Of a DNA stretch of 64,000 nucleotides, positions 1 to 64,000 are shown piece by piece (within the stretch, counting starts at the first letter, position 1; each line of letters opens with the position of its first letter). The stretch covers positions 186,001-250,000 of the forward strand of contig NZ_CP023690.1 of NCBI RefSeq assembly GCF_008704795.1, read 5' to 3'. Source of the DNA: Streptomyces spectabilis (GTDB lineage Bacteria; Actinomycetota; Actinomycetes; Streptomycetales; Streptomycetaceae). The notes under the pieces are model-generated. The model saw only the letters and a list, made by a program, of their open reading frames with translations. It was not told the origin of the DNA and ran no database searches. The translations under genes were made by a program, and so were the position numbers.

Positions 1-1746
1 CCCGAACAGCGCTACACCGACCGCCTCGCCCACCTCACCTGGACCCCCGCGCCGCCGCCCACGCTGGAGCGGACCACCGCCCAGCAGTGGCTGGTTGTGG
101 CCCCACAGGACACTCTGTGGAGCGAGCGCCTGCACCTCATGCTCAGCAAGCATGCCGCAGGCAGCCACCTGCTCAGCTGGCCCTGTGGCCGCCCGCTCGA
201 CCCGGAACAGCTCACCAAGACCCTGGACGACGACAGCCGGCCCTCGCCCAGCCATGTGCTGCTCGCCCTCAACGGCGAGGACACACAGGCCGCCGCGGAC
301 GGTGGCCGCGCCGCCGTACTCCGCGTGCTGACCGTGCTCCGCACGCTGGCCGCCCGCCCGACGCCGCCCCGCCTGTGGGTGCTGTGCCGGGCGGACCAGC
401 CGCTGGCCGCCGCCGGAGTCCGCGGGCTGCTGCGCACCGCCGCCTTCGAACACCCCGAGCTGAAACCCAGCAGCCTGGAGCTGTCCGGCAGCACCGCCCT
501 GGAGGCCGTTCTGCCAGACCTCTTGAAGGAGCCCACCCCGGTCACCGAAATCTCCTGGCACCACGGCGCGCGCGGCCTCACCCAAGTCCGCCGCGGTCCC
601 GGGCCACGCCACCCGGCGAGTCCGCCCTCCCCGTTGGTCCGCCCCGACGGCGGCTACCTGATCACCGGCGGCCTGGGCGGGCTGGGCCTGCTCACCGCCC
701 GCCGGTTCGCGGAACGCGGCGCCTGCCGCCTCGTCCTGGCCGGCCGCAGCGCGCCCGGCCCGGAGGCCGAACGGGCCCTGGAGGAACTACGCACGGCCAC
801 CGGCGCCGCCGTCGAGGTGGTTCTCGGCGACATCGCCGAGGAAGACACCGTCCGCCGGGCGCTCGCCGCGGCCCGCGCCAACGGGGCCATGCTGCGGGGC
901 ATCATCCATGCGGCCGGGGTGGTGGAGGACGCCACCCTCACCAACCTCGACACCGCCCTGCTGGACCGGGTCTGGCGCGGTAAGGCCGAGGGCGCCTGGG
1001 CACTGCACCGCGCCACCCTCGGCGCGGAGCTGGACCACTTCGTCCTCTACTCCTCCATCGCCTCCCTGATCGGCTCCCCGGGGCAGGGCGCCTACGCGGC
1101 CGCTAACGCCTTCCTCGACGCCCTGGTCACCCACCGCCTCGCCCTGGGCCTGCCTGCCACCGGTATCCACTGGGGCGCCTGGTCCCAGGTCGGCCGCGGC
1201 CAACACCTCGTCGACCGCGGCTTCGTGATGATCAACCCGGGCGACGGCACGGACGCCTTCGAGCGCATCCTGACCGAAGGGCACCACCAGATCGCCTACT
1301 CACCGATCGACGCCGCCGTGTGGACCGCGCCGTACCCGGCCCTCCGCCACTCCACCCTCCTGGCCGAGCTGCTCACCGACGCCCCCGCCGCCGTGGACGA
1401 TACGTCTCCAGTGCGCGACGCGGTCCTCACGACGGACAACGCCGCCGAACGCCACCAGCTCCTGCAGGACTTCGTCATCGACCAGGTCCGTGAACTGCTC
1501 GGCAATACCGCCCGCCACATCGGTGCCCACACCAGCCTGGTCGTTCTGGGCCTGGACTCGCTCGGCGCCGTACAGCTCCAGCAACGCCTCCAGAACGCGC
1601 TGCACATCAAGATCAAGCCCGGCGTCATCTGGGTCAACCCCAGTGCCGCGGCCCTGGCCGACGCGCTGCTGGAGGCCATGAAGCTCCCTCCGACGCCGCA
1701 CGACCACACCCCTGCGCACGACGACCTCACTGTGGAGGGCCGTTGA
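1..1746 (+). CDS. Type I polyketide synthase, C-terminal part (KR-ACP), 5' end outside window
   Basis: The frame is open from the first base, so this is the last part of a modular PKS (581 residues visible). After about 200 residues of KR structural subdomain comes the catalytic ketoreductase: the NADPH loop GGLGGLG near residue 222, HAAGVVED near 305, and the active-site block with YSSIAS and GQGAYAAANAF near 350-370, so Ser and Tyr are present. The acyl carrier protein follows with LGLDSLGAVQL; the pantetheinylated Ser is at about 1558-1560. The protein stops about 55 residues after the ACP core with no thioesterase, so chain release must use another protein or a cyclising partner. The next gene starts one base after the stop, so the two are probably co-translated. 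KR stereotype cannot be judged by eye. Confidence 0.93.
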   Translation, partial: PEQRYTDRLAHLTWTPAPPPTLERTTAQQWLVVAPQDTLWSERLHLMLSKHAAGSHLLSWPCGRPLDPEQLTKTLDDDSRPSPSHVLLALNGEDTQAAADGGRAAVLRVLTVLRTLAARPTPPRLWVLCRADQPLAAAGVRGLLRTAAFEHPELKPSSLELSGSTALEAVLPDLLKEPTPVTEISWHHGARGLTQVRRGPGPRHPASPPSPLVRPDGGYLITGGLGGLGLLTARRFAERGACRLVLAGRSAPGPEAERALEELRTATGAAVEVVLGDIAEEDTVRRALAAARANGAMLRGIIHAAGVVEDATLTNLDTALLDRVWRGKAEGAWALHRATLGAELDHFVLYSSIASLIGSPGQGAYAAANAFLDALVTHRLALGLPATGIHWGAWSQVGRGQHLVDRGFVMINPGDGTDAFERILTEGHHQIAYSPIDAAVWTAPYPALRHSTLLAELLTDAPAAVDDTSPVRDAVLTTDNAAERHQLLQDFVIDQVRELLGNTARHIGAHTSLVVLGLDSLGAVQLQQRLQNALHIKIKPGVIWVNPSAAALADALLEAMKLPPTPHDHTPAHDDLTVEGR

Positions 1747-1747
1747 C

Positions 1748-2734
1748 ATGACGGAACACACACTCCGCACCCCCCAGCCCATCCCGGCAACACCGCCTCC
1801 CGCAGCGGCCGCCGGCTGGTGGCGCCGCCCGGTCCTGTACTTCGCGGCCGCCGGAATCCTGAGCCCTCTCATGGGGGCCTACGTCATGGTCCGGTGGCTC
1901 ACCACAGACGGGTTCCACCCCAGGACCGGCGACACTTCCGCCCTCAGCACCGCAGACCAGATCAAGGTTTGGGCCGGGCAGGGCGGAGTCCTCCTCATCG
2001 CCGTCGCGCTCATCGTGTGCGCCGTCCTGCACTGCCGACGGCACCGCACCTACACCTTCGAAGCCGCGCTGTGCACCGGCTACGCATCGGTGTTCTGGAT
2101 GGGGCCGCTGCTGCAGTTCCGGCACCACGGCACGCTCTACAACCCCGCAACGATCCATGTCCCCACGTGGGGACCGCACATCCCCGGATGGAGCAGCCCG
2201 GACGCCGCGAGCCAGATAGAACCGCTGTTCGGTGCGGGGGTTGGATTCCTGACCAGCGGCATCTGGCCCGTCGTCACGGCCTTCGCGGTATGGCTGGTCC
2301 TCCTGCGCCGACGCCCCCACCTGAGCGGGATCCGCTTCATCCTCGCAGCCGTGGCCGTCGGAGCCGTCGTCGACGTCGTACTGGAATGGCTCTGGATCCT
2401 CTCCGGCGTCTGGTCCTACCCCGCCGGGTTCCCCGCCCTCACCCTCGCCGCAGGCGCCTGGTACCAGATGCCCGTCTACTACGCCGTGATCATGGGCCTG
2501 CTGTGGGCCACCGTCCCGTACCTGGTCTGGCGTCACTACTCCCAGCACGGCCCCGGATCGACGATCACACGGGGCGTCCACCGGCTCCCCAGCCGCCTGC
2601 ACACCACGGCCCGGACACTCGCGGGCATCGGCTTCATCAACGTCTGCGCCCTGAGCATCGCCGCCAGCTACTGGCTGGTCAGCCTCATCCCCGGACAGCA
2701 ATGGCCGGACAGCTTCCCCTTCCCCCTGGTGTGA
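1748..2734 (+). CDS. Polytopic membrane protein, AveC spirocyclase-like
   Basis: This 328-residue protein has roughly seven hydrophobic segments, for example VLYFAAAGILSPLMGAYVMV near the N-terminus, GGVLLIAVALIVCAVL, FAVWLVLLR, and a pair near the C-terminus. Its size, its topology and its place directly behind a thioesterase-less PKS resemble the AveC family, whose founding member in avermectin biosynthesis is a spiroketal cyclase. The resemblance is from memory of the family, not from an alignment, so the spirocyclase role is an inference. The start is one base after the PKS stop. An alternative is an unrelated membrane protein of unknown function. It would act in the cytoplasmic membrane on the released polyketide. 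Confidence 0.6.
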   Translation: MTEHTLRTPQPIPATPPPAAAAGWWRRPVLYFAAAGILSPLMGAYVMVRWLTTDGFHPRTGDTSALSTADQIKVWAGQGGVLLIAVALIVCAVLHCRRHRTYTFEAALCTGYASVFWMGPLLQFRHHGTLYNPATIHVPTWGPHIPGWSSPDAASQIEPLFGAGVGFLTSGIWPVVTAFAVWLVLLRRRPHLSGIRFILAAVAVGAVVDVVLEWLWILSGVWSYPAGFPALTLAAGAWYQMPVYYAVIMGLLWATVPYLVWRHYSQHGPGSTITRGVHRLPSRLHTTARTLAGIGFINVCALSIAASYWLVSLIPGQQWPDSFPFPLV

Positions 2735-2819
2735 ACGAGCACGCTGCGCACCGCGCGGCCCACAAGTTTCACGACGGCATACCCCATCCGCAGACCGCCA
2801 CAACCGCCGGGAGTCCGCG

Positions 2820-4274
2820 ATGCCCCGCTCCCCCTCGCCCCGGCGCCAGCACGCCGTCGTGCTCGGCGCCGGCATGGCCGGCCTGCTCGCCGGCCTGGCG
2901 CTCGCCGACCACTTCCCCCGCGTCACCATCGTCGACAGCGACAGCCTGCCCGCCGGGCCGCACTCCCGATCCGGCATACCCCAGGGCAACCACGCCCACG
3001 GCCTGTTCGTCCAGGGCCTGCGCGTCCTGGAACGCCTGCTGCCCGGCATCAGCAGTGACCTGGTGGCACGCGGCGCGGTCCCCGTTGACATCGGCGCCGA
3101 CTACGCCTGGGGCACGATCCACGGCTGGGGCAGCCGGTTCACCTCCGGCCACCACGTCCTCGCCGCAAGCCGTGCCCTGTTCGAATGGGCGGTTCGGCAA
3201 CGCGTCACCGCCCTGCCCCCAGTGTCCCTGCTCCCCCGGCACCGGGCAGAAGGACTCATCGGCACGGCAACAACGGTCACCGGCGTCACTCTGCGCAACA
3301 CTGACAACCGCCGCGCCGACACCCTGGACGCCGATTTCGTCGTCGATGCCACCGGACGCGGCTCCCGCGCCGCCCACTGGCTCGCGGCCCTCGGCCACCC
3401 CCGCCCGCCCACCACGGTCGTAGACCCCCACCTCGCCTACGCCACCAGGACCTACAAGATCCCGTACCCCCCACCGCCCTGGCTCGTTTGCTACCTCATG
3501 ATGACCGCCCCCGCCACCCGCGGCGGCATCATCTCCCCACTGGAAGGCGGCCGGTGGATCGTCACACTCGGCGGAATCGGCGACGACCAACCCACCAACG
3601 CCGAAGCCGACTTCCTCCCCTACGCACGGACCCTGCACCATCCGGCCCTCGCCGACGCCCTCGCCACCGCCACCCCGCTGACGCCCGTCACCACCACTCA
3701 CACCAGCGCCAACCGCCGTCGGCACATGGAGAACCTCACCACCCAGCCCCGCAACTTCGTCCTGCTCGGCGACGCAGCCTGCTGCTTCAACCCCATCTAC
3801 GCCCAGGGCATGACCGCCGCCGTCCTCGGAGCCGACCTCCTGCACCACTGCCTCGAACGGCACCACGGCCCAGACGGCCTCGCCGCCGCCTACCACCGGC
3901 GACTGGCCACACTCCACGACACCTGCTGGCTGCTCTCCACCACCGCAGACTCACGCTTCCCCACCACCGAAGGCCCCGCCCTGACCCCTACCCAACGGAT
4001 CCTGGGCCGCTACCTCACCCACGTCATCCGCGCCGGCACCCGCGACCCGCACGTCCAGAAAACCTTCCTCAACGTGGTGAACATGACCTCCCGTCCCTCC
4101 GCGCTGCTCACCCCAAGGCTCGTCACTCGGGTCGTGACCGCCCGCCCAGCCCGCCAACAGCCAGGACACAGCTGGCCACCCCCGGCGGGCGCCCCCAGGG
4201 GAACAGCCCCCGCACCAGCCAGGGCCACGACCGCCGACAACGCGACCACATACTGGTCACCGCCGCAGACGTGA
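2820..4274 (+). CDS. FAD-dependent monooxygenase (epoxidase/hydroxylase type)
   Basis: This 484-residue flavoprotein has the N-terminal Rossmann FAD motif GAGMAG (residues 17-22), followed by the acidic ribose-binding end VTIVDSD. The central FDA-type motif is DATGRGS and the second FAD motif is LLGDAACCFNPIYAQGMT near residue 320. The spacing fits the para-hydroxybenzoate-hydroxylase/squalene-epoxidase fold. Its position two genes behind the PKS suggests that it epoxidises or hydroxylates the polyketide. The C-terminal 50 residues are low-complexity (Pro, Ala, Thr) and may be unstructured. The gene ends 16 bases before the left terminus of an insertion sequence, so the rest of this operon may have been displaced. 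Confidence 0.85.
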   Translation: MPRSPSPRRQHAVVLGAGMAGLLAGLALADHFPRVTIVDSDSLPAGPHSRSGIPQGNHAHGLFVQGLRVLERLLPGISSDLVARGAVPVDIGADYAWGTIHGWGSRFTSGHHVLAASRALFEWAVRQRVTALPPVSLLPRHRAEGLIGTATTVTGVTLRNTDNRRADTLDADFVVDATGRGSRAAHWLAALGHPRPPTTVVDPHLAYATRTYKIPYPPPPWLVCYLMMTAPATRGGIISPLEGGRWIVTLGGIGDDQPTNAEADFLPYARTLHHPALADALATATPLTPVTTTHTSANRRRHMENLTTQPRNFVLLGDAACCFNPIYAQGMTAAVLGADLLHHCLERHHGPDGLAAAYHRRLATLHDTCWLLSTTADSRFPTTEGPALTPTQRILGRYLTHVIRAGTRDPHVQKTFLNVVNMTSRPSALLTPRLVTRVVTARPARQQPGHSWPPPAGAPRGTAPAPARATTADNATTYWSPPQT

Positions 4275-4290
4275 GCTTGTCCTACTGTTC

Positions 4291-5190
4291 TAGGTCCTGT
4301 CGTCAAATGACGATCTTGGGTGGTGGATCATGGTGGGGTGATACGTCGCCATGAACTGTCCGATGCCGAGTGGGAGTTCGTCCGGCCGCTGCTGCCCGCG
4401 TCGTTGCGGGGGCGCAAGCGGTTGGACGACCGGAAGATCCTCAACGGGATCGTGTGGAAGTTTCGCACCGGCACGGCTTGGCGGGACGTGCCCGAGCGGT
4501 ACGGGGCATGGGCCACGCTGCACACCCGTTTCCGGCGCTGGGCCAAGGACGGCACGTTCGAGCGGATGCTGCACGCCGCCCGGACCAGAGCCGACGCGGC
4601 AGGCGACATCGACTGGCTGGTGTCGGTCGACTCCACCATCGTGCGTGCCCACCAGCACGCGGCCGGGGCCCGAAAAGGGGGCCTCGCGCCCCCGGCCTCG
4701 GACGCTCCCGAGGCGGCCTGACCAGCAAGATTCATCTCGCCTGCGACGCGTTGGGCCGCCCGCTCTCCTTCACTGTCACCGGCGGGAACACCAATGACTG
4801 CATCCAGTTCACCGCCGTGATGGAGGCGATACGGGTGCCGCGCATCGGGCCGGGTCGGCCCCGCGTGCGGCCCACCCATGTCCTGGGCGACAAGGGCTAC
4901 AGCTCCAAAGCCATCCGCGTCTGGCTGCGACGGCGCGGCATCCGCCACACCATCCCCGAACGGGCCGACCAGATCCGCAACCGGCTCCGCCGCGGCAGCC
5001 GGGGCGGGCGACCGCCGACCTTCGACAAGGCGGCCTACCGGCAGCGCAACGTGGTGGAACGGTGCTTCGACCGGCTCAAGCAATGGCGCGGCATCGCCAC
5101 CCGCTACGACAAGACCGCCGAGTCCTACCAGGCAGCCATCACCCTCGCGTCGCTCCTGATGTGGGCGTGACACTTTCACGACAACCCCTA
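4291..5190 (+). mobile_element. IS5-family insertion sequence (IS427-like), about 0.9 kb
   Basis: The left end TAGGTCCTGTCGTCAAA (4291) and the reverse complement of the right end, TAGGGGTTGTCGTGAAA (ending 5190), match at 13 of 17 positions, so these are imperfect terminal inverted repeats. Both outer ends contain TA in a YTAR context (CTAG on the left, CTAA on the right), which fits the TA target duplication of this IS group. The only gene inside is a two-frame DDE transposase. The element sits immediately behind the FAD monooxygenase gene and marks the start of the mobile-element-rich stretch. Confidence 0.8.
4320..5170 (+). CDS. IS5-family transposase, two overlapping frames joined by a -1 frameshift
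   Basis: The first frame (from about 4320; a likelier start is the GTG near 4338) encodes the N-terminal domain, including LSDAEWEFVRPLLP and the first DDE aspartate in VSVDSTIVRAHQ. It then runs out of frame at 4719. The second frame carries SRGGLTSKIHLACD, the second Asp in VLGDKGYSS and the catalytic Glu in RNVVERCFDRLKQW, ending at 5170. The join lies at CGAAAAGGGGG (4671-4681), a typical -1 slippery run for IS427-type elements; shifting there gives a continuous product of about 280 residues. It is probably a programmed frameshift and a functional enzyme. Confidence 0.82.
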
Positions 5191-5231
5191 AAGCCTGTTG
5201 CAGAAGGCTGTGAGCTGGGCACCTTCTGGGT

Positions 5232-5830
5232 ATGGCTGGGGTGCTGAGGGCTGAGCGAGAGTGGGTGGAGACGTTCACCGGGCTGCGGTTCGGTGCCTTC
5301 CAGCGGCTGCTGAAGGTGGTGCGCGAGCGAGGCGGCAACGGCACCATGAGGGGGCGACCGTGGTGTCTGCCGCTGGGCGAGCGGGTGCTGCTGGTGGCCG
5401 TGTACTACCGCACGAACCTCACCATGCGGCAGCTGGCGCCGCTGTTCGGGGTCTCGCCGGCCACTGTGTGCCGAGTGATCCGAAAGCTGGGACCACTGCT
5501 GACGCTGGAGCCGGTGACGCCTCCGGCGGACGCAGCGGACCGGCTGTGGATCGTGGACGGCACGTTGATCCCGGTCCGCGACCGCACCATTGCCGCCTCC
5601 TCGCGCAACTACCGGTTCTCGGCGAACGTGCAGGTCATCATCGATGCCGACACGCGCCTGGTGGTAGCAACCGCCCGCCCGGCCCCGGGCAACAAAGGCC
5701 GACGCCCAGGTGTGGCGGAACTCCGGGCTGGCCCGGCACTGCGAGGGCGTCACCGTGCTGGGCGACGGCGCGTACTTCAACACCGGCCTGGTGGTGCCGC
5801 ACCGCAAACGCCAGCGGCGCGGTCCGCCAC
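5232..5830 (+). pseudogene. Broken IS5-type transposase
   Basis: The frame from 5232 encodes a DDE transposase with an HTH region (LAPLFGVSPATVCRVI) and the first catalytic Asp in LWIVDGTLIPV. Near 5697, after ARPAPGNK, a one-base insertion moves the reading into the next frame, where ADAQVWRNSGLA and the second Asp motif VLGDGAYFNTG continue to about 5810. Past HRKRQ no transposase sequence and no catalytic Glu can be found in any frame, so the 3' end is lost as well. The gene is a decayed copy. Its left terminus probably starts right after the neighbouring IS, at about 5190 (AAGCCTGTTGCAGAAGG). Confidence 0.75.
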
Positions 5831-6238
5831 TCCCCCGGGCACCACGTGCCACGGGGCGCACGCCAGCCGCCCGCACTACCGGAAACCCAGGACGGACTCC
5901 CCCGCGCCGGTGCCGCCCTCCGCAGCACGGTGATCTTTCAGCCGCCGGCGCAGATCCGCCCGCGGCCTCGGCGCTACAGCCCTTCCCCGGGACCGCACCC
6001 GCGGCGCCTGCGGCATGCAGCCTTCCTGGAACGAAGCCGCCGTACGGAACGCGGCGAAGAGCAACCACCGCAAGGCACCCCGCAAGCAGCACCCGCCCTG
6101 GGGCGACACTGCTCTGCCGTGCAGTGGCCACGTTTGTGACGGCGACCGGCAGTTAGGCAGAGCGGACCCAGGCCCGGCCCGGGCCTGACAAGGGCCCTCT
6201 CACCTGCGGCCCCGCCGGGCGGCTTCAACTGACCCGAA
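5831..6238. other. Non-coding stretch behind the broken transposase
   Basis: I see no gene here. All six frames give only low-complexity Pro/Arg/Ala translations without family motifs. No matching right terminus of the broken transposase element is visible. It is probably decayed mobile-element DNA. Confidence 0.5.
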
Positions 6239-6649
6239 TCAGGTGATTGAGGTCCTCATGGCCAGGAAGCTGGGCGCGGGGAAGCCGCTGGCCTCTCCCG
6301 TCCGCTGGGCGGTCGCCCTGCCACGGCCCCAGCCACCGGGCCGCTTGATGCCGCTGACGCCCCCACGGTGGGCCTTCCCTGTCCGAACGGCCCAGTCCGT
6401 CGGCCCGGCAGGCGGCGGGCGCTGGACCACAACCCAGAGCAGGGCCACGATACCGACCGCGCCCTGGATGGAGGCCCCGGCCAGCTCCCCCGCACCCGGG
6501 CTGTCCAACAGCCAGACCAACGGCGTCGAAACGATGCCCGCCGCCGCCAGCACCACGACCGCGATCTTCCGCCCCGCGTCATGCCCCCCCGCACATCCCC
6601 CTAACGGACCGCCAGCCCAGCATTCCGCTGCGTCATACGGGATCGCCAC
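6239..6649 (-). CDS. Small hypothetical membrane protein
   Basis: This 136-residue frame starts with GTG and has two clear hydrophobic segments, IAVVVLAAAGIVSTPLVWLL and GASIQGAVGIVALLWVVV, separated by a short SPGAGELA turn. A Gly/Arg-rich tail follows. The hydrophobic pattern is too regular for a chance frame, which is why I prefer it over the overlapping + strand frame. I do not recognise a family. It stands alone among mobile-element remnants and could be a remnant itself. Confidence 0.4.
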   Translation of the reverse strand: MAIPYDAAECWAGGPLGGCAGGHDAGRKIAVVVLAAAGIVSTPLVWLLDSPGAGELAGASIQGAVGIVALLWVVVQRPPPAGPTDWAVRTGKAHRGGVSGIKRPGGWGRGRATAQRTGEASGFPAPSFLAMRTSIT

Positions 6650-6682
6650 CTTGCCGTCAGACCGTCAGCACATACGGGGTTG

Positions 6683-6733
6683 GTACTGGTGGGCTCGCGT
6701 ATTTAACCGTCGCCGGTTCTTGGGGGAAGCCAG
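6683..6733. repeat. Degenerate copy of the recombinase-like gene tail (pairs with 10715-10766)
   Basis: GTACTGGTGGGCTCGCGTAT and what follows match 10715-10766 at roughly 40 of 52 positions in the same orientation. The second copy overlaps the 3' end of a recombinase-like gene on the - strand, so this copy is probably the remnant of a related gene. The transposon at 6759-9898 begins just after it. Confidence 0.55.
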
Positions 6734-6878
6734 GGCGATGCTGACTGTATGTAGCTAAGAGTCCGCGCAGATAGGCGCGGTGGTACCCAAACAGCGAGGC
6801 GGGTACTGGGCCCTGGCGATCACGGAGGTGCAACACTCTGTGATCATGGATTTGAGTGCCATTCTTAAGTAGACCCCC

Positions 6879-7706
6879 TCACTCGACGGCCACCGTCGCC
6901 TGCCATGCGCCCGGGCGCATGCCGGTCGCCTTCCGGAAGAACACCGAGAAGTTGGACGCGTCGGGGAAGCCGAGCGTGTTGGCGCAGGCGGCCGCGGTGA
7001 GGCGGTCGTGTGCGAGGAGCCGTTTGGCTTCCAGGACGATCCGATCGACGATGTACGCCTTCGCGCTGCGGCCGGTGACCTGCTGCACCGCTCTTGAGAG
7101 GGTGCGGGGCGCGTATCCCAGTGTCCGGGCGTAGTAGCCGGCGTCGTGATGTTCCCGGTAGTGCGCTTCGACGCTGGACCGGAACAGTCTAAACACCGGA
7201 TTGATCGACCGTGCTTCGGCGTGCGGGGGCCGGAGCCGGGCGATGAGCGCGGAGAGCAGGATCTCGGGCAGCTCCGTCGAGCTATCCCCTGGTGGGGCGG
7301 ATGCTTCGAGGAGGAGATGGTTGCGGGCGGTGTCGACGAACGGCCAGTCGGCGTCGGGAATGTTCCAGTGTGCAACCAGGTCCGGGGACCCGACGAGCTC
7401 CCGGGTGGCGTGGGTGACCGGCGCGGTCGGCACGAACAGCACGACGTGCCCAGCCACGCCAGCGATGTCATCCCATCGGTGCACAGCTCCAGGAGCGACC
7501 CACACCGCGGACCGCTCCTGGAGCGGATGTCGGAGGAAGTCCACGGTGACGGATCCGTGCCCGGCATCGACGACGGCGAGGACGTGGAAGTCGGCACGCT
7601 GTGTCCCGCCGTCGTTCAGCTCGCGAAGGCGGTCGAACGTCATGGTTTCGACAGTGGCGGCACGGCGCCCGACGGGCTGGTAGGTCATCTGCCGGATCAC
7701 AGTCAT
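6879..7706 (-). CDS. AraC-family transcriptional regulator
   Basis: This 275-residue protein has an N-terminal cupin-like sensor domain (VAPGAVHRWDD, GHVVLFVPTAPV) and a C-terminal double helix-turn-helix of AraC type. The HTH contains ARTLGYAPRTLSRAVQQVTG and the conserved end ACANTLGFPDASNFSVFFRK plus TGMRPGAW. I chose the ATG at 7706 (MTVIRQM) because GGTGGAA lies at a ribosome-binding distance. Starts at 7724, 7739 and 7826 are also in frame. It faces an alpha/beta hydrolase gene across about 110 bases, the usual layout of an AraC regulator and its target. Both lie inside a transposon-like unit. Confidence 0.85.
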   Translation of the reverse strand: MTVIRQMTYQPVGRRAATVETMTFDRLRELNDGGTQRADFHVLAVVDAGHGSVTVDFLRHPLQERSAVWVAPGAVHRWDDIAGVAGHVVLFVPTAPVTHATRELVGSPDLVAHWNIPDADWPFVDTARNHLLLEASAPPGDSSTELPEILLSALIARLRPPHAEARSINPVFRLFRSSVEAHYREHHDAGYYARTLGYAPRTLSRAVQQVTGRSAKAYIVDRIVLEAKRLLAHDRLTAAACANTLGFPDASNFSVFFRKATGMRPGAWQATVAVE

Positions 7707-7818
7707 CTGTCCAGTTTCCACCATCAGGCGACCAGTCATGCCGATGCCCCGGCACAGCGGCAGAGATTCAATGAACACACAGAACAACCGCCCCAGAACA
7801 CTGATCGAGAGATTCACG

Positions 7819-8595
7819 ATGAACACGACGCAGCAGCCGCTACTGCCCGCTTATGACCACCGGCCGGGGACCGGACCGACCCTGGTGTTTCTGCACTACT
7901 GGGGTGGATCCGCCCGCACCTGGGACCTCGTCGTCGACCGCCTGGCGGGACGCGACATGCTCACTGTCGACTTCCGCGGGTGGAGTCGCTCGAGCAACCT
8001 GGCCGGCCCTTACACCCTCCGCCAACTCGCCGATGACACGCTCGCCGTGATCGCCGACGCGGGCGTCACCGACTACGTCCTCGTCGGACATTCCATGGGT
8101 GGCAAGGTCGCGCAGCTCATCGCGGCGACCCGGCCCGTCGGCCTCCGGGGGATCATCCTCGTCGGTTCCGGTCCGGCGAAGCCCGCCGCAGGGATCACTC
8201 CCGAGTACCGGGAAGGCCTTTCCCACGCCTACGACTCCGACGAGTCCGTCGCCGGCGCACGGGATCACATCCTCACCGCGACCGAGCTGCCTGAATCGAT
8301 CAAGTCGCAGATCGCGACCGACTCGCGGGCCAGCACCGACGCCGCCCGCACGGAGTGGCCGCTGCGCGGCATCGCGGAGGACGTCTGCGAGCACACCCGC
8401 ATGATCAGCGTCCCCGCCCTCGTCGTCGCCGGGGAGAACGACCATGTCGAGCCCGTCGACGTGCTCGTCAACAACCTGGTGCCCTACCTCTCCGGAGCCG
8501 ATTTCACGGTGATTCCGAACACGGGTCACCTGATCCCGCTGGAAGCTCCGGCCGACCTCGTCGACGCAATCACGGCATTCGCACCAGCAGCCTGA
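7819..8595 (+). CDS. Alpha/beta hydrolase
   Basis: This 258-residue protein has an alpha/beta hydrolase fold with all expected elements: the oxyanion region LVFLHYWGGSARTW, the nucleophile elbow VGHSMGG (Ser near residue 96), the acid in VVAGENDHVEP and the His in NTGHLIPLEAP. It resembles haloperoxidase/esterase-type hydrolases; the substrate is unknown. The ATG at 7819 is preceded by GAGAG; an in-frame ATG at 7771 would add 16 residues. It is divergent from an AraC regulator, which probably controls it. It is probably transposon passenger cargo. Confidence 0.87.
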   Translation: MNTTQQPLLPAYDHRPGTGPTLVFLHYWGGSARTWDLVVDRLAGRDMLTVDFRGWSRSSNLAGPYTLRQLADDTLAVIADAGVTDYVLVGHSMGGKVAQLIAATRPVGLRGIILVGSGPAKPAAGITPEYREGLSHAYDSDESVAGARDHILTATELPESIKSQIATDSRASTDAARTEWPLRGIAEDVCEHTRMISVPALVVAGENDHVEPVDVLVNNLVPYLSGADFTVIPNTGHLIPLEAPADLVDAITAFAPAA

Positions 8596-8792
8596 CCATC
8601 TGCGCGGCCTGAAAATCGACTTCGTCCCCGATCACCCGCGGGACGCCCCGCCGCGTGACAGTGCGAGGCCTAGGCCCGACCCTCCCGCGTTGATACGCAC
8701 CCCAGCCAGACCTCTTGCCGCCGCCGACCGGGGCGACAAGCAGGTCGGTCTCATCGCCCGGCGCCGTGCCGAGACACGCTCAGCAGGTGGGG

Positions 8793-8890
8793 CCCTTGTT
8801 CATGGACTACCTGTAGGCCGGTGACGTCGAGGGTCTGCTGTCGCTCTACGAGCCGAGCAGCGACGACTTGACCGCCTCGTGGCCCGGGGA
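8793..8890 (+). pseudogene. Remnant resembling a SnoaL/NTF2-like protein
   Basis: One frame reads FMDYL, then an in-frame stop, then AGDVEGLLSLYEP. This looks like the first helix-turn of a SnoaL-like (NTF2 fold) protein. Nothing further of that family follows before the transposase. The whole stretch between the hydrolase and the transposase (8596-9031) shows no intact gene. The identification rests on a short motif. Confidence 0.25.
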
Positions 8891-9031
8891 CGTCTGCGGA
8901 CCAAGTTCGAGCCCGCGGCAAGGCCACGTGGCCTCTGACCTGATCGTCGTGGACACCAGCCGACGAGCAGCGCGAGTAGTTCTCCTGCCCAGAGCCGTGA
9001 CCACGATGCACATCACTCATTGGGGAGACCT

Positions 9032-9874
9032 GTGCCTGTGCTGCCATCACGGCTGACCGAACCGCTCTGGGACCAATTGGCGTCCCTGCTGCCCGAGCGG
9101 CCGGAGTACCACCCGGACCATCCGCTGGGCTGCCACCGCCCGCGCATCAGCGACCGGATCATCTTCGACAAAATGCTGCAACTCCTGCGCTTCGGCTGCT
9201 CCTACCAGGCGATCGCCGACACAACCTGCTCGGCCACCACGATCCGCAACCGCCGCAACGAGTGGATACGACTCGGCGTCTTCGCCAGGTTCAAGCAGAT
9301 CGCGCTGGAGTCCTACGACCGAATCGTCGGCCTCGTCCTCGACCAGATCGCCGTCGACGGCTCGATCACCAAAGCCCCTGGAGGCGGCGAGGTGTCCGGC
9401 CGCTCCCCGGTCGACCGCGGCAAACAGGGCCTGAAACGCTCAGGCATGACGGACGGATACGGCATTCCCCTGGGCCGCGTCCTGGCCGGTGCCAACCGCC
9501 ACGACTCCCCGTTGCTCGCCCCGACCCCGGACCGCCTGGACGACCTGGGGCCGTTACCCGACGACATCACCGTGCACCTGGACGCCGGCTACGACTCGGA
9601 CAAGACCCGCGCGCTACTCAGCGAACGCGGCCTGCACGGACGCATCGCGCACAAGGGGGAGAAGGCGCCCATCCAAGCCAGCCAGCGTTGGCACGTCGAA
9701 CGCACCCACGCCTGGCAGAACGCCTTCCACCGCCTCGCCCGCTGCTACGAGCGCCGGCTCACCGTCATTGACGCCTCCTTCGACCTCGCCGACGCCGTCA
9801 TCACCGTACGTAGCCTGATACGTCAGGCATGGATGACTCACCGCTGGGACGCACGCCCACACCGCAGCCCATGA
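9032..9874 (+). CDS. IS112-like (IS5-family) transposase
   Basis: This is a 280-residue DDE transposase that appears complete. It has the N-terminal block LPSRLTEPLWDQLASLLPER, the HTH-like IADTTCSATTIRNRR, the first Asp in IAVDGSITKAP, the second in HLDAGYDSDKTR and the Glu in RWHVERTHAWQNAF. It closely resembles, from memory, the transposase of IS112 of Streptomyces albus. I favour GTG at 9032 because GGGGAGA lies just upstream; TTG at 9020 is also possible. It lies beside the right inverted repeat of the 3.1-kb element, with passenger genes between it and the left repeat. Confidence 0.88.
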   Translation: MPVLPSRLTEPLWDQLASLLPERPEYHPDHPLGCHRPRISDRIIFDKMLQLLRFGCSYQAIADTTCSATTIRNRRNEWIRLGVFARFKQIALESYDRIVGLVLDQIAVDGSITKAPGGGEVSGRSPVDRGKQGLKRSGMTDGYGIPLGRVLAGANRHDSPLLAPTPDRLDDLGPLPDDITVHLDAGYDSDKTRALLSERGLHGRIAHKGEKAPIQASQRWHVERTHAWQNAFHRLARCYERRLTVIDASFDLADAVITVRSLIRQAWMTHRWDARPHRSP

Positions 9875-9946
9875 ATACACGCCTATCTGCGCGACCTCTA
9901 AAGCAGCTCGGTGGCTCATTGTCTTGCCCAGGCCACTGTGGGTGGT

Positions 9947-9968
9947 GCCGCCGAGTGTGCTCGGCGGC
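9947..9968. terminator. Strong GC hairpin, terminator candidate
   Basis: GCCGCCGAG and CTCGGCGGC form a perfect 9-bp stem around a TGTG loop. It lies just beyond the 3' end of the GNAT remnant on the - strand, so it can end that transcript. There is no T run, which is common in high-GC actinobacteria. Confidence 0.55.
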
Positions 9969-9984
9969 GTCCCTGCTTTGATGC

Positions 9985-10495
9985 TCAGTCGTGAGTCACC
10001 GCGAGGGTATTGAACGAGATCCAGACGTCAGGAGGCAAGTCGGGCCGACCTGGTATCGGTCTGCGTTCCTCGGTCCATGCGTCGTCGGTGATCTCCGTGG
10101 CGACGCGACGCCAGAAGTGCACTGCGGCGATGTTGGAATCCTGAAACGCAACTTCCCACGAGCCTGGGTGCCTGGCCACGATCTCCTGAACGGCGAGCAG
10201 TCCGATCCTCGTCCGCCGCGCGCCGCGCACCACGAAAAAGCTGTTCAGCACGCGCGTCGGGACGGTCAAAACTGCGGACGAACACGAACCCAGCAGGGCT
10301 GTCACCACTCGTGAGGAGGTACGGCGCCCAGTCGGGCTCAGAGAAGGCCATGTGGAGCCGGTCGCTGCGGAAGGTTCCGTCAGCGTTGGGCAGCAGACCG
10401 TCGAACTCCGACATGTCATGGCGGAACATCAGCCATAACCGCTCAACTATGGGGCGGTCGGCGATACCTGCGAGGCGAATGGATACGTCTGGCAC
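9985..10495 (-). pseudogene. GNAT-family N-acetyltransferase, frameshifted
   Basis: The gene starts with GTG at 10495 behind AAAGGAG and reads VPDVSIRLAGIADRPIVERL, then the fold core to PAGFVFVRSFDRP near 10265. There the frame breaks. Dropping one base of a short C run continues the protein in the next frame as TRVLNSFFVVRGARRTRIG, the acetyl-CoA binding region, and then WEVAFQDSNIAAVHFWRRV to a stop at 9985. The joined product of about 169 residues is a normal-length GNAT. A single-base insertion, or a sequencing error, separates the halves. The substrate is unknown. Confidence 0.7.
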
Positions 10496-10617
10496 GAGAC
10501 TCCTTTTGCAGAGGTGGTCAACCAGCGAGCTCCGTATGCGCGGATCGGCGATACCGAGGCTCGGGACTGACGTCCATTTGATCAGCGCTGGTCCCCGGAA
10601 AAGCGGCCCCAGGGCAT

Positions 10618-10663
10618 GAAAAAAGCCTCCCCGGCGGATGTCGTATCCGGGCCAGGAAGGCTC
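10618..10663 (-). terminator. Rho-independent terminator behind the recombinase-like gene
   Basis: On the - strand GAGCCTTCC pairs imperfectly with GGGGAGGCT and is followed directly by TTTTTT. The orientation and position, about 75 bases past the 3' end of the recombinase-like gene and before the GNAT start, fit a terminator for that gene. Confidence 0.65.
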
Positions 10664-10714
10664 ACTACTGGTGGAGATCTTAGCAGGTGAGTGCGAGAGC
10701 CTGTCCTGCACGGA

Positions 10715-10766
10715 GTACTGGTGGGCTCTCGTATTCAACTGTCGCTGGCTCGCCGAGGAAGCCAGC
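10715..10766. repeat. Second copy of the recombinase-tail repeat (pairs with 6683-6733)
   Basis: GTACTGGTGGGCTCTCGTAT and what follows repeat the sequence at 6683 in direct orientation with about 80 percent identity. This copy overlaps the 3' end of the recombinase-like gene and runs into its downstream sequence. Confidence 0.55.
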
Positions 10767-11883
10767 CTGTTGGTGACCTTGCGTGATCTCCTGGGGCGTA
10801 TCGGCTCCATGCTCCGCCGGTCTCTCTGATGAGGCGGCTGGTGGTCTTGTCGTGGTAGCCGAGGGCATCCGCGACGACGGGGCCGGGTAGTTCGAGGAGT
10901 TGCTGCCGGATGGCGGCGCCGCGGGCAGCGGCGGCCGGGACCCCGACCTCGTTCAGGAGCGCGGACAGATGATCCGGGCGGGACGGCTGGCCGGCTCGGC
11001 GGCCCGGGAAAAGCCAGCGGGACGCTGGGTTGGTGGCGATGTTCATGTTGTCGCGGTTCGCTATGTGCTCCAGCAGCAGGGCTGCGACCGGTGCGGGAAC
11101 GGGTGAGGCGGGTTCCCCGAGCCGTAGTAGCACGCTGTCGCCCTCGCGGATCACGTCGTCGACGCCGAGCCGGACGATGCGGCTCACGGGCTGCGCGTAG
11201 AGGAGCACGATGACTCCCGCGACACGCAGACGCATCGGAATCTCCGCGTCGGTCAGCAGTCGGCCAAGGGCATCGAGGCGCTCGTCCTCGCTGAGCGCGG
11301 CCCGCCGGGAGACCTTCATCGCGGGGATGGAGAGGGTGCGGCGGCAGCGGCGGCTCTGCATCGCCCAGCTGAGGAAGGCTCGCAGGCAGGTGCGGCCGTG
11401 TTCGGTGTTCCCGGACCACCAGGCGTCGATGTCGATCTGGCCGCAGGACGCGAGAGTGCTGTTGCGCTCGCCGAGCCATTGCAGGAATGCGGTCGCGTAC
11501 TTGATCTGCTCGGCGGCGAACCGTCGGACGCTGGGTGTGATGTGGCTTCGCTCGGCTCGGGCCCGCAGCCGAGGAAGGACACGCCAGGTCGCGAAGAGCT
11601 TGATCGTCTTGACGTGCTCGGGGTCGGCGATGCGGGCCAGATGCCCGGGAAGCCAGCGTTGGAAGGAACACAGGTACTTGTCGACCGCGGGCAGGACTCC
11701 GCACGTCATCAGGAGTTCTTCCAGGTGAGCGGCGGCCCGCCAGGGCTGGAGCTCGTGGAAGGCGTCGTGGGTCAGCGGGATCTCGCCGAGGCCGAGCCGA
11801 CGCAGCAACTGCGAGGCGTTTCCCGGCTGGCCGCGGCGCATCTCCAGCCAGGCCAGCCCGCTCCTGGGCTTGTCCATCGCCAC
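10735..11883 (-). CDS. Recombinase-like protein (actinobacterial XerD-type), probably missing its N-terminus
   Basis: This 382-residue frame resembles, from memory, a large Streptomyces family related to tyrosine recombinases. Recognisable blocks are AFHELQPWRAAAHLEELLM, CSFQRWLPGHL, VLLYAQPVSRIVRLGVDDV, NPASRWLFPGRRAGQP, ALGYHDKTTSRL and GGAWSRYAPGDH. The frame stays open upstream of the ATG at 11883 (HPALVPLFDLLVAMDKP) until it runs into the end of the OYE gene near 11958. The usual N-terminal half is therefore probably missing, cut off at the OYE junction. I see no convincing catalytic Tyr, so I do not claim recombinase activity. A terminator follows at 10618-10663. Confidence 0.55.
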   Translation of the reverse strand: MAMDKPRSGLAWLEMRRGQPGNASQLLRRLGLGEIPLTHDAFHELQPWRAAAHLEELLMTCGVLPAVDKYLCSFQRWLPGHLARIADPEHVKTIKLFATWRVLPRLRARAERSHITPSVRRFAAEQIKYATAFLQWLGERNSTLASCGQIDIDAWWSGNTEHGRTCLRAFLSWAMQSRRCRRTLSIPAMKVSRRAALSEDERLDALGRLLTDAEIPMRLRVAGVIVLLYAQPVSRIVRLGVDDVIREGDSVLLRLGEPASPVPAPVAALLLEHIANRDNMNIATNPASRWLFPGRRAGQPSRPDHLSALLNEVGVPAAAARGAAIRQQLLELPGPVVADALGYHDKTTSRLIRETGGAWSRYAPGDHARSPTGWLPRRASDS

Positions 11884-11957
11884 CAGCAGGTCGAACAGCG
11901 GAACCAGTGCAGGGTGGGAGTGTCCGGCGCCGTCGTCCTCCTGGTCTGACCCGACCG

Positions 11958-13067
11958 TCAGGGCGTCGCGTGCACACCGGCTTCGGTCAGTGCCGGATAG
12001 TCCGTGTAGCCGCGGTGGTCGCCGCGGTAGAAGGTCGCCTGGTCGGCCGGGGCGACGGCGCCGCCGGTGCGGAGCCGTCGCACCAGGTCGGGGTTGGAGA
12101 TGTACAGGGTGCCGAAGGCCAGGATGTCGGCCAGGCCGTCTTCGATCAGGTGCAGGTCGCCCGGCCCAGCGGGCCAGGATTCGGGGGTCTCGTGCGGGTT
12201 GAGCATGAAGACCGACGGCCAGGCGGCGCGCAGGCGCCTGGTGAGCGCCCGGTGACCGGGGAACTCGAAGATGTGGAGGTAGGCCAGGTCACCCCGCAGC
12301 TCGGACACCAGGGCCGGGTACAGGTCATCGACGTCGGTCTCGGTGAGGCCGAAGGCGGGGCAGCCGGGTGAGATCCGCAGGGCCAGGCGTCGCGGACCGA
12401 TCCGGGCGGCCACGGCGTCCACCAGCTCCAGCACGAAGCGGATACGGCCCGCGATGGAGCCGCCGTAGCGGTCGTTGCGGTGGTTGGCGTTGTCGGAGAG
12501 GAACTGCTGGATCAAGTAGCCATAGGCGCCGTGCAGTTCCACCCCGTCGAAGCCGGCCCGGATGGCGTTGTGCGCGGCCTGCGCGAAGTCTTCTATCGTT
12601 TCCCGCACCTCCGTGATGCTCAGTTCGTGCGGTGCGGGGTAGGGCTTGCGGACGGCGGGCTCGGCGCTGCTGATGCGCACCATCCCGTCGGCCGCCACGG
12701 GGGAGGGGGCGACGGGGTGCAGCCCGTCGCCGAGCAGTTCGGGGTGGCTGTTGCGCCCGGCGTGCATCAGCTGGGCGTAGATCCGGCCGTCCGCCGCGTG
12801 CACCGCGTCGGTGATCGGGCGCCAGGACCTCACCTGCCGCTCGTCGTGCAGGCCGGGGGTGTCGGTGTATCCCTGGCCCACGCGGCTGGGCTGGAGCGCC
12901 TCGGCGATGATCAGGCCCGCCGTGCTGCGCTGCACGTAGTACTCGGTCATCAGCGCCGTGGCGGACAGCCCCTCGCCGTAGGCGCGGCGGCGGGTCAGCG
13001 GCGCCATGGCGATGCGGTTGGGCAGCGTCAGCGAGCCCAGGACGATGGGGGCGAAGGCGGTGGTCAT
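11958..13067 (-). CDS. Old Yellow Enzyme-type FMN ene-reductase
   Basis: This 369-residue protein is a complete OYE/NemA-type flavin oxidoreductase. It has the N-terminal LGSLTLPNRIAMAPLTR, the substrate and FMN region YAQLMHAGRNSHPE, the catalytic segment GFDGVELHGAYGYLIQQFLS, NHRNDRYGGSIAGRIRFVLE and the FMN phosphate loop near LADILAFGTLYISNPDLV. The ATG at 13067 (MTTAFAPIVLG) has AAGGA 8-10 bases upstream; the longer open frame to 13268 has no better start. It would reduce activated C=C bonds with NADPH. It neighbours two regulators and an SDR, a common redox-stress arrangement. Confidence 0.92.
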   Translation of the reverse strand: MTTAFAPIVLGSLTLPNRIAMAPLTRRRAYGEGLSATALMTEYYVQRSTAGLIIAEALQPSRVGQGYTDTPGLHDERQVRSWRPITDAVHAADGRIYAQLMHAGRNSHPELLGDGLHPVAPSPVAADGMVRISSAEPAVRKPYPAPHELSITEVRETIEDFAQAAHNAIRAGFDGVELHGAYGYLIQQFLSDNANHRNDRYGGSIAGRIRFVLELVDAVAARIGPRRLALRISPGCPAFGLTETDVDDLYPALVSELRGDLAYLHIFEFPGHRALTRRLRAAWPSVFMLNPHETPESWPAGPGDLHLIEDGLADILAFGTLYISNPDLVRRLRTGGAVAPADQATFYRGDHRGYTDYPALTEAGVHATP

Positions 13068-13323
13068 GAGGTGCGGTTCCTTTACGGGTGGCAGAGCCGG
13101 TGCGGCAGTTGCCAACCCTGACAACCGGCCCGCTCCACGACCAGCCGGCCCGGGAGTTCTGGCGATATCCGATGACAGCGCGTCCGACCGCAGCGTTTTC
13201 TTCCTCGCCTTCATGGAACGGTTCGTCACGGAGGCAGGGCGGGGCAGGGGACACGAGCTCTGACACACCGACGAGCAGGGTGTCGGAGGTTCACGGCAGG
13301 CTATTTCAGGCGATCCGGCCGGC

Positions 13324-14319
13324 TCAGGGCCGCTGCCGTGGCATGCGCCGGGCGGGACCGCCCTCCTGCGGGCGGCCGACCTGCTTGATGGTGCGTGTCG
13401 CCGGTGCGGTCTCCACCGACCGGATGCCCGGGAGCTGTGCCACCGGGCCGGTCAGGTAGGCGTAGAGCGCCTTGGTGTCGCGGCACTGCACACTGGCGTA
13501 CAGGTTGGCCGGGCCGGTCGTCGCGGCGGCGAAGCTCACTTCCGGGTGGGCGGCCAGTGCCTCCCCGGCAGCGGACAGCGCGCCCGGTTCCACCATCAGC
13601 CACAACGAGGCCAGCGACCGCAGACCAAGCATCGCGGCATCGAAGTCGATGTCGAAGTACACCACCGAGGTACGGCGCAGTTCGGCGAGCCGACGTCGCA
13701 CCGAGGTCTGCGACCAGCCCGTGACGGCTGCCAGGGCCCGGTAGCCGGCGCGGCCGTCCTCGGCCAGCGCGTCCAGCAGCGCCTGATCCTGGTCCGACAA
13801 CACCGCGCGGTCGCGGTCCGGGGCCGTGGCGGGCGACGGCAGCACGGCGCACTGCGCGGTGGTGAGCGGGCCGTGCTTGACCAGCGGGCTGACGGCGCCC
13901 CCGCAGAACGTGTACAGGACGCAGTGGGCACTGACGCCCGTCAGCCGGGGTGTGCGCGGTAGCTGGGCGAGGGCCGTGGAGGCCGGGCCGATCCGCAGCA
14001 TGCTCAGGATCTCCGCACCTCCGGACATCTCCAGCACCCAGGAGGTATCCGGTCGGCGGGCCAGAGAGCGCGACAGCGCGCCGGCCGCCTCCGGAGCACA
14101 CTGCACGCGCACCAACCACACCTCCTGGCCGACCGCTTCGGGCCACGTCGTGCCCCGTACGTGCACCGCACCGCCCGCGCGCAGCGCGCGGTAGCGGCGG
14201 GCGACCGTCTGGTCCGACACTCCGAGGATCTCCGCGACGGCGCTGAATGCCACCCGCCCGTCGATCTGGAGCGCCTGCAGCAGCCCCCGGTCGATCTCGT
14301 CCAGCCCTACCCCACTCAT
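13324..14319 (-). CDS. Double-length Lrp/AsnC-family transcriptional regulator
   Basis: This 331-residue protein contains two AsnC-type helix-turn-helix units: LDEIDRGLLQALQIDGRVAF with GVSDQTVARRYRAL near the N-terminus, and SDQDQALLDALAEDGRAGY with GWSQTSVRRRLAEL near residue 180. Each is followed by a RAM-like sensor domain, the second including PGIRSVETAPATRTIKQV. The typical family length is about 150 residues, so this is a tandem version as often seen in Streptomyces. The start at 14319 (MSGVGLDEID) fits the HTH position. The effector is unknown; it may control the neighbouring redox genes. Confidence 0.85.
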   Translation of the reverse strand: MSGVGLDEIDRGLLQALQIDGRVAFSAVAEILGVSDQTVARRYRALRAGGAVHVRGTTWPEAVGQEVWLVRVQCAPEAAGALSRSLARRPDTSWVLEMSGGAEILSMLRIGPASTALAQLPRTPRLTGVSAHCVLYTFCGGAVSPLVKHGPLTTAQCAVLPSPATAPDRDRAVLSDQDQALLDALAEDGRAGYRALAAVTGWSQTSVRRRLAELRRTSVVYFDIDFDAAMLGLRSLASLWLMVEPGALSAAGEALAAHPEVSFAAATTGPANLYASVQCRDTKALYAYLTGPVAQLPGIRSVETAPATRTIKQVGRPQEGGPARRMPRQRP

Positions 14320-14429
14320 CACGAACCACCGTCCAAGAAATCTTCCGGGTTGGGCAGCTGTCCCGGAGCGTTGGGCTGCCAGTTGCTTGAACGGGGCTGT
14401 CGTCGGGCGGCCGCCCCGCTCATCGGAGT

Positions 14430-15269
14430 TCAAAGACGTGTGGCCACGCGGATCAGGTCAGCGACTGTGCGAAGGCGGCTGTGCGGCGGCCAGGCGATCA
14501 CCGTCGTCACGGGCGGAGCGTCCAGGACCGGCACGGCGGCGAGGTCCCGGCGCAGGTCGCCGCCGGCCGACTCGGGAAGGACCACGGTGGTACGGCCGAG
14601 CGCGATCAGCTGGAAGACCTGTGTCAGGTTCCGTACCTCTGGGCCCAGCCCTTCCGGGTAGCTGCCGCCGGGACCGGGCCAGCGGGCTACCGGGAGCGTT
14701 GGCAATGAGGCGACGTCGGCCATCCGGACCTGGGAGCGGCCGGCGAGCGAGTGTGAGGCCGGCAGGATCGCGACCTGTCCCTCGGTGCGCAGGGTTTCGG
14801 TGTCGAGCCCGGCTGCTGAGTCGAAGGGCAGGTGCAGTAGGGCCACGTCGGCTTGCCCGTCCTGCAGCAGCTGCTGATGCTGGTGTGCCTCGCAGAGCAG
14901 CAGATCAACGGTGGCTGCGCCGGGTTCGGCGGCGTAGGCGTCGAGCAGTTTCGTCAGCAGCTCGCCTGCGGTGCCGGATTTGACGGCGAGGACGAGGCTG
15001 GGATGTGTAGTTGCGGCCCGTTGGGTACGCCGCTCAGCTGCGGTCACCGCGCTGAGGATCGCGCGCGCTTCGTTCAGCAGTACGGCCCCGGCCTCGGTGA
15101 GCGTGACCTTGCGGCTGGTGCGTTCCAGCAGTGCGATGCCGAGCCGCCGCTCAAGCTGGGAAATCGTGCGGGACAGCGGCGGCTGAGCTATCCCGAGGCG
15201 CTGGGCGGCCTTGCCGAAGTGCAGTTCCTCGGCGACGGCGACGAAGTACCTCAGCTCGCGTATCTCCAT
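14430..15269 (-). CDS. LysR-family transcriptional regulator
   Basis: This 279-residue protein has a textbook LysR N-terminus, MEIRELRYFVAVAEELHFGK, with the HTH AAQRLGIAQPPLSRTISQLE and LLERTSRKVTLTEAG. A PBP2-type effector domain follows (LVLAVKSGTAGELL, VALLHLPFDS). It is transcribed away from the SDR gene at 15375. The 105-base gap holds a 15-bp ATACC-N5-GGTAT dyad of the T-N11-A form used by LysR regulators. It therefore probably controls the SDR gene and itself. Confidence 0.9.
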   Translation of the reverse strand: MEIRELRYFVAVAEELHFGKAAQRLGIAQPPLSRTISQLERRLGIALLERTSRKVTLTEAGAVLLNEARAILSAVTAAERRTQRAATTHPSLVLAVKSGTAGELLTKLLDAYAAEPGAATVDLLLCEAHQHQQLLQDGQADVALLHLPFDSAAGLDTETLRTEGQVAILPASHSLAGRSQVRMADVASLPTLPVARWPGPGGSYPEGLGPEVRNLTQVFQLIALGRTTVVLPESAGGDLRRDLAAVPVLDAPPVTTVIAWPPHSRLRTVADLIRVATRL

Positions 15270-15302
15270 GAGCCCAGGCTAGTGACGGCAGCCGGCAGAT
15301 CA

Positions 15303-15317
15303 ATACCGTTCGGGTAT
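15303..15317. promoter_or_regulatory. LysR-type operator (T-N11-A dyad)
   Basis: ATACCGTTCGGGTAT is a 15-bp interrupted palindrome with the T-N11-A spacing of LysR boxes. It lies 34 bases upstream of the LysR gene and 58 bases upstream of the divergent SDR gene. This fits autoregulation plus control of the SDR. Confidence 0.55.
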
Positions 15318-15374
15318 CGCCGCACTACCGAGAGGGTGTTGGTGCCCGGCGGCGGCGCGGGCATGCTCGCTGTC

Positions 15375-16112
15375 ATGAGCGAGAACACGAGCGAGAACAT
15401 GGTCGCACTGGTCACTGGCGCGAACAAGGGGATCGGGTATGCGATCGCGGCCGGTCTTGGCGCACGGGGCTGGAGCGTCGGTGTCGGCGCCCGGGACGGG
15501 CAGCGCAGGGAGGACGCCGTGGCGAAGCTGCGCGCCGCTGGTGCCGATGCGTTCGGCGTACCCCTGGACGTCACCGACGACGGGAGCGTGAGCGCCGCGG
15601 TCCAACTGATCGAGGAACGGGCGGGACGCCTCGACGTACTGGTCAACAACGCCGGCGTGGCCGGCAGCTGGCCGGACGAACCCACGACCGTCGACCTGGA
15701 GACCGTGCGGCGGCTGGTGGAGACCAACGTCATCGGCGTCATCAGGGTCACCAACGCGATGCTCCCGTTGCTGCACCGCTCCGAGCACCCGCGGATCGTC
15801 AACCAGTCCAGCCACGTCGGCTCCATGACCCTGCAGACCACGCCCGGCGTCGACCTCGGAGGGATCAGCGGGGGCTACGCGCCGACCAAGACCTACCTCA
15901 ACGCCCTCACCATCCAGTACGCCAAGGAGCTGAGCGGCACCGGCATCCTGATCAACAACGCCTGCCCCGGCTACGTGGCCACCGACCTCAACGGATTCAA
16001 CGGGACCCACACCCCCGAGCAGGGCGCGGCGATCGCCATCCGTCTTGCGACCCTCCCGGACGACGGCCCGACCGGCCAGCAGTTCGACGACAACGAGGTC
16101 GTCCCCTGGTGA
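15375..16112 (+). CDS. Short-chain dehydrogenase/reductase
   Basis: This 245-residue classical SDR has the cofactor motif TGANKGIG (residues 14-21), DVTDDGS for adenine binding, NNAG (near 92), the catalytic Ser in NQSSHVGS and YAPTKTY carrying Tyr and Lys. The motif after the first strand (GARDGQRR) suggests NADPH. The C-terminus is short but complete. The start at 15375 follows the divergent promoter region with the LysR box. It resembles carbonyl-reductase-type SDRs; the substrate is unknown. Confidence 0.9.
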   Translation: MSENTSENMVALVTGANKGIGYAIAAGLGARGWSVGVGARDGQRREDAVAKLRAAGADAFGVPLDVTDDGSVSAAVQLIEERAGRLDVLVNNAGVAGSWPDEPTTVDLETVRRLVETNVIGVIRVTNAMLPLLHRSEHPRIVNQSSHVGSMTLQTTPGVDLGGISGGYAPTKTYLNALTIQYAKELSGTGILINNACPGYVATDLNGFNGTHTPEQGAAIAIRLATLPDDGPTGQQFDDNEVVPW

Positions 16113-16279
16113 GCTGGCCTTCGGATACCGAACGACGACGACTCCCTACATCAGTCCGACGGCGGGTGTGAGTAGTCGCGGTACAGGAAATCCCGGTGAG
16201 ACTCAGCGTGCTCCCCCACCTCCCGCTCTAGCCGACCCGAACACTCCAGCACGCCCCCGCCAGCCTCAGGAGAAAGACC

Positions 16280-16541
16280 GTGCCCAACGACCGCCAGGAG
16301 CTGACGCCCCGCGCCGCCCGTGCCCACCAGTACACGTGCCGTCTGCCGGACGGCATCCACACCGCAGACGAGGACCTGCTCGCCGCGCTCTGCCACCTCT
16401 CACCCGCCGAAGCCTCCGACAGTGCAGGCCCTCGTCCGCGCCGGCACGTGGCAGATGACGAACGACAAGAGCAGCGGCCCGCTCTACCGCTTCCGGCCCG
16501 CGGCACTCTCGTCACCTGGGCCAGGACGTCTCTCGGGCTGA
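16280..16541 (+). pseudogene. Small hypothetical gene, apparently frameshifted
   Basis: A GTG at 16280 with a good ribosome-binding site (CAGGAGAAAGACC) starts PNDRQELTPRAARAHQYTCR and runs to LCHLSPAE near 16408. The sensible continuation [20 protein letters not shown] lies in another frame that stops at 16541. The two halves look like one small protein of about 85 residues broken by a one-base change. I do not recognise a family. Confidence 0.3.
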
Positions 16542-16544
16542 CCG

Positions 16545-16794
16545 TCAAGACTGTCAGCCGCCCCAAGGTGCGAGTGGCTTCGTGCTGCTGCCGCGCCGGT
16601 GGATCGTGGAGCGCTCCCTCGCATGGATCTTGCACGCACGACGGCTGGTCAGAGATTACGAGAGGCTGCCCGTCCATGCGGAAACAATGGTCAACCGTGC
16701 GCTCATCATTTTGATGTCCCGCCGCCTCGCCCGGCCCGCGGCCCACCTCACCGCGGCCGCCGTCCGCCCCACAGCGGCTCTCCAGGCGGCGTGA
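16545..16794 (+). pseudogene. Transposase C-terminal fragment (IS5 type)
   Basis: The readable part [20 protein letters not shown] plus LVRDYERLP and [18 protein letters not shown] is the last third of an IS5-family transposase, including the catalytic Glu in VERSLAW. The upstream part (KTVSRPK) needs a frame change, and the rest of the gene is absent. It is a dead remnant between the SDR and CheB-like genes. Confidence 0.7.
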
Positions 16795-16957
16795 GCGGAG
16801 CGGCTTCTGATCTCCCGGTCGGTCTTCTGCTCTCGATCCAGGTGGAGTTGGACGTAATCACCCATCGCAGGCTCCCAGCCCCCGAGCCATGACCGACTGT
16901 CCGAGGCAGTTGGAGCCGCATCGCCGACTACGCGGCTCCAGTGGCTACTCTCCTGAC

Positions 16958-17548
16958 GTGAATACCGACTCTTCCTCTGCATCTGATCACTGTTGCGTTT
17001 TGCTGGCCGCCTCCGCGGGCGGAGTTGAGGGTCTGGGAACGCTGCTGGGCGGCCTGAGCAGCGAGCTGCCGGCGTTCGTGCTGGTGGTGCAGCACCTGCG
17101 CCGCGGCCGCGAGACTAAAATCGTCCCCGTGCTGTCCCGCCGCACCGGCCTCCAGGTCAAACTGGCGCAGGACGGGGAAGAGCCGCGCCTGGGATCGGTG
17201 TATATCGCCCCGCCCGACCAGCACCTGTGCGTGCGCACGGCAGGCAAGCTCGCGTTGACACAAGAGGCGCCGGTGAAATTCTCCCGGCCGGCCGCCGACC
17301 CGCTCTTCGAATCGGCCGCGAAAGCCTACGGTTCGAAGACCATCGCCTGCGTGCTTACCGGAACCGACGGCGACGGCACCCGAGGCATTACTGCCGTGAA
17401 GGCACACGGTGGCACCGTCATCGTGCAGGACCCGGACACCGCCGAGTTCCACGGCATGCCCCGCTCAGCGATCAACACGGGCCTGACCGACCTCGTCCTG
17501 CCCCTCAAGGACATCGCACCGACCATCATGCGGCTGGTGCGACGTTGA
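16958..17548 (+). CDS. CheB-type protein-glutamate methylesterase domain, stand-alone
   Basis: This 196-residue protein is a CheB catalytic domain without a receiver domain. The Ser is in LAASAGGVEG, the His in VVQHLRRG and the Asp in VLTGTDGDGTRG, in the right order. GSVYIAPPDQHL and KFSRPAADPLFES are also typical. I favour the GTG at 16958 because TACTCT (16946-16951) sits at -10 distance from it, which suggests a leaderless mRNA. An ATG at 16889 would add 23 residues without a ribosome-binding site. Streptomyces are non-motile, so a role outside flagellar chemotaxis is likely. No chemoreceptor or CheR gene lies next to it. Confidence 0.8.
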   Translation: MNTDSSSASDHCCVLLAASAGGVEGLGTLLGGLSSELPAFVLVVQHLRRGRETKIVPVLSRRTGLQVKLAQDGEEPRLGSVYIAPPDQHLCVRTAGKLALTQEAPVKFSRPAADPLFESAAKAYGSKTIACVLTGTDGDGTRGITAVKAHGGTVIVQDPDTAEFHGMPRSAINTGLTDLVLPLKDIAPTIMRLVRR

Positions 17549-17689
17549 GGTTACGAACGCCTTCCCCGACACAACCCGCCGCGCTCCTTTGACATGACTG
17601 CTTCAGCAGCAGGTTCGCCATCGCCTACCTCGGGCGGGTGCAACTGCACGCTGAGGTCTACCTCCAAGCGTTCCGCACGCTGTCTGCAG

Positions 17690-18777
17690 CCCTTACTGAG
17701 TGTTTCGCCCTGTCCGAATCCGTTACGTGATGGTTCGAGGCGGCTGACAGGACGGCACTGAAGTGAGAGGCGGGCCGCCCGTTCGACGTGAGGCGCCAGA
17801 GGGCTGTTTGATCCCGATGCCTCCTGTCTGATCCCAACCCGGGCCTGCTCGGTGGGCTTTGACCGCTGGTCGGGGCGGCGACCGCGCAGCACATCTGAAA
17901 CATGACCGCCCACAGCGGCTACCCCAGCGACCTGTCCGACGAACGCTGGCAGCTGATCGAGCCGGTGCTCACCGCCTGGCGGGCCGAGCGCCGCAGCCGC
18001 GGCCTGGACATCGGCCGTCCGCCCGAGCACGACCTGCGCGCGCTGATGAACGCGATCCTGTACGTGGACCGCACCGGCGTCCCCTGGCGCTACCTGCCGC
18101 ACGACTTCCCGCCCTGGCCCACGACCTACCACTACTTTGCCTGCTGGCAGCAGGACGGCGTCTTCGCCCAGCTCACCGGGCTGCTGCGGCACCTGGTCCG
18201 GGAGGCCGAAGGACGCGACGGCGAACCGTCGGCCTGCGTGCTGGACTCCCAGACGATCAAGACCTCCGCCAACGTACCCCTGGCCGACCAGGGCACCGAC
18301 GCGGGCAAGCGGATCATTGGCCGTAAACGCCATCTCGGCTGCGACACCCTGGGCCTACTGCTGACCGTGCTGGTCACCGCCGCCAGCGTGTCCGACACCG
18401 CGGCCGGCGTGACCCTGCTGTCCCGCATCGCCGCGGCTCATCCGCGCATCCGCAAGGCCTGGGCGGACGCCGGCTACCGCACCACCGCCATCGACCACGG
18501 CGCCCGCCTGGGCATCGACGTCCACCCCGCCCAACGCCCGCCGGGCGTCAAGGGGTTCACGGTCATCCCGAGACGCTGGACGATTGAGCGGAGCATCGGC
18601 TGGCTCATGCACCACCGCCGACTCGCCCGCGACTACGACCCCCCGGTCTGAAGCCATGATCCACCTCGCCATGATCGACCTCATGGCCCGTCGCATCACC
18701 GGCCAAGCCACCCCGAACTGGCGCGGCACCTGACCCGGGATCAAGCACACCTCACAGGGCGAAACACTCAGTAAGGG
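17690..18777 (+). mobile_element. IS5-family insertion sequence with 24-bp perfect terminal repeats
   Basis: The left end CCCTTACTGAGTGTTTCGCC (17690 onward, running to 17713) is repeated as a perfect 24-bp inverted copy at 18754-18777. The element is about 1.09 kb and contains one transposase gene. I see no flanking duplication. Just left of it (about 17600-17689) one frame reads FAIAYLGRVQLHAEVYLQAF, probably the tail of a gene the IS interrupted. Confidence 0.85.
17902..18733 (+). pseudogene. IS5-family transposase with a frameshift near its end
   Basis: The frame begins MTAHSGYPSDLSDERWQLIE and contains the first Asp in CVLDSQTIKTSANV, the second in AWADAGYRTTAID and the Glu in RRWTIERSIGWLMHHRR. 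At the run of six C near 18642 the frame breaks into a premature stop at 18651. The usual tail SEAMIHLAMIDLMARRITGQ continues in another frame to a stop at 18733. All catalytic residues lie before the break, so the shorter protein might keep some function. Confidence 0.75.
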
Positions 18778-19342
18778 GGCCGCGCGCGATGCGCGCGGCG
18801 CTGTCCCGATCACGCGAGCCCTGCGCGCGGCGTCTCAGCGGCGCCCTGCGCGCGCAGGCCCGTTACACCCCTGGGTGCCCGGCAGCCCAGCGGCCGGCAT
18901 CTGTCTGCATCGTCGTGCACCTGCGCAAGGAGTTCACGCCATGTCCGCGGCATGTCGCTCCCTTCGCGGGATACGAGACCTCCCCCAAGATCAACACGCC
19001 CCTGCGGGCGGCGCTCGACGAAGGTGTCCAAGCGGGTGATCGTGGCCCCACGGCCCGCAGCGCCAGGCGGTCGGAGCCCTGCCGCCATCAGCCCGTTCCA
19101 GCCCCCACCAAAGATCGTTTTGCTACAGCGACATTGCAGGTCCTGCCGCAACATTGCGGCCTCGTGGCGAAACCCGCTGAAAGCTGGCGTAGTCACCCAC
19201 CGCACAACAAGCTGGCGTGCGCCCCCTTCATGGCACCTCGATCCGCACGCCCAGAGAAAGCTCCACCGCACATGTACTCAACCTGTCTCCCCGGCGCCGA
19301 TCCGGCGCGTCCCGCGCGTGTGGTGAGGGGGCGGTCCGCACC
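18778..19342. other. Gene-free stretch before the ABC importer operon
   Basis: I see no convincing gene in these 565 bases. Frames on both strands are Pro/Arg-rich with no family motif. The stretch contains a near-perfect palindrome at 19145-19160 and should hold the promoter of the ABC operon. Confidence 0.5.
19145..19160. promoter_or_regulatory. Palindrome GCCGCAA-CA-TTGCGGC, operator candidate
   Basis: Two 7-bp arms are separated by two bases, about 185 bases upstream of the first ABC permease gene. A partial direct repeat (ACATTGC) occurs about 20 bases before it. It could bind a dimeric regulator of the importer. No regulator gene lies next to it, and no functional evidence is available. 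Confidence 0.3.
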
Positions 19343-20323
19343 ATGCGCTATGTGATGCGCAAGGCGGGCGGCTGGATCCTGATGATCGTGGTCGCTACCA
19401 ACGCCACTTACTTCCTTGCCAGTTGGTTCCTCGACCCACGATCGAACTTCAAGGAGCTGCGCCCCGCCCCCAGCCAGGAGCAGATCTCCCGGGCCCTCGC
19501 CCCGTACAACCTCGACCCCGGCACGCCGCTGGTGGAGCGGTGGTGGCACTGGCTCACGTCGGTGGCCCTCGACTTCGACTGGGGTACGTCACCCACCGGT
19601 GTCCCGGTCAACGGCGAGGTGGGCTACCGCGCCCTGGTCAGCGCCGAGTTGGTGATCACGGCGACCGTCCTGTCCGTCGTCATCGGCGTCGCGCTTGCCG
19701 TATACACCGCCGCTCGCCAGTACGGTGCGGCCGACCGGATCTCACAGGCCATTTCCATCGCGGTGTTCAACATCCCGGCGTCCGTGGCCGCCCTCGCCGT
19801 CGTCTTCGTCGCCATCTGGCTCAACCAGCACGCGGGGCTCGACTTCCTCTACGTCGCCGGGGAGAACTCACCCGACGTCGAGGGACTGCTGCCGACGATC
19901 GGCGACCGCCTCCTGCACCTGCTCCTGCCGACGCTCACTCTGACGCTGATGGGCTACGTGGGCTACCACCTGACGCAGCGTTCGCTGCTGCTCGACACGG
20001 TCAACGCCGATTTCGTACGTACGGCGCAGGCCACCGGCCTCACCCGCGGCCAGGCCGTCCGCAGGCACGCACTGCGGGCCTCGCTGATCCCGACGGCGGC
20101 CTCCGTGGCGTTCAGCGTGCCCGCCGTCTTCACCGGAGCCGTCATCACCGAGACGATCTTCGGCTGGAACGGCATGGGCCGCTATTTCATCCAGACCATC
20201 AGCAAGAACGACGTACACGGAGCGGTCGCGACGGCCGCGTTCGCCGCGGTGCTCACCGCGGTCGGTGCGATCCTCGCGGACATCGCCACGGTCTTCCTCG
20301 ACCCGAGGGTGCGGGTGAGCTGA
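19343..20323 (+). CDS. ABC importer permease, DppB/OppB type
   Basis: This 326-residue protein has six hydrophobic segments and the inner-membrane permease EAA-type loop FVRTAQATGLTRGQAVRRHA near residue 225. The N-terminal MRYVMRKAGGWILMIVVATN is typical of the DppB branch of peptide/nickel importers. The start at 19343 gives the normal family length. The next gene begins one base after its stop. It is the first gene of a four-gene operon: two permeases, a fused ATPase and a binding lipoprotein. Confidence 0.9.
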   Translation: MRYVMRKAGGWILMIVVATNATYFLASWFLDPRSNFKELRPAPSQEQISRALAPYNLDPGTPLVERWWHWLTSVALDFDWGTSPTGVPVNGEVGYRALVSAELVITATVLSVVIGVALAVYTAARQYGAADRISQAISIAVFNIPASVAALAVVFVAIWLNQHAGLDFLYVAGENSPDVEGLLPTIGDRLLHLLLPTLTLTLMGYVGYHLTQRSLLLDTVNADFVRTAQATGLTRGQAVRRHALRASLIPTAASVAFSVPAVFTGAVITETIFGWNGMGRYFIQTISKNDVHGAVATAAFAAVLTAVGAILADIATVFLDPRVRVS

Positions 20324-20324
20324 C

Positions 20325-21224
20325 ATGACGGCAACGCTCCACACCGTCGGGGCGCGTCGCGACCTCGGCCGCGGTCGGCTCTATCTGCGCCGCTTCCTGC
20401 GCAACCGCCTCGCCGTCGCCGGCGTCGTGATCTTCGCGCTGCTCGTGCTCTTCAGCGTCTTCGGCGGCCTGTTCACCTCCTACGCCCACACCGACGCCGA
20501 CTTCACCTCCCTCACCCAGCCGCCGAGCGACCTGCACTGGTTCGGCACCAACCAGGGCGGCAACGACATCTACGCCTGCGCGGTGCACGGACTGCGGCGC
20601 TCGTTGGTGATCGCCGTGAGCGTGTCCGTCCTGACGATTCTTGTCGCCGCGGTCATCGGTTCGAGCGCCGCGTACTTCGGCGGGCGTGTGGAGCGGCTGA
20701 CGCTCGGCTTCATCCACTTCCTGCTGATCGTGCCCTCGTTCCTCGTCCTCGCCCTGGTGTCCAACCACCTGGCCGGTGACTGGCGCGTCCTCATCCTCGT
20801 CCTCACCGTCTTCGGCTGGATGTCCACTGCCCGGGTCATCTGGTCCGTCTCGACCTCGCTGCGCGAGCGGGACTATGTGACGGCGGCGGAGTTCATGGGT
20901 GTGAGCCCGGCACGCATCATCCTGCGCCACATCATTCCCAACCTCGGCTCCCTGCTCATCGTCAACCTGACGCTCGGCGTCGTGTCGACCGTGCTCAGCG
21001 AGACCGCGCTGTCGTTCCTGGGCTTCGGCGTCCAGACGCCGGACGTCTCCCTCGGCACGATGCTCGCCGACGGGGCGACCACCGTCACCAGCGCCCCCTG
21101 GCTGTTCGCCTTTCCCGCGGGCCTCGTCGTGCTGCTCACCGTGTCGATGACCTTCATCGGCGACGGGTTGCGCGACGCCCTCGACCCCACCTCTGTGACC
21201 GGCGCGGCGGGAGGCCGACGATGA
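20325..21224 (+). CDS. ABC importer permease, DppC/OppC type
   Basis: This 299-residue protein has the DppC N-terminal anchor (FLRNRLAVAGVVIFALLVLF), the substrate-facing region and the ATPase-coupling loop AAEFMGVSPARIILRHIIPN near residue 190. It pairs with the preceding DppB-type permease. Its stop overlaps the ATPase gene start (ATGA), so the two are translationally coupled. It lies in the cytoplasmic membrane. Confidence 0.91.
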   Translation: MTATLHTVGARRDLGRGRLYLRRFLRNRLAVAGVVIFALLVLFSVFGGLFTSYAHTDADFTSLTQPPSDLHWFGTNQGGNDIYACAVHGLRRSLVIAVSVSVLTILVAAVIGSSAAYFGGRVERLTLGFIHFLLIVPSFLVLALVSNHLAGDWRVLILVLTVFGWMSTARVIWSVSTSLRERDYVTAAEFMGVSPARIILRHIIPNLGSLLIVNLTLGVVSTVLSETALSFLGFGVQTPDVSLGTMLADGATTVTSAPWLFAFPAGLVVLLTVSMTFIGDGLRDALDPTSVTGAAGGRR

Positions 21225-23350
21225 CCCTCACCACTCCCCTGCGCGACGGGGTCTCCGCCGCCGGTGCCGCTCCCGTGCTCTCCGTTCGGGACCTGCGGGT
21301 CTCCTTCCCCTCCGAGACGGGGCGCGTCGAAGCGGTACGCGGCGTCAGCTTCGATGTGCTGCCCGGCCGGACCCTCGGCATCGTCGGCGAGTCCGGCTCG
21401 GGCAAGTCGGCCACCGCGATGGGCGTCATGGGCCTGCTGCCACCCACCGCGGACCTGCGCGGCCAGGTCCTGCTCGGCGGTCAGGACCTGATCGGCCTCG
21501 ACGACCGAGCCCTGTCGCGGGTACGCGGCGACTCCATCGGCATGGTCTTCCAGGACCCCTTGTCCGCGCTCACCCCCATCTTCTCCGTGGGCAGACTGCT
21601 CTCCGACGCACTGCGGGTCCACCAGGACCTGTCCAAGAAGGCCGCCTGGGAGCAGGCCGTCGAACTGCTCGACCTCGTCGGCATCCCCGACCCCCGCAGA
21701 CGGGCCTCGGCCTTCCCGCACGAGTTCTCCGGCGGCATGCGCCAGCGCGTGGTCATCGCCCTGGCGATCGCCAACCGGCCGAGCGTCCTCGTGGCCGACG
21801 AACCCACCACGGCGCTCGACGTGACCGTGCAGGCGCAGATCCTCGACGTCCTGCGGCTCGCGCAGAAGGAAACCGGCGCCGGGCTCGTCCTGATCACCCA
21901 CGGCCTCGGCGTCGTGGCCGGCCACGCGGACGACGTCGCCGTCATGTACGCGGGCCGCTTCGTGGAGAAGACGGACGTGCACGCGCTGTTCCGCCGGCCG
22001 ACGATGCCGTACACCGCACGCCTCCTGGCCGCGGTGCCGACCGTGGACGGCGGGGCCCGCCGGCCCCTCGTACCCATCGGCGGAGAGCCGCCCGCCCTCT
22101 CGGGCCTGCCGGACGGCTGCCCCTTCGCGAACCGCTGCGCCGTCGCGCTCGACGCGTGCCGCTCCGACGAACCGGAGCTGCGCCATGTCACCGGCCACGG
22201 AGACGTGGCCTGCCTGCGCGCCGCCGAGATGGCCGAGGGCACCCTTGACCCCACCGGGGGTGTCGCCCCCGTCGACCAGCGGGTGGACACGGAGCGCGCC
22301 GCCGGGAGCGGTGACGTGGTGCTGCGCGTCGAGGACCTCGTCAAGACGTTTCCCGTCACCAAGGGCGCGTTCATCAAGCGCCGGGTCGGCACGCTGCACG
22401 CGGTCAACCAGGTCAGCTTCGAGCTGCGTACCGGGGAGACGCTGGGCCTGGTCGGCGAGTCGGGCAGCGGCAAGACGACCACGCTGATGGAGATCCTGCG
22501 GCTCAAACGGCCCGAGGGCGGTCGCATCGAGATCGCGGGAAGGGAGGTCGGGGCCAAGTCGGGCGTCCATGCCGGTACCGCGGTCGACACTCCCGCCACC
22601 CGCTCCGGCGGGCACGTGCGCACCCTGCGGCACGACGTGCAGATCGTCATGCAGGACCCGCTGGGCGCCCTGGACCCGCGCCTGCCCGTCCACCAGCTGC
22701 TCGCCGAACCCCTGCGGGCCGTCGGCAGCGACCGCGCCGCGATCCGCTCCCGCGTCCACGAACTGCTGACGCTCGTCGGCCTCGACGCCTCGGTGAGCGA
22801 CCGCTTCCCCGCCGCGCTCTCGGGAGGCCAGCGCCAGCGCGTCGGCATCGCCCGCGCCCTGGCCACGGGCCCGAAACTGCTCGCCCTCGACGAGCCGCTC
22901 TCCGCCCTGGACGTATCGGTACAGGCCGGTGTCATCAACCTCCTGACCCGGCTCAAGCGCGAGCTGGGACTCGCCTACCTCATGGTCGCGCACGACCTCG
23001 CCGTGGTCCGTCACGTCTGCGACCGCGTCGCGGTGATGTACCTGGGCCACATCGTCGAGACCGGCGATACGGAGACCCTCTTCTCCGACCCCAAGCACCC
23101 CTACACCCAGGCGCTCCTCTCGGCGGTCCCCGTACCTGACCCGCAGCGCGAACGCGCTCGCGAACGCATCGTCCTGAAGGGCGAACAGCCGAGCGCCACG
23201 GACCTGCCGCGCGGCTGCGTGTTCATCGACCGCTGCCCCCTGTACCGCCTCGCCGGCGACGACGTCCGGGAGCGCTGCCGCACGGAGCGCCCCGCGCCCA
23301 GGCCGGTGCCGGGGCAGCCGGGCCACGAGTACGCCTGCCACGCCGCGTAA
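21221..23350 (+). CDS. Fused double ATPase of a peptide-type ABC importer (DppD-DppF)
   Basis: This 709-residue protein holds two complete ABC ATPase domains. Domain 1 has Walker A GESGSGKSA near residue 48, signature FSGGMRQRVV and Walker B VLVADEPTTALD. Domain 2 has Walker A GESGSGKTTT near residue 410, signature LSGGQRQRVG and Walker B LLALDEPLSALD. Each ends with the oligopeptide-transporter C-terminal region with conserved cysteines (CPFANRCAVALDAC and GCVFIDRCPLY), which may bind an iron-sulfur cluster. In enteric bacteria these are separate DppD and DppF subunits; fusion is common in actinobacteria. Confidence 0.93.
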   Translation: MTLTTPLRDGVSAAGAAPVLSVRDLRVSFPSETGRVEAVRGVSFDVLPGRTLGIVGESGSGKSATAMGVMGLLPPTADLRGQVLLGGQDLIGLDDRALSRVRGDSIGMVFQDPLSALTPIFSVGRLLSDALRVHQDLSKKAAWEQAVELLDLVGIPDPRRRASAFPHEFSGGMRQRVVIALAIANRPSVLVADEPTTALDVTVQAQILDVLRLAQKETGAGLVLITHGLGVVAGHADDVAVMYAGRFVEKTDVHALFRRPTMPYTARLLAAVPTVDGGARRPLVPIGGEPPALSGLPDGCPFANRCAVALDACRSDEPELRHVTGHGDVACLRAAEMAEGTLDPTGGVAPVDQRVDTERAAGSGDVVLRVEDLVKTFPVTKGAFIKRRVGTLHAVNQVSFELRTGETLGLVGESGSGKTTTLMEILRLKRPEGGRIEIAGREVGAKSGVHAGTAVDTPATRSGGHVRTLRHDVQIVMQDPLGALDPRLPVHQLLAEPLRAVGSDRAAIRSRVHELLTLVGLDASVSDRFPAALSGGQRQRVGIARALATGPKLLALDEPLSALDVSVQAGVINLLTRLKRELGLAYLMVAHDLAVVRHVCDRVAVMYLGHIVETGDTETLFSDPKHPYTQALLSAVPVPDPQRERARERIVLKGEQPSATDLPRGCVFIDRCPLYRLAGDDVRERCRTERPAPRPVPGQPGHEYACHAA

Positions 23351-23433
23351 CCGGCGCCCCTGTTCGGCCCCTTCTGCCGGCCGAGCATCCACTCCCACCT
23401 CACGTCACACCATCAACTCAAGGACCCTCTCTC

Positions 23434-25110
23434 ATGCGTGCAAGACTGGCCCTGCCCATCGCTCTGACAGCCGCCATCTCCGTCGCCGCCACCGCGTGTC
23501 AGTCCTCGTCCGAGGCCGGCGCCGGCCCGGACGCGAAGACCCCGACCTCCGCCTCGGGAGCCGCTGACTACAACCCGACGCCGTACGACAAGCTCAAGGA
23601 CGGCGGGACGTACACGACGGCGGGGACCTTCGACGACCAGGGCAACCCGTTCAACGTCAACTCCACGCTGACGGCCACCCGGGTGTGGAGCTGGTACAAC
23701 GCGAACGCGATCACCTTCTCGCCGACCGGTGAAGTGCAGTACAACCCGGACTACTTCAGCGATGTGAAGGTGTCCGTCAAGGGCGGCACCCAGAAGGTCA
23801 CGCTCACCCTCAACAAGAAGGCCGCCTTCAACGACGGCACACCGATCGACTGGACCGCGATCAAGGCCACGTGGAAGGCCAACAACGGCTCCGACAAGGC
23901 CTACGCGGCCTCGACCACGGAGGGCTACGACCAGATCACCAGCGTCACGCGCGGCAAGGACGACAAGCAGGCCGTCGTCACCTTCCAGGGCGTCTACGCC
24001 TCCTGGCCCAGCCTCTTCTCCACGTTCCTGCACCCGAAGGCCGCGAAGGTCGACAACTTCAACAAGGCGTACGTGAAGAAGGCACACCCCGAGTGGGGCG
24101 CGGGCCCGTACACCGTCGGCAAGTGGGACACCCACTCGGGCGACATCACCTTCGTCCGCAACGCGAAGTGGTGGGGCAAGAGGGGCAAGCTCGACAAGCG
24201 CGTGTATGTGAACCTGGAGTCGACGGCCGCCCTCAACGCCTTCAAGAACGGCCAGCTCGACTACGTCACCCCCGGCGACGCCGAGAGCCTGAAGCAGCTG
24301 AAGGGGCTGAAGGGCACCGAGATCCGCAGCGGCGGCAGCCCGTTCGAGTACTCGCTCCGCTTCAACACCAAGTCGCCGGTCCTCGGGGACAAGGCGGTGC
24401 GCAAGGCGATCCAGGAGAGCATCGACCGCACGCAGATCGCGAAGATCCAGTTCCAGGGCCTGGACTACAAGGAGCCGCTGCCCGGCTCTGCCTTGTTCTA
24501 CAGCTTCCAGAAGAGTTACAAGGACAACGTATCGGCCGTGTTGAAGTACGGCCCCGAGCAGGCGAAGAAGGAACTCGACGCGGCGGGCTGGAAGCCCGGG
24601 AGCGACGGGATCCGGGAGAAGGACGGCGAGAAGCTGGAGATCGGCTACACGCTTCTGGGCGACGATCCGCTGGGCAAGGCCACCGCCGGCGCCCTCACCG
24701 CGATGCTGAAGCCGGTCGGCGTACGCCTCACCATCAAGAAGGCCGCCGACACGGACTTCGCCAGCGTCCTCAACGAGCGGAAGTTCGATCTGATCCTCTC
24801 GGGCAACCGCTCCATGGATCCCTTCGGGGCCCGCGCTCTGTGCGAGTTCTACTGCTCGGACCGCGAATCCAACCTCACCGGGGCCGGGTCCCCCGCCCTG
24901 GACAAGGAGATCCGCGCCACGGCGGACATCCCCGACCTGGATCAGCAGGCGGCAGCGGCGAACAAGGTCGAGCGGAAGGCCCTGCGGAACTACGCCCTGC
25001 TCCCGCTCTTCAGCGGCCCGTCGACGTACAGCGTCAAGAAAGGCCTGGCGAACGTGGGCGCGACCATGTTCTACAGCCCGCTGCCGGAGACGGTGGGCTG
25101 GGAGAAGTAG
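23434..25110 (+). CDS. Peptide/solute-binding lipoprotein of the ABC importer
   Basis: This 558-residue protein begins with a lipoprotein signal peptide, MRARLALPIALTAAISVA followed by the lipobox ATAC with the lipidated Cys at residue 22. A Ser/Ala/Gly linker and the SBP_bac_5 fold follow. Family features include YNPDYFSDVKVSVKGG, LTLNKKAAFNDGTPIDW and GAGPYTVGKWD. It would capture a peptide-like substrate outside the membrane for the two permeases. AAGGACC lies before the ATG. It is the last gene of the operon, followed by a strong hairpin. Confidence 0.92.
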   Translation: MRARLALPIALTAAISVAATACQSSSEAGAGPDAKTPTSASGAADYNPTPYDKLKDGGTYTTAGTFDDQGNPFNVNSTLTATRVWSWYNANAITFSPTGEVQYNPDYFSDVKVSVKGGTQKVTLTLNKKAAFNDGTPIDWTAIKATWKANNGSDKAYAASTTEGYDQITSVTRGKDDKQAVVTFQGVYASWPSLFSTFLHPKAAKVDNFNKAYVKKAHPEWGAGPYTVGKWDTHSGDITFVRNAKWWGKRGKLDKRVYVNLESTAALNAFKNGQLDYVTPGDAESLKQLKGLKGTEIRSGGSPFEYSLRFNTKSPVLGDKAVRKAIQESIDRTQIAKIQFQGLDYKEPLPGSALFYSFQKSYKDNVSAVLKYGPEQAKKELDAAGWKPGSDGIREKDGEKLEIGYTLLGDDPLGKATAGALTAMLKPVGVRLTIKKAADTDFASVLNERKFDLILSGNRSMDPFGARALCEFYCSDRESNLTGAGSPALDKEIRATADIPDLDQQAAAANKVERKALRNYALLPLFSGPSTYSVKKGLANVGATMFYSPLPETVGWEK

Positions 25111-25153
25111 CGCTCCGCGGCGGCCGGGGAACGCCACGGTGGCGTTGTGAACG

Positions 25154-25224
25154 GCCCGGGCGGCGGCCCGTCCCGCGAGGAAGGCGCAGCTCCTCCTCAC
25201 GCGGCGGGCCGCCGCGGCCCGGGC
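25154..25224. terminator. Long GC-rich hairpin behind the ABC operon
   Basis: GCCCGGGCGGCGGCCCG and the facing CGGGCCGCCGCGGCCCGGGC can form a long stem with small mismatches around a roughly 30-base loop. It starts about 45 bases past the binding-protein stop. It separates the importer operon from the convergent regulator gene at 25418. The rest of the gap up to 25417 shows only a short duplicated CTTTAGAGGC. Confidence 0.6.
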
Positions 25225-25417
25225 ATCGGGCGCCTGCCTGGGTGGCTCTCTTCACCTGCTCAGACGTGGCCATAGATCGCCCTTTAGAGGCCTTTAGAGG
25301 CTCACGGCAAACGGCTCCGGCCGAGCGTTCCCCGTTGCCGCCGAAGCAGCCTACTTGCATTTTTCCTGAAATGACCAAGTCGCGGCCGCCGGGGAGGGAA
25401 AGGCGCCGCGCGGGCGG

Positions 25418-26401
25418 TCACTCGGCGGGGAGCCAGCCCTGTTGGACCGCCCGGACGCCCGCTGCGAAGCGGCTCGCCGCGCCGAGGCGTTCCATGAGGT
25501 CGGCCGTGATGCGGCGGGCCGTGCGTGAGGAGACGCCGAGGCGCTTGCCCACGGCCTCGTCGGTGAAGCCGTTCGCCAGGAGCCGCAGCACTTCGGCCTC
25601 CTGCGCGGCGAGGCCACTGGCGTCGGCGCCGGGCCCCGCGGCGAGGGGGCTCGCGGTGGCCCAGACGGCCTCGAAGAGGGCCACTCCGGCGGCCACGAAC
25701 CCTTCGCCCCGGGTCACGATCGCTCCGGCCCGGGCGTCCGACATCCGCACCGGGAGCACAGCCAGGCGGCGGTCGAACACGATCATCCGGATGGGCAGTC
25801 CCGCCGCGGTGCGCACCTCCGCGCCCTGCGCGTGCAGCCAGCCGATGTGGTCCAGCGTGGGCTGGTGCTTCAGGCCGCTCTCCACGTAGACGGTGCGCAC
25901 CCGCACGCCGCGGCCGAGCAGGGCCGCGTTGGGTTCCCTGCTGGCGGCCAGGTCCTCCGCGGAGTGCGCCCCGCCCGGCGCGAAGGTCATGATTTCTTGC
26001 ACGGTCTCGGACGCCAGCGCGGCAAGCCGTTGCTGGATTTCCCTCGCGTCGTGCAGCCGCTCGAATTCAGGGTCGTCCACGGCGGGAATGAGATCGGAGC
26101 ATTCGGCGATCAGCCGCGTCGCCGCCACCCGGGATTCTTCCAGTTTCTGCTGGGCGGCGGCCAGTTCCGCCTTTCGCCGGGCCAGGATCATTCCCATGGC
26201 CACCTGGGGGCTCAGCGCCCTGAAGCCCTCCCCGTCCCCCTGGGTGAGGGCGAGGGCGCTCAGAGTGCACAAGGCCGTCTCCACCTCGGCTTCTTCGGCG
26301 CCGATCAGTGCAGCGAGACCGGCGATCGGCTCTCCCGGATGGGCCACCATGGCCCTGTACAGAGATTCCGCGAGAGGATCCATCCCCAAGGTGTTCAGCA
26401 T
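25418..26401 (-). CDS. LuxR-type regulator with N-terminal TrmB-like HTH
   Basis: This 327-residue protein starts at ATG 26401 (MLNTLGMDPLAESLYRAM) behind GAAAGG. Its N-terminal winged helix resembles TrmB-like regulators, followed by a likely coiled coil (ARRKAELAAAQQKLEESR). The C-terminal LuxR/GerE helix-turn-helix is EAEVLRLLANGFTDEAVGKR with RLGVSSRTARRITADLMERL. Such two-HTH regulators are frequent pathway regulators at the edges of Streptomyces peptide clusters. It is the leftmost gene of the large - strand cluster and the best candidate to act on the shared promoter motif upstream of three of its units. Confidence 0.85.
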   Translation of the reverse strand: MLNTLGMDPLAESLYRAMVAHPGEPIAGLAALIGAEEAEVETALCTLSALALTQGDGEGFRALSPQVAMGMILARRKAELAAAQQKLEESRVAATRLIAECSDLIPAVDDPEFERLHDAREIQQRLAALASETVQEIMTFAPGGAHSAEDLAASREPNAALLGRGVRVRTVYVESGLKHQPTLDHIGWLHAQGAEVRTAAGLPIRMIVFDRRLAVLPVRMSDARAGAIVTRGEGFVAAGVALFEAVWATASPLAAGPGADASGLAAQEAEVLRLLANGFTDEAVGKRLGVSSRTARRITADLMERLGAASRFAAGVRAVQQGWLPAE

Positions 26402-26513
26402 GTCGGGCCTTTCAAGTTCACTGCAGGCGCCCCCGCGCGCTGTTATCGCGCCTCGCCCCGTTTTTGATCTTGTGGGGGACCCAAGCATTGAAGTTGATCA
26501 CCAGACCGGCGTC

Positions 26514-26544
26514 AACGCGTCACGAATCGGCTTCACGACGCGTT
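26514..26544. promoter_or_regulatory. Inverted repeat AACGCGTC-N15-GACGCGTT
   Basis: Two perfect 8-bp arms (26514-26521 and 26537-26544) lie about 115 bases upstream of the LuxR-type gene start. They could be an operator for autoregulation or part of the terminator region of the operon that ends at the PCP gene. Confidence 0.35.
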
Positions 26545-26579
26545 AAAAATGCCGACACACTGAACCCCGGCCGCGGGGG
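26544..26579 (-). terminator. Terminator at the end of the PCP gene
   Basis: Right after the PCP stop, the - strand carries CCCCGCGGCCGGGG, which can form a short GC stem (26565-26578), followed by TTTTT at 26548-26544. It would end the long - strand operon before the regulator gene. Confidence 0.45.
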
Positions 26580-26834
26580 CTACCGCGTCACGATCTGGAC
26601 CAAATGATCCCTGAACTGGCGCAGCGTCGGATGGTTCGTGAGCGCCGTGAGCGGGATGCGCTGCCCGAAGTCCCGGCCCAGTTGCAGGATGAGCTGGCTG
26701 GCCGCGATGGAGGTGCCGCCCAGCTCGAAGAAGGTGTAGTCCTCCAGTTCCTCGTCCTGCTGGAGGACGGCCATCCAGCGGGCGGTCACGGTCTGTGCGA
26801 CATCGGGGAGGGCGGGCGAAGGGACAGCGGTCAC
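26580..26834 (-). CDS. Stand-alone peptidyl carrier protein
   Basis: This 84-residue protein starts with GTG and is a complete carrier domain: YTFFELGGTSIAASQLILQL carries the pantetheinylated Ser near residue 42, and IPLTALTNHPTLRQF is helix III. The FFELGGTS motif is of NRPS type. It follows the CxxC flavoprotein and the stand-alone A domain in the same operon, so it is the likely acceptor of the amino acid (predicted Cys) activated by that A domain. Confidence 0.92.
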   Translation of the reverse strand: MTAVPSPALPDVAQTVTARWMAVLQQDEELEDYTFFELGGTSIAASQLILQLGRDFGQRIPLTALTNHPTLRQFRDHLVQIVTR

Positions 26835-26921
26835 GGTGGCTCCAGGGGCGGTCTGGGTGGGGTCGGGAGGGAGAGGGGCGCAGCAGGAAGAGGGGTGCGG
26901 CAGGGAAAGGGAAGCTCGGCT

Positions 26922-27830
26922 TCAGCCGAAGGCCAGGTCCTCGGAGATCTTTCGTGCCGCGTTGAGGCCGCTGGCCGCCGCCCCCGTCCACGCGAAGTAC
27001 GGCGAAGAGGGGTTGCTCTTTCCCGTGTTGTAGACGCGGGGGTGCGAGGTCTGGCCGAACAGGGTGGTCCGCGGGAACCCGTGCGGGTTCAACTCAAGTC
27101 CCAGTGCGAGCGGCAAGGTCTGGTTGGGCCGCTGGATCGCGGTGTCGAGGACCACGGCACCCGCGGTGACCTCCTGGCCCGCGTCGGTGACGAGCAACAG
27201 CTCACCGGTCGGCAGCCGGTCGGCGGTGCGCACCGTGCCGACGATCAGTTCCCCGCCGACCGCCGTCAGGCGCTCGGCGAGCGGGTGGCCCGCGGCGGCC
27301 GGGTCGGACACCACGGCGGTGAGCCGGCCCGCGTACTGGCGGCAGAGCAGGGCGTGTTGGAGGGTCTCCTCCCCGGTGCCCACGGCCACGAAGTCGGCAC
27401 CGTCGTGTTCGAGGGTGTGGCAGTAGGGGCAGTCGAAGACCGTTTTGCCCCACTGGCCTTCGGGGAGCCACGGGGGCAGTTCGGTGACGGGGCCGGTGGC
27501 GAGCAGCAGCCGTCCGGCCGTGTGCGACCCGGAGGCCTTGGTGTCGACGGTCACCGACTCCTGCGTGGCACGGGCGGCGACGGCTTCGTCCCAGACGAAC
27601 TCGACGCCGTACGCGGCCGCGTCGGCCTCCATCTTGCGGTACAGCTCCGCGGGCGAGGTGCCGTGCGCGTAGGGGATGTTGTTGACCCGGTCGGCGGGTG
27701 AGTTCCGCCGGTCCTTGCGCGACACGACGAGGACGCGCCGCTTCTGCCGTCCGAGCATGACCGCGGCGGAGAGTCCGGCGGCTCCGGCGCCCGCCACGAG
27801 CACGTCGTACGGGGCGTCCTGATGGGGCAT
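26922..27830 (-). CDS. Thioredoxin-reductase-like FAD disulfide oxidoreductase with CxxC
   Basis: This 302-residue flavoprotein has the FAD motif VAGAGAAGLSAAV (residues 11-23), the redox pair FDCPYCH near residue 134, an NAD(P)-like domain (FVAVGTGEETL) and the C-terminal FAD contact RVYNTGKS. CPYCH-type pairs are found in the HlmI/GliT dithiol oxidases that close disulfides in holomycin and gliotoxin, and also in ordinary reductases. The gene lies between a Cys-type A domain and a PCP, so oxidation of a thiol on the product or intermediate is plausible. GGAGGAA precedes the ATG. Confidence 0.85.
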   Translation of the reverse strand: MPHQDAPYDVLVAGAGAAGLSAAVMLGRQKRRVLVVSRKDRRNSPADRVNNIPYAHGTSPAELYRKMEADAAAYGVEFVWDEAVAARATQESVTVDTKASGSHTAGRLLLATGPVTELPPWLPEGQWGKTVFDCPYCHTLEHDGADFVAVGTGEETLQHALLCRQYAGRLTAVVSDPAAAGHPLAERLTAVGGELIVGTVRTADRLPTGELLLVTDAGQEVTAGAVVLDTAIQRPNQTLPLALGLELNPHGFPRTTLFGQTSHPRVYNTGKSNPSSPYFAWTGAAASGLNAARKISEDLAFG

Positions 27831-27863
27831 GGCTTCCTCCAGAAGGGTAGGGGTCGGGGCGGG

Positions 27864-29561
27864 TCAGGGCTGCGGCGCGGGGGCCCGTTCGAAGAGCCGG
27901 GCGAGCGACTTGCGGTCGACCTTCCCGGTCGGGCCCACGGGCAGCGCCGTCGCCGCGTGGATCTTGCCCGGCAGCATGTACTCAGGCAGTTCGTCGGCGA
28001 GGAGCCGCAGGATGTCCCTGCCGCTCTCGGGCGCGGCCATGCGCAAGGCAAGGGCGAGGGCCGGGTCCCGGGGGTCGCCACAGGTCACCGCGACGGCCTC
28101 GTCCACGCCCGGCAGGCGCCTCGCGGCCTGCTCCACCTCGCCCAGCTCGACGCGGAAGCCGCGCACCTTGACCTGCGAGTCGAGCCGCCCGAGGAACTCC
28201 ACCCAGCCGGCCTCGGTCCACCGGGCCCGGTCGCCGGTGCGGTACATCCGCTCGTCCGCCCCGGCCGCCCACGGGTCGGGCAGGAAGCGGGCCTCGGTCA
28301 GGGCCGGGTCGTTGACGTAGCCCGCGGTGACGCAGTCCCCCGCGATGAACAGCTCGCCCGCCTCGCCCACGTGGCAGGGGGTCAGGTCGGGCCCGAGTAC
28401 GTAGTAGCGGGAGTTCTGCATGGGGTGGCCGTAGGGGATGCTGCTCCAGGCGGGGTCGACGCGGTCCACGACGAAGTCGTTCGACCAGACGCACGCCTCC
28501 GTGGCGCCGCCGAGCGCCACGAGCACGGCGCCGGGGAACTCGCGCTTCAGCGCCGGTGCCGTGTCGAGGGGCACCCAGTCACCGCTCAGGAAGACGCGGC
28601 GCAGCTTGCCGCGGTCGCCCCGGTCGGACTCCGCGGCGAAGAGCAGGACCAGCGTGAACGCGGCCGGAGCGGAGTTCCACAGGGTCACGCCGTGGTCGAG
28701 GAGCGCGTCGCTGACGGCGTACGGGTCGGCGAGTTCGGCGGCGGGGAGCAGGAGCAGGCTGCCGCCGGCGGCGGGCACCCCGAAGACGTCGTACACGGAG
28801 AGGTCGAAACTGAACGCGGCGACCTGGAGGAGCACGTCGTGGGGCCCCACGCCGTTGCGGCGGTTGAACCAGTCGACCAGGTTCACCACGCTGCGGTGGC
28901 GCACCGCGACGCCCTTGGGGTCGCCGGTCGAGCCCGAAGTGAAGATGACGTACGCGAGGTCGTCCGCCGCGGGCGGGGTGAGCGCTGCCGGGCCCCGCGG
29001 GAGGTGGTGGGCGCTCCAGATGCGCTCGCCCTCCTCGCCGTCGGCGGGGCGGGTCAGCCACCGCGCGGACGGGGCCGGGGAGCCGTCGGCCGCGGCGGAC
29101 AGGAGCAGGAGCGAGGTGACGTCCCCGGCCTGCCCGGTGATCTCGTACGCCTCGTCCCGGAGGGAGTCGGACGCGATGAGGTGTCGCACGCCGAGCGAGC
29201 GGACGATCCGCGCGACGCGGGCCGCCGGCCAGCGGGGGTCGAGCGGCACGTAGTGGGCGCCCGCGCGGACCACGGCGTGGAGGGCGAGGACCGTCTCCGG
29301 GAGGTGGTCCATGAGCACCGCGACGGGGGTGCGGGGCTCGACCCCGGTGCCGTGCAGGGCCACGGCCAACTCAACGCTTTCCAGGGCGAGTTGCCCGTGG
29401 GTGAGGGCGGTGCCCGCGGTGGTGCGGACGGCCGGGAGGTCGCGGTGGGCGGCGGCCGCGCGGTCCAGCAGGTCCACCAGGGTCTCGTGGCGCGGATAGC
29501 CGCGGGCGGTGTCGTTCCACTCGGTCACGGCAGGGGGGTGTGGGGGCGGCCAGTTGCTCAT
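27864..29561 (-). CDS. Stand-alone NRPS adenylation domain, cysteine-type pocket
   Basis: This 565-residue A domain carries A3 FTSGSTGDPKG, A5 ATEACVW, A7 YRTGDRARW, A8 GRLDSQVKVRGFRVELGEVE and A10 PTGKVDRKSL. Reading the specificity pocket by eye gives D-L-Y-N-L-S-?-V-W, close to the published Cys code DLYNLSLIW; supporting pieces are FDLSVYDVF, TLWNSAPA and VFLSGDW. The start at 29561 (MSNWPPP) follows AAGGAGG. It has no carrier or condensation domain, so it should load the separate PCP at 26580. It sits downstream of the methyltransferase in the same operon. Confidence 0.9.
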   Translation of the reverse strand: MSNWPPPHPPAVTEWNDTARGYPRHETLVDLLDRAAAAHRDLPAVRTTAGTALTHGQLALESVELAVALHGTGVEPRTPVAVLMDHLPETVLALHAVVRAGAHYVPLDPRWPAARVARIVRSLGVRHLIASDSLRDEAYEITGQAGDVTSLLLLSAAADGSPAPSARWLTRPADGEEGERIWSAHHLPRGPAALTPPAADDLAYVIFTSGSTGDPKGVAVRHRSVVNLVDWFNRRNGVGPHDVLLQVAAFSFDLSVYDVFGVPAAGGSLLLLPAAELADPYAVSDALLDHGVTLWNSAPAAFTLVLLFAAESDRGDRGKLRRVFLSGDWVPLDTAPALKREFPGAVLVALGGATEACVWSNDFVVDRVDPAWSSIPYGHPMQNSRYYVLGPDLTPCHVGEAGELFIAGDCVTAGYVNDPALTEARFLPDPWAAGADERMYRTGDRARWTEAGWVEFLGRLDSQVKVRGFRVELGEVEQAARRLPGVDEAVAVTCGDPRDPALALALRMAAPESGRDILRLLADELPEYMLPGKIHAATALPVGPTGKVDRKSLARLFERAPAPQP

Positions 29562-29597
29562 GGGTCCTCCTTCGCTCCGCTTCCCGGGCACGGCGGG

Positions 29598-30455
29598 TCA
29601 GCGGGCGGGTCGCGAGGCCAGGACGAAGAGGTTGTTGCCGCGTCCCACCGCGTCGGCGGTGCCGAGCAGGCCCCGCTCCAGGGCGAACACCTCGTCGAAG
29701 GCGGCGCGGTCGCCGAGGAGTTCGGCGAGCGACCGGGTCGAACCGCTGATCTGGGTCTCCTGGTAGCCGGGGTAGAGCAGCACGGGGAAGCCGGTGGTGA
29801 GGTCGACCCGCAGGCCCGCGTCCTCGTTCATGGCCCGCAGCTGCTCGGGGGTGAACAGGTGCATGTCCGGCATGGTGTCGGTGAAGCGCCCCCGTCCTTC
29901 GAGGTTGCGCCCGGCCTCGGCGGTCTGCCCGAGGGTGAGGTTGAACCACGCGGCGTGCCAGCGGCTCGGGACGAAGGACACCAGAAGCCCGCCCGGGTTG
30001 AGCAGACCGGCGAGCTGCTTGATGACGTCGGTCGGGGAGTCCACGAAGCCGAGGACGTTGTGGAAGTTGAAGATGAGGTCGAAGCCCTCCCCGGCCAGCT
30101 CCTCGCCCACGCGGCCCAGGTCGCCCTCCCGGCAGGCCAGGCGGTCGGCGTAGCCGTACCGCTCGGCCTTGGCGCGCGCGTGGCCGAACATGGCGGGCGT
30201 GAGGTCGTACAGCACGCCGGTGGCGTCGGGGCGGGCCGTGGCGAAGCGGTGGGACCAGCGTCCGGTGCCGCCGCCCGCGTCGAGGAAGCGGAAGTCCTCG
30301 GGCAGCCGGGGCAGGACGTACTCCGTGAGCGCGGACCACAGCAGCTCGTCGGAGAGCACCCAGTACGGCTGGGCGTCGACGTCGTCGTAGGCGTCGGCCT
30401 TTCCGTTGAAGTACGAGCGGATCTCGTCCAGGGTCGCGACAGGGCCGTCAGTCAT
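29598..30455 (-). CDS. SAM-dependent methyltransferase
   Basis: This 285-residue class I methyltransferase has motif I FLDAGGGTGRWSHRFA near residue 57, the acidic residue in GVLYDLTPAM and motif IV-like GFDLIFNFHNVLGF. The N-terminal IRSYFNGKADAYDDVDAQPY is typical of tailoring methyltransferases. A long C-terminal region with LLYPGYQETQISGS is less typical. It lies between the S66 peptidase and the A domain in one - strand operon. The substrate is unknown; an O-, N- or S-methyl transfer on the peptide product is likely. Confidence 0.85.
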   Translation of the reverse strand: MTDGPVATLDEIRSYFNGKADAYDDVDAQPYWVLSDELLWSALTEYVLPRLPEDFRFLDAGGGTGRWSHRFATARPDATGVLYDLTPAMFGHARAKAERYGYADRLACREGDLGRVGEELAGEGFDLIFNFHNVLGFVDSPTDVIKQLAGLLNPGGLLVSFVPSRWHAAWFNLTLGQTAEAGRNLEGRGRFTDTMPDMHLFTPEQLRAMNEDAGLRVDLTTGFPVLLYPGYQETQISGSTRSLAELLGDRAAFDEVFALERGLLGTADAVGRGNNLFVLASRPAR

Positions 30456-30512
30456 CAGTACACAGCTTTCGATCTCGGAGGGGGGCGGGTGAAGGGCCCG
30501 GGACGGGGCTGT

Positions 30513-31547
30513 TCAGGCTCCGGGGGCCGGTGGGGCGGTGACGGGCGGGCGCAGTAGGAGCCGCGTGCCCGACAGGACGCAGTCGGCTCCCAGGGGCAGG
30601 GTCGCCATCGGGTCGGTGTGCCCGCATTCGATGTTGGCGAGGACCGGGTAGTCGTAGTCGCGGACGGCGCGCAGCACGACCTCGTGCACCCTGCGGTCCT
30701 CCTCCTCGGAGGACAGCCGCAGCCGACCGATGGCCAGTCCGCCGAGCCGCGCGAGCAGGCCCGCGTTGCGCAGCTGGGTCAGGTCGCGGTCGGCGTCGGC
30801 CACGCCGTAGCCGCCGTCCGGCACGTCGAGCACGAGTACGTGTCCCCGGTAGTCGGGCTGCCAGGGGGTGCCCAGGAGCTGGAGCGCGCTGGGCAGGCAT
30901 CCGGCGAGCAGCGGTCCGCCGCCCGTGCCCGGCCGCAGGAGGAGGCGCGGCGGCGCCGGCCGGCGCTCGCGGGGCCGCGTCTCCTCGGCCCCCCAGTCCA
31001 GGTACTCCTCGACCATGTCGCCGGAGGCGGGCACCGGGCCCGCCGGGCCGGCGCCGTCGCCCATCACCACGCGGCGGAAGTGCTCCACCGTGTACGGGTC
31101 GGGGGCGGGGTACTCGCCGAACTGGGGCAGCAGCGCGGGTCCGTAGAAGCTGCTGAGGCCCGCCGCGTACAGCGCGTGGTTGAGGACGGTGATGTCCGAG
31201 TACCCGATCAGTGGTTTCGGGTCCGCCCGCAGGGCGTCGAGGTCGAGCAGCGGCAGCACCTGGGCCGCGTGGTCGCCGCCGATCGCGCAGATCACGCCCC
31301 GGATCGCGGGGTCGGTGAACGCCGCCGTCAGGTCGGCCGCGCGGTCCTCGGCGGTCGCCGAACGCCAGTCCAGGCTTTCGCGTGCGTGCGGCATCACGAC
31401 GGGGACGAGCCCGGTGGCCGTCCGCAGCGCGGTCAGCGCGCGTTCGAAGCGGCGGGGGAAGAGGCCGGCGCCACCCCAGGAGGGGCTCACCACGGCGACG
31501 CGGTCCCCCGGCCGCAGCGGCAAAGGCGTCAGGAGGGGGCCCGTCAC
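30513..31547 (-). CDS. S66-family serine peptidase, MccF-like
   Basis: This 344-residue protein belongs to the LD-carboxypeptidase/MccF family. The nucleophile lies in IGYSDITVLNHAL (Ser117) and the catalytic His in IECGHTDPMATLPLG (His310). A Trp at 185 lies in YLDWGAEE. From memory, E. coli MccF uses Ser118, Glu243 and His311 with Trp186 stacking on the adenine, so all three match within one residue. The expected Glu seems to be Asp241 (LVLDVPDGG). MccF cleaves and detoxifies aminoacyl-adenylate mimics such as processed microcin C, so self-protection is likely. The GTG start overlaps the stop of the upstream synthetase-like gene (GTGA). Confidence 0.85.
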   Translation of the reverse strand: MTGPLLTPLPLRPGDRVAVVSPSWGGAGLFPRRFERALTALRTATGLVPVVMPHARESLDWRSATAEDRAADLTAAFTDPAIRGVICAIGGDHAAQVLPLLDLDALRADPKPLIGYSDITVLNHALYAAGLSSFYGPALLPQFGEYPAPDPYTVEHFRRVVMGDGAGPAGPVPASGDMVEEYLDWGAEETRPRERRPAPPRLLLRPGTGGGPLLAGCLPSALQLLGTPWQPDYRGHVLVLDVPDGGYGVADADRDLTQLRNAGLLARLGGLAIGRLRLSSEEEDRRVHEVVLRAVRDYDYPVLANIECGHTDPMATLPLGADCVLSGTRLLLRPPVTAPPAPGA

Positions 31548-32563
31548 GGTGCGATGGCCACGCCGTTGAGGCGCGGGGCGAGTTGCAGTTCGCGGATGTC
31601 CCAGCGGTTGAGGACCCACAGGAGCCAGCGCTCCACGCCGAGGCCGAAGCCGGCGGTGCGCATGGGGCGGGCGTCCTTCATGTCGACGTACCACTGGTAG
31701 TCGGCCTCCGCGACGCCGTGCTGGGCCAGTGCGGTGCGCACCTGCTCACCTGTGGTGTGCCGTTCGCCGGCGCCGACCACCTCGCCGACGCCGAACAGCA
31801 GGTCGGCGCTGAGCGAGGTGCGCCGGTCGGGGTCGCCGTAGCCCTGGTAGAAGGGCACCGAGAGGTGATCGAAGTGGGTGACCCACAGGACCGGGCTGAC
31901 CTCGGCCATCAGGCGTCGCTCGCCGTGCCGCGTCAACGTGCGCCAGCCGTCGGCCACTTCGACCGCGAGGGGGTCGGGGCCGAGGTGGCGGATCGCCTCG
32001 TCGAGGGTCATGCGGGGGAAGGTGGTGAGATCCGTCATGTGGGCCAGGTGGCCGGTGCCGCCGGCCTGGGCGGCGACCTCGTCGCCGAGTGCGTCCAGGA
32101 CGGCCCGGGCCAGGGTCCTCAGATAGTCCTCGACGACCGCGACGACGTCGTCCAGGCCGCCCTCGATCTCGGCCTCGCTGTGGAAGAACTGGTTGAGGTG
32201 CGTCTCGTCCGCGTCCTCGCCCCGGAAGCTCGGCATGAGGTACCAGGCGCCGCGCGGGTTGAAGCGGCAGCCGTACTCCAGCATGAACTGCATGGAGTCG
32301 GCCAGGTAGGTGTGCTGGCCGAAGAGGTCGACGGCCACCGGCGACGAGTCGCTCCCCAGACCCATCGGGCTGGACACGCTGCCGGTGGTGATGGGCAGGT
32401 GGAGCGCCTTCACCTGCCGCTGGTGCCAGAAGGACGCGGTGCGGACGGTCAGCAGGTCCTGGAGGTCGATGAGGGTGCGGTAGAACGGGTCGTCCATGAT
32501 CTTGATGAATCTGTCCGTCGCGGGACGCCATCCACCGTGCGAGAACTTCTCCATGACGGGCAC
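31544..32563 (-). CDS. Free-standing class II aminoacyl-tRNA-synthetase-like catalytic domain (Asp/Asn type)
   Basis: This 339-residue protein has only the class IIb catalytic core. Motif 2 is MPSFRGEDADETHLNQFFHS and motif 3 is TAGFGLGVERWLLWVL. No OB-fold anticodon-binding domain precedes it, so it probably does not select a tRNA like a normal synthetase. This build is known for asparagine synthetase A and for the archaeal synthetase-related asparagine synthetase. It may form an aminoacyl adenylate and pass it to ammonia, an amine or a carrier. The start GTG 32563 follows AGGAG. It overlaps the MccF-like peptidase gene, so the two are made together. Confidence 0.85.
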   Translation of the reverse strand: MPVMEKFSHGGWRPATDRFIKIMDDPFYRTLIDLQDLLTVRTASFWHQRQVKALHLPITTGSVSSPMGLGSDSSPVAVDLFGQHTYLADSMQFMLEYGCRFNPRGAWYLMPSFRGEDADETHLNQFFHSEAEIEGGLDDVVAVVEDYLRTLARAVLDALGDEVAAQAGGTGHLAHMTDLTTFPRMTLDEAIRHLGPDPLAVEVADGWRTLTRHGERRLMAEVSPVLWVTHFDHLSVPFYQGYGDPDRRTSLSADLLFGVGEVVGAGERHTTGEQVRTALAQHGVAEADYQWYVDMKDARPMRTAGFGLGVERWLLWVLNRWDIRELQLAPRLNGVAIAP

Positions 32564-32627
32564 GGGTTTGTCTCCTGACTCTCTTCTCGAATGCCGATGC
32601 GCGCATGCCCAGGGGGCGGTGTTCCGG

Positions 32628-32783
32628 TCAGCTGCCCCACGTCACGTCGGCGGCGGCCGCCGTCACAATGGTCCGGGAAGTGAGTTCGCCGGATTCGGCG
32701 GTGGACGCCGCGAACAGGAGGGCGGCGAGCGCAGTGCAGGCGCACGCGGCGAGGGCGGTCTGAATTCTCTTCACGACAGGCAT
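32628..32783 (-). CDS. Small peptide (51 aa) with a hydrophobic signal-like core
   Basis: The ATG at 32783 opens a 51-codon gene too short for standard ORF calls. It has a charged start (MPVVKRIQ), a hydrophobic core with two Cys (TALAACACTALAALLFAAS) and a polar tail ending in ADVTWGS. The layout is that of a Sec signal peptide or a small membrane-anchored peptide; a cleavage site near AAS-TAES is possible. GGGAA lies 8 bases before the ATG. It is the first gene behind promoter motif P3, and a synthetase-like gene follows. It could be a precursor, scaffold or export peptide. I do not recognise a family. Confidence 0.5.
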   Translation of the reverse strand: MPVVKRIQTALAACACTALAALLFAASTAESGELTSRTIVTAAAADVTWGS

Positions 32784-32863
32784 GTGTCAATTCCCGTTCA
32801 GGTCAGGGGATCGAGAGCGGCGAAGACTCCCTGGAATTCCCGGGACGTCTTCCTGCCCGCCCC

Positions 32864-32905
32864 ACTGTGCCCGCACCAAGGCATCGGGAAAAGGTTTTTC
32901 CGTCG
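32864..32905 (-). promoter_or_regulatory. Shared cluster promoter P3
   Basis: On the - strand TTTTCC (32892-32887) and CACAGT (32869-32864) are separated by exactly 17 bases. The same hexamers and spacing occur at 40823-40795 and 46858-46830. The -35 region lies in a palindrome-like GGAAAAACCTTTTCC, a likely activator site. It drives the 51-residue peptide gene and probably the operon behind it. Confidence 0.65.
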
Positions 32906-32951
32906 GACTGATTCGGTCGTGACCTGATGCGTCCACGCCTTGTGCGCGGCA

Positions 32952-33278
32952 CTAGCCCGGCGGCTCGCCCGATTCCTCGAAGAGCTTCTCGAAATAGGCC
33001 CTCGGCATGGCGACGGCGCACGAGAGCAGGGCGAATCCGCGGAAGGCCGGGTAGCGGGACAGGGCGCGCAGGCAGACGCGTTCGGCGGAACTCTCGGCGA
33101 GTTCCAGGGACGGAGCGAGGAGGAAAATGCCGAAGACGGGCCCACCCCGCACCTCGGGGTGGGCCACGACGAACTCCACGCCGTCCCGGGGCTGGGCACA
33201 CCGGCGCACCAGCGCCGCCGCGTCCGATGGCAGACCGGTGTCCCGGGCCGGCCCCAGGCGGGCGTGGACGAGGTACAT
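32952..33278 (-). CDS. Hypothetical protein, 108 aa
   Basis: This is a compact protein starting MYLVHARLGPARDTGLPSDA. It has a regular pattern of conserved-looking blocks (GVEFVVAHPEVRGGPVFGIF, SLELAESSAERVCLRAL) and no signal peptide or membrane segment. It resembles, from memory, small proteins often found in Streptomyces biosynthetic clusters, but I know no function. It starts 16 bases after the AspRS-like gene and is probably co-transcribed with it, so it may also be under T-box control. Confidence 0.65.
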   Translation of the reverse strand: MYLVHARLGPARDTGLPSDAAALVRRCAQPRDGVEFVVAHPEVRGGPVFGIFLLAPSLELAESSAERVCLRALSRYPAFRGFALLSCAVAMPRAYFEKLFEESGEPPG

Positions 33279-33294
33279 ACGGCGGGGCCCCGGT

Positions 33295-34626
33295 TCAGGG
33301 GGTCAGTCGGTGCAGGTCGCGCGGGAAGAGCGTGGTGCGGCGGATGTTGTCCGCGCCGGTCAGGCGGGCGGTCCAGCGTTCGAGGCCGAGGGCGAAGCCA
33401 CCGTGCGGGGGCATGCCGTGGCGGAAGGCGGCCAGATAGCCGGCGTACGGCTCGGGCGACTCGCCGCGCCGCTGAAGGGCGTCGAGGTAGTCCTCGTAAC
33501 GGTGCAGCCGCTGTCCGCCGGTGACGAGTTCGAGGCCGCGGAAGAGCAGGTCGAAGCTGTTCGAGTACTCCTCGCGCCCCGGCTCGGGGTGGGTGTAGAA
33601 GGGCCGCTTGGCCATCGGGTAGCCGGTCACGAACAGGAACTCGCTGCCGTGCTCGCGCAGCGCCCACGCGGACAGGAAGCGTTCGTGCGCGGGCGCGAGG
33701 TCGGGTTCGCCACGCGGGTCCTTGTCGGTGTGCCGCGCGATCAGCTCCTGGGCGTCGGCGAAGTGGATCTCCGGTATGCGCTCCGGCACGCGCGGGACGT
33801 CGACGTCGAGCAGGGCGCACTCCTCGGCGGCGCGCCGCGTGACCGAATCGGCCATCGCGGCGAGGACGTCCCGAAGGACCGCCATGACCTCGCGGTGGTC
33901 GCTGACGAAGCCCAGTTCCACGTCGAGGGATGTGTACTGGGCGAGGTGGCGCGCGGTGTCGTGGGGTTCGGCGCGGAAGACCGGCCCGGTCTCGTAGACC
34001 CGCTCGAACACGCCGACCATGGCCTGCTTGAAGAACTGCGGGGACTGGGCCAGGTAGGCGTCGCTCCCGAACCAGTCGATGGCGAAGACGTTGGCGCCCG
34101 ACTCCGTGGCGGATGCCACCACCTTCGGCGTGTGGATCTCGGTGAAGCCGCGGGTGTCGAGGGCCGAACGGAAGCCCGCGACCGAGGCGGCGGCGATGGC
34201 GTGCGGGGCGCGCAGGCGCGGGTGGCGAAGGGCCACCGGGGCGTGGTCCAGGACGGTCGGCAAGGTGGCGGGCACCGCGGGCCGGTAGAGGTCGAAGGGC
34301 GGGGCCGCGGCGGGCCCCGACAGGGCGGTGACCTCGGGGGAGGTCACTTCGCAGCCGCCGGGTGCCTGCGGGTTCTCGGTCACGGTGCCGCGGACCCGCA
34401 GGACCGTCTCCTCGGTGAGGCCGTCGGCCCCGGCCATGGCGGACGGGTCGGTGAGCACCACCTGGGAGAGTCCGGAGCGGTCCCGCAGGACCAGGAAGAC
34501 CACGGATTTCAGGGCGCGCTTGCGGTGCAGCCAGCCCTCGAGGACCACGTCATGTCCGGCGTGCCGGGAGAGGTCCGCGGCGAGGACACGGCCCGGGACG
34601 GGGCCCGTCGTCTGCTGGGAGATCAT
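33295..34626 (-). CDS. aspS: Aspartyl-tRNA synthetase paralog (archaeal-type, AspS2-like)
   Basis: This 443-residue protein is a full-length class IIb synthetase of the archaeal AspRS type. The N-terminal OB-fold anticodon domain has VVLEGWLHRKRAL. The catalytic core has LAQSPQFFKQAM, motif 2 ETGPVFRAEPHDTARHLAQ and motif 3 GGFALGLERWTARLTG, and it ends FPRDLHRLTP as archaeal enzymes do. The His in GWLHRK resembles non-discriminating AspRS, which charges both tRNA-Asp and tRNA-Asn. The start ATG 34626 lies 6 bases after AGGGG. A T-box leader precedes it. It is probably a second, resistant or tRNA-diverting AspRS inside the cluster. Confidence 0.9.
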   Translation of the reverse strand: MISQQTTGPVPGRVLAADLSRHAGHDVVLEGWLHRKRALKSVVFLVLRDRSGLSQVVLTDPSAMAGADGLTEETVLRVRGTVTENPQAPGGCEVTSPEVTALSGPAAAPPFDLYRPAVPATLPTVLDHAPVALRHPRLRAPHAIAAASVAGFRSALDTRGFTEIHTPKVVASATESGANVFAIDWFGSDAYLAQSPQFFKQAMVGVFERVYETGPVFRAEPHDTARHLAQYTSLDVELGFVSDHREVMAVLRDVLAAMADSVTRRAAEECALLDVDVPRVPERIPEIHFADAQELIARHTDKDPRGEPDLAPAHERFLSAWALREHGSEFLFVTGYPMAKRPFYTHPEPGREEYSNSFDLLFRGLELVTGGQRLHRYEDYLDALQRRGESPEPYAGYLAAFRHGMPPHGGFALGLERWTARLTGADNIRRTTLFPRDLHRLTP

Positions 34627-34629
34627 CAT

Positions 34630-34898
34630 CAACCCCTGGTGAGTGAATGCTGATCCCTTGGGAGTGTGGGCGATAAGGGAACTCGCGGTGCCACCACACT
34701 TTCGCCGACACCAAAAAGGAATCGGCCTCGATGGGCCCGATAACGGGGGCCGTCCGGCGAGGCATTGGGTGGAAACACCTTTTCTCCCCGCGCTCGGGAG
34801 GGTCTTCGCCGCCCGGGGGTGAGTCCGCCTTCTCAGCTGCCGGCGGCTCTCTCGCTCTCACCCTTGTCCGGTGACTACTCGTCTCCGTCATCGCTTTG
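34630..34898 (-). promoter_or_regulatory. T-box riboswitch leader, predicted to sense tRNA-Asp
   Basis: All T-box parts can be folded by hand. Stem I has the AGTA loop (34879-34876), a GGGTGAG/CTCACCC helix, the distal AGAGAGCC and GCTGAGAA loops and a specifier region GCGAAGACC with GAC at 34804-34802. Stem III is GCCGA/TCGGC (34726-34704). The antiterminator is A1 AGTGTGG/CCACACT (34700-34694 with 34669-34663), the 7-base bulge TGGCACC (34693-34687) and A2 GCG/CGC. UGGC would pair with GCCA, the 3' end of a tRNA with G73, as tRNA-Asp has. The competing hairpin TCCCTT/AAGGGA lacks a T run, so control may be translational. Confidence 0.88.
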
Positions 34899-34903
34899 TC
34901 CTC

Positions 34904-34932
34904 ACCCTACACGCGCGTTTCGACGGCCTCAA
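34904..34932 (-). promoter_or_regulatory. Promoter of the T-box/AspRS unit
   Basis: On the - strand TTGAGG (34932-34927) and TAGGGT (34909-34904) are separated by 17 bases, a good vegetative promoter for Streptomyces. Transcription would start near 34898, just before T-box Stem I. It differs from the shared cluster promoters. Confidence 0.7.
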
Positions 34933-34980
34933 CAGCCTTCTGCACGACGCCTGGTCGGGGTCGGAGAATTCAAACTCCGT

Positions 34981-36270
34981 TCACACGGAGCGCGTCGGTT
35001 CCTCCGTGACGCGGGGTGCGCGGTCCCTTTCGGAAAATGCGCGGGGACCCGTACGGAGCCACAGGCCGGACGCGGCGTGGGCGAGGGCGGTCACCGCGCA
35101 GATCACGGCGAGGCCGACGAGGTACGCGGTGCCGAGGCCCCGGTCGAGGAAGGCGCCCGCGGTGAGCGGGCCGGCCATGAAGCCGAGCGACTTGGCCATG
35201 CTCCAGGCGGCGTTGTAGCGCCCGCGTGCCCCCGGCGGCGCCAGCTGGTTCACGAGTGTCGGCATCCCCGCCACGAAGCACGTGGAGGCGGTGCCGAAGA
35301 CGACGACGGCCACCCCGATCGACGCGAGCCGCGCCAGGTCACCGTCGAGCCGCGCCGCCAGGGCTACCAGCGCCCAGGAGACGGCCCACAGTCCGCCCGC
35401 GCAGGCGATCAGCGGGCTGGGCCGGGCCCGTTTGAGCAGGTCGTGCAGGAGGAACTGGGACACGATGATCGCGGCGGTGTCGAGGGCGAAGACCAGCCCC
35501 AACTGCCGTGGCGTGACGCCCGCTTCCTGGGTGAGGTAGGCGGGCAGGCCCGACTCCAGCTGCGCGAAGCTGGAGGCGAGGAGCAGCCCGCCGACGAGCA
35601 GCACAGCCATGAACCCGGCACTGCGGTAGACCACGGCGTACGAGGCCGTCGCAGGAGCCCGCCCGGTCCCGCCGGGGGCGGGCGCCTCCCGCGCCGGGGC
35701 GCGGACCCGGAGCAGCAGGACGGCCACCAGGAGGCAGGTCGCGGCGTCGGCGACGTACAGGACCTGGAAGGAGACGGGCCGGGTCACCGAGACGACGGCA
35801 GCCGCGGCGAGGCCGCCGAGCCCCATCGCCGCGTTCCCGACGCTGTAGCTGAGGCCGAAGACGACGGAGGTCATGCCCTCGGGAGCGGCCTCCGCGAGGA
35901 GCGTGTACCAGGCGGCGAGGCCGCCCACGCCCAGGCCCGCGGCGGACGCGGTGGCGGCGAAGCCGACGGCGTCGGTGGCACACGCGTAACCGGCGAACCC
36001 GACCGCCTGGACCAGCATCGCCAGGGCGGCCACGGGCCGTGCGCCGCTGCGGTCCGCCAGCCAGCCCGCCAAGGGGGCGCCCAGTACGGCGGCGCCGGAG
36101 AAGCACGCGAGCGCGGTGGTCGCGACGGTGACGTCAAGGCCCCGCACCTCGTGGACGTAGACGACGAGGAACGGCATGACCAGGCCGGTCCCGAGGTTGT
36201 TCACCAGGCTGAGCAGCAAGAGCCCGCGGCAGGGCCCCGGCAGCTTCCGTACGTCGGTCAGCAGCGACAT
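34981..36270 (-). CDS. Major facilitator superfamily exporter
   Basis: This 429-residue protein has about twelve hydrophobic segments. It carries the MFS loop motif GWLADRSGARPV after TM2 and a second-half equivalent GARGRYNAAWSMAKSLGF. The topology fits a 12-TM drug/H+ antiporter. It lies directly upstream of the T-box and AspRS-like gene and downstream of the 699-residue protein. It probably exports the product and contributes to self-resistance. Confidence 0.9.
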   Translation of the reverse strand: MSLLTDVRKLPGPCRGLLLLSLVNNLGTGLVMPFLVVYVHEVRGLDVTVATTALACFSGAAVLGAPLAGWLADRSGARPVAALAMLVQAVGFAGYACATDAVGFAATASAAGLGVGGLAAWYTLLAEAAPEGMTSVVFGLSYSVGNAAMGLGGLAAAAVVSVTRPVSFQVLYVADAATCLLVAVLLLRVRAPAREAPAPGGTGRAPATASYAVVYRSAGFMAVLLVGGLLLASSFAQLESGLPAYLTQEAGVTPRQLGLVFALDTAAIIVSQFLLHDLLKRARPSPLIACAGGLWAVSWALVALAARLDGDLARLASIGVAVVVFGTASTCFVAGMPTLVNQLAPPGARGRYNAAWSMAKSLGFMAGPLTAGAFLDRGLGTAYLVGLAVICAVTALAHAASGLWLRTGPRAFSERDRAPRVTEEPTRSV

Positions 36271-36318
36271 GTGTATCCGTGATCCCCTCTGTGTCCCGGG
36301 CCCGTGGGCCCGGACTCC

Positions 36319-38418
36319 TCAAGCGCGCAGCCACAGGCCCCTGGTCAGGCAGCGCACCGCGCCGTCGGCGGCGACCACGACCTTGAGCGGATGCTGGTCG
36401 GGCCGCGTCTTCACGGCGTCACTGCGGCCGGTGAACTCGACGACCTTCCGCTCCCCCGCCCGCAGTTCGACCTCCGCGTGGGCGTGGAGCCGGCAGTGCA
36501 CCAGGGGCTCGTTCGAGACGGCGGCCCCCACCGCGACCGTGACGGGCCGGTCGGCGGGCGCCGACAGGGCGACGCCGAGCGCGAAGTCCGTTCCGCGCGG
36601 CACCTCGGACGGCAGCAGCACCTCGATGCCGACGCCGGTCTCCGGGCTGCCCGCGGCGACTTCGCCGCAGCGCGCGCAGATGAGGTAGAGCAGCTCCCCG
36701 GCCGCTCCGGCCGATGGCCGCACCAGGTGGGCGGTCACGGTCCGGCTGCCGCACTGCGGGCAGTCCCGCGGTTCGTCGTCCGCCCGGACCAGCCAGGGGC
36801 GGCGCCAGCCGTCCACGTAGCTGGAGAAGTTCCCGGCGATCCAGTCGGTCTCGGCCCGCACGAGCCGGGACTGGAACGCGGTGAGGTCGCGCACCGCCTG
36901 GTCGAAGGCGTCGAGCGCGGCCAGCGCCTCGGCGGCGCGGGTGGCCGTGGCACGAGCGTGCAGTGCCTGCGCGGCCGTACGGCGGACCTCGTCGAGCGCG
37001 GTGAAATCCCCCTGCACACCGACGTCTTGAAGGCCGCGCAGCCGGTCGAGCCAGGGCGAGACGCGCCGCGCCCACCGGCGGTCGATGTCGGCCCGTACCG
37101 GAAGGACGCGCCCCGCGCCGCGGCCCGCCGCGCCCGTGAGCGCCCAGCTCGACACCCCGTCGAGGCGGGCCAGGGTCACCGGTCCCGCGGCGTCGTCAGC
37201 GAGGACCGGCCCGCCCTCGACCAGGACGGCCGCGGGCCCGGCCGCCAGGTACGCGCCGCCCGGTCCCGGCGGGCAGGCCACCGTGGCGAGCGTGCCGTCC
37301 GGGACGGGGGCGAGGCCCGCGTCGCCGAAGAGCACAAGGCGGCCCATCGCGTCCGGTTCGGCCTCGATGACGCCGTTGACCTCGGCCAGTGCCCGCCCGA
37401 GCGGCAGGCCGCCGCGCATCAGGCCCTGGAAGAGCTGGCCCGCGTGCCCCGCGCCCTTGCGGATGCCGGTGCCGGTGGCGACGGCGACCGCGGTGCCTTC
37501 GAGCATGGACAGCGGCACGGACACGTCGGCCATGACCGGGCCCTCCCCCGCGACGGCCAGACGGCAACCGTCCAGGACGGCGAACGCGGCCCGCACCTCG
37601 GCCGCGCGCACGTGCTGCTCGACCTCCACGTCGGCGCGCCAGCAGCCCGCACCCTGCTGGCAGGACGTCGGGTGCCCGCGGAAGGCGTCGGCGGCCGACA
37701 GCGGCAGGGGCATCTGCGGGTCGGGCTCCGCGCGCCCGCAGATCCCGCCGCCGTTGAGGTGCATCACGCAGTCCCGCGCGTGGCTGCGGCCCGCCAGCAT
37801 CGCCACGCCCGGGCCGATCGCCTCCCGCAGCGTGACCGGGGTCGCGGCCACGCCCACGAGCCGCCGGGGCGTGGGCGCGTCGACGGTCACCGCGTCGAAG
37901 GACAGGTCGTCCCAGTCGGCCGCGGCGGCCGGGCCGTGCAGGACGGTGCGCACGGCGAGGGCGGAGGCCGCGGCGGCGCTCCGGGTCACGAAGAGCCCGA
38001 GTCGCGCGTCGTGCGGGAGCGAGGCGAACTGCTCGGGGGTGACGGCCGCGACCCCCGCCACCAGGGTCGCCGGCTCCCGGAGGCTGTGCGCGAGCGCGGC
38101 CTCGAAGCCGCCGCGCAGCAGCGGGCGCCCGGTGACCTCCGCGAGGAGTTCGCCGACCGCCGCGTACGCCGCGTCCTCGGCACCGGACGCGTCGTCCTGG
38201 ACGAACACGGCGCCGTGCCAAGGCTTCCGGGAGACCTCGGACACCGTCGGCAGGGTGGCCAGCGTGGTCCGCAGCCGCTCCCAGTGCCCGGCGATGACGG
38301 GCAGCGCGGCGCCCGGCCGCCCGGCCTCGCGGGCGTAGCGGAGGTAGGTCTCCAGGTCGTCGACCGGGACGAGCGTGCGGCCCGCGACGCGGGGTGCCTC
38401 CTGGGCCTGGGCTTGCAT
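36319..38418 (-). CDS. Protein of unknown function, 699 aa, with zinc ribbon and possible caspase-like core
   Basis: I do not recognise this protein. Residues about 150-170 read LGLFVTRSAAAASAL, then a central region has CVMHLNGGGICG, PTSCQQGAGCWR, FAVLDGCRLAVAGEGPV and FQGLMRGGLPLGRALAEV. This order of a His-Gly-rich loop followed by a strand ending in a Cys resembles clan CD (CHAT/gingipain-like) peptidases, but weakly. Near residue 570 two CxxC pairs (CPQCG and CARCG) form a zinc ribbon, followed by a beta-rich tail. It lies between two synthetase-like/transport genes in one operon. The ATG at 38418 fits the spacing. Confidence 0.75.
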   Translation of the reverse strand: MQAQAQEAPRVAGRTLVPVDDLETYLRYAREAGRPGAALPVIAGHWERLRTTLATLPTVSEVSRKPWHGAVFVQDDASGAEDAAYAAVGELLAEVTGRPLLRGGFEAALAHSLREPATLVAGVAAVTPEQFASLPHDARLGLFVTRSAAAASALAVRTVLHGPAAAADWDDLSFDAVTVDAPTPRRLVGVAATPVTLREAIGPGVAMLAGRSHARDCVMHLNGGGICGRAEPDPQMPLPLSAADAFRGHPTSCQQGAGCWRADVEVEQHVRAAEVRAAFAVLDGCRLAVAGEGPVMADVSVPLSMLEGTAVAVATGTGIRKGAGHAGQLFQGLMRGGLPLGRALAEVNGVIEAEPDAMGRLVLFGDAGLAPVPDGTLATVACPPGPGGAYLAAGPAAVLVEGGPVLADDAAGPVTLARLDGVSSWALTGAAGRGAGRVLPVRADIDRRWARRVSPWLDRLRGLQDVGVQGDFTALDEVRRTAAQALHARATATRAAEALAALDAFDQAVRDLTAFQSRLVRAETDWIAGNFSSYVDGWRRPWLVRADDEPRDCPQCGSRTVTAHLVRPSAGAAGELLYLICARCGEVAAGSPETGVGIEVLLPSEVPRGTDFALGVALSAPADRPVTVAVGAAVSNEPLVHCRLHAHAEVELRAGERKVVEFTGRSDAVKTRPDQHPLKVVVAADGAVRCLTRGLWLRA

Positions 38419-38471
38419 GACTGTTCCTTCCGTGCGGGACTCGCGGGCAGGGGCTCGAACGCGCGGGGCGA

Positions 38472-39683
38472 CTACGGTTCGAGGTGGTCGATGAACCGGG
38501 GGAACGGGACCAGCTGGCGCGTGTTGCCCAGGCCCAGGCACTTGGCCATGAGCCGGTCGATGCCCATGCCGAAGCCGGTGAGGGGCGGCAGTCCGCTCCT
38601 GAGGACGTGGACGTAGTAGGCGAAGTGCTCCGGGTCGAGGTTCTGCTCCACCATCCGCTCCAGCAGGCGCCGCGGGGAGGTGACCCGCTCGCCGCCGTCG
38701 ATGATGTCGACCTCGTCCCAGTAGAGCCGGAAGTCGTTGGCCACTTCGGCTCCGGCGAGCGGCTCGTGGCGGGTGGAGGAGAAGAACGCCTTGTGGCGGG
38801 CGGGCATGTCGACGACCCAGAACAGGGTGCGGCCCAGGTACCGGGAGACGGACCGCGCGTGGTACCGCTTGATCCGGTGCCCCGGCCGCAGGTCCTGGCA
38901 GTCTTCGTCCTTCTCCGTGATGGCGAGCACGTCCTGGTAGGTGACGACGGGGATGTCGTCCAGGTCGCCCTCGGGCAGCGGCGCGCCGGTGTGCTCGCAG
39001 ACCCGGCGGACGATCCGGTTCGACAGGCCGATCATGTCGTCCCTTCCCCGGTGGGCCGCGGTCACCTCCAGGATGAGGAACTCGCTCAGGTGCTGGGAGC
39101 TGTGGTTGATGTCGGCGCGGAAGAGCGGGGAGATCTCGAAGACCGACGTGAAGTCGCCCGCCACGAAGGCGGTGTGGTACAGCAGGTTGCTCAGCGTCAG
39201 GTAGGCCTCGCGGCCGAAGAAGTCCACCTTGAACTTCAAGGTCGGGCCGTCCGCCATGCTGCCGACGATCCGGGGCGACTGGACCTCGACGTACCGCTCC
39301 TCCTCCATCAGGTCGCGGACGGACTTGATCGCCGTCCACTTCTTCAGGAGCCGGTCGCGAACCTCCGGCAGTCGCATGTGGACGTGCTGTTCGGCGAGGA
39401 TGTCCCTGCTGTACGGGAGGTGCCGCATCCGGGCCGAGGTGCCGACCGTGTTCGCCGCGAGCACGTCGAAGCCGTCGACGTGGATCTCCTCGGCGAACTT
39501 GCGTGACCTCTCGGCCGGCCGGAGCGTGCCGGTGACGCGGACGACGCTCTCCTCCGTGACGTCGGGGCGGCCGGGGAACACACAGAGGTACGTCCGGTCC
39601 GGGCAGCGCAGTTCGGCGAAGGCCAGCCGCTTGCCCAGGGGTCTGATCGCGAAGAGCCGGCCGGTGAGGCTGGTCGGGGACAT
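38472..39683 (-). CDS. Divergent class IIb aminoacyl-tRNA-synthetase-like protein (Asp/Asn/Lys type)
   Basis: This 403-residue protein has an N-terminal OB-fold-like domain (LTGRLFAIRPLGKRLAFAEL, VVRVTGTLRP). The class II core has motif 2 FEISPLFRADINHSSQHLSE and motif 3 LTGFGMGIDRLMAKCLGLGN, and it ends FPRFIDHLEP. It is clearly related to AsnRS/AspRS but differs from the AspS2-like neighbour in many pocket positions. A new amino acid or tRNA-independent use is therefore possible. GAGGAG precedes the ATG. It lies 11 bases after the RlmN-like gene. Confidence 0.87.
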   Translation of the reverse strand: MSPTSLTGRLFAIRPLGKRLAFAELRCPDRTYLCVFPGRPDVTEESVVRVTGTLRPAERSRKFAEEIHVDGFDVLAANTVGTSARMRHLPYSRDILAEQHVHMRLPEVRDRLLKKWTAIKSVRDLMEEERYVEVQSPRIVGSMADGPTLKFKVDFFGREAYLTLSNLLYHTAFVAGDFTSVFEISPLFRADINHSSQHLSEFLILEVTAAHRGRDDMIGLSNRIVRRVCEHTGAPLPEGDLDDIPVVTYQDVLAITEKDEDCQDLRPGHRIKRYHARSVSRYLGRTLFWVVDMPARHKAFFSSTRHEPLAGAEVANDFRLYWDEVDIIDGGERVTSPRRLLERMVEQNLDPEHFAYYVHVLRSGLPPLTGFGMGIDRLMAKCLGLGNTRQLVPFPRFIDHLEP

Positions 39684-39694
39684 GGAGGGGCTCC

Positions 39695-40672
39695 TCAGAC
39701 GAGGGGAAGCATGGCCTTGTGGGAGCGGGCGACGCGGTGTTCCTTGGCCGCCTCGGTGAGCATCTGGCCGCAGCCGCCGTCGATGTCCTGGGCCTTGCTG
39801 GGCATGATGTAGGTGGGCAGGCCGCCGGCGAGCAGGCGCTCGCGGAAGCGCAGGATGACGTCCTCCTCGACGCGGCTGAACGGCAGGCCGGGGACCTCGT
39901 TCCACAGCAGCAGCTGGACGCGGAAGTAGCGCGGGTCCAGGAGTTCGACGAGCCGGTCGGCGTCCGCGTCGCTGTCGTTGACGCCGTTGAACAGCAGGTA
40001 GCTGACATCGGTGACGCGGCCGTGGGTGCGGGCGAAGTTCTCCGCCGAGCGCAAGATGTCCGTGATGGGGTTGGCCTTGTTCAGCGGGACGAGGCGGTCG
40101 CGCACCTCGTCCGTCGTGGCGTGCAGGGACAGGAACAGGTCGACGGACGGTGCCTCTTCGGCCAGCCGGTCGAGGGCGGGCAGGACGCCCATGGTCGACA
40201 CCGAGATGTGCGCGACGCCGGGCTCCGTCTCCAGCAGGGACACCGCGCGCAGCACTTCGTCGAGGTTGAGCAGCGGCTCGCCCATGCCCGCGAAGATGAC
40301 CCGTGACGGTACGTCCCGCTCCTCCAGGAGCCGGGTCTGGCGCACCTGGTCCACGATCTCCTCGGCCGTCAGGTTCCGCCGCATCGGCATGAGCCCTGTG
40401 GCGCAGAAGGTGCAGGCCACGTTGCAGCCGGCCTGGCTCGACACGCAGACGACGTGGCCCCGTGACTCCTGCACCGGGGTGGCCACGCGGCCGTCGGGGG
40501 TGGCGTGCGAATCCGCGTCGCCCAGCGTGAAGGAGAGGCTCTCCACCTGGTTGCCGTCGGGGAGGCGCCACACCGTCTTGATGCTGCCGTCGCCGCTGGT
40601 CGCCCGGCGGGCGGGCACGACCAGGGGGGTCCCGGAGCCGGGGTCGGCCTGCGGGGACAGGGTGGTCTGCAT
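39695..40672 (-). CDS. RlmN/Cfr-like radical SAM RNA methyltransferase
   Basis: This 325-residue protein has CVSSQAGCNVACTFCATG, which includes the radical SAM CX3CX2C (Cys83, 87, 90) and the upstream Cys76. The C-terminal KAQDIDGGCGQM carries the methyl-carrying Cys. FAGMGEPLLNLDEVL is also typical. The protein is shorter than E. coli RlmN (384) and lacks the usual N-terminal RNA-binding domain. RlmN methylates A2503 of 23S rRNA and A37 of some tRNAs, including tRNA-Asp; Cfr gives ribosome-drug resistance. In this cluster it may modify a tRNA or protect the ribosome. The ATG at 40672 follows GGAAGGAAAG. Confidence 0.9.
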   Translation of the reverse strand: MQTTLSPQADPGSGTPLVVPARRATSGDGSIKTVWRLPDGNQVESLSFTLGDADSHATPDGRVATPVQESRGHVVCVSSQAGCNVACTFCATGLMPMRRNLTAEEIVDQVRQTRLLEERDVPSRVIFAGMGEPLLNLDEVLRAVSLLETEPGVAHISVSTMGVLPALDRLAEEAPSVDLFLSLHATTDEVRDRLVPLNKANPITDILRSAENFARTHGRVTDVSYLLFNGVNDSDADADRLVELLDPRYFRVQLLLWNEVPGLPFSRVEEDVILRFRERLLAGGLPTYIMPSKAQDIDGGCGQMLTEAAKEHRVARSHKAMLPLV

Positions 40673-40794
40673 GGTGGTGCTTTCCTTCCGTTGGTGTGCG
40701 CGCCGCTTCACCGGCACGGGTGTCCGGGGGCACGGCGGGGAGAGAGCCGGAGGGGCGTTTCGCCGAGCGGGCCGCTGCCCGGGCTCCGCCTTCC

Positions 40795-40840
40795 ACTGTG
40801 CCGTCGGGGGCGGGTGGGGAACAGGGGCCTCCCGCGGACT
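40795..40840 (-). promoter_or_regulatory. Shared cluster promoter P2
   Basis: TGTTCC (40823-40818) and CACAGT (40800-40795) are separated by 17 bases on the - strand. The flanks CAGTCCG and GGCACAGTGG match P3, and ATGCCAAG with GGCACAGTGG matches P1. It drives the RlmN-like gene and the three genes behind it. The remainder of 40673-40895 holds only the leader. Confidence 0.62.
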
Positions 40841-40895
40841 GAGCCGGCCTTGGCATGATGTGTCCGCGCGGTCGGCAAATGTCGGGGGTACGCCG

Positions 40896-42428
40896 TCAGT
40901 TGGCGTCGGCCGGGTCCGTCCGGCGGCCGATCCGGTCGGCGAGGGCCCGGCGGTCGACCTTGCCGTTGCCGTTCAGAGGGAGGTCCGCGACCACGGTGCA
41001 ACGCGGCGGGATCTTCGCCGGCTCGATCTGCTCCCGCAGCAGGCCGATGACCTCCGGCGGCTCCAGGGCCGTGACCACGACGAGTTCGGCGGCGTGGCCG
41101 TCGGCGGGCGGAAGCACGGCGGCTCCCGCGACCCCTGGCACCCGCCGGGCGGCCGCCTCCACCTCCGTGGCGCTGACGCGGAACCCGCGCTGTTTGTAGA
41201 GGTCGTCGCGGCGCCCGTCGAAGTACACGTAGCCGTCGGGGTCGGTCCAGCCGTAGTCGCCGGTGCGCAGTTCGGGGAAGAGGCCGTGGCGGCGGGGGAA
41301 GCGCCGGGCGGTGAGTTCGGGCCGGCGCCAGTACCCGGCCATGACGTTCGGGCCGCGCACGGCCAGCTCGCCGACGGAGCCCGGCGGCAGTTCGCCGCCG
41401 TCCTCGTCCAGGGCGACGACCTCGGTGCCGGGCAGGGGCAGTCCACAGGAGCCGGGGCGTTCGAGGTCACCGTCGGCGGGCATGATGGTGGCGCGCTTGC
41501 ACTCGGTCAGGCCGAACATCAGATGGATGCGTGCCGCGGGCAGGGTCTCGCGCAGCCGGGCCAAGGTGGCGGCGGACAGGGCCGCACCGGTGTTGGTGAG
41601 CAGCCGCAGCGGTGGGCGCCGGCCGGAGGCGCGGCCGAGGAGCCAGGCGAGGGTGTCGCCGAGCGAGGGCACCAGGGGCAGCACCGTGGCCTCGCACTCC
41701 AGGAGCCGTCTCAGCAGGGCGGGACCGGAGTCGGCGGCATCGCCGAGCCGGACGTGGGCGCCCGAGAGGACTCCGAGGAACACCTGGTAGAGGCCGTAGT
41801 CGAAGGAGGGCGGCAGGGGGCAGTACACGGTGTCGTCCGGCCGGTAGCGCAGGACGGACTGGATGGCGTCGAGCGCGAAGAGGGCCTGGGCGTGCGTGCT
41901 GACGACAGCCTTGGGCGCCGAGGTCGTGCCGGAGGTGTAGATGAGGCACAGGGCGTCGACGGCCAGCGGCTCGGTCCGGTCTGGTGCCGGTGCGGGACGC
42001 CGCGTCCCGTCGGGTCCGGGGCCGGTCGGGCCCGCGTCCTCCAGCGTCTCCGGGGCGATGGCGCCCAGGCCCCGTTCCCTGGCGGCGTGCAGCGCCGTGG
42101 GGTCGTCGGAGACCACCAGGGCGGGGTGGCAGTCGTCCAGTACGTGGTCGAGGGGGACGCCCCGGACCTGTTCGTGGACGATGGAGAAGGCCGCGCCGAG
42201 CCGGGACGCGGCGAAGGCGAGAGCCGGTACGAGCACCCCGGTGGGCAGGGCGATGACCATGCGGTCGCCGCGCCGCAGCCCGGCGGCGTACAGAAGGTCA
42301 GCCAACTCCCGTGTCCAGGCCGCGAGTTCGGCGTGGGTCACAAGGCGTCGACTGTCGGAGAGGGCGGGCTTCGCGGGCCAGGCGCGCGCCCCGGCGTCGA
42401 CCAGGTGGTGCAGGAGCGTGGAGGTCAC
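40896..42428 (-). CDS. AMP-forming acyl/amino-acid ligase
   Basis: This 510-residue member of the ANL family has the P-loop LIYTSGTTSAPKAVVSTH, the A5-like FGLTECKRATI, the hinge DGRRDDLYKQRGFRVS and the C-terminal Lys in LNGNGKVDRRAL. It resembles ligases that work with a PLP decarboxylase and an ACP, as in exosortase-linked operons and, more loosely, the VinN/VinO pair of vicenistatin. It probably adenylates a carboxylate and loads the ACP at 45422. The GTG start overlaps the stop of the hotdog gene (GTGA). Confidence 0.87.
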   Translation of the reverse strand: MTSTLLHHLVDAGARAWPAKPALSDSRRLVTHAELAAWTRELADLLYAAGLRRGDRMVIALPTGVLVPALAFAASRLGAAFSIVHEQVRGVPLDHVLDDCHPALVVSDDPTALHAARERGLGAIAPETLEDAGPTGPGPDGTRRPAPAPDRTEPLAVDALCLIYTSGTTSAPKAVVSTHAQALFALDAIQSVLRYRPDDTVYCPLPPSFDYGLYQVFLGVLSGAHVRLGDAADSGPALLRRLLECEATVLPLVPSLGDTLAWLLGRASGRRPPLRLLTNTGAALSAATLARLRETLPAARIHLMFGLTECKRATIMPADGDLERPGSCGLPLPGTEVVALDEDGGELPPGSVGELAVRGPNVMAGYWRRPELTARRFPRRHGLFPELRTGDYGWTDPDGYVYFDGRRDDLYKQRGFRVSATEVEAAARRVPGVAGAAVLPPADGHAAELVVVTALEPPEVIGLLREQIEPAKIPPRCTVVADLPLNGNGKVDRRALADRIGRRTDPADAN

Positions 42429-42868
42429 CGTGCGTCTCCCGTCGGCGCGGTCCGGGCGGACGCCACGGCGGCCCACGGCAGGACGAGGGTGGCCTCCGCC
42501 CGGCAGACCGCGACCGGCGGATCGAGGACCTCGGCGGTGGTGGGGCCCCGGTCGTAGCGGGCGGCGATCACCTTGTGCGCCTCGAACTCGATGAGACAGC
42601 GCAGCCGGGAGCGGCGCTTCAGCCGGGCCGTCGCCTCGATGTAGTCGCCCGGCCGCACGGGTGCGGTGAACCGCAGCGAGGAGTACTCGGCGAGCAGGCC
42701 CTCGTCGCCGCAGGAGCGGATGCCTATCTCGGTGGCCAGGTCACCGAAGACCCGCAGCACGCGCGCCCCGTCGATGAGGTCGCCGCCGTAGTGGGCGTCC
42801 GCCTGGCTCAGCCGGACGCGGATCCGGGCGGTGATGTCGGTGGGTGTGTGCACGGGGGTGTTCCTCAC
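42425..42868 (-). CDS. Hotdog-fold protein, 3-aminobutyryl-CoA ammonia-lyase-like
   Basis: This 147-residue protein has the blocks [27 protein letters not shown]-like order: [46 protein letters not shown] and [14 protein letters not shown]. From memory these match the 3-aminobutyryl-CoA ammonia lyase (Kal) family, which reversibly removes the beta-amino group. Related hotdog enzymes add amines to alpha,beta-unsaturated thioesters. In this operon it would act on a beta-amino or unsaturated acyl-ACP. Start and stop overlap the neighbours on both sides. Confidence 0.78.
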   Translation of the reverse strand: [147 protein letters not shown]

Positions 42869-43272
42869 TCCGGGCGTAGGTGGGCGAGCGCGACGGCGAC
42901 GGCGACGCCGTTCTTGTGGGAGATCGACACGGTGATCGCGCCGACGCGGGCGGCGTGGGCCGTGGCCGGGCCGATGAGGCGTACCTCGGGGCGGCCGTCG
43001 TCCCGGCGGTCGATCTCGATGTGCCGGGGTGCCAGACCCCGGCCGAAGCCGCGGCCGAGCGCCTTGGCCACGGCTTCCTTGGCGGCGAAGCGGGCCGCGA
43101 GGAACTCGCGCCTGCGGGCCGGGCCGAGGGCCCCGGCGAGGCCGAGTTCACGGTCGCTGTAGGCGTAGCGGAGGAACCAGGGCCGAGTGGTGAGGCGGTC
43201 CAGTTCGCCGAGGCACAGGACGTCCACGCCGGGCCGGACCAGGAGTTCCGGCCCGGGTGCGGTCGGCGGCAC
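42865..43272 (-). CDS. acpS: Holo-ACP synthase (AcpS-type phosphopantetheinyl transferase)
   Basis: This 135-residue protein has the AcpS signature VGVDVL-like LVRPGVDVLCLGELDRL at the N-terminus, the magnesium-binding FAAKEAVAKALGRGFG and the substrate loop VSISHKNGVAVAVAL. It attaches phosphopantetheine to carrier proteins, most obviously the ACP at 45422. The GTG start and 4-bp overlap with the next gene tie it to this operon, so a dedicated transferase is supplied for the unusual ACP. Confidence 0.92.
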   Translation of the reverse strand: MPPTAPGPELLVRPGVDVLCLGELDRLTTRPWFLRYAYSDRELGLAGALGPARRREFLAARFAAKEAVAKALGRGFGRGLAPRHIEIDRRDDGRPEVRLIGPATAHAARVGAITVSISHKNGVAVAVALAHLRPE

Positions 43273-43275
43273 GGC

Positions 43276-44553
43276 CTACACCTCCACGAGCCGCTGCGGC
43301 GACAGCAGGTCGTCGGGGGTGTCGCGGCGGCGGACCAGATGGGCGCGCCCTTCGTGGACGAGCACTTCGGCGGGGTAGCCGTGGCTGAGGAAACGGCCGG
43401 GTGAGGCGCTGGGCCCGTAGGCGCCGGAACGTCCGACGCCGAGCAGGTCGCCCGGCCGGACGGCGGGCAGCGCGACCTTCCTGCCCAGGACGTCGGTCGG
43501 GGTGCACAACGGCCCGGTGACGGTGTACTGGCCGGCCGCGGGCTCGCCCTGCCGGTCCAGGGAGCGGAGGGGGAAGTTGCGGCGCACGAAGCTGCCGACG
43601 CCGACGGCCGCCATGTGGTGGTTGGTGCCGCCGTCGGTGACGGCGAACGCCTCGCCCATGGACTCCTTCACGTCGAGCACCCGGACCACGTAGGTGCCGG
43701 ACGCGGCCGTGAGGTAGCGCCCGGCCTCCAGGATGTAGCGGCAGTCGGGGTGGCCGCGGGCGAATTCGTCCACGGCCTCGTTGATCCCGTCGACGAGCCG
43801 CCCGACGTCGGGGTCCTTCTCGTTGTCGAAGTAGGCGACGCCGATGCCGCCGCCGAAGTCGACGGTGCGCAGCGGGAGGTGGAGGGCTTCGGCCAGGCCG
43901 GCGGCCTCGGCGAGGATGCCCCGGGTGTTCTGCGTGACGTCCTCGGGGTCGAGGAAGCGGGTGCCCACGTAGGCGTGGATGCCCTCGACGCGCAGGTGCC
44001 GCAGGGCCCTCAGCTCGGCGCGGGACCCGCGCAGCAGCTCGGCGTCGATGCCGAACTGGCGCGGCCGGCCCCCCATGGCCAGGCCCGAACCGTGTGACGG
44101 GAACGACGGGTTGATCCTGAGCATCACGGGCAGCGGGCCGCCCCTGGCGGACCGGGCGGCGATGCCGTCGAGGAGGCGCAGCTCGCCGAGGGACTCGCAG
44201 ACCACGGCGCGGATGCCGGCGCGGACGCACGCCGCCAGCTCGCGGGGTGTCTTCCCCGGTCCGAGGAAGATGATGTCCTCGGGGGCGAACCCCGCGCGCA
44301 GGGCGGTGATCAGCTCGGTCTCCGACGAGACCTCGGCCCCGGCGCCCAGCGCCCTGAGGCAGGCGCTGACGCTGACGTTCGGGTTGGCCTTGAGCGAGTA
44401 GTAGATGTCCACCGAGGGGCGCAGCCCGTCCCGGAGCCTGGTGTAGTCGGCCCGTACGGTGTCCGCGTCGTACACGAAGAACGGCGTGCCGAACTCCTCC
44501 GCGATGGCGGAGACCGGCAGTCCCTGGATGCGGACGTGGGGGTCGGTCGTCAT
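43276..44553 (-). CDS. PLP-dependent group IV decarboxylase (DAP/ornithine decarboxylase fold)
   Basis: This 425-residue protein has the PLP Lys in YYSLKANPNVSV near residue 50, the phosphate loop VDFGGGIGVAYF, EAGRYLTAASGTYV and the partner-subunit Cys in VTGPLCTPTDVL. The family includes DAP and ornithine decarboxylases. The branch that sits beside an AMP ligase and an ACP, such as VinO, decarboxylates carrier-bound amino acids. Aspartyl-ACP to beta-alanyl-ACP is therefore a reasonable guess here. It overlaps the upstream gene by 4 bases. Confidence 0.88.
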   Translation of the reverse strand: MTTDPHVRIQGLPVSAIAEEFGTPFFVYDADTVRADYTRLRDGLRPSVDIYYSLKANPNVSVSACLRALGAGAEVSSETELITALRAGFAPEDIIFLGPGKTPRELAACVRAGIRAVVCESLGELRLLDGIAARSARGGPLPVMLRINPSFPSHGSGLAMGGRPRQFGIDAELLRGSRAELRALRHLRVEGIHAYVGTRFLDPEDVTQNTRGILAEAAGLAEALHLPLRTVDFGGGIGVAYFDNEKDPDVGRLVDGINEAVDEFARGHPDCRYILEAGRYLTAASGTYVVRVLDVKESMGEAFAVTDGGTNHHMAAVGVGSFVRRNFPLRSLDRQGEPAAGQYTVTGPLCTPTDVLGRKVALPAVRPGDLLGVGRSGAYGPSASPGRFLSHGYPAEVLVHEGRAHLVRRRDTPDDLLSPQRLVEV

Positions 44554-45425
44554 GCGTGGGCCTCGCTTCCGCCGGGACAGGGCACCGCGGACGGGCGGGG
44601 CGCGCCCCCGAGCATCAGGAGGTGGGTGCGCTCCGGCGAGAGCGCGTCGGTCTCGCAGAGCACGACGCGGTCGTACGCCGCCGACCACGCGCGGTGGTGT
44701 TCCGCGAGTTCCCGCCATACGCCGACGCCGTAGGCGGCCCGTTCGACCCGGTGCACGGCGGCCCCCGCGGGCGCCCGTACGGACGGGGCGACGTGCGGTC
44801 CCAGGACGACCAGCGGGTGGTGGGCGCCGTCGGCGGCGCGGGCGAGGCCGTCGGTGACCGGGTCGGGGCCGGAGCCCCGCACCTCGGCGACGCGGGTGAT
44901 GTCCGGGCCTTCGCCCGCGCCCAGGACGAGGAGCGCCGCCGCGTCGGCCGGGGTGGCCGCGGCCAGCCGCTCGTCGCGCGCGGCGTGGGTGCTCTGCTCG
45001 GCGATCATGACGGCCGTCGTGCGGGCCCGGCCCGTGCGGTGTCCGGCGGCGGCGATCCGCAGCGCGGTGAAGGGCGCCGCGCTGCCCTGTTCGGTGACCG
45101 CGAAGCGGCGGCCGGTGCCGCCGAGGCGCTCCTGGAGGTGGGGCGAGACCGGTGTGAAGGGGTGTAGGTCGGGGAGGGTGGTGGCGACGACGACCAGGTC
45201 GGCGCCGCGGGCCGCCGCGGCGACCGTGTCGTCGGCGAGCAGCCGCTCGGCCAGGTCCAGATGGCTGACCCCGGCGCCGGAGCGGAGCCGCGCCTCGTCG
45301 ACCTGGGCACCGTAGGGGCGGTGCAGGTCCTGGAGGTACAGCAGCTCCAGCGGGCCCCACTCCCAGCCGCCGCCCCGCTCGACGGTCACCGCGGCGGCCG
45401 CGCGCAGGGCCGCCCTGCCGGTCAA
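44550..45425 (-). CDS. KAS III-like partner protein without active-site Cys
   Basis: This 291-residue protein with a TTG start overlaps the ACP stop (TTGA). It has a thiolase-fold layout. Where the KAS III nucleophile Cys would be, the sequence reads VTEQGSAAPFTALRIAAA, so Ser stands in place of Cys. The equivalents of the catalytic His and Asn are not obvious either. The active KAS III at 45694 lies in the same operon, with an ACP between them. It may act as a non-catalytic partner, like a chain-length factor, or as an acyltransferase. The exact role is unknown. Confidence 0.65.
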   Translation of the reverse strand: MTGRAALRAAAAVTVERGGGWEWGPLELLYLQDLHRPYGAQVDEARLRSGAGVSHLDLAERLLADDTVAAAARGADLVVVATTLPDLHPFTPVSPHLQERLGGTGRRFAVTEQGSAAPFTALRIAAAGHRTGRARTTAVMIAEQSTHAARDERLAAATPADAAALLVLGAGEGPDITRVAEVRGSGPDPVTDGLARAADGAHHPLVVLGPHVAPSVRAPAGAAVHRVERAAYGVGVWRELAEHHRAWSAAYDRVVLCETDALSPERTHLLMLGGAPRPSAVPCPGGSEAHA

Positions 45426-45697
45426 GGACGCACCTCGTGGCCCTGCCGCGCGGCGATCTCGCGGAGCACGAACGCGGCGAAGGTGCCCACGGTCCTGAAG
45501 TCGTCCATGTCGAGCGTCTCGGGGTCGACGAGCAGGCCGAACGCGTCCTCCATGGCCATGAGGAGTTCCAGGCTGGTGGTGGAGTCGAGGTGCAGGTCCT
45601 CGAAGAGGCGGGTGTCGTCGGTGAGGCCGGTCACCGGTTGGTGCAGGGCCTCGGACACACCGGCCTCGATGGCGGTGACAACGGTGCTGTGATTCAT
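45422..45697 (-). CDS. Acyl carrier protein
   Basis: This 91-residue carrier protein has FEDLHLDSTTSLELLMAMED with the pantetheinylated Ser near residue 39, and an acidic helix II. It is of the type found with AMP ligases and KAS proteins, not the NRPS type. Its ATG overlaps the KAS III stop (ATGA) and its stop overlaps the TTG of the partner protein. It should hold the acyl or aminoacyl intermediates of this operon. Confidence 0.92.
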   Translation of the reverse strand: MNHSTVVTAIEAGVSEALHQPVTGLTDDTRLFEDLHLDSTTSLELLMAMEDAFGLLVDPETLDMDDFRTVGTFAAFVLREIAARQGHEVRP

Positions 45698-46692
45698 GGC
45701 TGGCTGCCTTCGGATGGTCGGTCGCCCGCCGTGGCGAGCGGCCGGGGCGGGCGGGTGAGAACGGTGGCGGCGTAGCTGCCACCCACTCCGACCGCCGCCA
45801 TCAGGTAGTTCCCTCCGGGCCGCAGCCGGTCACCGTCGTCGAGCGTCTTGTAGTTGATGAGGGGGTCGGCCGAGAAGCAGTGGCTGTAGCGGGGGATGTT
45901 CTCCAGGAACACCTTGTCGGTGGGGATGCCGAGCGCCTTCGCGGCCTGGCGCCAGAACGTCCTGTTCACGTTGTGCGGGAGCACGAGGTCGATGTCGTCC
46001 AGGACGAGCCCCGCGTCGGCGACCGCGCGCAGCATGGTGGCGACGAGGTGACGCACCCCGGTCTCGCCGGTCTGTTCCCCCTCCCCCGCCGGCCGAGGGT
46101 CGCTGTGCACCGCGTGGGAGCGGATCACGTCACCGGAGCCGCCCAGGGTGAGCAGGCAGGCGGCCGCGCCGTCGGCGAGCAACTGGCCGAGTCCGTAGTC
46201 CAGTTGGATCAGCGGGGTGAACACGCGCTCCCCGGAGATGATCAGCGCGCTGTCACCCTCGGTCCCCTCGGCGCGCAGCAGGTCCGCGGCGAGGTCCAGG
46301 GCGACCAGCGCCTGGGCGCAGTTGTGGTGGACCACGGCGAACGCGTCGGCGTGCGCCAGGCCGAGCGCGTCGGCCAGGAGCCGGGCGGTGTCGGTGCCGG
46401 CGGGCGCCACCTGGGGCACGGCGTGCGCGTAGAGGACGTGGCGGACGCGCTCGGGCCCGCCCGCGGCGGCCAGGGCGTCGCGGGCCGCGGGCAGGAGCAG
46501 GTCGATCAGGGGGAGGTCGGGGTCCAGGCGCATCCGGTCCAGGCCGTGGATGCGGCGGAAGACGCGGAGCTGGGCGGCGGACAGGCCGTGGTCGTCCAGG
46601 ACGTCGTCGACGGTGACTTCCCTGTCCGGGAAGTACGCGTCGACGGCCGACAAGGTGACCGGCAGGGTGACCGGCGGGGCCGGAGGGCTCAT
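45694..46692 (-). CDS. FabH-like beta-ketoacyl synthase III
   Basis: This 332-residue KAS III has the nucleophile Cys in VVHHNCAQALVAL, the His in VLPHNVNRTFWR and the third site in RYSHCFSADPLIN, where FabH normally has Asn; here it appears to be His. GGNYLMAAVGVGGSYAATVL is the usual C-terminal glycine-rich block. It probably condenses, or transfers, an acyl group on the operon's ACP. Its ATG lacks a clear ribosome-binding site but overlaps the stop of a 17-codon reading frame, so translation is probably coupled. Confidence 0.87.
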   Translation of the reverse strand: MSPPAPPVTLPVTLSAVDAYFPDREVTVDDVLDDHGLSAAQLRVFRRIHGLDRMRLDPDLPLIDLLLPAARDALAAAGGPERVRHVLYAHAVPQVAPAGTDTARLLADALGLAHADAFAVVHHNCAQALVALDLAADLLRAEGTEGDSALIISGERVFTPLIQLDYGLGQLLADGAAACLLTLGGSGDVIRSHAVHSDPRPAGEGEQTGETGVRHLVATMLRAVADAGLVLDDIDLVLPHNVNRTFWRQAAKALGIPTDKVFLENIPRYSHCFSADPLINYKTLDDGDRLRPGGNYLMAAVGVGGSYAATVLTRPPRPLATAGDRPSEGSQP

Positions 46693-46742
46693 CCGGCACC
46701 GCCGAAGTGGTGGTGCCGAAGCCGCGGCGCGCGTTCTGTCAC
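46689..46742 (-). CDS. 17-codon leader peptide coupled to the KAS III gene
   Basis: GTG at 46742 has a strong ribosome-binding site (AGGGGAGACACC) and encodes MTERAPRLRHHHFGGAG. Its stop TGA overlaps the ATG of the KAS III gene (ATGA). The KAS III start has no good site of its own, so ribosomes probably reach it through this frame. Three consecutive His codons could make translation sensitive to His supply, but no attenuator hairpin is obvious. Confidence 0.5.
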   Translation of the reverse strand: MTERAPRLRHHHFGGAG

Positions 46743-46829
46743 GGTGTCTCCCCTGTTCGTGCGTACGGCCCTCGGCAGACGGTCCGGTGCGCCGTGCGGC
46801 GCCGCGGCTTCCGTTCCCGGGGCTCGTCC

Positions 46830-46870
46830 ACTGTGCCCCGTCCCCCACCGATGGAAAAGATCTTTTCTGT
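46830..46870 (-). promoter_or_regulatory. Shared cluster promoter P1 with perfect palindrome
   Basis: TTTTCC (46858-46853) and CACAGT (46835-46830) are 17 bases apart on the - strand, as in P2 and P3. The -35 region is part of the perfect 14-bp palindrome GAAAAGATCTTTTC (46854-46867), a likely dimeric regulator site. ATGCCAAG upstream and GGCACAGTGG are shared with P2. It drives the leader peptide and the KAS III operon. Confidence 0.68.
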
Positions 46871-46924
46871 GGCCAGAACCGGACTTGGCATATTGAGGCC
46901 CTGAGCGGTGCCCGGGCATCTCCT

Positions 46925-47662
46925 TCACCCCAGCTGCCGGACAATGCGAGCGACGATTTCCCGCTCTTCGGGCACCAGATAGAAATGTCCGCCAGGCAAT
47001 GCGTGCGCCCCCGACCATTGCTCTGTGCAGTCACGCCAGGCGTCCAGTTCCGCCATGGAGCAGACCGGGTCGTCCGTGCCGCCGAAGGCGGATATCGGGG
47101 TCCGCAGGCGCTGCGGCCCCGCCACCACATAGCGGTTCAGGAGCCGGTGGTCGGCGAGGAGCGGCGGCAGCAGGACGCCACGCAGATCCGGGTCGTCGTA
47201 CGCCGCGAGGCCGGGCCCGCCGAGTTCGCGTACGGACGCGATGATCTCGGCGTCGGTGAGACCGGGCACGTTCTGGTGCTGGATCACGTGCTGGGCGCCC
47301 CGGCCCGACACGAACAGGCGGAGCGGCCGCGCCCCACCCCGCCGCTCCAGGAGCCGGGTCGCCTCGTGGGCCACGGCGGCGCCCATGCTGTGCCCGAACA
47401 GCGCGAAGGGCAGGCCGAGTTCGGGCGCCAGGGCGTCGAGGGCCGCCTCGGCCAGCTCCTCCACGGTCTCGGCGCACGGCTCGCGGAGGCGGTCCTGGCG
47501 GCCCGGATACTGCACGGCGAGCAGCTCGACGTGATCGGGGAGCCGGGCGCGCCAGCCGTGGAAGAGGCTCGCGGTGCCGCCGGCGTGGGCGAAGCACACC
47601 AGGCGGACGGACGGGGCGCGCCCGGTGTATCTGCGGAACCACGGGGTGCGCTCAGTTCGCAT
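46925..47662 (-). CDS. Type II thioesterase
   Basis: This 245-residue alpha/beta hydrolase has LVCFAHAGGTASLFHGW, the nucleophile in LFGHSMGAAVAHEA (Ser near residue 90), the acid in GGTDDPVCS and the His in LPGGHFYL. This is the classic editing thioesterase of NRPS/PKS clusters that clears stalled carrier proteins. The assembly line has no integrated thioesterase in the window, so it might also help release. The start at 47662 overlaps the MATE gene end by 11 bases. Confidence 0.93.
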   Translation of the reverse strand: MRTERTPWFRRYTGRAPSVRLVCFAHAGGTASLFHGWRARLPDHVELLAVQYPGRQDRLREPCAETVEELAEAALDALAPELGLPFALFGHSMGAAVAHEATRLLERRGGARPLRLFVSGRGAQHVIQHQNVPGLTDAEIIASVRELGGPGLAAYDDPDLRGVLLPPLLADHRLLNRYVVAGPQRLRTPISAFGGTDDPVCSMAELDAWRDCTEQWSGAHALPGGHFYLVPEEREIVARIVRQLG

Positions 47663-49022
47663 CGAGGGCCGCCCGCGCGCTGTGCCGGTGGAAGAAGAAG
47701 GCCTGCCCGGCAAGGAGCAGCACGTTGGCGCAGGCCAGCGCTGCCCAGAGCGCGGTGAGGCCGCCGCCGTACGCCGTGACGAGGAGGACCGCGAGGACGA
47801 GCGCGCCGTAGCCGGCGGCGAAGACGGCGAGGCTGGGCATCGTCCGCTTCAGGCCGATGAGGCCGAACCCGCAGACCGCCTGGAGCGCGTCGGCCACCAC
47901 CACGAACACGACCAGCGGGAGGAGCGCCACCACGCGGTCGCGCAGGGCCGCGTCGTCGGTGTAGACGGACACCACCGGGTCGCGCAGCACGAGGAGCGCC
48001 GTGGCCAGGGCGGCCATCGCGCCGAGCGCCACGCCCGCGCCCGCGAGCAGCACCCGGCGGATCCGGCGGGTCTCCCCGGCCCGTACGTGGTCGGTCATGA
48101 GCGGCACGGTGGCCTGCCCGATCGCGACGGCCGCGGTGAACGTGAGGTTGACCAGGGAGATCGCGACGCTGTGCACGGCCGCGCTGCGGGTGCCCGCGCG
48201 GGCCGCGGCGAACGCGATGACGCCGAGCACGGCGAACTTGATGAGCACGGTGGCGGCCAGCGGCACGCCCACCCGGGCGATCCGCAGGATCTCGCGGGGG
48301 TGCGGGCGGCCGAAGGCGAGCGGGCCGCCGCCGAGGGCCGGCGAGGTGCGCAGCGCGTGGTGGGCCCAGGAGGCGCTGATGGTGCTGGACGCGAGCATGG
48401 CCAGGCCCGCGCCGGGCAGGCCGAGGCCCGTGAAGCCGCCGACCCCGCCCACCAGGAGCAGGGAGAGGACGACGGCGGCGGCGGTGCCCGCGAGTCCGGC
48501 CCGCATGACCTGCTTGCCCCGGCCGAGGCCCACCAGGGTGGAGGTGGACGCGGCCCCGAGCGAGGTCACGACGAGGCTGACCGCGAGCAGGGCCGGGAAG
48601 ACGCCGAGGTCGTCCAGGGTGCTCGCGGGCACCCCCGCGGCCCGGCCGATCAGCGGGACCGCGGCGACCGCCGCCGCTCCGGTCAGGCCGACGCAGAGGC
48701 CCAGCCACTTCGCGTGCCGGACCATCGGCAGGAGTTCGCCGGGGCTGTCCTTGTGGGCGGCGACGAACGGCATGACGCCGCGCATGGCGCCGGAGACGGC
48801 CGCGGCGGCGGGCCCGTACACCGCCATGGTGACGGCGAAGGCCGCGAGCGAGACGGTGCCGTGCCGGCCGAGCACGGCGGTGTCCACCAGGGCCCCGGCG
48901 GACGCGGCCACCATCGTCACGTAGAGCGGGAGCGCGACGGAGGCGATCTTCCACGCCTCTCCCCCGGTGAGCCGCGCGAAGCCGGACGCATTACTTCGGC
49001 TTGCGGCTTTCATCTCGGTCAT
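47652..49022 (-). CDS. MATE-family efflux transporter
   Basis: This 456-residue protein has about twelve hydrophobic segments arranged as two related halves (ASVALPLYVTMVAASAGALV, GVPLAATVLIKFAVLGVIAF). VDTAVLGRHGTVSLAAFAV is typical of TM2 of DinF/MATE transporters. It is a second exporter of the cluster besides the MFS protein. It is divergent from the discrete AT gene across 155 bases. The ATG at 49022 follows TTG at 49025; either may be used. Confidence 0.88.
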   Translation of the reverse strand: MTEMKAASRSNASGFARLTGGEAWKIASVALPLYVTMVAASAGALVDTAVLGRHGTVSLAAFAVTMAVYGPAAAAVSGAMRGVMPFVAAHKDSPGELLPMVRHAKWLGLCVGLTGAAAVAAVPLIGRAAGVPASTLDDLGVFPALLAVSLVVTSLGAASTSTLVGLGRGKQVMRAGLAGTAAAVVLSLLLVGGVGGFTGLGLPGAGLAMLASSTISASWAHHALRTSPALGGGPLAFGRPHPREILRIARVGVPLAATVLIKFAVLGVIAFAAARAGTRSAAVHSVAISLVNLTFTAAVAIGQATVPLMTDHVRAGETRRIRRVLLAGAGVALGAMAALATALLVLRDPVVSVYTDDAALRDRVVALLPLVVFVVVADALQAVCGFGLIGLKRTMPSLAVFAAGYGALVLAVLLVTAYGGGLTALWAALACANVLLLAGQAFFFHRHSARAALDAN

Positions 49023-49106
49023 CAATACACCATTCTCAGACCCGGTCGATTTCGCGGAGAAAAGCGGAGAAAATCAGCAGCGTTGGACAGCTGAAATTCA
49101 GGGGTG

Positions 49107-49134
49107 TTTACAACAGATCGAATTCCGGTACTGT
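49107..49134 (+). promoter_or_regulatory. Promoter of the discrete AT gene
   Basis: TTTACA (49107-49112) and TACTGT (49129-49134) are separated by 16 bases and lie about 45 bases upstream of the AT start. The region is AT-rich compared with its surroundings. It also contains a short direct repeat GCGGAGAAAA toward the divergent MATE gene. Confidence 0.5.
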
Positions 49135-49177
49135 TGCTGCACCGATCAACCCTTTTCGAGAAAGAATTGAGGGGCAT

Positions 49178-50131
49178 ATGAGCAGGCACGCCTTCGTGTT
49201 TCCGGGACAAGGTTCCCAGACCTCCGGAATGGGCGCGGACCTCGCCGGTCTCGAGGACTCCGTGGCCCGCTCCTACTTCCGGGAGGCCGACGACGTCCTC
49301 GGATTCCCGCTGAGCCGCCTGTGCTTCGAGGGCACCCCGGAGGAACTGCTCGACACGGCGGTGACCCAGCCCGCGGTGTTCGTCACGAGCCTGGCCTTCG
49401 GCGCGGCGCTGCGTGAGCGCGGCCTGACCGCCGACGTGGTGGCCGGCCACAGCCTCGGCGAGTACACCGCTCTGGTGTGGGCCGGGGTGCTCGACTGGCA
49501 GAGCGCCCTGCGCCTGGTGCGCACCCGCGGGGAGTTGATGGCGGGCGTGAACACGCGCACCCCGGGCGGCATGGCGGCGGTCCTGGGCCTGCCGTCCGCC
49601 CGGGTGGCGGAGCTGTGCGCGCGGACCGCCCGCGAGAGCGGGGAGACGGTGGAGATCGCCAACTACAACTCCGGTCGGCAGACGGTGGTTTCGGGCAGCG
49701 GGCCGGGGGTCGCGGAGTTCGCGCGGCGGGCGGCGGAGGCGGGCGCGGAGCGGGTGGTGCCGCTCCGCACCGGCGCCCCCTTCCACTGCTCGCTGATGGC
49801 GGACATCGAGGACGAGTTCGGCGCCCACCTCGACGCGGTGGACTTCGGCGAGCCCCGGGTGCCGGTGATCTCCAACGTGACGGCGCAGTACGTCGACTCG
49901 GGCGCGCGGGCCCGCGAGCTGCTGCGGCGCCAGCTCGCCGCGCCGGTGCGCTGGCAGCAGACGGTGGAGCTGCTCGCGGCCGAGGAGGTGAGCGCCCTCG
50001 TCGAGGTCGGGCCGGGCCGAGTCCTGACCAACCTCAACCGGGTCATCGCCCCGGCCGTCCCGGCGGCGGCGGTCGGCACGGTCGGGCGCCTCACCAAGGC
50101 CGTGGACCGGTTCGCCCCCGCGGCGGCCTGA
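49178..50131 (+). CDS. Discrete malonyl-type acyltransferase (trans-AT)
   Basis: This 317-residue FabD-like protein has FVFPGQGSQTSGMG, the active-site VVAGHSLGEYTALVWAGVL (Ser near residue 90), NYNSGRQTVVSG and the His in GAPFHCSLM; the Phe next to this His suggests malonyl use. GAGGGG precedes the ATG. Both PKS modules in the window carry AT remnants without the catalytic Ser, so this protein probably supplies their extender units in trans. It is one of the few + strand genes in the large cluster. Confidence 0.93.
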   Translation: MSRHAFVFPGQGSQTSGMGADLAGLEDSVARSYFREADDVLGFPLSRLCFEGTPEELLDTAVTQPAVFVTSLAFGAALRERGLTADVVAGHSLGEYTALVWAGVLDWQSALRLVRTRGELMAGVNTRTPGGMAAVLGLPSARVAELCARTARESGETVEIANYNSGRQTVVSGSGPGVAEFARRAAEAGAERVVPLRTGAPFHCSLMADIEDEFGAHLDAVDFGEPRVPVISNVTAQYVDSGARARELLRRQLAAPVRWQQTVELLAAEEVSALVEVGPGRVLTNLNRVIAPAVPAAAVGTVGRLTKAVDRFAPAAA

Positions 50132-50163
50132 GGAGCGGGGTGCGGCCGCCCTGAGGCACACGC

Positions 50164-51195
50164 TCACAGGTCGGCGCACCTCTCCCGCAGCCGGTCCAGG
50201 TGCGCCAGGGACGCGAGGACCTCGTCCGTGCCCACCCCGAAGTCGATCAGGCAGGCGATCTCGTCCACGCCAAGGTCGGCGAGCGCGGCGACCAGCGGCA
50301 CGCAACTGTCGACGGACCCGATGAGGCAGCGGGTCGCGGCGTACTCGGCGTAGCGGTGCGCGATGAGTTCCTCGACGGCCTCCTCGGACACCGGCTCCCC
50401 GGCCGGCTCCGCCGCGTCGAGTCCGAACAGCGTCATCGAGGAGCGCATGTACGCGGTCATCGGTCCCCTGGCCGTGGCGACGGCGGAGTCCCGGTCGGCC
50501 CCGACGAACGTGTGCAGCATGACGCCGACCCGCTCCTCGTCGGGGCCGTGCCCGGCATCGACCAGCGCGTCCCCGTAGCGCACCAGGTTGTCCTCCAGGG
50601 TCTGCCAGTCCTGTCCGAGCAGGTGGGTGAGGACGCCGTACCCCTGCTCCCCCGCCCAGGCGAAGGTGTCGCCGGAGCCCGCCGCGGTGATCCAGGTGGG
50701 AAGCGCGCCGCGCACGGGGCGGGGGTGGGTGCGGACCTCGTGCCGGGTGCCGTCCGGCGCCCTGCGCGACACCGTCCGGCCCGCCCACAGCTCCCGCACC
50801 TCGCGCAGGCCGTCCCGGAGCGCGGCCCTGCGCTCGGCGAAGGCGTCCGGGGCCAGGGTGAAGTCGTGCGGGTTCCAGCCGGAGGCGACGGCGAGGCCGG
50901 CCCGGCCGCCCGAGAGCTGGTCCACGACCGCCCACTCCTCGGCGACCCTCAGCGGCTCGTGCAGGGGCAGCACCACGCTGCCCGCCCGCACGTCGATCCG
51001 GCGGGTCACGGACGCGACGGCGGCACCGGTGACCGCCGGGTTGGGGAAGGGCGCCCCGAAGTCGTGGAAGTGCCGCTCCGGCGTCCACACCGCGGTGAAC
51101 CCGGCACGGTCCGCGAACCGCGCCGCTTCGAGCAGCAGCCGGTACTGCTCGCCCGCGTCCGAGCCGTTGGCGAAGAAGAACAGGCTGAACTTCAT
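50164..51195 (-). CDS. Luciferase-like flavin-dependent monooxygenase (LLM class)
   Basis: This 343-residue TIM-barrel flavoprotein starts MKFSLFFFANGSDAGEQYRL and has FTAVWTPERHFHDFGAPFPN, RAGSVVLPLHEPLRVAEEWA and GRAGLAVASGWNPHDF. These are typical of the natural-product luciferase-like group often found beside NRPS/PKS genes. It uses reduced FMN and oxygen. Its ATG overlaps the stop of the PKS-NRPS gene (ATGA), so it probably acts on carrier-bound or released product of that line, for example by hydroxylation or oxidative release. Confidence 0.9.
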   Translation of the reverse strand: MKFSLFFFANGSDAGEQYRLLLEAARFADRAGFTAVWTPERHFHDFGAPFPNPAVTGAAVASVTRRIDVRAGSVVLPLHEPLRVAEEWAVVDQLSGGRAGLAVASGWNPHDFTLAPDAFAERRAALRDGLREVRELWAGRTVSRRAPDGTRHEVRTHPRPVRGALPTWITAAGSGDTFAWAGEQGYGVLTHLLGQDWQTLEDNLVRYGDALVDAGHGPDEERVGVMLHTFVGADRDSAVATARGPMTAYMRSSMTLFGLDAAEPAGEPVSEEAVEELIAHRYAEYAATRCLIGSVDSCVPLVAALADLGVDEIACLIDFGVGTDEVLASLAHLDRLRERCADL

Positions 51196-54100
51196 ATCCG
51201 CTCCATGATTCCCGCGTGCCAGGAGTCCGCGGGGGCCGCCTGCGCGCCCTCGAGCGCTTCGTCGTCCGACGCGAACACCAGCGCGTACAAGGCCTTCTGG
51301 TAAAGGGTCAGCAGCCGGGCGTCCTGCCCCTCCAGGGCGCTGTGCGCGAAGGTGAGGGAGGCCCGGAACGAGGTGGGGGTGTCCACGACCGAGAAGCGCA
51401 CCCGCTGGCCGGGGGTCAGCGGGTCGGGGCCGACACTGCGCATGCGGCCCGTGCCCAGGAGCGGCCGGTCCCCTTCGTCACGGGCGTAGGTGAAGACGAC
51501 GGGCAGGTCGGTGAACGGCCGCAGAGCCGGGTCGGCCGCGGCGAGATCGGCGTACGGGACGGTCCGCAGCTCCTGGATCCGGTCGAACGCCTCGCGCACG
51601 GCGGCCAGAGCGGACCGCGGCGGCTGCCCTTCAAGGATCCGCAGCGGCACCGGGACCACGTTGGCGAAGGCGCCGACCGACCGGTCCAGGTCGGTGTGGC
51701 AGCGCCCGTCGAGGGGCACCGCCGGGCAGACGTCGGCGCGGCCCTGGGCCCACGCCATGGCCGTGGCGAACGCCGTCAGGTGCAGCGTGAAGGGCGTCAC
51801 CCGCAGCTCCGCGGCCAGGGAGCGCAGCACCTGGTGCAGCCGACGGCCCGGCTCCCAGGTGCGCCGGCCGGCGAGCGCGCCGATGTCGGGGCGGGCCGGT
51901 CCGGTGCCGTCGGTGCCGGACCTGAGGAGGCCGCGCCACCGGGCGCCCGCCGCCACCGCCCTTTCCCCGCCGGCGAGTTGGTCGCGCCAGGCGAGGTACC
52001 GCAGGAAGCCGTCGTCGGCGGCAGGGGCGTCCTGGCCGCCGGGCTCCGCCGCGCAGGCGTCGGCGACGGCCCGGCACAGGGTGAGCAGGCCCCGCCCGTC
52101 GAGCACCGTCAGATGGACCGTCACCGCGAGGAGCGGGCCGGCCAGGGTCAGCCGGAGCAGCGGTTCGCGGGCGGGGTCGATCGGGCGGCTCTGGGCCAGC
52201 GCGTGGAGCGCGGCCGCCGCGTCGGACGTCTCCTCAAGAGGTTGTACGACGTCCACGGGTGCCGAGGCGCCGGGCGTGCCGGGCACGATCCGTCCACTGC
52301 CGGGGAAGGTCAGGCGCAGCGCGGGGTGGCGCGCCAGGACCGTGCGGGCCGCCGCCCGTACCCGTTCGGGGTCCAGGGGGCTGACGGTGTCGAAGACGAA
52401 CGTCTTCTGGAGCGTCGCGGACGCCGCCGCCAGCGGGCGCAGGCCCGGCGGCAGTGCGGCGGGCGGGCCCGGCCTGGTGAGGTCCTCCTCGGGCCCGGCG
52501 TCCGCGTCCGCCGCGGGGCCGCGTTCCGTGAGCACCCTGGCGAGCGCGGCGGCACTTCCGTGCCGGTACAGCTCGTCGATGCCGGGGCGGACGCCGGTGC
52601 GTTCGTGGAGGGCGTAGATCAGCCGGGTCGCCAGGAGCGAGTGGCCGCCCGCGTCGAAGAAGTCGGTGTCCGCGTCCAGCTCGGGGGCGTCCAGGACCTG
52701 GCGGAAGGCGGCGAGGACCGCCGCGGTGACCGGATCGTGGTTCATGGGAGCCACGGGCGGCGCGGCGGGGGTGCCGGCGGCGGGCAGCCGGGCCGGGTCC
52801 ACCTTGCCGTTCCCGTTGACCGGCATGCGGTCGACGAGGGTGAACGACGAGGGCACCAGGGCGGCGGGCAGTTCCTCGCGCAGCCGTCGGCGCAGCCGCC
52901 CGACGAGGTCCCGGGCTCCGGGCGCGGCGACGAGGTAGGCGTCGAGACGCCGGTCGCCGTCCGGGCCGCCGGCCACCAGGGCGACGTCCCGTACGTCGGG
53001 CTCCCGGCGGATCGCGACCTCCACCTCACCGGGCTCCACCCGATGGCCGCGGATCTTGAGCTGCTGGTCGGCGCGGCCCTTGAACTCGACGAGGCCCGCG
53101 CGGGTGAGGCGCGTGCGGTCGCCGCTGCGGTAGCCGCGCGGCGCGCCGGTGCCGGTAACAGTGCCAGTGCCGGTATCAGTACCGGTGCCGGTGAACCGCT
53201 CGGCGGTCAGGTCGGGGCGGCCCAGGTAGCCGCTGGCCACGCAGACGCCGCTGATCAGCAGCTCCCCCACCGAGCCCAGAGGCACGCTGCGGCCCGTACG
53301 GTCCTGGATGTCGAGGACCACGTTGGGCAGGGGCGTGCCGATCGGCGCGTGCCGGGGCCACTCGCGCGGCGGTCCCGTGAAGCGGTAGGACGTCACGACA
53401 TGGGTCTCGGCGGGGCCGTAGTTGTTGATCAGTCGGCAGCCGTCGAGGCGCTCGAAGAAGGCGACGAGGCTCTCGCTGACCCTCAACTGCTCTCCAGTTG
53501 AGGCGATTTCCCGGAGCGAGGCGAAGGCCCCCGGGTCCTCTGCGTGATGTGCGGCGAGCGCGTGGAGCAGCGAGACCGGCAGGATGGCCTTCTCGATCCG
53601 GTGGACCCGCGTGAACTCCGCGAACAGGTCGTGGTCGTGCTTGGTCCGTTCGTCGGCGACGAACAGCGAGCCGCCGGAGCACAGGGCGGCGAACGTCTCG
53701 TGGAAGGCCGCGTCGAAGCCGAACGACGCCAGCTGGAGCCAGCGAAGGCCGCTGGTGTACCCGGAGGTCTCCCAGTGGATGAGGTTGGTGAGCGCCCGGT
53801 GCGGGAAGTGGATGCCCTTCGGGTGGCCGGTGGTGCCGCTCGTGTACGTGACGTACGCGCCGACCTCGGGGCCGACGGCGTCGCCGGGCACCGGGCCGTC
53901 CGGCCCCTCGGCGGCCAGCGCGGCGAGGCCGGGCAGCGGGACCGCCCGCGCGCCGGGCGCGAACCCCGCGTCGGCCGCGTCGGCGCACAGGACGAACCGG
54001 GGGGCGCAGTCCTCCGCGAGGGCCGCGAGCCGCCGCTGGGGCAGCGCCGGGTCGAACGGCACCGGGGTCGCACCGGCCCGCAACACCCCGAGCAGCGCGG

Positions 54101-57100
54101 CCACCAGGGGCACGCCGCGCGGCATCGCGAGGCCGACGCTGTCGCCGGTGGTGACGCCCAGGCCGGTCAGCCGGGCCGCGACGGCCGCCGAGGCCCGGCC
54201 GAGTTCGCCGTAGGTCAGGGCGCTGTGGCCGTCCCGCACCGCGAGGCGGCCGGGAGCCTCCGCCGCGCGCCGGGCGAACACCGCGTGGACGGGTTCCTCG
54301 GGGACGGCGACGGCGGGCCCGGTGAGGAGGGCGGCGGCGCGGGCGGCGGTGGCGGGCGGCTCGGGGGCGCGGGTCAGGGGCACCTCGGGCGTACGGGTCA
54401 ACTGGTCGAGCGCGTACGAGAAGAGTTCCTGCCAGCCCTGGACCGTGGCACGGTCGAAGCGCCCGGTGTCGTACACGAAGCGTCCGGCGAGGAGCCCGGC
54501 GCGGTCGAACCACCAGTCCAGGGAGAGTTCGTACGGGCTCGTACGGCGCTCGAAGGGGACGGGCACCGCGCGCAGGCCGGCGGGGGGTTCGACGACACTG
54601 GCCTCGGGGCTCAGCATGTTGAAGAGCACGTCGAACAGCGGGGTGTCGGCGGTGCCCAGCTTCTCCGTGAGGACCTCGAAGGGCAGGTCCTGGTGGTCGA
54701 GGGCGGCGGTGACCCGCCGGGCGAGCGGGTCGAGCAGTTCGGTGAGGGTGCGCTCGGGGTCGACGGCGAGCCGCAGCGGCAGGGTGTTGACGAAGTTGCC
54801 GATCAGGTCCCGGGTGTGCGGGCGGTGACGCCCCGACACGGGGACGCCCACCAGGAAGTCGTCCCGTCCGGTGACGCGGGCGATGACGGTGGCGAAGCAG
54901 GCGAGGACGACGGTGAACGGGGTGGTGCCGGTGCGTGCCGCGAGCCGGCTGACCCGGGTGGAGACCTCGGCGGTCAGGGTGAATTCCACCTTGTCGCCGC
55001 GGTGGCCGGCGCGGGCCGTACGCGGCCGGTCCCCCGGCAGTTCGACGCGCTCCGGCAGGTCGGTCAGCTCCCCGCGCCAGAAGTCGAGCTGGCGCGCGGC
55101 CTCGGAGGAGTCGAGCCACTGGGTCTCCGCCCGCAGCTGGGCGGAGAACAGTCCGTCGAGGGGGCACTGCTCGGCGGCGGTGCCGGGGCGGGTTCCGGTG
55201 TGGCGGGCGTAGGCGGCGTACAGGTCGCGCAGCAGCACGCCGGTGGAGGCGGCGTCCGCCAGGATGTGGTGCAGCACGACGACCAGGACGTGCCGCTCGG
55301 GTGCCGTCCGCAGCAGCGCGGCTCGGAACAGCGGGGCCCGGTCCACGGGCAGGGTGGCGTCGAGCAGGGCCGTGATCCGGTCCCGCAGCGCGGCGCCGTC
55401 GGCGACCTCGGTGACCGCGAGCCCGGTGGGGACCTCGGCCGCGACCTCCTGGGTCGCCCCCTCGGCGGTGACGCGGAAGGACACCCGCAGGCTCTCGTGG
55501 CGCGCGACCACGTCGCGCCAGGCGGCGTCGAGCGCCCGGGTGTCGAGGGGGCCGCGCAGGTCCGCGAGGACGGGCACGTTGTAGGACTCGGCGGCCCCCT
55601 CGATGCCGCTGAGGTACAAGAACCGTTCCTGGAGGCGGGTGACGGGCAGCGCTCCCGCCGCGGCGCGCGGCGGCGCGGTCTGCGTCCCCTCCCCCGCGGC
55701 CTCCCCCGCGAGCCGGGCGAGGGTCGCGGGGGACGGGGCGCGCAGGAACGAGCCGACGGGCACGGCCAGGCCCCAGCGGGCCCGCGCCTCGGCGACGACG
55801 CGGGTGGCGAGGAGGGAGTCGCCGCCCAGGTCGTACAGGCTGTCCTCGGCCGCCACGTCCGCGACGCCGAGGGCGTCGGCGACGATCCGCCGGGCGGCGC
55901 CGGCCAGGTCCCGCGGCTCCTCGTCCGGCGGGGCCGCCGCGGGCAGGACCGGGGCCGCGGGTTCCAGCCAGTGGCGGCGGCGCTCGAAGGGGTAGCCGGG
56001 CAGGTCCACGACGGGGCCGGGTCCCACGGGGGTGACCCGGTCGGCGCGCACGCCGAGGCCGAGGACCCAGGCCTGTCCGAGTGCGGCCGCCAGGCCCTCC
56101 GCCGGGGGCAGGCCGGGGAAGGCGACGGGAGCGGCGTCGGCGAAGGCGGGCGGGAGCCAGTCCTCGGGAAGGGGACCCGGCAGGACGGCCACGGCGGCGG
56201 TCACCTTCGGCGGCAGCCGGCGCCGCCCGGGGACGGCCGGGGCACCGGCGGCGGCTGCCGCGAGGTCGGGGCTCGTACCGCGCGCGCACCACTCCGAGCC
56301 GTCCGCGTCGTACCACGGGATCCGCGCGGGGCGGCAGGCCTCGCGCAGCTCCTGCCCGGATACGTCACCGGAGGCCAACTGGGCGATCAGGCACGGCAGT
56401 TCAGGCTCCGGCAGGCATCCGGCAAGGGCGGCGGCGGCGAGCCAGGAACGTGCCTCGGCGACGACGGCCGCCGGGGTGACCCCCTGGCCGGCCCACACCG
56501 CGGCGCAGGCGAGCGCCACGACGGTGTCGGTGACCAGCGCCGGTGCGTCCTCCAGGAGGCCGTCAAGGGCGTGCTCGACGCTCCGCCCGGCGGTCGCGGC
56601 CCAGGGGGCGAGGAGGCGGCGGGCCGTCTCGCGGAAGGCGGGCCGCTCGGCGAGCAGCGCCTGGAGGGCGGTCCGTTCCAGGGGCGGGCGGCCCGGTGCG
56701 TACCGGAGCACGAAAGCGGGCGGGCGGCCGTCCCGCTTCCCGGCCCCGCCGGACAACGTGACGGGCGCGCCCGAGGGACGCCACAGCAGGGCGCGCCGCC
56801 GGGGGTGCCCGCTCCTGGACCGCGTCAGCGTGCGGGCCAGATCGGGCAGTTCGGCGGCATCGGTGGCCCCGGCGCGCTGCCGCACCACGGCTTCGAGGTC
56901 GTCCAGGGAGGCGAGGGAGCGGGCCGAGAAGGGCAGCAGCGTCGCGCCCGGCCCGTCGGGCCCGGGGCCTCGCGGCGGGGCGGCCGGGGGCTCCTCGACC
57001 AGGACGTGCACATTGGTGCCGCCCACCCCGAAGGAGCTGACGCCCGCGAGCAGCGGCCCGCCGGGCGCCGTCCACGGCCGGGGCGAGCGGTCCACCCGGA

Positions 57101-58391
57101 ACGGCGACGAGGCGAAGTCGATGTGCGGGTTCAGCTCTCCGCCGCCCGGCGTGGCGGGCAGGGTGCGGTGCTTGAGGGCGAGGACGACCTTGATGAGGCC
57201 CGCGATGCCGGAGGCCGAGTCGAGGTGTCCGACGTTGGCCTTCGCCGAGCCGATGGAGCAGTAGCCCGTCGCGTCGGTGCTCTGCCGGAACGCCGCGGTC
57301 AGCGCGGCCACTTCGATGGGGTCGCCCAGCGGGGTGCCGGTGCCGTGCGCCTCGACGTAGGAGACCCGGTCGGCGGTGATGCCCGCCAGGCGGTGCGTGG
57401 AGGCGATGACCGCCTCCTGGCCGCGGGCGCTCGGCGCGGTGTAACTGCTCTTGGCGGCGCCGTCGTTGTTCATGTCGCTGGCGCGGACGACGGCCAGGAC
57501 GCGGTCGCCGTCGGCGAGCGCGTCCTCCAGGCGGCGCAGGACGACGAGTCCTGCCCCGTTGGCGAAGACGGTGCCGTCGGCGTCGGCGGAGAAGGGGCGG
57601 CAGCTGCCGTCGGGCGCGGCGATGCCGCCTGCCACGTGGAGGTGGCCCACGTCCTGGGGCCGGATGGCCGAGCCGCCGGCCAGCGCCACGTCCGTGTCGT
57701 AGGCGAGCAGGGCGCGGCACGCCTGGTGGACGGCGGCCAGGCTGGAGGAGCAGGCGCAGTCCACGGCGATGCTCGGGCCGGTGAGGCCGAGCCGGTGGGA
57801 CAGGGTCGTCGCGGTGAAGCCGCGGTCGTTGCCCATCAGGACGCGGTGCCAGCCGAGCCGCTGGATCACCTCGGGGTGGCCGAGGACGTTGCGCAGCAGG
57901 TAGTCGGAGTGGTTCATGCCGAGGTACACGCCGACGCCGCCGGGCGGGGCCGCCGGGTCGAGCCCGGCGTCCTCGAGGGCGTGCACGGCGGTCTCCAGGA
58001 GGAACCGCTGCTGCGGGTCGGTGGCGGCGGCCTCGGCGGGGGTGAGGCCGAAGAACTCGGCGTCGAACAGTGACTGGTCGGCGAACGGCTTGCGGAACGG
58101 CACGTACGCGGGGTCGTCGATGACCTCGGCGGTCCGGCCCGCCCGGAGCATCTCCTCGCGGGAGACCCGCTCCAGCGGGGAGCGCCCCTCGCGCAGGAGG
58201 TCCCAGTAGGCGGCGCTGGAGTCGGCGCCGGGGAACCGGCAGGCCGTGCCGATGACGGCGACGAGGCCCACGTCGTCAGCCGGGTCGCCATAAGGCTCGA
58301 TGCCATCAGGTTCGTCGCCGTCAGGCTGCTCGCCGTACGGCCTCTCGCCCTGCGGCTGCTCGTCGTACGGCACGGGGATCTCGTCACTCAT
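51192..58391 (-). CDS. Hybrid PKS-NRPS: KS, dead AT, ACP, C, A, PCP, terminal C-like
   Basis: This is a 2399-residue protein. KS (about 43-475) has DCACSSSLAAVHQ, VEAHGTGTPLGDP and KANVGHLDSASG. The AT-like region (about 500-760) has lost GHSxG; it reads AVVAEARSWLAAA. ACP (about 855) has YDLGGDSLLATR. C (about 920-1350) has HHILADA in place of HHxxxDG. A (about 1400-1900) has YTSGTTGHPKGI; the pocket read by eye is D-A-H-I-A-T-N-V-V, with no match I know. PCP (about 1915) has FFDAGGHSLLATR. The last domain (1965-2399) is C-like but has HLTVLDG, so the catalytic second His is missing. No thioesterase is present. It begins MSDEIPVPYDEQPQ, with an acidic repetitive leader. Confidence 0.95.
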   Translation of the reverse strand: MSDEIPVPYDEQPQGERPYGEQPDGDEPDGIEPYGDPADDVGLVAVIGTACRFPGADSSAAYWDLLREGRSPLERVSREEMLRAGRTAEVIDDPAYVPFRKPFADQSLFDAEFFGLTPAEAAATDPQQRFLLETAVHALEDAGLDPAAPPGGVGVYLGMNHSDYLLRNVLGHPEVIQRLGWHRVLMGNDRGFTATTLSHRLGLTGPSIAVDCACSSSLAAVHQACRALLAYDTDVALAGGSAIRPQDVGHLHVAGGIAAPDGSCRPFSADADGTVFANGAGLVVLRRLEDALADGDRVLAVVRASDMNNDGAAKSSYTAPSARGQEAVIASTHRLAGITADRVSYVEAHGTGTPLGDPIEVAALTAAFRQSTDATGYCSIGSAKANVGHLDSASGIAGLIKVVLALKHRTLPATPGGGELNPHIDFASSPFRVDRSPRPWTAPGGPLLAGVSSFGVGGTNVHVLVEEPPAAPPRGPGPDGPGATLLPFSARSLASLDDLEAVVRQRAGATDAAELPDLARTLTRSRSGHPRRRALLWRPSGAPVTLSGGAGKRDGRPPAFVLRYAPGRPPLERTALQALLAERPAFRETARRLLAPWAATAGRSVEHALDGLLEDAPALVTDTVVALACAAVWAGQGVTPAAVVAEARSWLAAAALAGCLPEPELPCLIAQLASGDVSGQELREACRPARIPWYDADGSEWCARGTSPDLAAAAAGAPAVPGRRRLPPKVTAAVAVLPGPLPEDWLPPAFADAAPVAFPGLPPAEGLAAALGQAWVLGLGVRADRVTPVGPGPVVDLPGYPFERRRHWLEPAAPVLPAAAPPDEEPRDLAGAARRIVADALGVADVAAEDSLYDLGGDSLLATRVVAEARARWGLAVPVGSFLRAPSPATLARLAGEAAGEGTQTAPPRAAAGALPVTRLQERFLYLSGIEGAAESYNVPVLADLRGPLDTRALDAAWRDVVARHESLRVSFRVTAEGATQEVAAEVPTGLAVTEVADGAALRDRITALLDATLPVDRAPLFRAALLRTAPERHVLVVVLHHILADAASTGVLLRDLYAAYARHTGTRPGTAAEQCPLDGLFSAQLRAETQWLDSSEAARQLDFWRGELTDLPERVELPGDRPRTARAGHRGDKVEFTLTAEVSTRVSRLAARTGTTPFTVVLACFATVIARVTGRDDFLVGVPVSGRHRPHTRDLIGNFVNTLPLRLAVDPERTLTELLDPLARRVTAALDHQDLPFEVLTEKLGTADTPLFDVLFNMLSPEASVVEPPAGLRAVPVPFERRTSPYELSLDWWFDRAGLLAGRFVYDTGRFDRATVQGWQELFSYALDQLTRTPEVPLTRAPEPPATAARAAALLTGPAVAVPEEPVHAVFARRAAEAPGRLAVRDGHSALTYGELGRASAAVAARLTGLGVTTGDSVGLAMPRGVPLVAALLGVLRAGATPVPFDPALPQRRLAALAEDCAPRFVLCADAADAGFAPGARAVPLPGLAALAAEGPDGPVPGDAVGPEVGAYVTYTSGTTGHPKGIHFPHRALTNLIHWETSGYTSGLRWLQLASFGFDAAFHETFAALCSGGSLFVADERTKHDHDLFAEFTRVHRIEKAILPVSLLHALAAHHAEDPGAFASLREIASTGEQLRVSESLVAFFERLDGCRLINNYGPAETHVVTSYRFTGPPREWPRHAPIGTPLPNVVLDIQDRTGRSVPLGSVGELLISGVCVASGYLGRPDLTAERFTGTGTDTGTGTVTGTGAPRGYRSGDRTRLTRAGLVEFKGRADQQLKIRGHRVEPGEVEVAIRREPDVRDVALVAGGPDGDRRLDAYLVAAPGARDLVGRLRRRLREELPAALVPSSFTLVDRMPVNGNGKVDPARLPAAGTPAAPPVAPMNHDPVTAAVLAAFRQVLDAPELDADTDFFDAGGHSLLATRLIYALHERTGVRPGIDELYRHGSAAALARVLTERGPAADADAGPEEDLTRPGPPAALPPGLRPLAAASATLQKTFVFDTVSPLDPERVRAAARTVLARHPALRLTFPGSGRIVPGTPGASAPVDVVQPLEETSDAAAALHALAQSRPIDPAREPLLRLTLAGPLLAVTVHLTVLDGRGLLTLCRAVADACAAEPGGQDAPAADDGFLRYLAWRDQLAGGERAVAAGARWRGLLRSGTDGTGPARPDIGALAGRRTWEPGRRLHQVLRSLAAELRVTPFTLHLTAFATAMAWAQGRADVCPAVPLDGRCHTDLDRSVGAFANVVPVPLRILEGQPPRSALAAVREAFDRIQELRTVPYADLAAADPALRPFTDLPVVFTYARDEGDRPLLGTGRMRSVGPDPLTPGQRVRFSVVDTPTSFRASLTFAHSALEGQDARLLTLYQKALYALVFASDDEALEGAQAAPADSWHAGIMERI
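53148..53195. repeat. Short tandem repeat inside the A domain
   Basis: A (GGTGCC/GGTACT)-like imperfect 6-base repeat encodes alternating Thr-Gly (TGTGTDTGTGTVTGTG) in a surface loop just before A7 (GYRSGD). It is likely to vary in copy number between strains. It does not interrupt a core motif. Confidence 0.6.
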
Positions 58392-61300
58392 GGCTGCTTG
58401 TGCTCCGATCGTTCGCGCCGCTTGCGGGCCACCTGCTGTCGGCGCCGCGCCTGGGCGGCGCGCCGGTCCCCGGTCGCGGGGTCCGGTCCCGCGGGCTGCG
58501 GGGCCGGGTCCGCGGAGCCGGTGAGGTGGGCGGCGTAGCCGCGCGCGGTGGGATGGCGGAAGAGGTCGACGATCCGGGCGTCGGGCCGTATCTCCTGGCG
58601 TACGTCCTGGAGCAGCCGGGCCATCAGGATGGAGGTGCCGCCGGATCGGAAGAAGTCGTCGTCCGGGCCCACCGCGTCGTTGCCGAGCACCGTGCGCCAC
58701 ACCGCGAGCAGCCGCCGCTCCAGGTCCGTCGCCACCGGTACGGGCTCCGCCGCGGGCTCGGCGAACCGCACGGGCGCGAGGGCGCGCCGGTCCGTCTTGC
58801 CGCCGGGCGTCGTGGGCAGCGCGGCGAGCGCCACGAAGGCGGCGGGCAGCATCTGCTCCGGCAGCAGGGCGGCGAGGGCGGCGCGCAGCTCCGTGTCGTC
58901 CGGGGCCGCCCGGCCGGCCCGGGGCACGTAGTGCGCCACGAGGACGTCGCGTTCGCCCCGGCGCTGCACGGTCACCGCCGACGCGGCCACCGCGTCCAGG
59001 GAGTCGACGGCGTGCTCGACCTCCTGGAGTTCGATCCGGTAGCCGTTGACCTTCACCTGGTGGTCGACGCGCCCGGCCAGTTCGAGCACGCCGCCGGGAA
59101 GCAGCCGGGCGATGTCCCCCGTGCGGTAGACGCGACTCTCCGCGCCGGTCTCCGGCAGCGTCACGAAGCGCTCGCGGGTGAGGTCGGGCCGCCCGGCATA
59201 ACCGCGCGCGACCCCCGCGCCGCCGATGAGCAGTTCGCCGTACATGCCGACGGGCACCGGCCGCAGCGCGGCGTCGACGACGTGTACGGAGGTGTTGGCC
59301 AGGGGCCGTCCCACGAGGACGCGGCCCGGCTCCGCCGGGACTTCCCAGCACGTCGACCAGACCGTGGTCTCCGTGGGCCCGTACATGTTCAGGACGCGCG
59401 GGATACCCAGCGCCTTGAGGCGGGCCGCGAGGGCCGGGTCGAGTGCCTCGCCGCCGACGAGCAGCAGTTCCAAGGCGCCGAGGGCCCGTTCGGCGTCCGG
59501 CAGGCGCAGCACCTCGCGTACGAACGTGGGGGTCGCCTGGAGCGCGGTGACGCCGTGGCGCAGGATCAGCTCCGGTGCGCCGGCCGGTTCCCGCCAGGAC
59601 CCGGTGGCGGGCAGCAGGCGCAGGGTTTCCGCGGTCTCCGCGAGGACGACGTGGACGCCGCGGGTGAGCGTCCACAGGAGTTCGACCACCGCAATGTCGA
59701 AGGTGAGGTCGGTGACGGAGAGCCACACCGTGTCGCCGTCCACCGGGACCGCCTCGTCGAGCGCGGCGACCAGGTTCGTCAGGTTGGCGTGGGTGACCTC
59801 GACGCCCTTGGGGTGGCCCGTGGAGCCGGAGGTGAAGATCGTGTACGCGATGTCCTGGGCGGTCGCCGTCCCAGGTGTGCCGGGCCCGGCCCCGGTGAGC
59901 AGGTCGGCGGCGCGCAGCCGCCGCCCGGAGAAGCCGGGCACGCGGTCCTCGTGGGGCGCGCCGAGCACGAGGGCCGAGCAGTCGGCGGCGGCCAGCATGG
60001 CGTCGGTGCGCGCGGGGGGCAGGGCGCCGCTCAGGGGGACGTAGGAGAGTCCGGCCTGAAGGACGCCGAGCACCACCGCGACCAGGTCGGGGGTGCGGGG
60101 CAGGAGCAGTCCGACGCGCTCGCCGGGCCGCAGGCCCGCCGCGCGCAGGGACGCGGCGACGGCGCCGGCGCGGCGGGCGAGTTCGCCCCGGGAGACGGTC
60201 ACGTCCCGGAAGGTGAGGGCGGGGGCGTCGGGGGCGGCCGCGAGCCGACGGCGCACCAGGGCATCGATCGTGGCGTCGGGCACGGGGAGCCGGCGTTCCG
60301 CGTTCCCTCGCACCACGTCGCGGGCGCCGTCCGGGTCGGGCAGGGCGAGCAGGCCGAGCGGGGTGTCGAGGGACTCGGCGAACAGGGTGACGACGTCCTC
60401 GAACCAGGTGGTGAAGCGCCGGGCGTCGGCCTCGTCGAGCAGGGTCCTGTTGTAGATCATGATCCCGGCGAACCCGTCGTCCACCGCGCGGAGCTTGAAC
60501 ATCACGTCGTACTGGGCCGAGTAGATGGGCGGCACCACGGTCGTGGTCTCGACGCCCGCCAGGTCCAGTTCGACGGCCGGATAGCTCTGGAGGATGAAGA
60601 TGGACTGGAAGACCGGCGCGTGGGACAGCGTCCGCTCCGGGGCCACCGCCTGCACCACCTGGTCGAAGGGCAGGTCCTGGTGGGCGAACGCGTCGAACGC
60701 GGTCTGCCGGGTCCGGGCGAGGAACTCCCGCACGGTCAGGTCCGGTTCGACACGGCTGCGCAGGGTGATCGAGTTGAAGAAGAGCCCGAAGGTGTTCTCC
60801 AGGACCGGATAGGGCCGGTTGGCCAGCGGGCTACCGACCGCCACGTCGGTCTGCCGGGTCATGCGGGACAGCAAGAAGGAGTACGCCGCCATGAGGGTGC
60901 TGTAGAGCGTGGCGCCCGTCTCCTCGCACAGGGCCCGCACCCGGGCGAGCGTCCGGTGCCCGTAGTGGAAGTCGAAGCCCTCGCCCCGGTAGCTCTGCAC
61001 GGCGTCGCGCCGCCGCCCCGGGACCAGGTCGAGCGCGGGCGGCAGACCGGCCAGCGCCGTGCGCCAGAACTCACGCTGCTCCTCGGCGAGTTCGCTGCCG
61101 AGCCAGCCGCGCTCCCAGACCGCGTAGTCCGCGTACTGGACGGGCAGCTCGGGCAGCCGGGGGGCGCGTCCCTCGCGGTGGGCGGCGTACAGCTCGGAGA
61201 TCTCGCGCTTGAGCAGGTTGGCGGACCAGCCGTCGGACATGACGTGGTGCTGGGTGACCACGAAGGTCCAGCGCTCGGGACCTGTGCGGATCAGGTCGAA

Positions 61301-61885
61301 GCGGGCCAGCGGCGCCCTCGACAGGTCGAAGCGCGTGGTGACCAGCGAGAACACCAGCCGGTCCAGCTCGTCGTCGCCGGTCGCCTCGTGCGTGGTGAAG
61401 GCCGCGCCGCAGTCCGCGTCGATGCGCTGTTCCAGACCCCCGTCCGCGGTCTCGGCCAGGGACGTGCGGAGCACCTCGTGGCGCCGTACGACGTCCTCGA
61501 CGGCCCCGCGCAGCGCCACCACGTCCACGGGGCCGCGCAGCTCGCTGACGAAGTACATGTTGTAGACGGGCAGGTCGGTGCCGGTCTGCTCGATGAGCCA
61601 CAGCCGGTGCTGCGCGTAGGAGGCGGGGATCGGCCGGGTGCGGTCGACCCGCTCCATGCGGACGCCGCGGCGGGCCTCCTCCTGCTCGTGTGCGCGCAGG
61701 AACCGCAGCACCTCCTCCCGGTGCGCACGGATGGTGTCGGCCAGTTCGGGGGTGAGCACCCCTTCGGGCGCGGACACGGCGAGCTTCTCGTCCTTGCGTC
61801 GGATGCGCACGCCGCGCCCGGCGAGGTCTTCCAGGAAGCGGGTCACGTTCAGGGGGGCGGCGGAGCCGGGGGCGGTCGTGTTCAC
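58388..61885 (-). CDS. NRPS module: docking, C, A, PCP
   Basis: This 1165-residue protein has an N-terminal TubC-like docking domain (about 1-70, VTRFLEDLAGRGVRIRRKDE). C (about 90-520) has an intact HHVMSDG near 215. A (about 540-1040) has FTSGSTGHPKGV, YRTGDIARLL and TPGGKTDRRAL. The pocket read by eye is D-I-V-Q-L-V-M-V-W, nearest to the Gly-type code DILQLGLIW but not identical. PCP has FFRSGGTSILMARLL near 1085. The C-terminus is a basic tail (RRRQQVARKRRERSEHKQP), perhaps a docking end for the acidic N-terminus of the next protein. GTG start and ATGA overlap couple it to both neighbours. Confidence 0.94.
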   Translation of the reverse strand: MNTTAPGSAAPLNVTRFLEDLAGRGVRIRRKDEKLAVSAPEGVLTPELADTIRAHREEVLRFLRAHEQEEARRGVRMERVDRTRPIPASYAQHRLWLIEQTGTDLPVYNMYFVSELRGPVDVVALRGAVEDVVRRHEVLRTSLAETADGGLEQRIDADCGAAFTTHEATGDDELDRLVFSLVTTRFDLSRAPLARFDLIRTGPERWTFVVTQHHVMSDGWSANLLKREISELYAAHREGRAPRLPELPVQYADYAVWERGWLGSELAEEQREFWRTALAGLPPALDLVPGRRRDAVQSYRGEGFDFHYGHRTLARVRALCEETGATLYSTLMAAYSFLLSRMTRQTDVAVGSPLANRPYPVLENTFGLFFNSITLRSRVEPDLTVREFLARTRQTAFDAFAHQDLPFDQVVQAVAPERTLSHAPVFQSIFILQSYPAVELDLAGVETTTVVPPIYSAQYDVMFKLRAVDDGFAGIMIYNRTLLDEADARRFTTWFEDVVTLFAESLDTPLGLLALPDPDGARDVVRGNAERRLPVPDATIDALVRRRLAAAPDAPALTFRDVTVSRGELARRAGAVAASLRAAGLRPGERVGLLLPRTPDLVAVVLGVLQAGLSYVPLSGALPPARTDAMLAAADCSALVLGAPHEDRVPGFSGRRLRAADLLTGAGPGTPGTATAQDIAYTIFTSGSTGHPKGVEVTHANLTNLVAALDEAVPVDGDTVWLSVTDLTFDIAVVELLWTLTRGVHVVLAETAETLRLLPATGSWREPAGAPELILRHGVTALQATPTFVREVLRLPDAERALGALELLLVGGEALDPALAARLKALGIPRVLNMYGPTETTVWSTCWEVPAEPGRVLVGRPLANTSVHVVDAALRPVPVGMYGELLIGGAGVARGYAGRPDLTRERFVTLPETGAESRVYRTGDIARLLPGGVLELAGRVDHQVKVNGYRIELQEVEHAVDSLDAVAASAVTVQRRGERDVLVAHYVPRAGRAAPDDTELRAALAALLPEQMLPAAFVALAALPTTPGGKTDRRALAPVRFAEPAAEPVPVATDLERRLLAVWRTVLGNDAVGPDDDFFRSGGTSILMARLLQDVRQEIRPDARIVDLFRHPTARGYAAHLTGSADPAPQPAGPDPATGDRRAAQARRRQQVARKRRERSEHKQP

Positions 61886-64000
61886 AGTTCGACCGTCCCG
61901 ACCGTGTCGTCGGCCGCCGGAGCCAGCGAGGTGAAGAGCCGTTCCGCCGCGAGGCGCTCGGCCACCAGGCCGGCCATGCCCTCCAGCGTCTCCGCTTCCA
62001 GGAGGTCGCCCAGGGAGACCCGGACTTGGAGGCGCTCCCAGATCCTGGCCATGACCTGGGAGGCGAGCAGCGAGTGCCCGCCGAGCAGGAAGAAGCTGTC
62101 GTCGGGTTGTACGTCGTCGACGCCGAGGACCTCTTGCCAGATGGCGGCGAGGTGTTCCTGCGGCTCGCGGCGGGCGTCCGCCGGCGTGGGCCGCGCGGGG
62201 GCGGGCACCGCGGCCTCCGAGGCGGGCGGCGCCTCGGCGGGCCAGTGACGGGTTTCCTCGAACGGGTAGGGCGGAAGCGGGGCCACGCGCCCCTCTCCGG
62301 ACCCCTCGACGAGATGCCAGGGCACGTCCGTACCCCGCTCCCAGCAGTGGGCGACCAGCGCGAGCCACCTGTCCCAGGCGCCGAGCGCGGCGAACAGGTC
62401 CGGTCCTTCGCAGGTCGCCGCGGGCGGCTCGGCGCCCATCACCGCGCCGCGCGTCATGTCCAGGAGGCGGTCCGCCGGGGGAAGCCCGCCCGGGGCCACG
62501 CGCACACCGGCGCCCGCCAGTCTGACCTCGCGCGCGGCGGGCGCCCAGGCCGCTGTCCTCAACTCCGCCTCCACCGCGTCCAGGTGGCGTTCGCACGCGC
62601 TCAGGTCGGCGCCGGGGAGCGCGGCGGCCACCGCCCGGCCGTGCCCGTCCGCGCAGCGCAGCGCCACCTCGGGGGCGAGCACGCCCGCCGCGGCGAGCGC
62701 GAGGTACTCCCCCGCGCCCGCGCCCGCCAGGACCGGGACGTCGGCCAGGGCCCCGAGCGCCCACAGCGCGGCGCGCAGGACCTCGGTACCGTCCTCGCCG
62801 GGGCTGCCAAGATCCGCCCGCAGTGCGGGGAGGAACTCGGGGAGCCGGGCGTCCAGGCCGTGCGGGGCGAGGTTGCGGGGGTCGAGGCCGAGGACCACAG
62901 GACCGGCCTCGACCGGGGCGGCGGGCTCGCTCAGCGCGGCCGCGAGCCCGGTCGCCGAGGTGGCGAGCCAGGCCCGGCGCAGCGGGCGTGGGGTGCGCCG
63001 GTGCTGGAGGGTGTGGGCGACGTCGGCCGCCGTGAGCCCGGCGACCCGTTCCGCGAGCAACCCGCGCCAGCGCTCGAAGGAGCGGGGGCTGTGGGCCGAG
63101 ACGGGGAAGATCCGGGCCGGGCCCGCCTCCCCGGAACGCGCGGGGGCGGCGGGTACGGCCGGTGGCTCCTCCAGGACGACGTGGGCGTTGGTGCCGCCGA
63201 TGCCGAGCGCGGTGACAGCGGCCCGCCGGGGGCCACCGGTCTGTGGCCAGGGCTCGGCGCGCCCGTTGACGCGTAGTCCCGTGCCGTCCAGGCGTATGCG
63301 CGGGTTCAGCTCCTCGTGGCCGACGGTCGGCGGGACCGTGCCCTCGCGGACGGCCAGGACGGCCTTGATGAACCCGGCCATACCGGCCGCGCTGTCCAGA
63401 TGGCCGACGGACGACTTCACGGCACCGATCACGCAGTCCGTCGTCACCCCGAGCCGCTCCCTGGCTTCCAGGAGGGCGGCGATCTCCACCGGGTCGCCGA
63501 GCGACGTGCCGGTGCCGTGCGCCTCGACGTAGGCGATGTCGCCGGGGTCGACCCCGGCGTCGGCGAGCGCGGCCAGGACGACGTCGCGCTGCCCCCGCAC
63601 GCTGGGGGCGGCGAAGCTCTGCCGGTCCGCGCCGTCGTTGTTGAGGGCCGAACCCCGCACGACCGCGTGCACGGTGTCCCCATCGCGCAGGGCCGCGTCG
63701 AGGCGCTTCAGGACGACCGCGCCGACGCCGCTGCCGGGCACGGTGCCCGAGGCCTCGCGGTCGAAGGGGCGCAGGGCCCCCTCGGGCGAGGCCACGCCGC
63801 CCGGCCGGGCGAGGTAGCCGTGGTGGTCGGGCAGGCGCAGGTTCACGGCGCCCGCGAGGGCGAGGTCGCAGTCCCCGGCGAGCAGGCTCCGGCGGGCCAG
63901 GTGAACGGCGGTGAGCGAGGTGGAGCACAGGCTGCTCACGAAGACGCTCGGGCCGCGCAGGTCGAGGTGGTAGGAGACGCGCAGGGGCAGGGTGGCCGGG
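61882..64000 (-). CDS. PKS module: KS, dead AT, ACP (5' end outside window)
   Basis: The frame is open at the right edge, so the N-terminal part is missing. KS has the active Cys in VSSLCSTSLTAVH near 63926, VEAHGTGTSLGDP and KSSVGHLDSAAGMAG. The region that should be the AT (about 63100-62300) has lost its nucleophile motif: GHSxGE reads GAGAGE in VLAGAGAGEYLALAAAGVL. ACP has FFLLGGHSLLASQV, an NRPS-like carrier motif, near 62080. The extender unit should therefore come from the discrete AT at 49178. Its stop overlaps the GTG of the NRPS gene, so it delivers its chain to that module. Confidence 0.93.
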   Translation of the reverse strand, partial: PATLPLRVSYHLDLRGPSVFVSSLCSTSLTAVHLARRSLLAGDCDLALAGAVNLRLPDHHGYLARPGGVASPEGALRPFDREASGTVPGSGVGAVVLKRLDAALRDGDTVHAVVRGSALNNDGADRQSFAAPSVRGQRDVVLAALADAGVDPGDIAYVEAHGTGTSLGDPVEIAALLEARERLGVTTDCVIGAVKSSVGHLDSAAGMAGFIKAVLAVREGTVPPTVGHEELNPRIRLDGTGLRVNGRAEPWPQTGGPRRAAVTALGIGGTNAHVVLEEPPAVPAAPARSGEAGPARIFPVSAHSPRSFERWRGLLAERVAGLTAADVAHTLQHRRTPRPLRRAWLATSATGLAAALSEPAAPVEAGPVVLGLDPRNLAPHGLDARLPEFLPALRADLGSPGEDGTEVLRAALWALGALADVPVLAGAGAGEYLALAAAGVLAPEVALRCADGHGRAVAAALPGADLSACERHLDAVEAELRTAAWAPAAREVRLAGAGVRVAPGGLPPADRLLDMTRGAVMGAEPPAATCEGPDLFAALGAWDRWLALVAHCWERGTDVPWHLVEGSGEGRVAPLPPYPFEETRHWPAEAPPASEAAVPAPARPTPADARREPQEHLAAIWQEVLGVDDVQPDDSFFLLGGHSLLASQVMARIWERLQVRVSLGDLLEAETLEGMAGLVAERLAAERLFTSLAPAADDTVGTVEL

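Follow-up and report, generated by a model that had tools for sequence, protein, structure and literature searches.

T-boxes of actinobacteria have been described as ileS elements of the translational class (PMC1262725), and a PNAS paper of 2015 on actinobacterial ileS T-boxes is cited in PMC7778990. One such element lies in the genome from which our window was taken (the window is the 64,000-nucleotide stretch of Streptomyces spectabilis DNA analysed here). It is the only other T-box of that genome in a whole-genome Rfam search (L002; 46.3 bits, before an IleRS-like gene) and, like the leader described below, it has no terminator and stays under the Rfam cut-off. The window leader differs from the ileS elements in reading tRNA-Asp, in its longer Stem I and in preceding a second synthetase. 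It is a single Asp case located in a biosynthetic cluster, and it has no clear hairpin that would sequester the Shine-Dalgarno sequence.

In Firmicutes, an aspS T-box is named for C. acetobutylicum in PMC2494555, and a second-synthetase T-box at tyrZ is the subject of a title cited in PMC9437257. These systems share with our locus that a T-box governs one of two synthetases; they differ in being of the transcriptional type, in belonging to another phylum and in standing outside any biosynthetic cluster. Another Firmicutes second synthetase under a T-box is thrZ. The indolmycin-induced TrpRS of S. coelicolor resembles the case proposed here in that an inhibitor of a synthetase induces a second copy of the enzyme, and differs in its control, which works by attenuation and, to our knowledge, not through a T-box. 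Induction of this second TrpRS by indolmycin is stated in a title cited in PMC9437257.

The agrocin 84 locus of pAgK84 resembles the present one in its AgnA-type synthetase, methyltransferase, resistant synthetase (there the LeuRS agnB2; in our locus resistance is predicted) and MccF-like protein, and differs in having LeuRS in place of AspRS. PMC5059758 and PMC4392301 describe AgnB2 as resistant to the toxin and AgnA as an AsnRS homolog without anticodon-binding domain. Our leader model R1 (see below) detected no T-box in the pAgK84 agrocin 84 locus. We know of no AgnA-like gene in the microcin C system, which also differs from the window's cluster in its peptide route. Microcin C and MccF immunity (PMC7916415) share with our locus an MccF-like peptidase and AspRS as the target, which for our locus is a predicted one. 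In the literature we found no Asp T-box in Streptomyces and none in a self-resistance cluster; TBDB, for which Actinobacteria were scanned (PMC7778990), may list such leaders.

A T-box leader upstream of a second AspRS gene

Positions 34932-34624 of the window, read on the minus strand, begin with a promoter-like pair, which is followed by a complete T-box leader and then by the start of an AspRS gene. The features are:

34904..34932, minus strand: promoter-like pair, TTGAGG (34932-34927), 17-base spacer, TAGGGT (34909-34904)
34640..34902, minus strand: T-box leader RNA (Rfam RF00230 match; 255.9 bits with model R1, which was built from 41 leaders including this one)
34802..34804, minus strand: specifier GAC (Asp)
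34663..34700, minus strand: antiterminator/antisequestrator hairpin, A1 34700-34694 with 34669-34663, A2 34686-34683 with 34673-34670
34687..34693, minus strand: T-box bulge TGGCACC
33295..34632, minus strand: second AspRS gene, archaeal type (non-discriminating type), predicted self-resistance synthetase

The original prediction, made from this DNA alone, had named a T-box with Stem I, a GAC specifier, Stem III and an antiterminator, ending just before an AspRS-like gene, and all these parts are present on the minus strand. The predicted antiterminator was correct in its 7-bp A1 (AGTGTGG/CCACACT) and its TGGCACC bulge; A2 was given as three pairs and has four (GCGA/TCGC). A match to the Rfam T-box family, proposed at the same time as a check, was obtained over the full length of RF00230 (34900..34663, minus strand; model 1-219 of 219) with 73.8 bits and an E-value of 3.4e-16 in 501 bases, or 1.6e-15 across the whole 9.8-Mb genome. 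The score lies below the Rfam gathering score of 93, and an Rfam scan of the window at the default cut-off therefore listed no T-box. That cut-off is a threshold for listing and not a measure of anatomy; of the 392 genomes searched in the genus, 390 gave a match to the T-box model with an E-value of 0.001 or lower, while none of the 392 reached 93 bits.

The gene behind the leader encodes a second AspRS that scores 544 bits with NF003483 (cut-off 353) and 360.4 bits with TIGR00458, just under the cut-off of 368.4. Its best solved relative is 1n9w, aspartyl-tRNA synthetase 2, and it retains both the tRNA-binding OB domain and the catalytic domain. The ordinary AspRS of the genome is encoded elsewhere (C1:5084207, 612 bits).

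The genome encodes a tRNA-Asp with anticodon GTC (GUC in the RNA) and discriminator base G73 before the CCA end, so that the GAC specifier and the UGGC of the bulge, whose C would pair with G73, both fit this tRNA. An open-codon context search yielded 97 leaders, 78 of them distinct, in which the specifier tracked the gene: GAC preceded AspRS genes in 70 and TCC preceded SerRS genes in eight, in agreement with the predicted specificity for tRNA-Asp. The expectation that related leaders keep GAC together with a fitting bulge held for the codon before AspRS and less strictly for the bulge, whose variable base among the 78 leaders was mostly C (56), less often T (19) and in three cases A; the UGGA of these three is a misfit to G73. 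With the pattern open to any codon, ten of 394 genomes of the class matched, eight with GAC (window included) and two with TCC, and the reversed pattern matched none. AspRS stood behind all eight GAC sites and SerRS behind both TCC sites, one of these being assigned from 32 matching residues at the border of its locus.

The fold of the single sequence was unremarkable (z -0.79; 41 of 200 shuffles folded as well); the case for a T-box is a comparative one. We aligned 41 of 45 non-redundant leaders, omitting L022, L026, the GAC leader of L043 and L084, and reset the start of the L054 leader by hand. Across the 54 named pairs, 97.5% of cells were paired and 26 pairs changed on both sides; covarying stems in related leaders were among the checks proposed with the original prediction. 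Double changes were found in 143 cells, and none of 500 shuffles was as high on any measure. Pairing fell to 41-48% of cells when the partners were slid. Our structure was derived from the window leader and known T-box anatomy, which biases this comparison towards it, and the sequences compared are related. A1 and A2 were paired in 100% of cells, with changes on both sides in three of the seven A1 pairs and one of the four A2 pairs. Sequence comparison confirms that the T-box leader is real and reads tRNA-Asp.

Promoter and expression platform

The promoter with a 17-base spacer that the original prediction had placed before the leader is present as a sequence, though a generic sigma-70 scan found no promoter at the window leader. 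TAnnnT occurred in the same place in 75 of the 78 leaders, and TTG and TAnnnT stood 15-20 bases apart in 49. Two features near the gene start bear on the mode of control:

34655..34679, minus strand: alternative pairing of CCCTT (34679-34675, A2 loop) with AAGGG (34659-34655), of putative role
34633..34637, minus strand: likely Shine-Dalgarno sequence AGGGG of AspRS

A terminator scan of the window leader found none, which makes translational control the more likely reading, and we predict that control is probably translational rather than transcriptional. Transcription attenuation by an unusual terminator would be an improbable mode. CCCUU and AAGGG could form its hairpin, each pair being kept in at least 40 of the 41 leaders (99.5% of cells can pair, and in L042 both sides have changed in a compensatory way, the one such case), and actinobacterial terminators may be without U-tracts. 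However, this hairpin has five pairs, a 15-base loop and no U-tract, and it was not picked up by the terminator scan.

The off-state might involve one of two mutually exclusive pairings, that of CCCUU in the A2 loop with AAGGG just downstream or that of AGGGAUCA with the region around the AspRS start codon. Sequestration of the Shine-Dalgarno sequence was not convincing, as its modelled accessibility in the window was 0.79 and 0.79 in the two states, that is, unchanged; the means of 75 of the 78 leaders (three were dropped) were 0.54 versus 0.43. In GAC leaders the pairing of AGGGATCA with the start-codon region had a mean score of 15.4 versus 9.6 in control windows; the leader set scored had been reduced by one without a clear start, the TCC leader of L045. 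As an off-state it was likewise not convincing, since 33 of 500 partner swaps equalled the score and several leaders, from Kutzneria and Amycolatopsis, do not form the pairing. On structural reasoning alone, the 3-base linker appears too short for a pseudoknot in which the A2 loop pairs with AAGGG and A1 stays formed.

An agrocin 84-like gene neighbourhood

The leader had been predicted to belong to a biosynthetic cluster, and the genes nearby, including an AgnA-like synthetase, an MccF-like S66 peptidase, a methyltransferase, an adenylation domain and a carrier protein, agree with that placement. Identities in the list refer to the sister cluster described in the next section:

25418..26488, minus strand: LuxR-type regulator (Pfam GerE; 69% in the sister cluster)
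26580-26834, minus strand: carrier protein (Pfam)
26922-27830, minus strand: thioredoxin-reductase-like oxidoreductase (Pfam)
27864..29591, minus strand: stand-alone amino-acid adenylation domain (TIGR01733, 400 bits)
29598..30455, minus strand: SAM methyltransferase (Pfam)
30513..31547, minus strand: S66 peptidase, MccF-like (start codon assumed; MccF-named PDB chains, E down to 2e-40)
31544..32563, minus strand: AgnA-like synthetase, AsnRS/AsnA catalytic core without anticodon-binding domain
32952..33278, minus strand: 108-aa protein, starting 16 bases downstream of the AspRS stop codon
34981..36270, minus strand: MFS transporter, upstream of the T-box (Pfam; 71% in the sister cluster)
38472..39656, minus strand: RS2, a third class-II synthetase-like protein, with OB domain (NF003483 194.5 bits, cut-off 353; 79% identity to its sister-cluster counterpart)

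Farther upstream, a gene at 36319-38391 (minus strand) encodes a 690-aa protein with CxxC pairs near its C-terminus and no NCBIfam match; this gene and RS2 were called from frame-wise GC3. Another gene (39695-40717, minus strand) encodes an RlmN/Cfr-like radical SAM protein (TIGR00048, 218 bits, under the cut-off of 290), and a similar one (26-30%) stands beside AspRS in some other T-box loci.

The 108-aa protein has no Pfam or NCBIfam match; its gene, 388 bases from the AgnA-like (AsnRS-core) gene, adjoins AgnA-like genes also in L124 and L180. The AgnA-like protein is 41.5% identical over 97% of its length to the pAgK84 agnA product, 'Agrocin84-synthetase' (E 1e-72). NCBIfam models for asparagine synthetase A match it below their cut-offs, and relatives of the protein are also annotated as asparagine synthetase A, so the enzyme may catalyse a different reaction. 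In the S66 protein the expected Ser and His are conserved and an Asp replaces the Glu of MccF; these are catalytic positions in MccF. By gene content the window resembles an agrocin 84-like cluster: it has an AgnA-like synthetase, an S66 protein of MccF type with a methyltransferase nearby, and a tRNA synthetase of its own (AspRS).

At E≤1e-30, a search of 392 genomes of the genus found AgnA-like genes in 20, one of which is the genome of the window. Among 28 AgnA-like loci besides the window, 18 held an S66 peptidase, 18 a methyltransferase and eight a LeuRS-, AlaRS- or ProRS-like gene, counted over the stretch fetched and with few query types for synthetases. Three of these synthetases were compared with family models: two exceeded the LeuRS cut-off and one, ProRS-like, fell below its cut-off. 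A Xenorhabdus locus combines LeuRS, S66 peptidase and methyltransferase, and a Peribacillus locus has two AlaRS-type genes. The locus of Streptomyces NBC_01707 carries a ProRS-like gene, S66 peptidase and methyltransferase together with molybdopterin and FAD oxidase genes; as phosmidosine contains proline and 8-oxoadenine, this locus looks like a phosmidosine-type cluster. An Rfam T-box search of six other AgnA loci found none. Because a LeuRS, AlaRS or ProRS-like gene accompanies AgnA in several loci of this type, we predict that the window's cluster makes an AspRS-directed nucleotide antibiotic.

We also observed two AgnA-type loci with a ProRS-like gene (L098 and L127, the former with molybdopterin/FAD oxidase genes as well) that are possibly phosmidosine-type clusters. 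Two others (L131 and L181) have a full LeuRS, over the family cut-off, and an S66 peptidase; these may direct the synthesis of agrocin-like LeuRS inhibitors in actinobacteria.

Possible role of the leader and fate of the T-box-AspRS unit

We propose, with a probability of roughly three in four, that the T-box raises the second AspRS when the likely AspRS-inhibiting product of the cluster blocks the ordinary AspRS. Uncharged tRNA-Asp would then accumulate, and, as in studied T-boxes, Stem I would bind its anticodon and the bulge its free CCA end. Since the terminator scan was negative, the outcome in the tRNA-bound leader would presumably be increased translation of AspRS, and this second AspRS is expected to resist the inhibitor. 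The product itself may be an aspartyl-adenylate mimic; the AgnA-like enzyme would make it and the MccF-like peptidase would detoxify it. Judged from genes and alignments, an alarm for an AspRS-directed product appears to be the best-supported reading of the leader; it gains support from the AgnA-type synthetase and MccF-like peptidase beside AspRS and from a related cluster in which AspRS was lost and the T-box decayed.

This sister cluster (L124/L182, genome G335) is syntenic with that of the window from LuxR to NRPS and 59-84% identical over the compared region. Between the MFS and 108-aa genes it has no AspRS gene, only a short 5' AspRS stub behind a decayed T-box (L124 11842-12098, minus strand), and no second AspRS was found elsewhere in the genome. 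The relic scored 49 bits in the R1 search, compared with 215-275 bits for 27 intact leaders including the window's, and an Rfam search found no T-box at the locus at E≤0.05. It keeps 31 of 49 model pairs, and both A1 and A2 are broken. Decay of the leader where AspRS was lost and the rest of the cluster was kept indicates that upkeep of the T-box is tied to AspRS. The sister cluster thus provides an example of a non-working leader, and the window leader could in principle be such a passenger too; we consider this very improbable, since the latter forms all 49 model pairs and has an intact specifier GAC, bulge and promoter.

The second AspRS might also supply Asp-tRNA or Asp-adenylate to biosynthesis, with the T-box meeting demand. 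The presence of three synthetase-like genes in the cluster would suit this role, which we nevertheless regard as quite unlikely: the AspRS has both the tRNA-binding OB and the catalytic domain, and in the sister cluster AspRS was lost and the T-box decayed while the biosynthetic genes remain, which speaks against a need of these genes for the T-box. Persistence of the sister cluster without AspRS also means that AspRS may be dispensable, or that RS2 or the S66 peptidase may protect.

The T-box-AspRS unit is not confined to such clusters. The 31 loci of the Rfam searches of this genome and the genus had the T-box before AspRS in 24, SerRS in five and ileS in two cases. An AspRS protein scan gave 45 loci, of which the 43 actinobacterial ones are 65-83% identical; AAGAC in specifier context was present in all 43 and absent in the other two (an archaeon and a spirochaete). 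Ordinary AspRS enzymes of this T-box group in the genus are only about 39% identical to the window's second AspRS, which means that two distant AspRS lines and SerRS share a single type of leader. In many other actinobacteria the T-box-AspRS unit stands alone, without AgnA, S66 or methyltransferase genes. The T-box by itself therefore implies no drug, and the unit was not made for this cluster.

A SerRS/TCC T-box and an AspRS/GAC T-box occur inside one 20-kb stretch in L041, L043, L045, L046, L047 and L049 (also L039). In paired loci of the L041-L049 type, from genomes of the genus Streptomyces, AspRS is mostly adjoined by cupin-like and radical-SAM genes.

Plain homeostasis, in which the T-box matches a spare AspRS to a general shortage of charged tRNA-Asp and the location in the cluster is incidental, would account for the solitary units and for the sibling unit that serves SerRS. 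We consider it rather unlikely, because the unit occupies one spot between the MFS and 108-aa genes in two related clusters (the window and the sister relic) and because AspRS is of the kind of gene carried by AgnA-type clusters. We favour the reading of the leader as an alarm for poisoning of the ordinary AspRS. A wider proposal, which we put forward tentatively and with somewhat less than even confidence, is that the producer measures its own poisoning: the T-box would read the failure of the target and turn on a resistant AspRS copy inside the cluster for an AspRS-directed, agrocin- or phosmidosine-like nucleotide antibiotic, and neighbouring organisms would hold the corresponding resistance genes in the T-box-AspRS and T-box-SerRS units found across actinobacteria.

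Our findings add Asp and Ser leaders to the ileS T-boxes of actinobacteria, and the sister cluster represents a natural loss experiment. If the proposed role is true, self-resistance would be set by the state of the target and not by the drug or a regulator, a simple logic that would suit any synthetase inhibitor. It would also provide a search rule, in that a T-box and a spare synthetase in a cluster would name the target of the drug.
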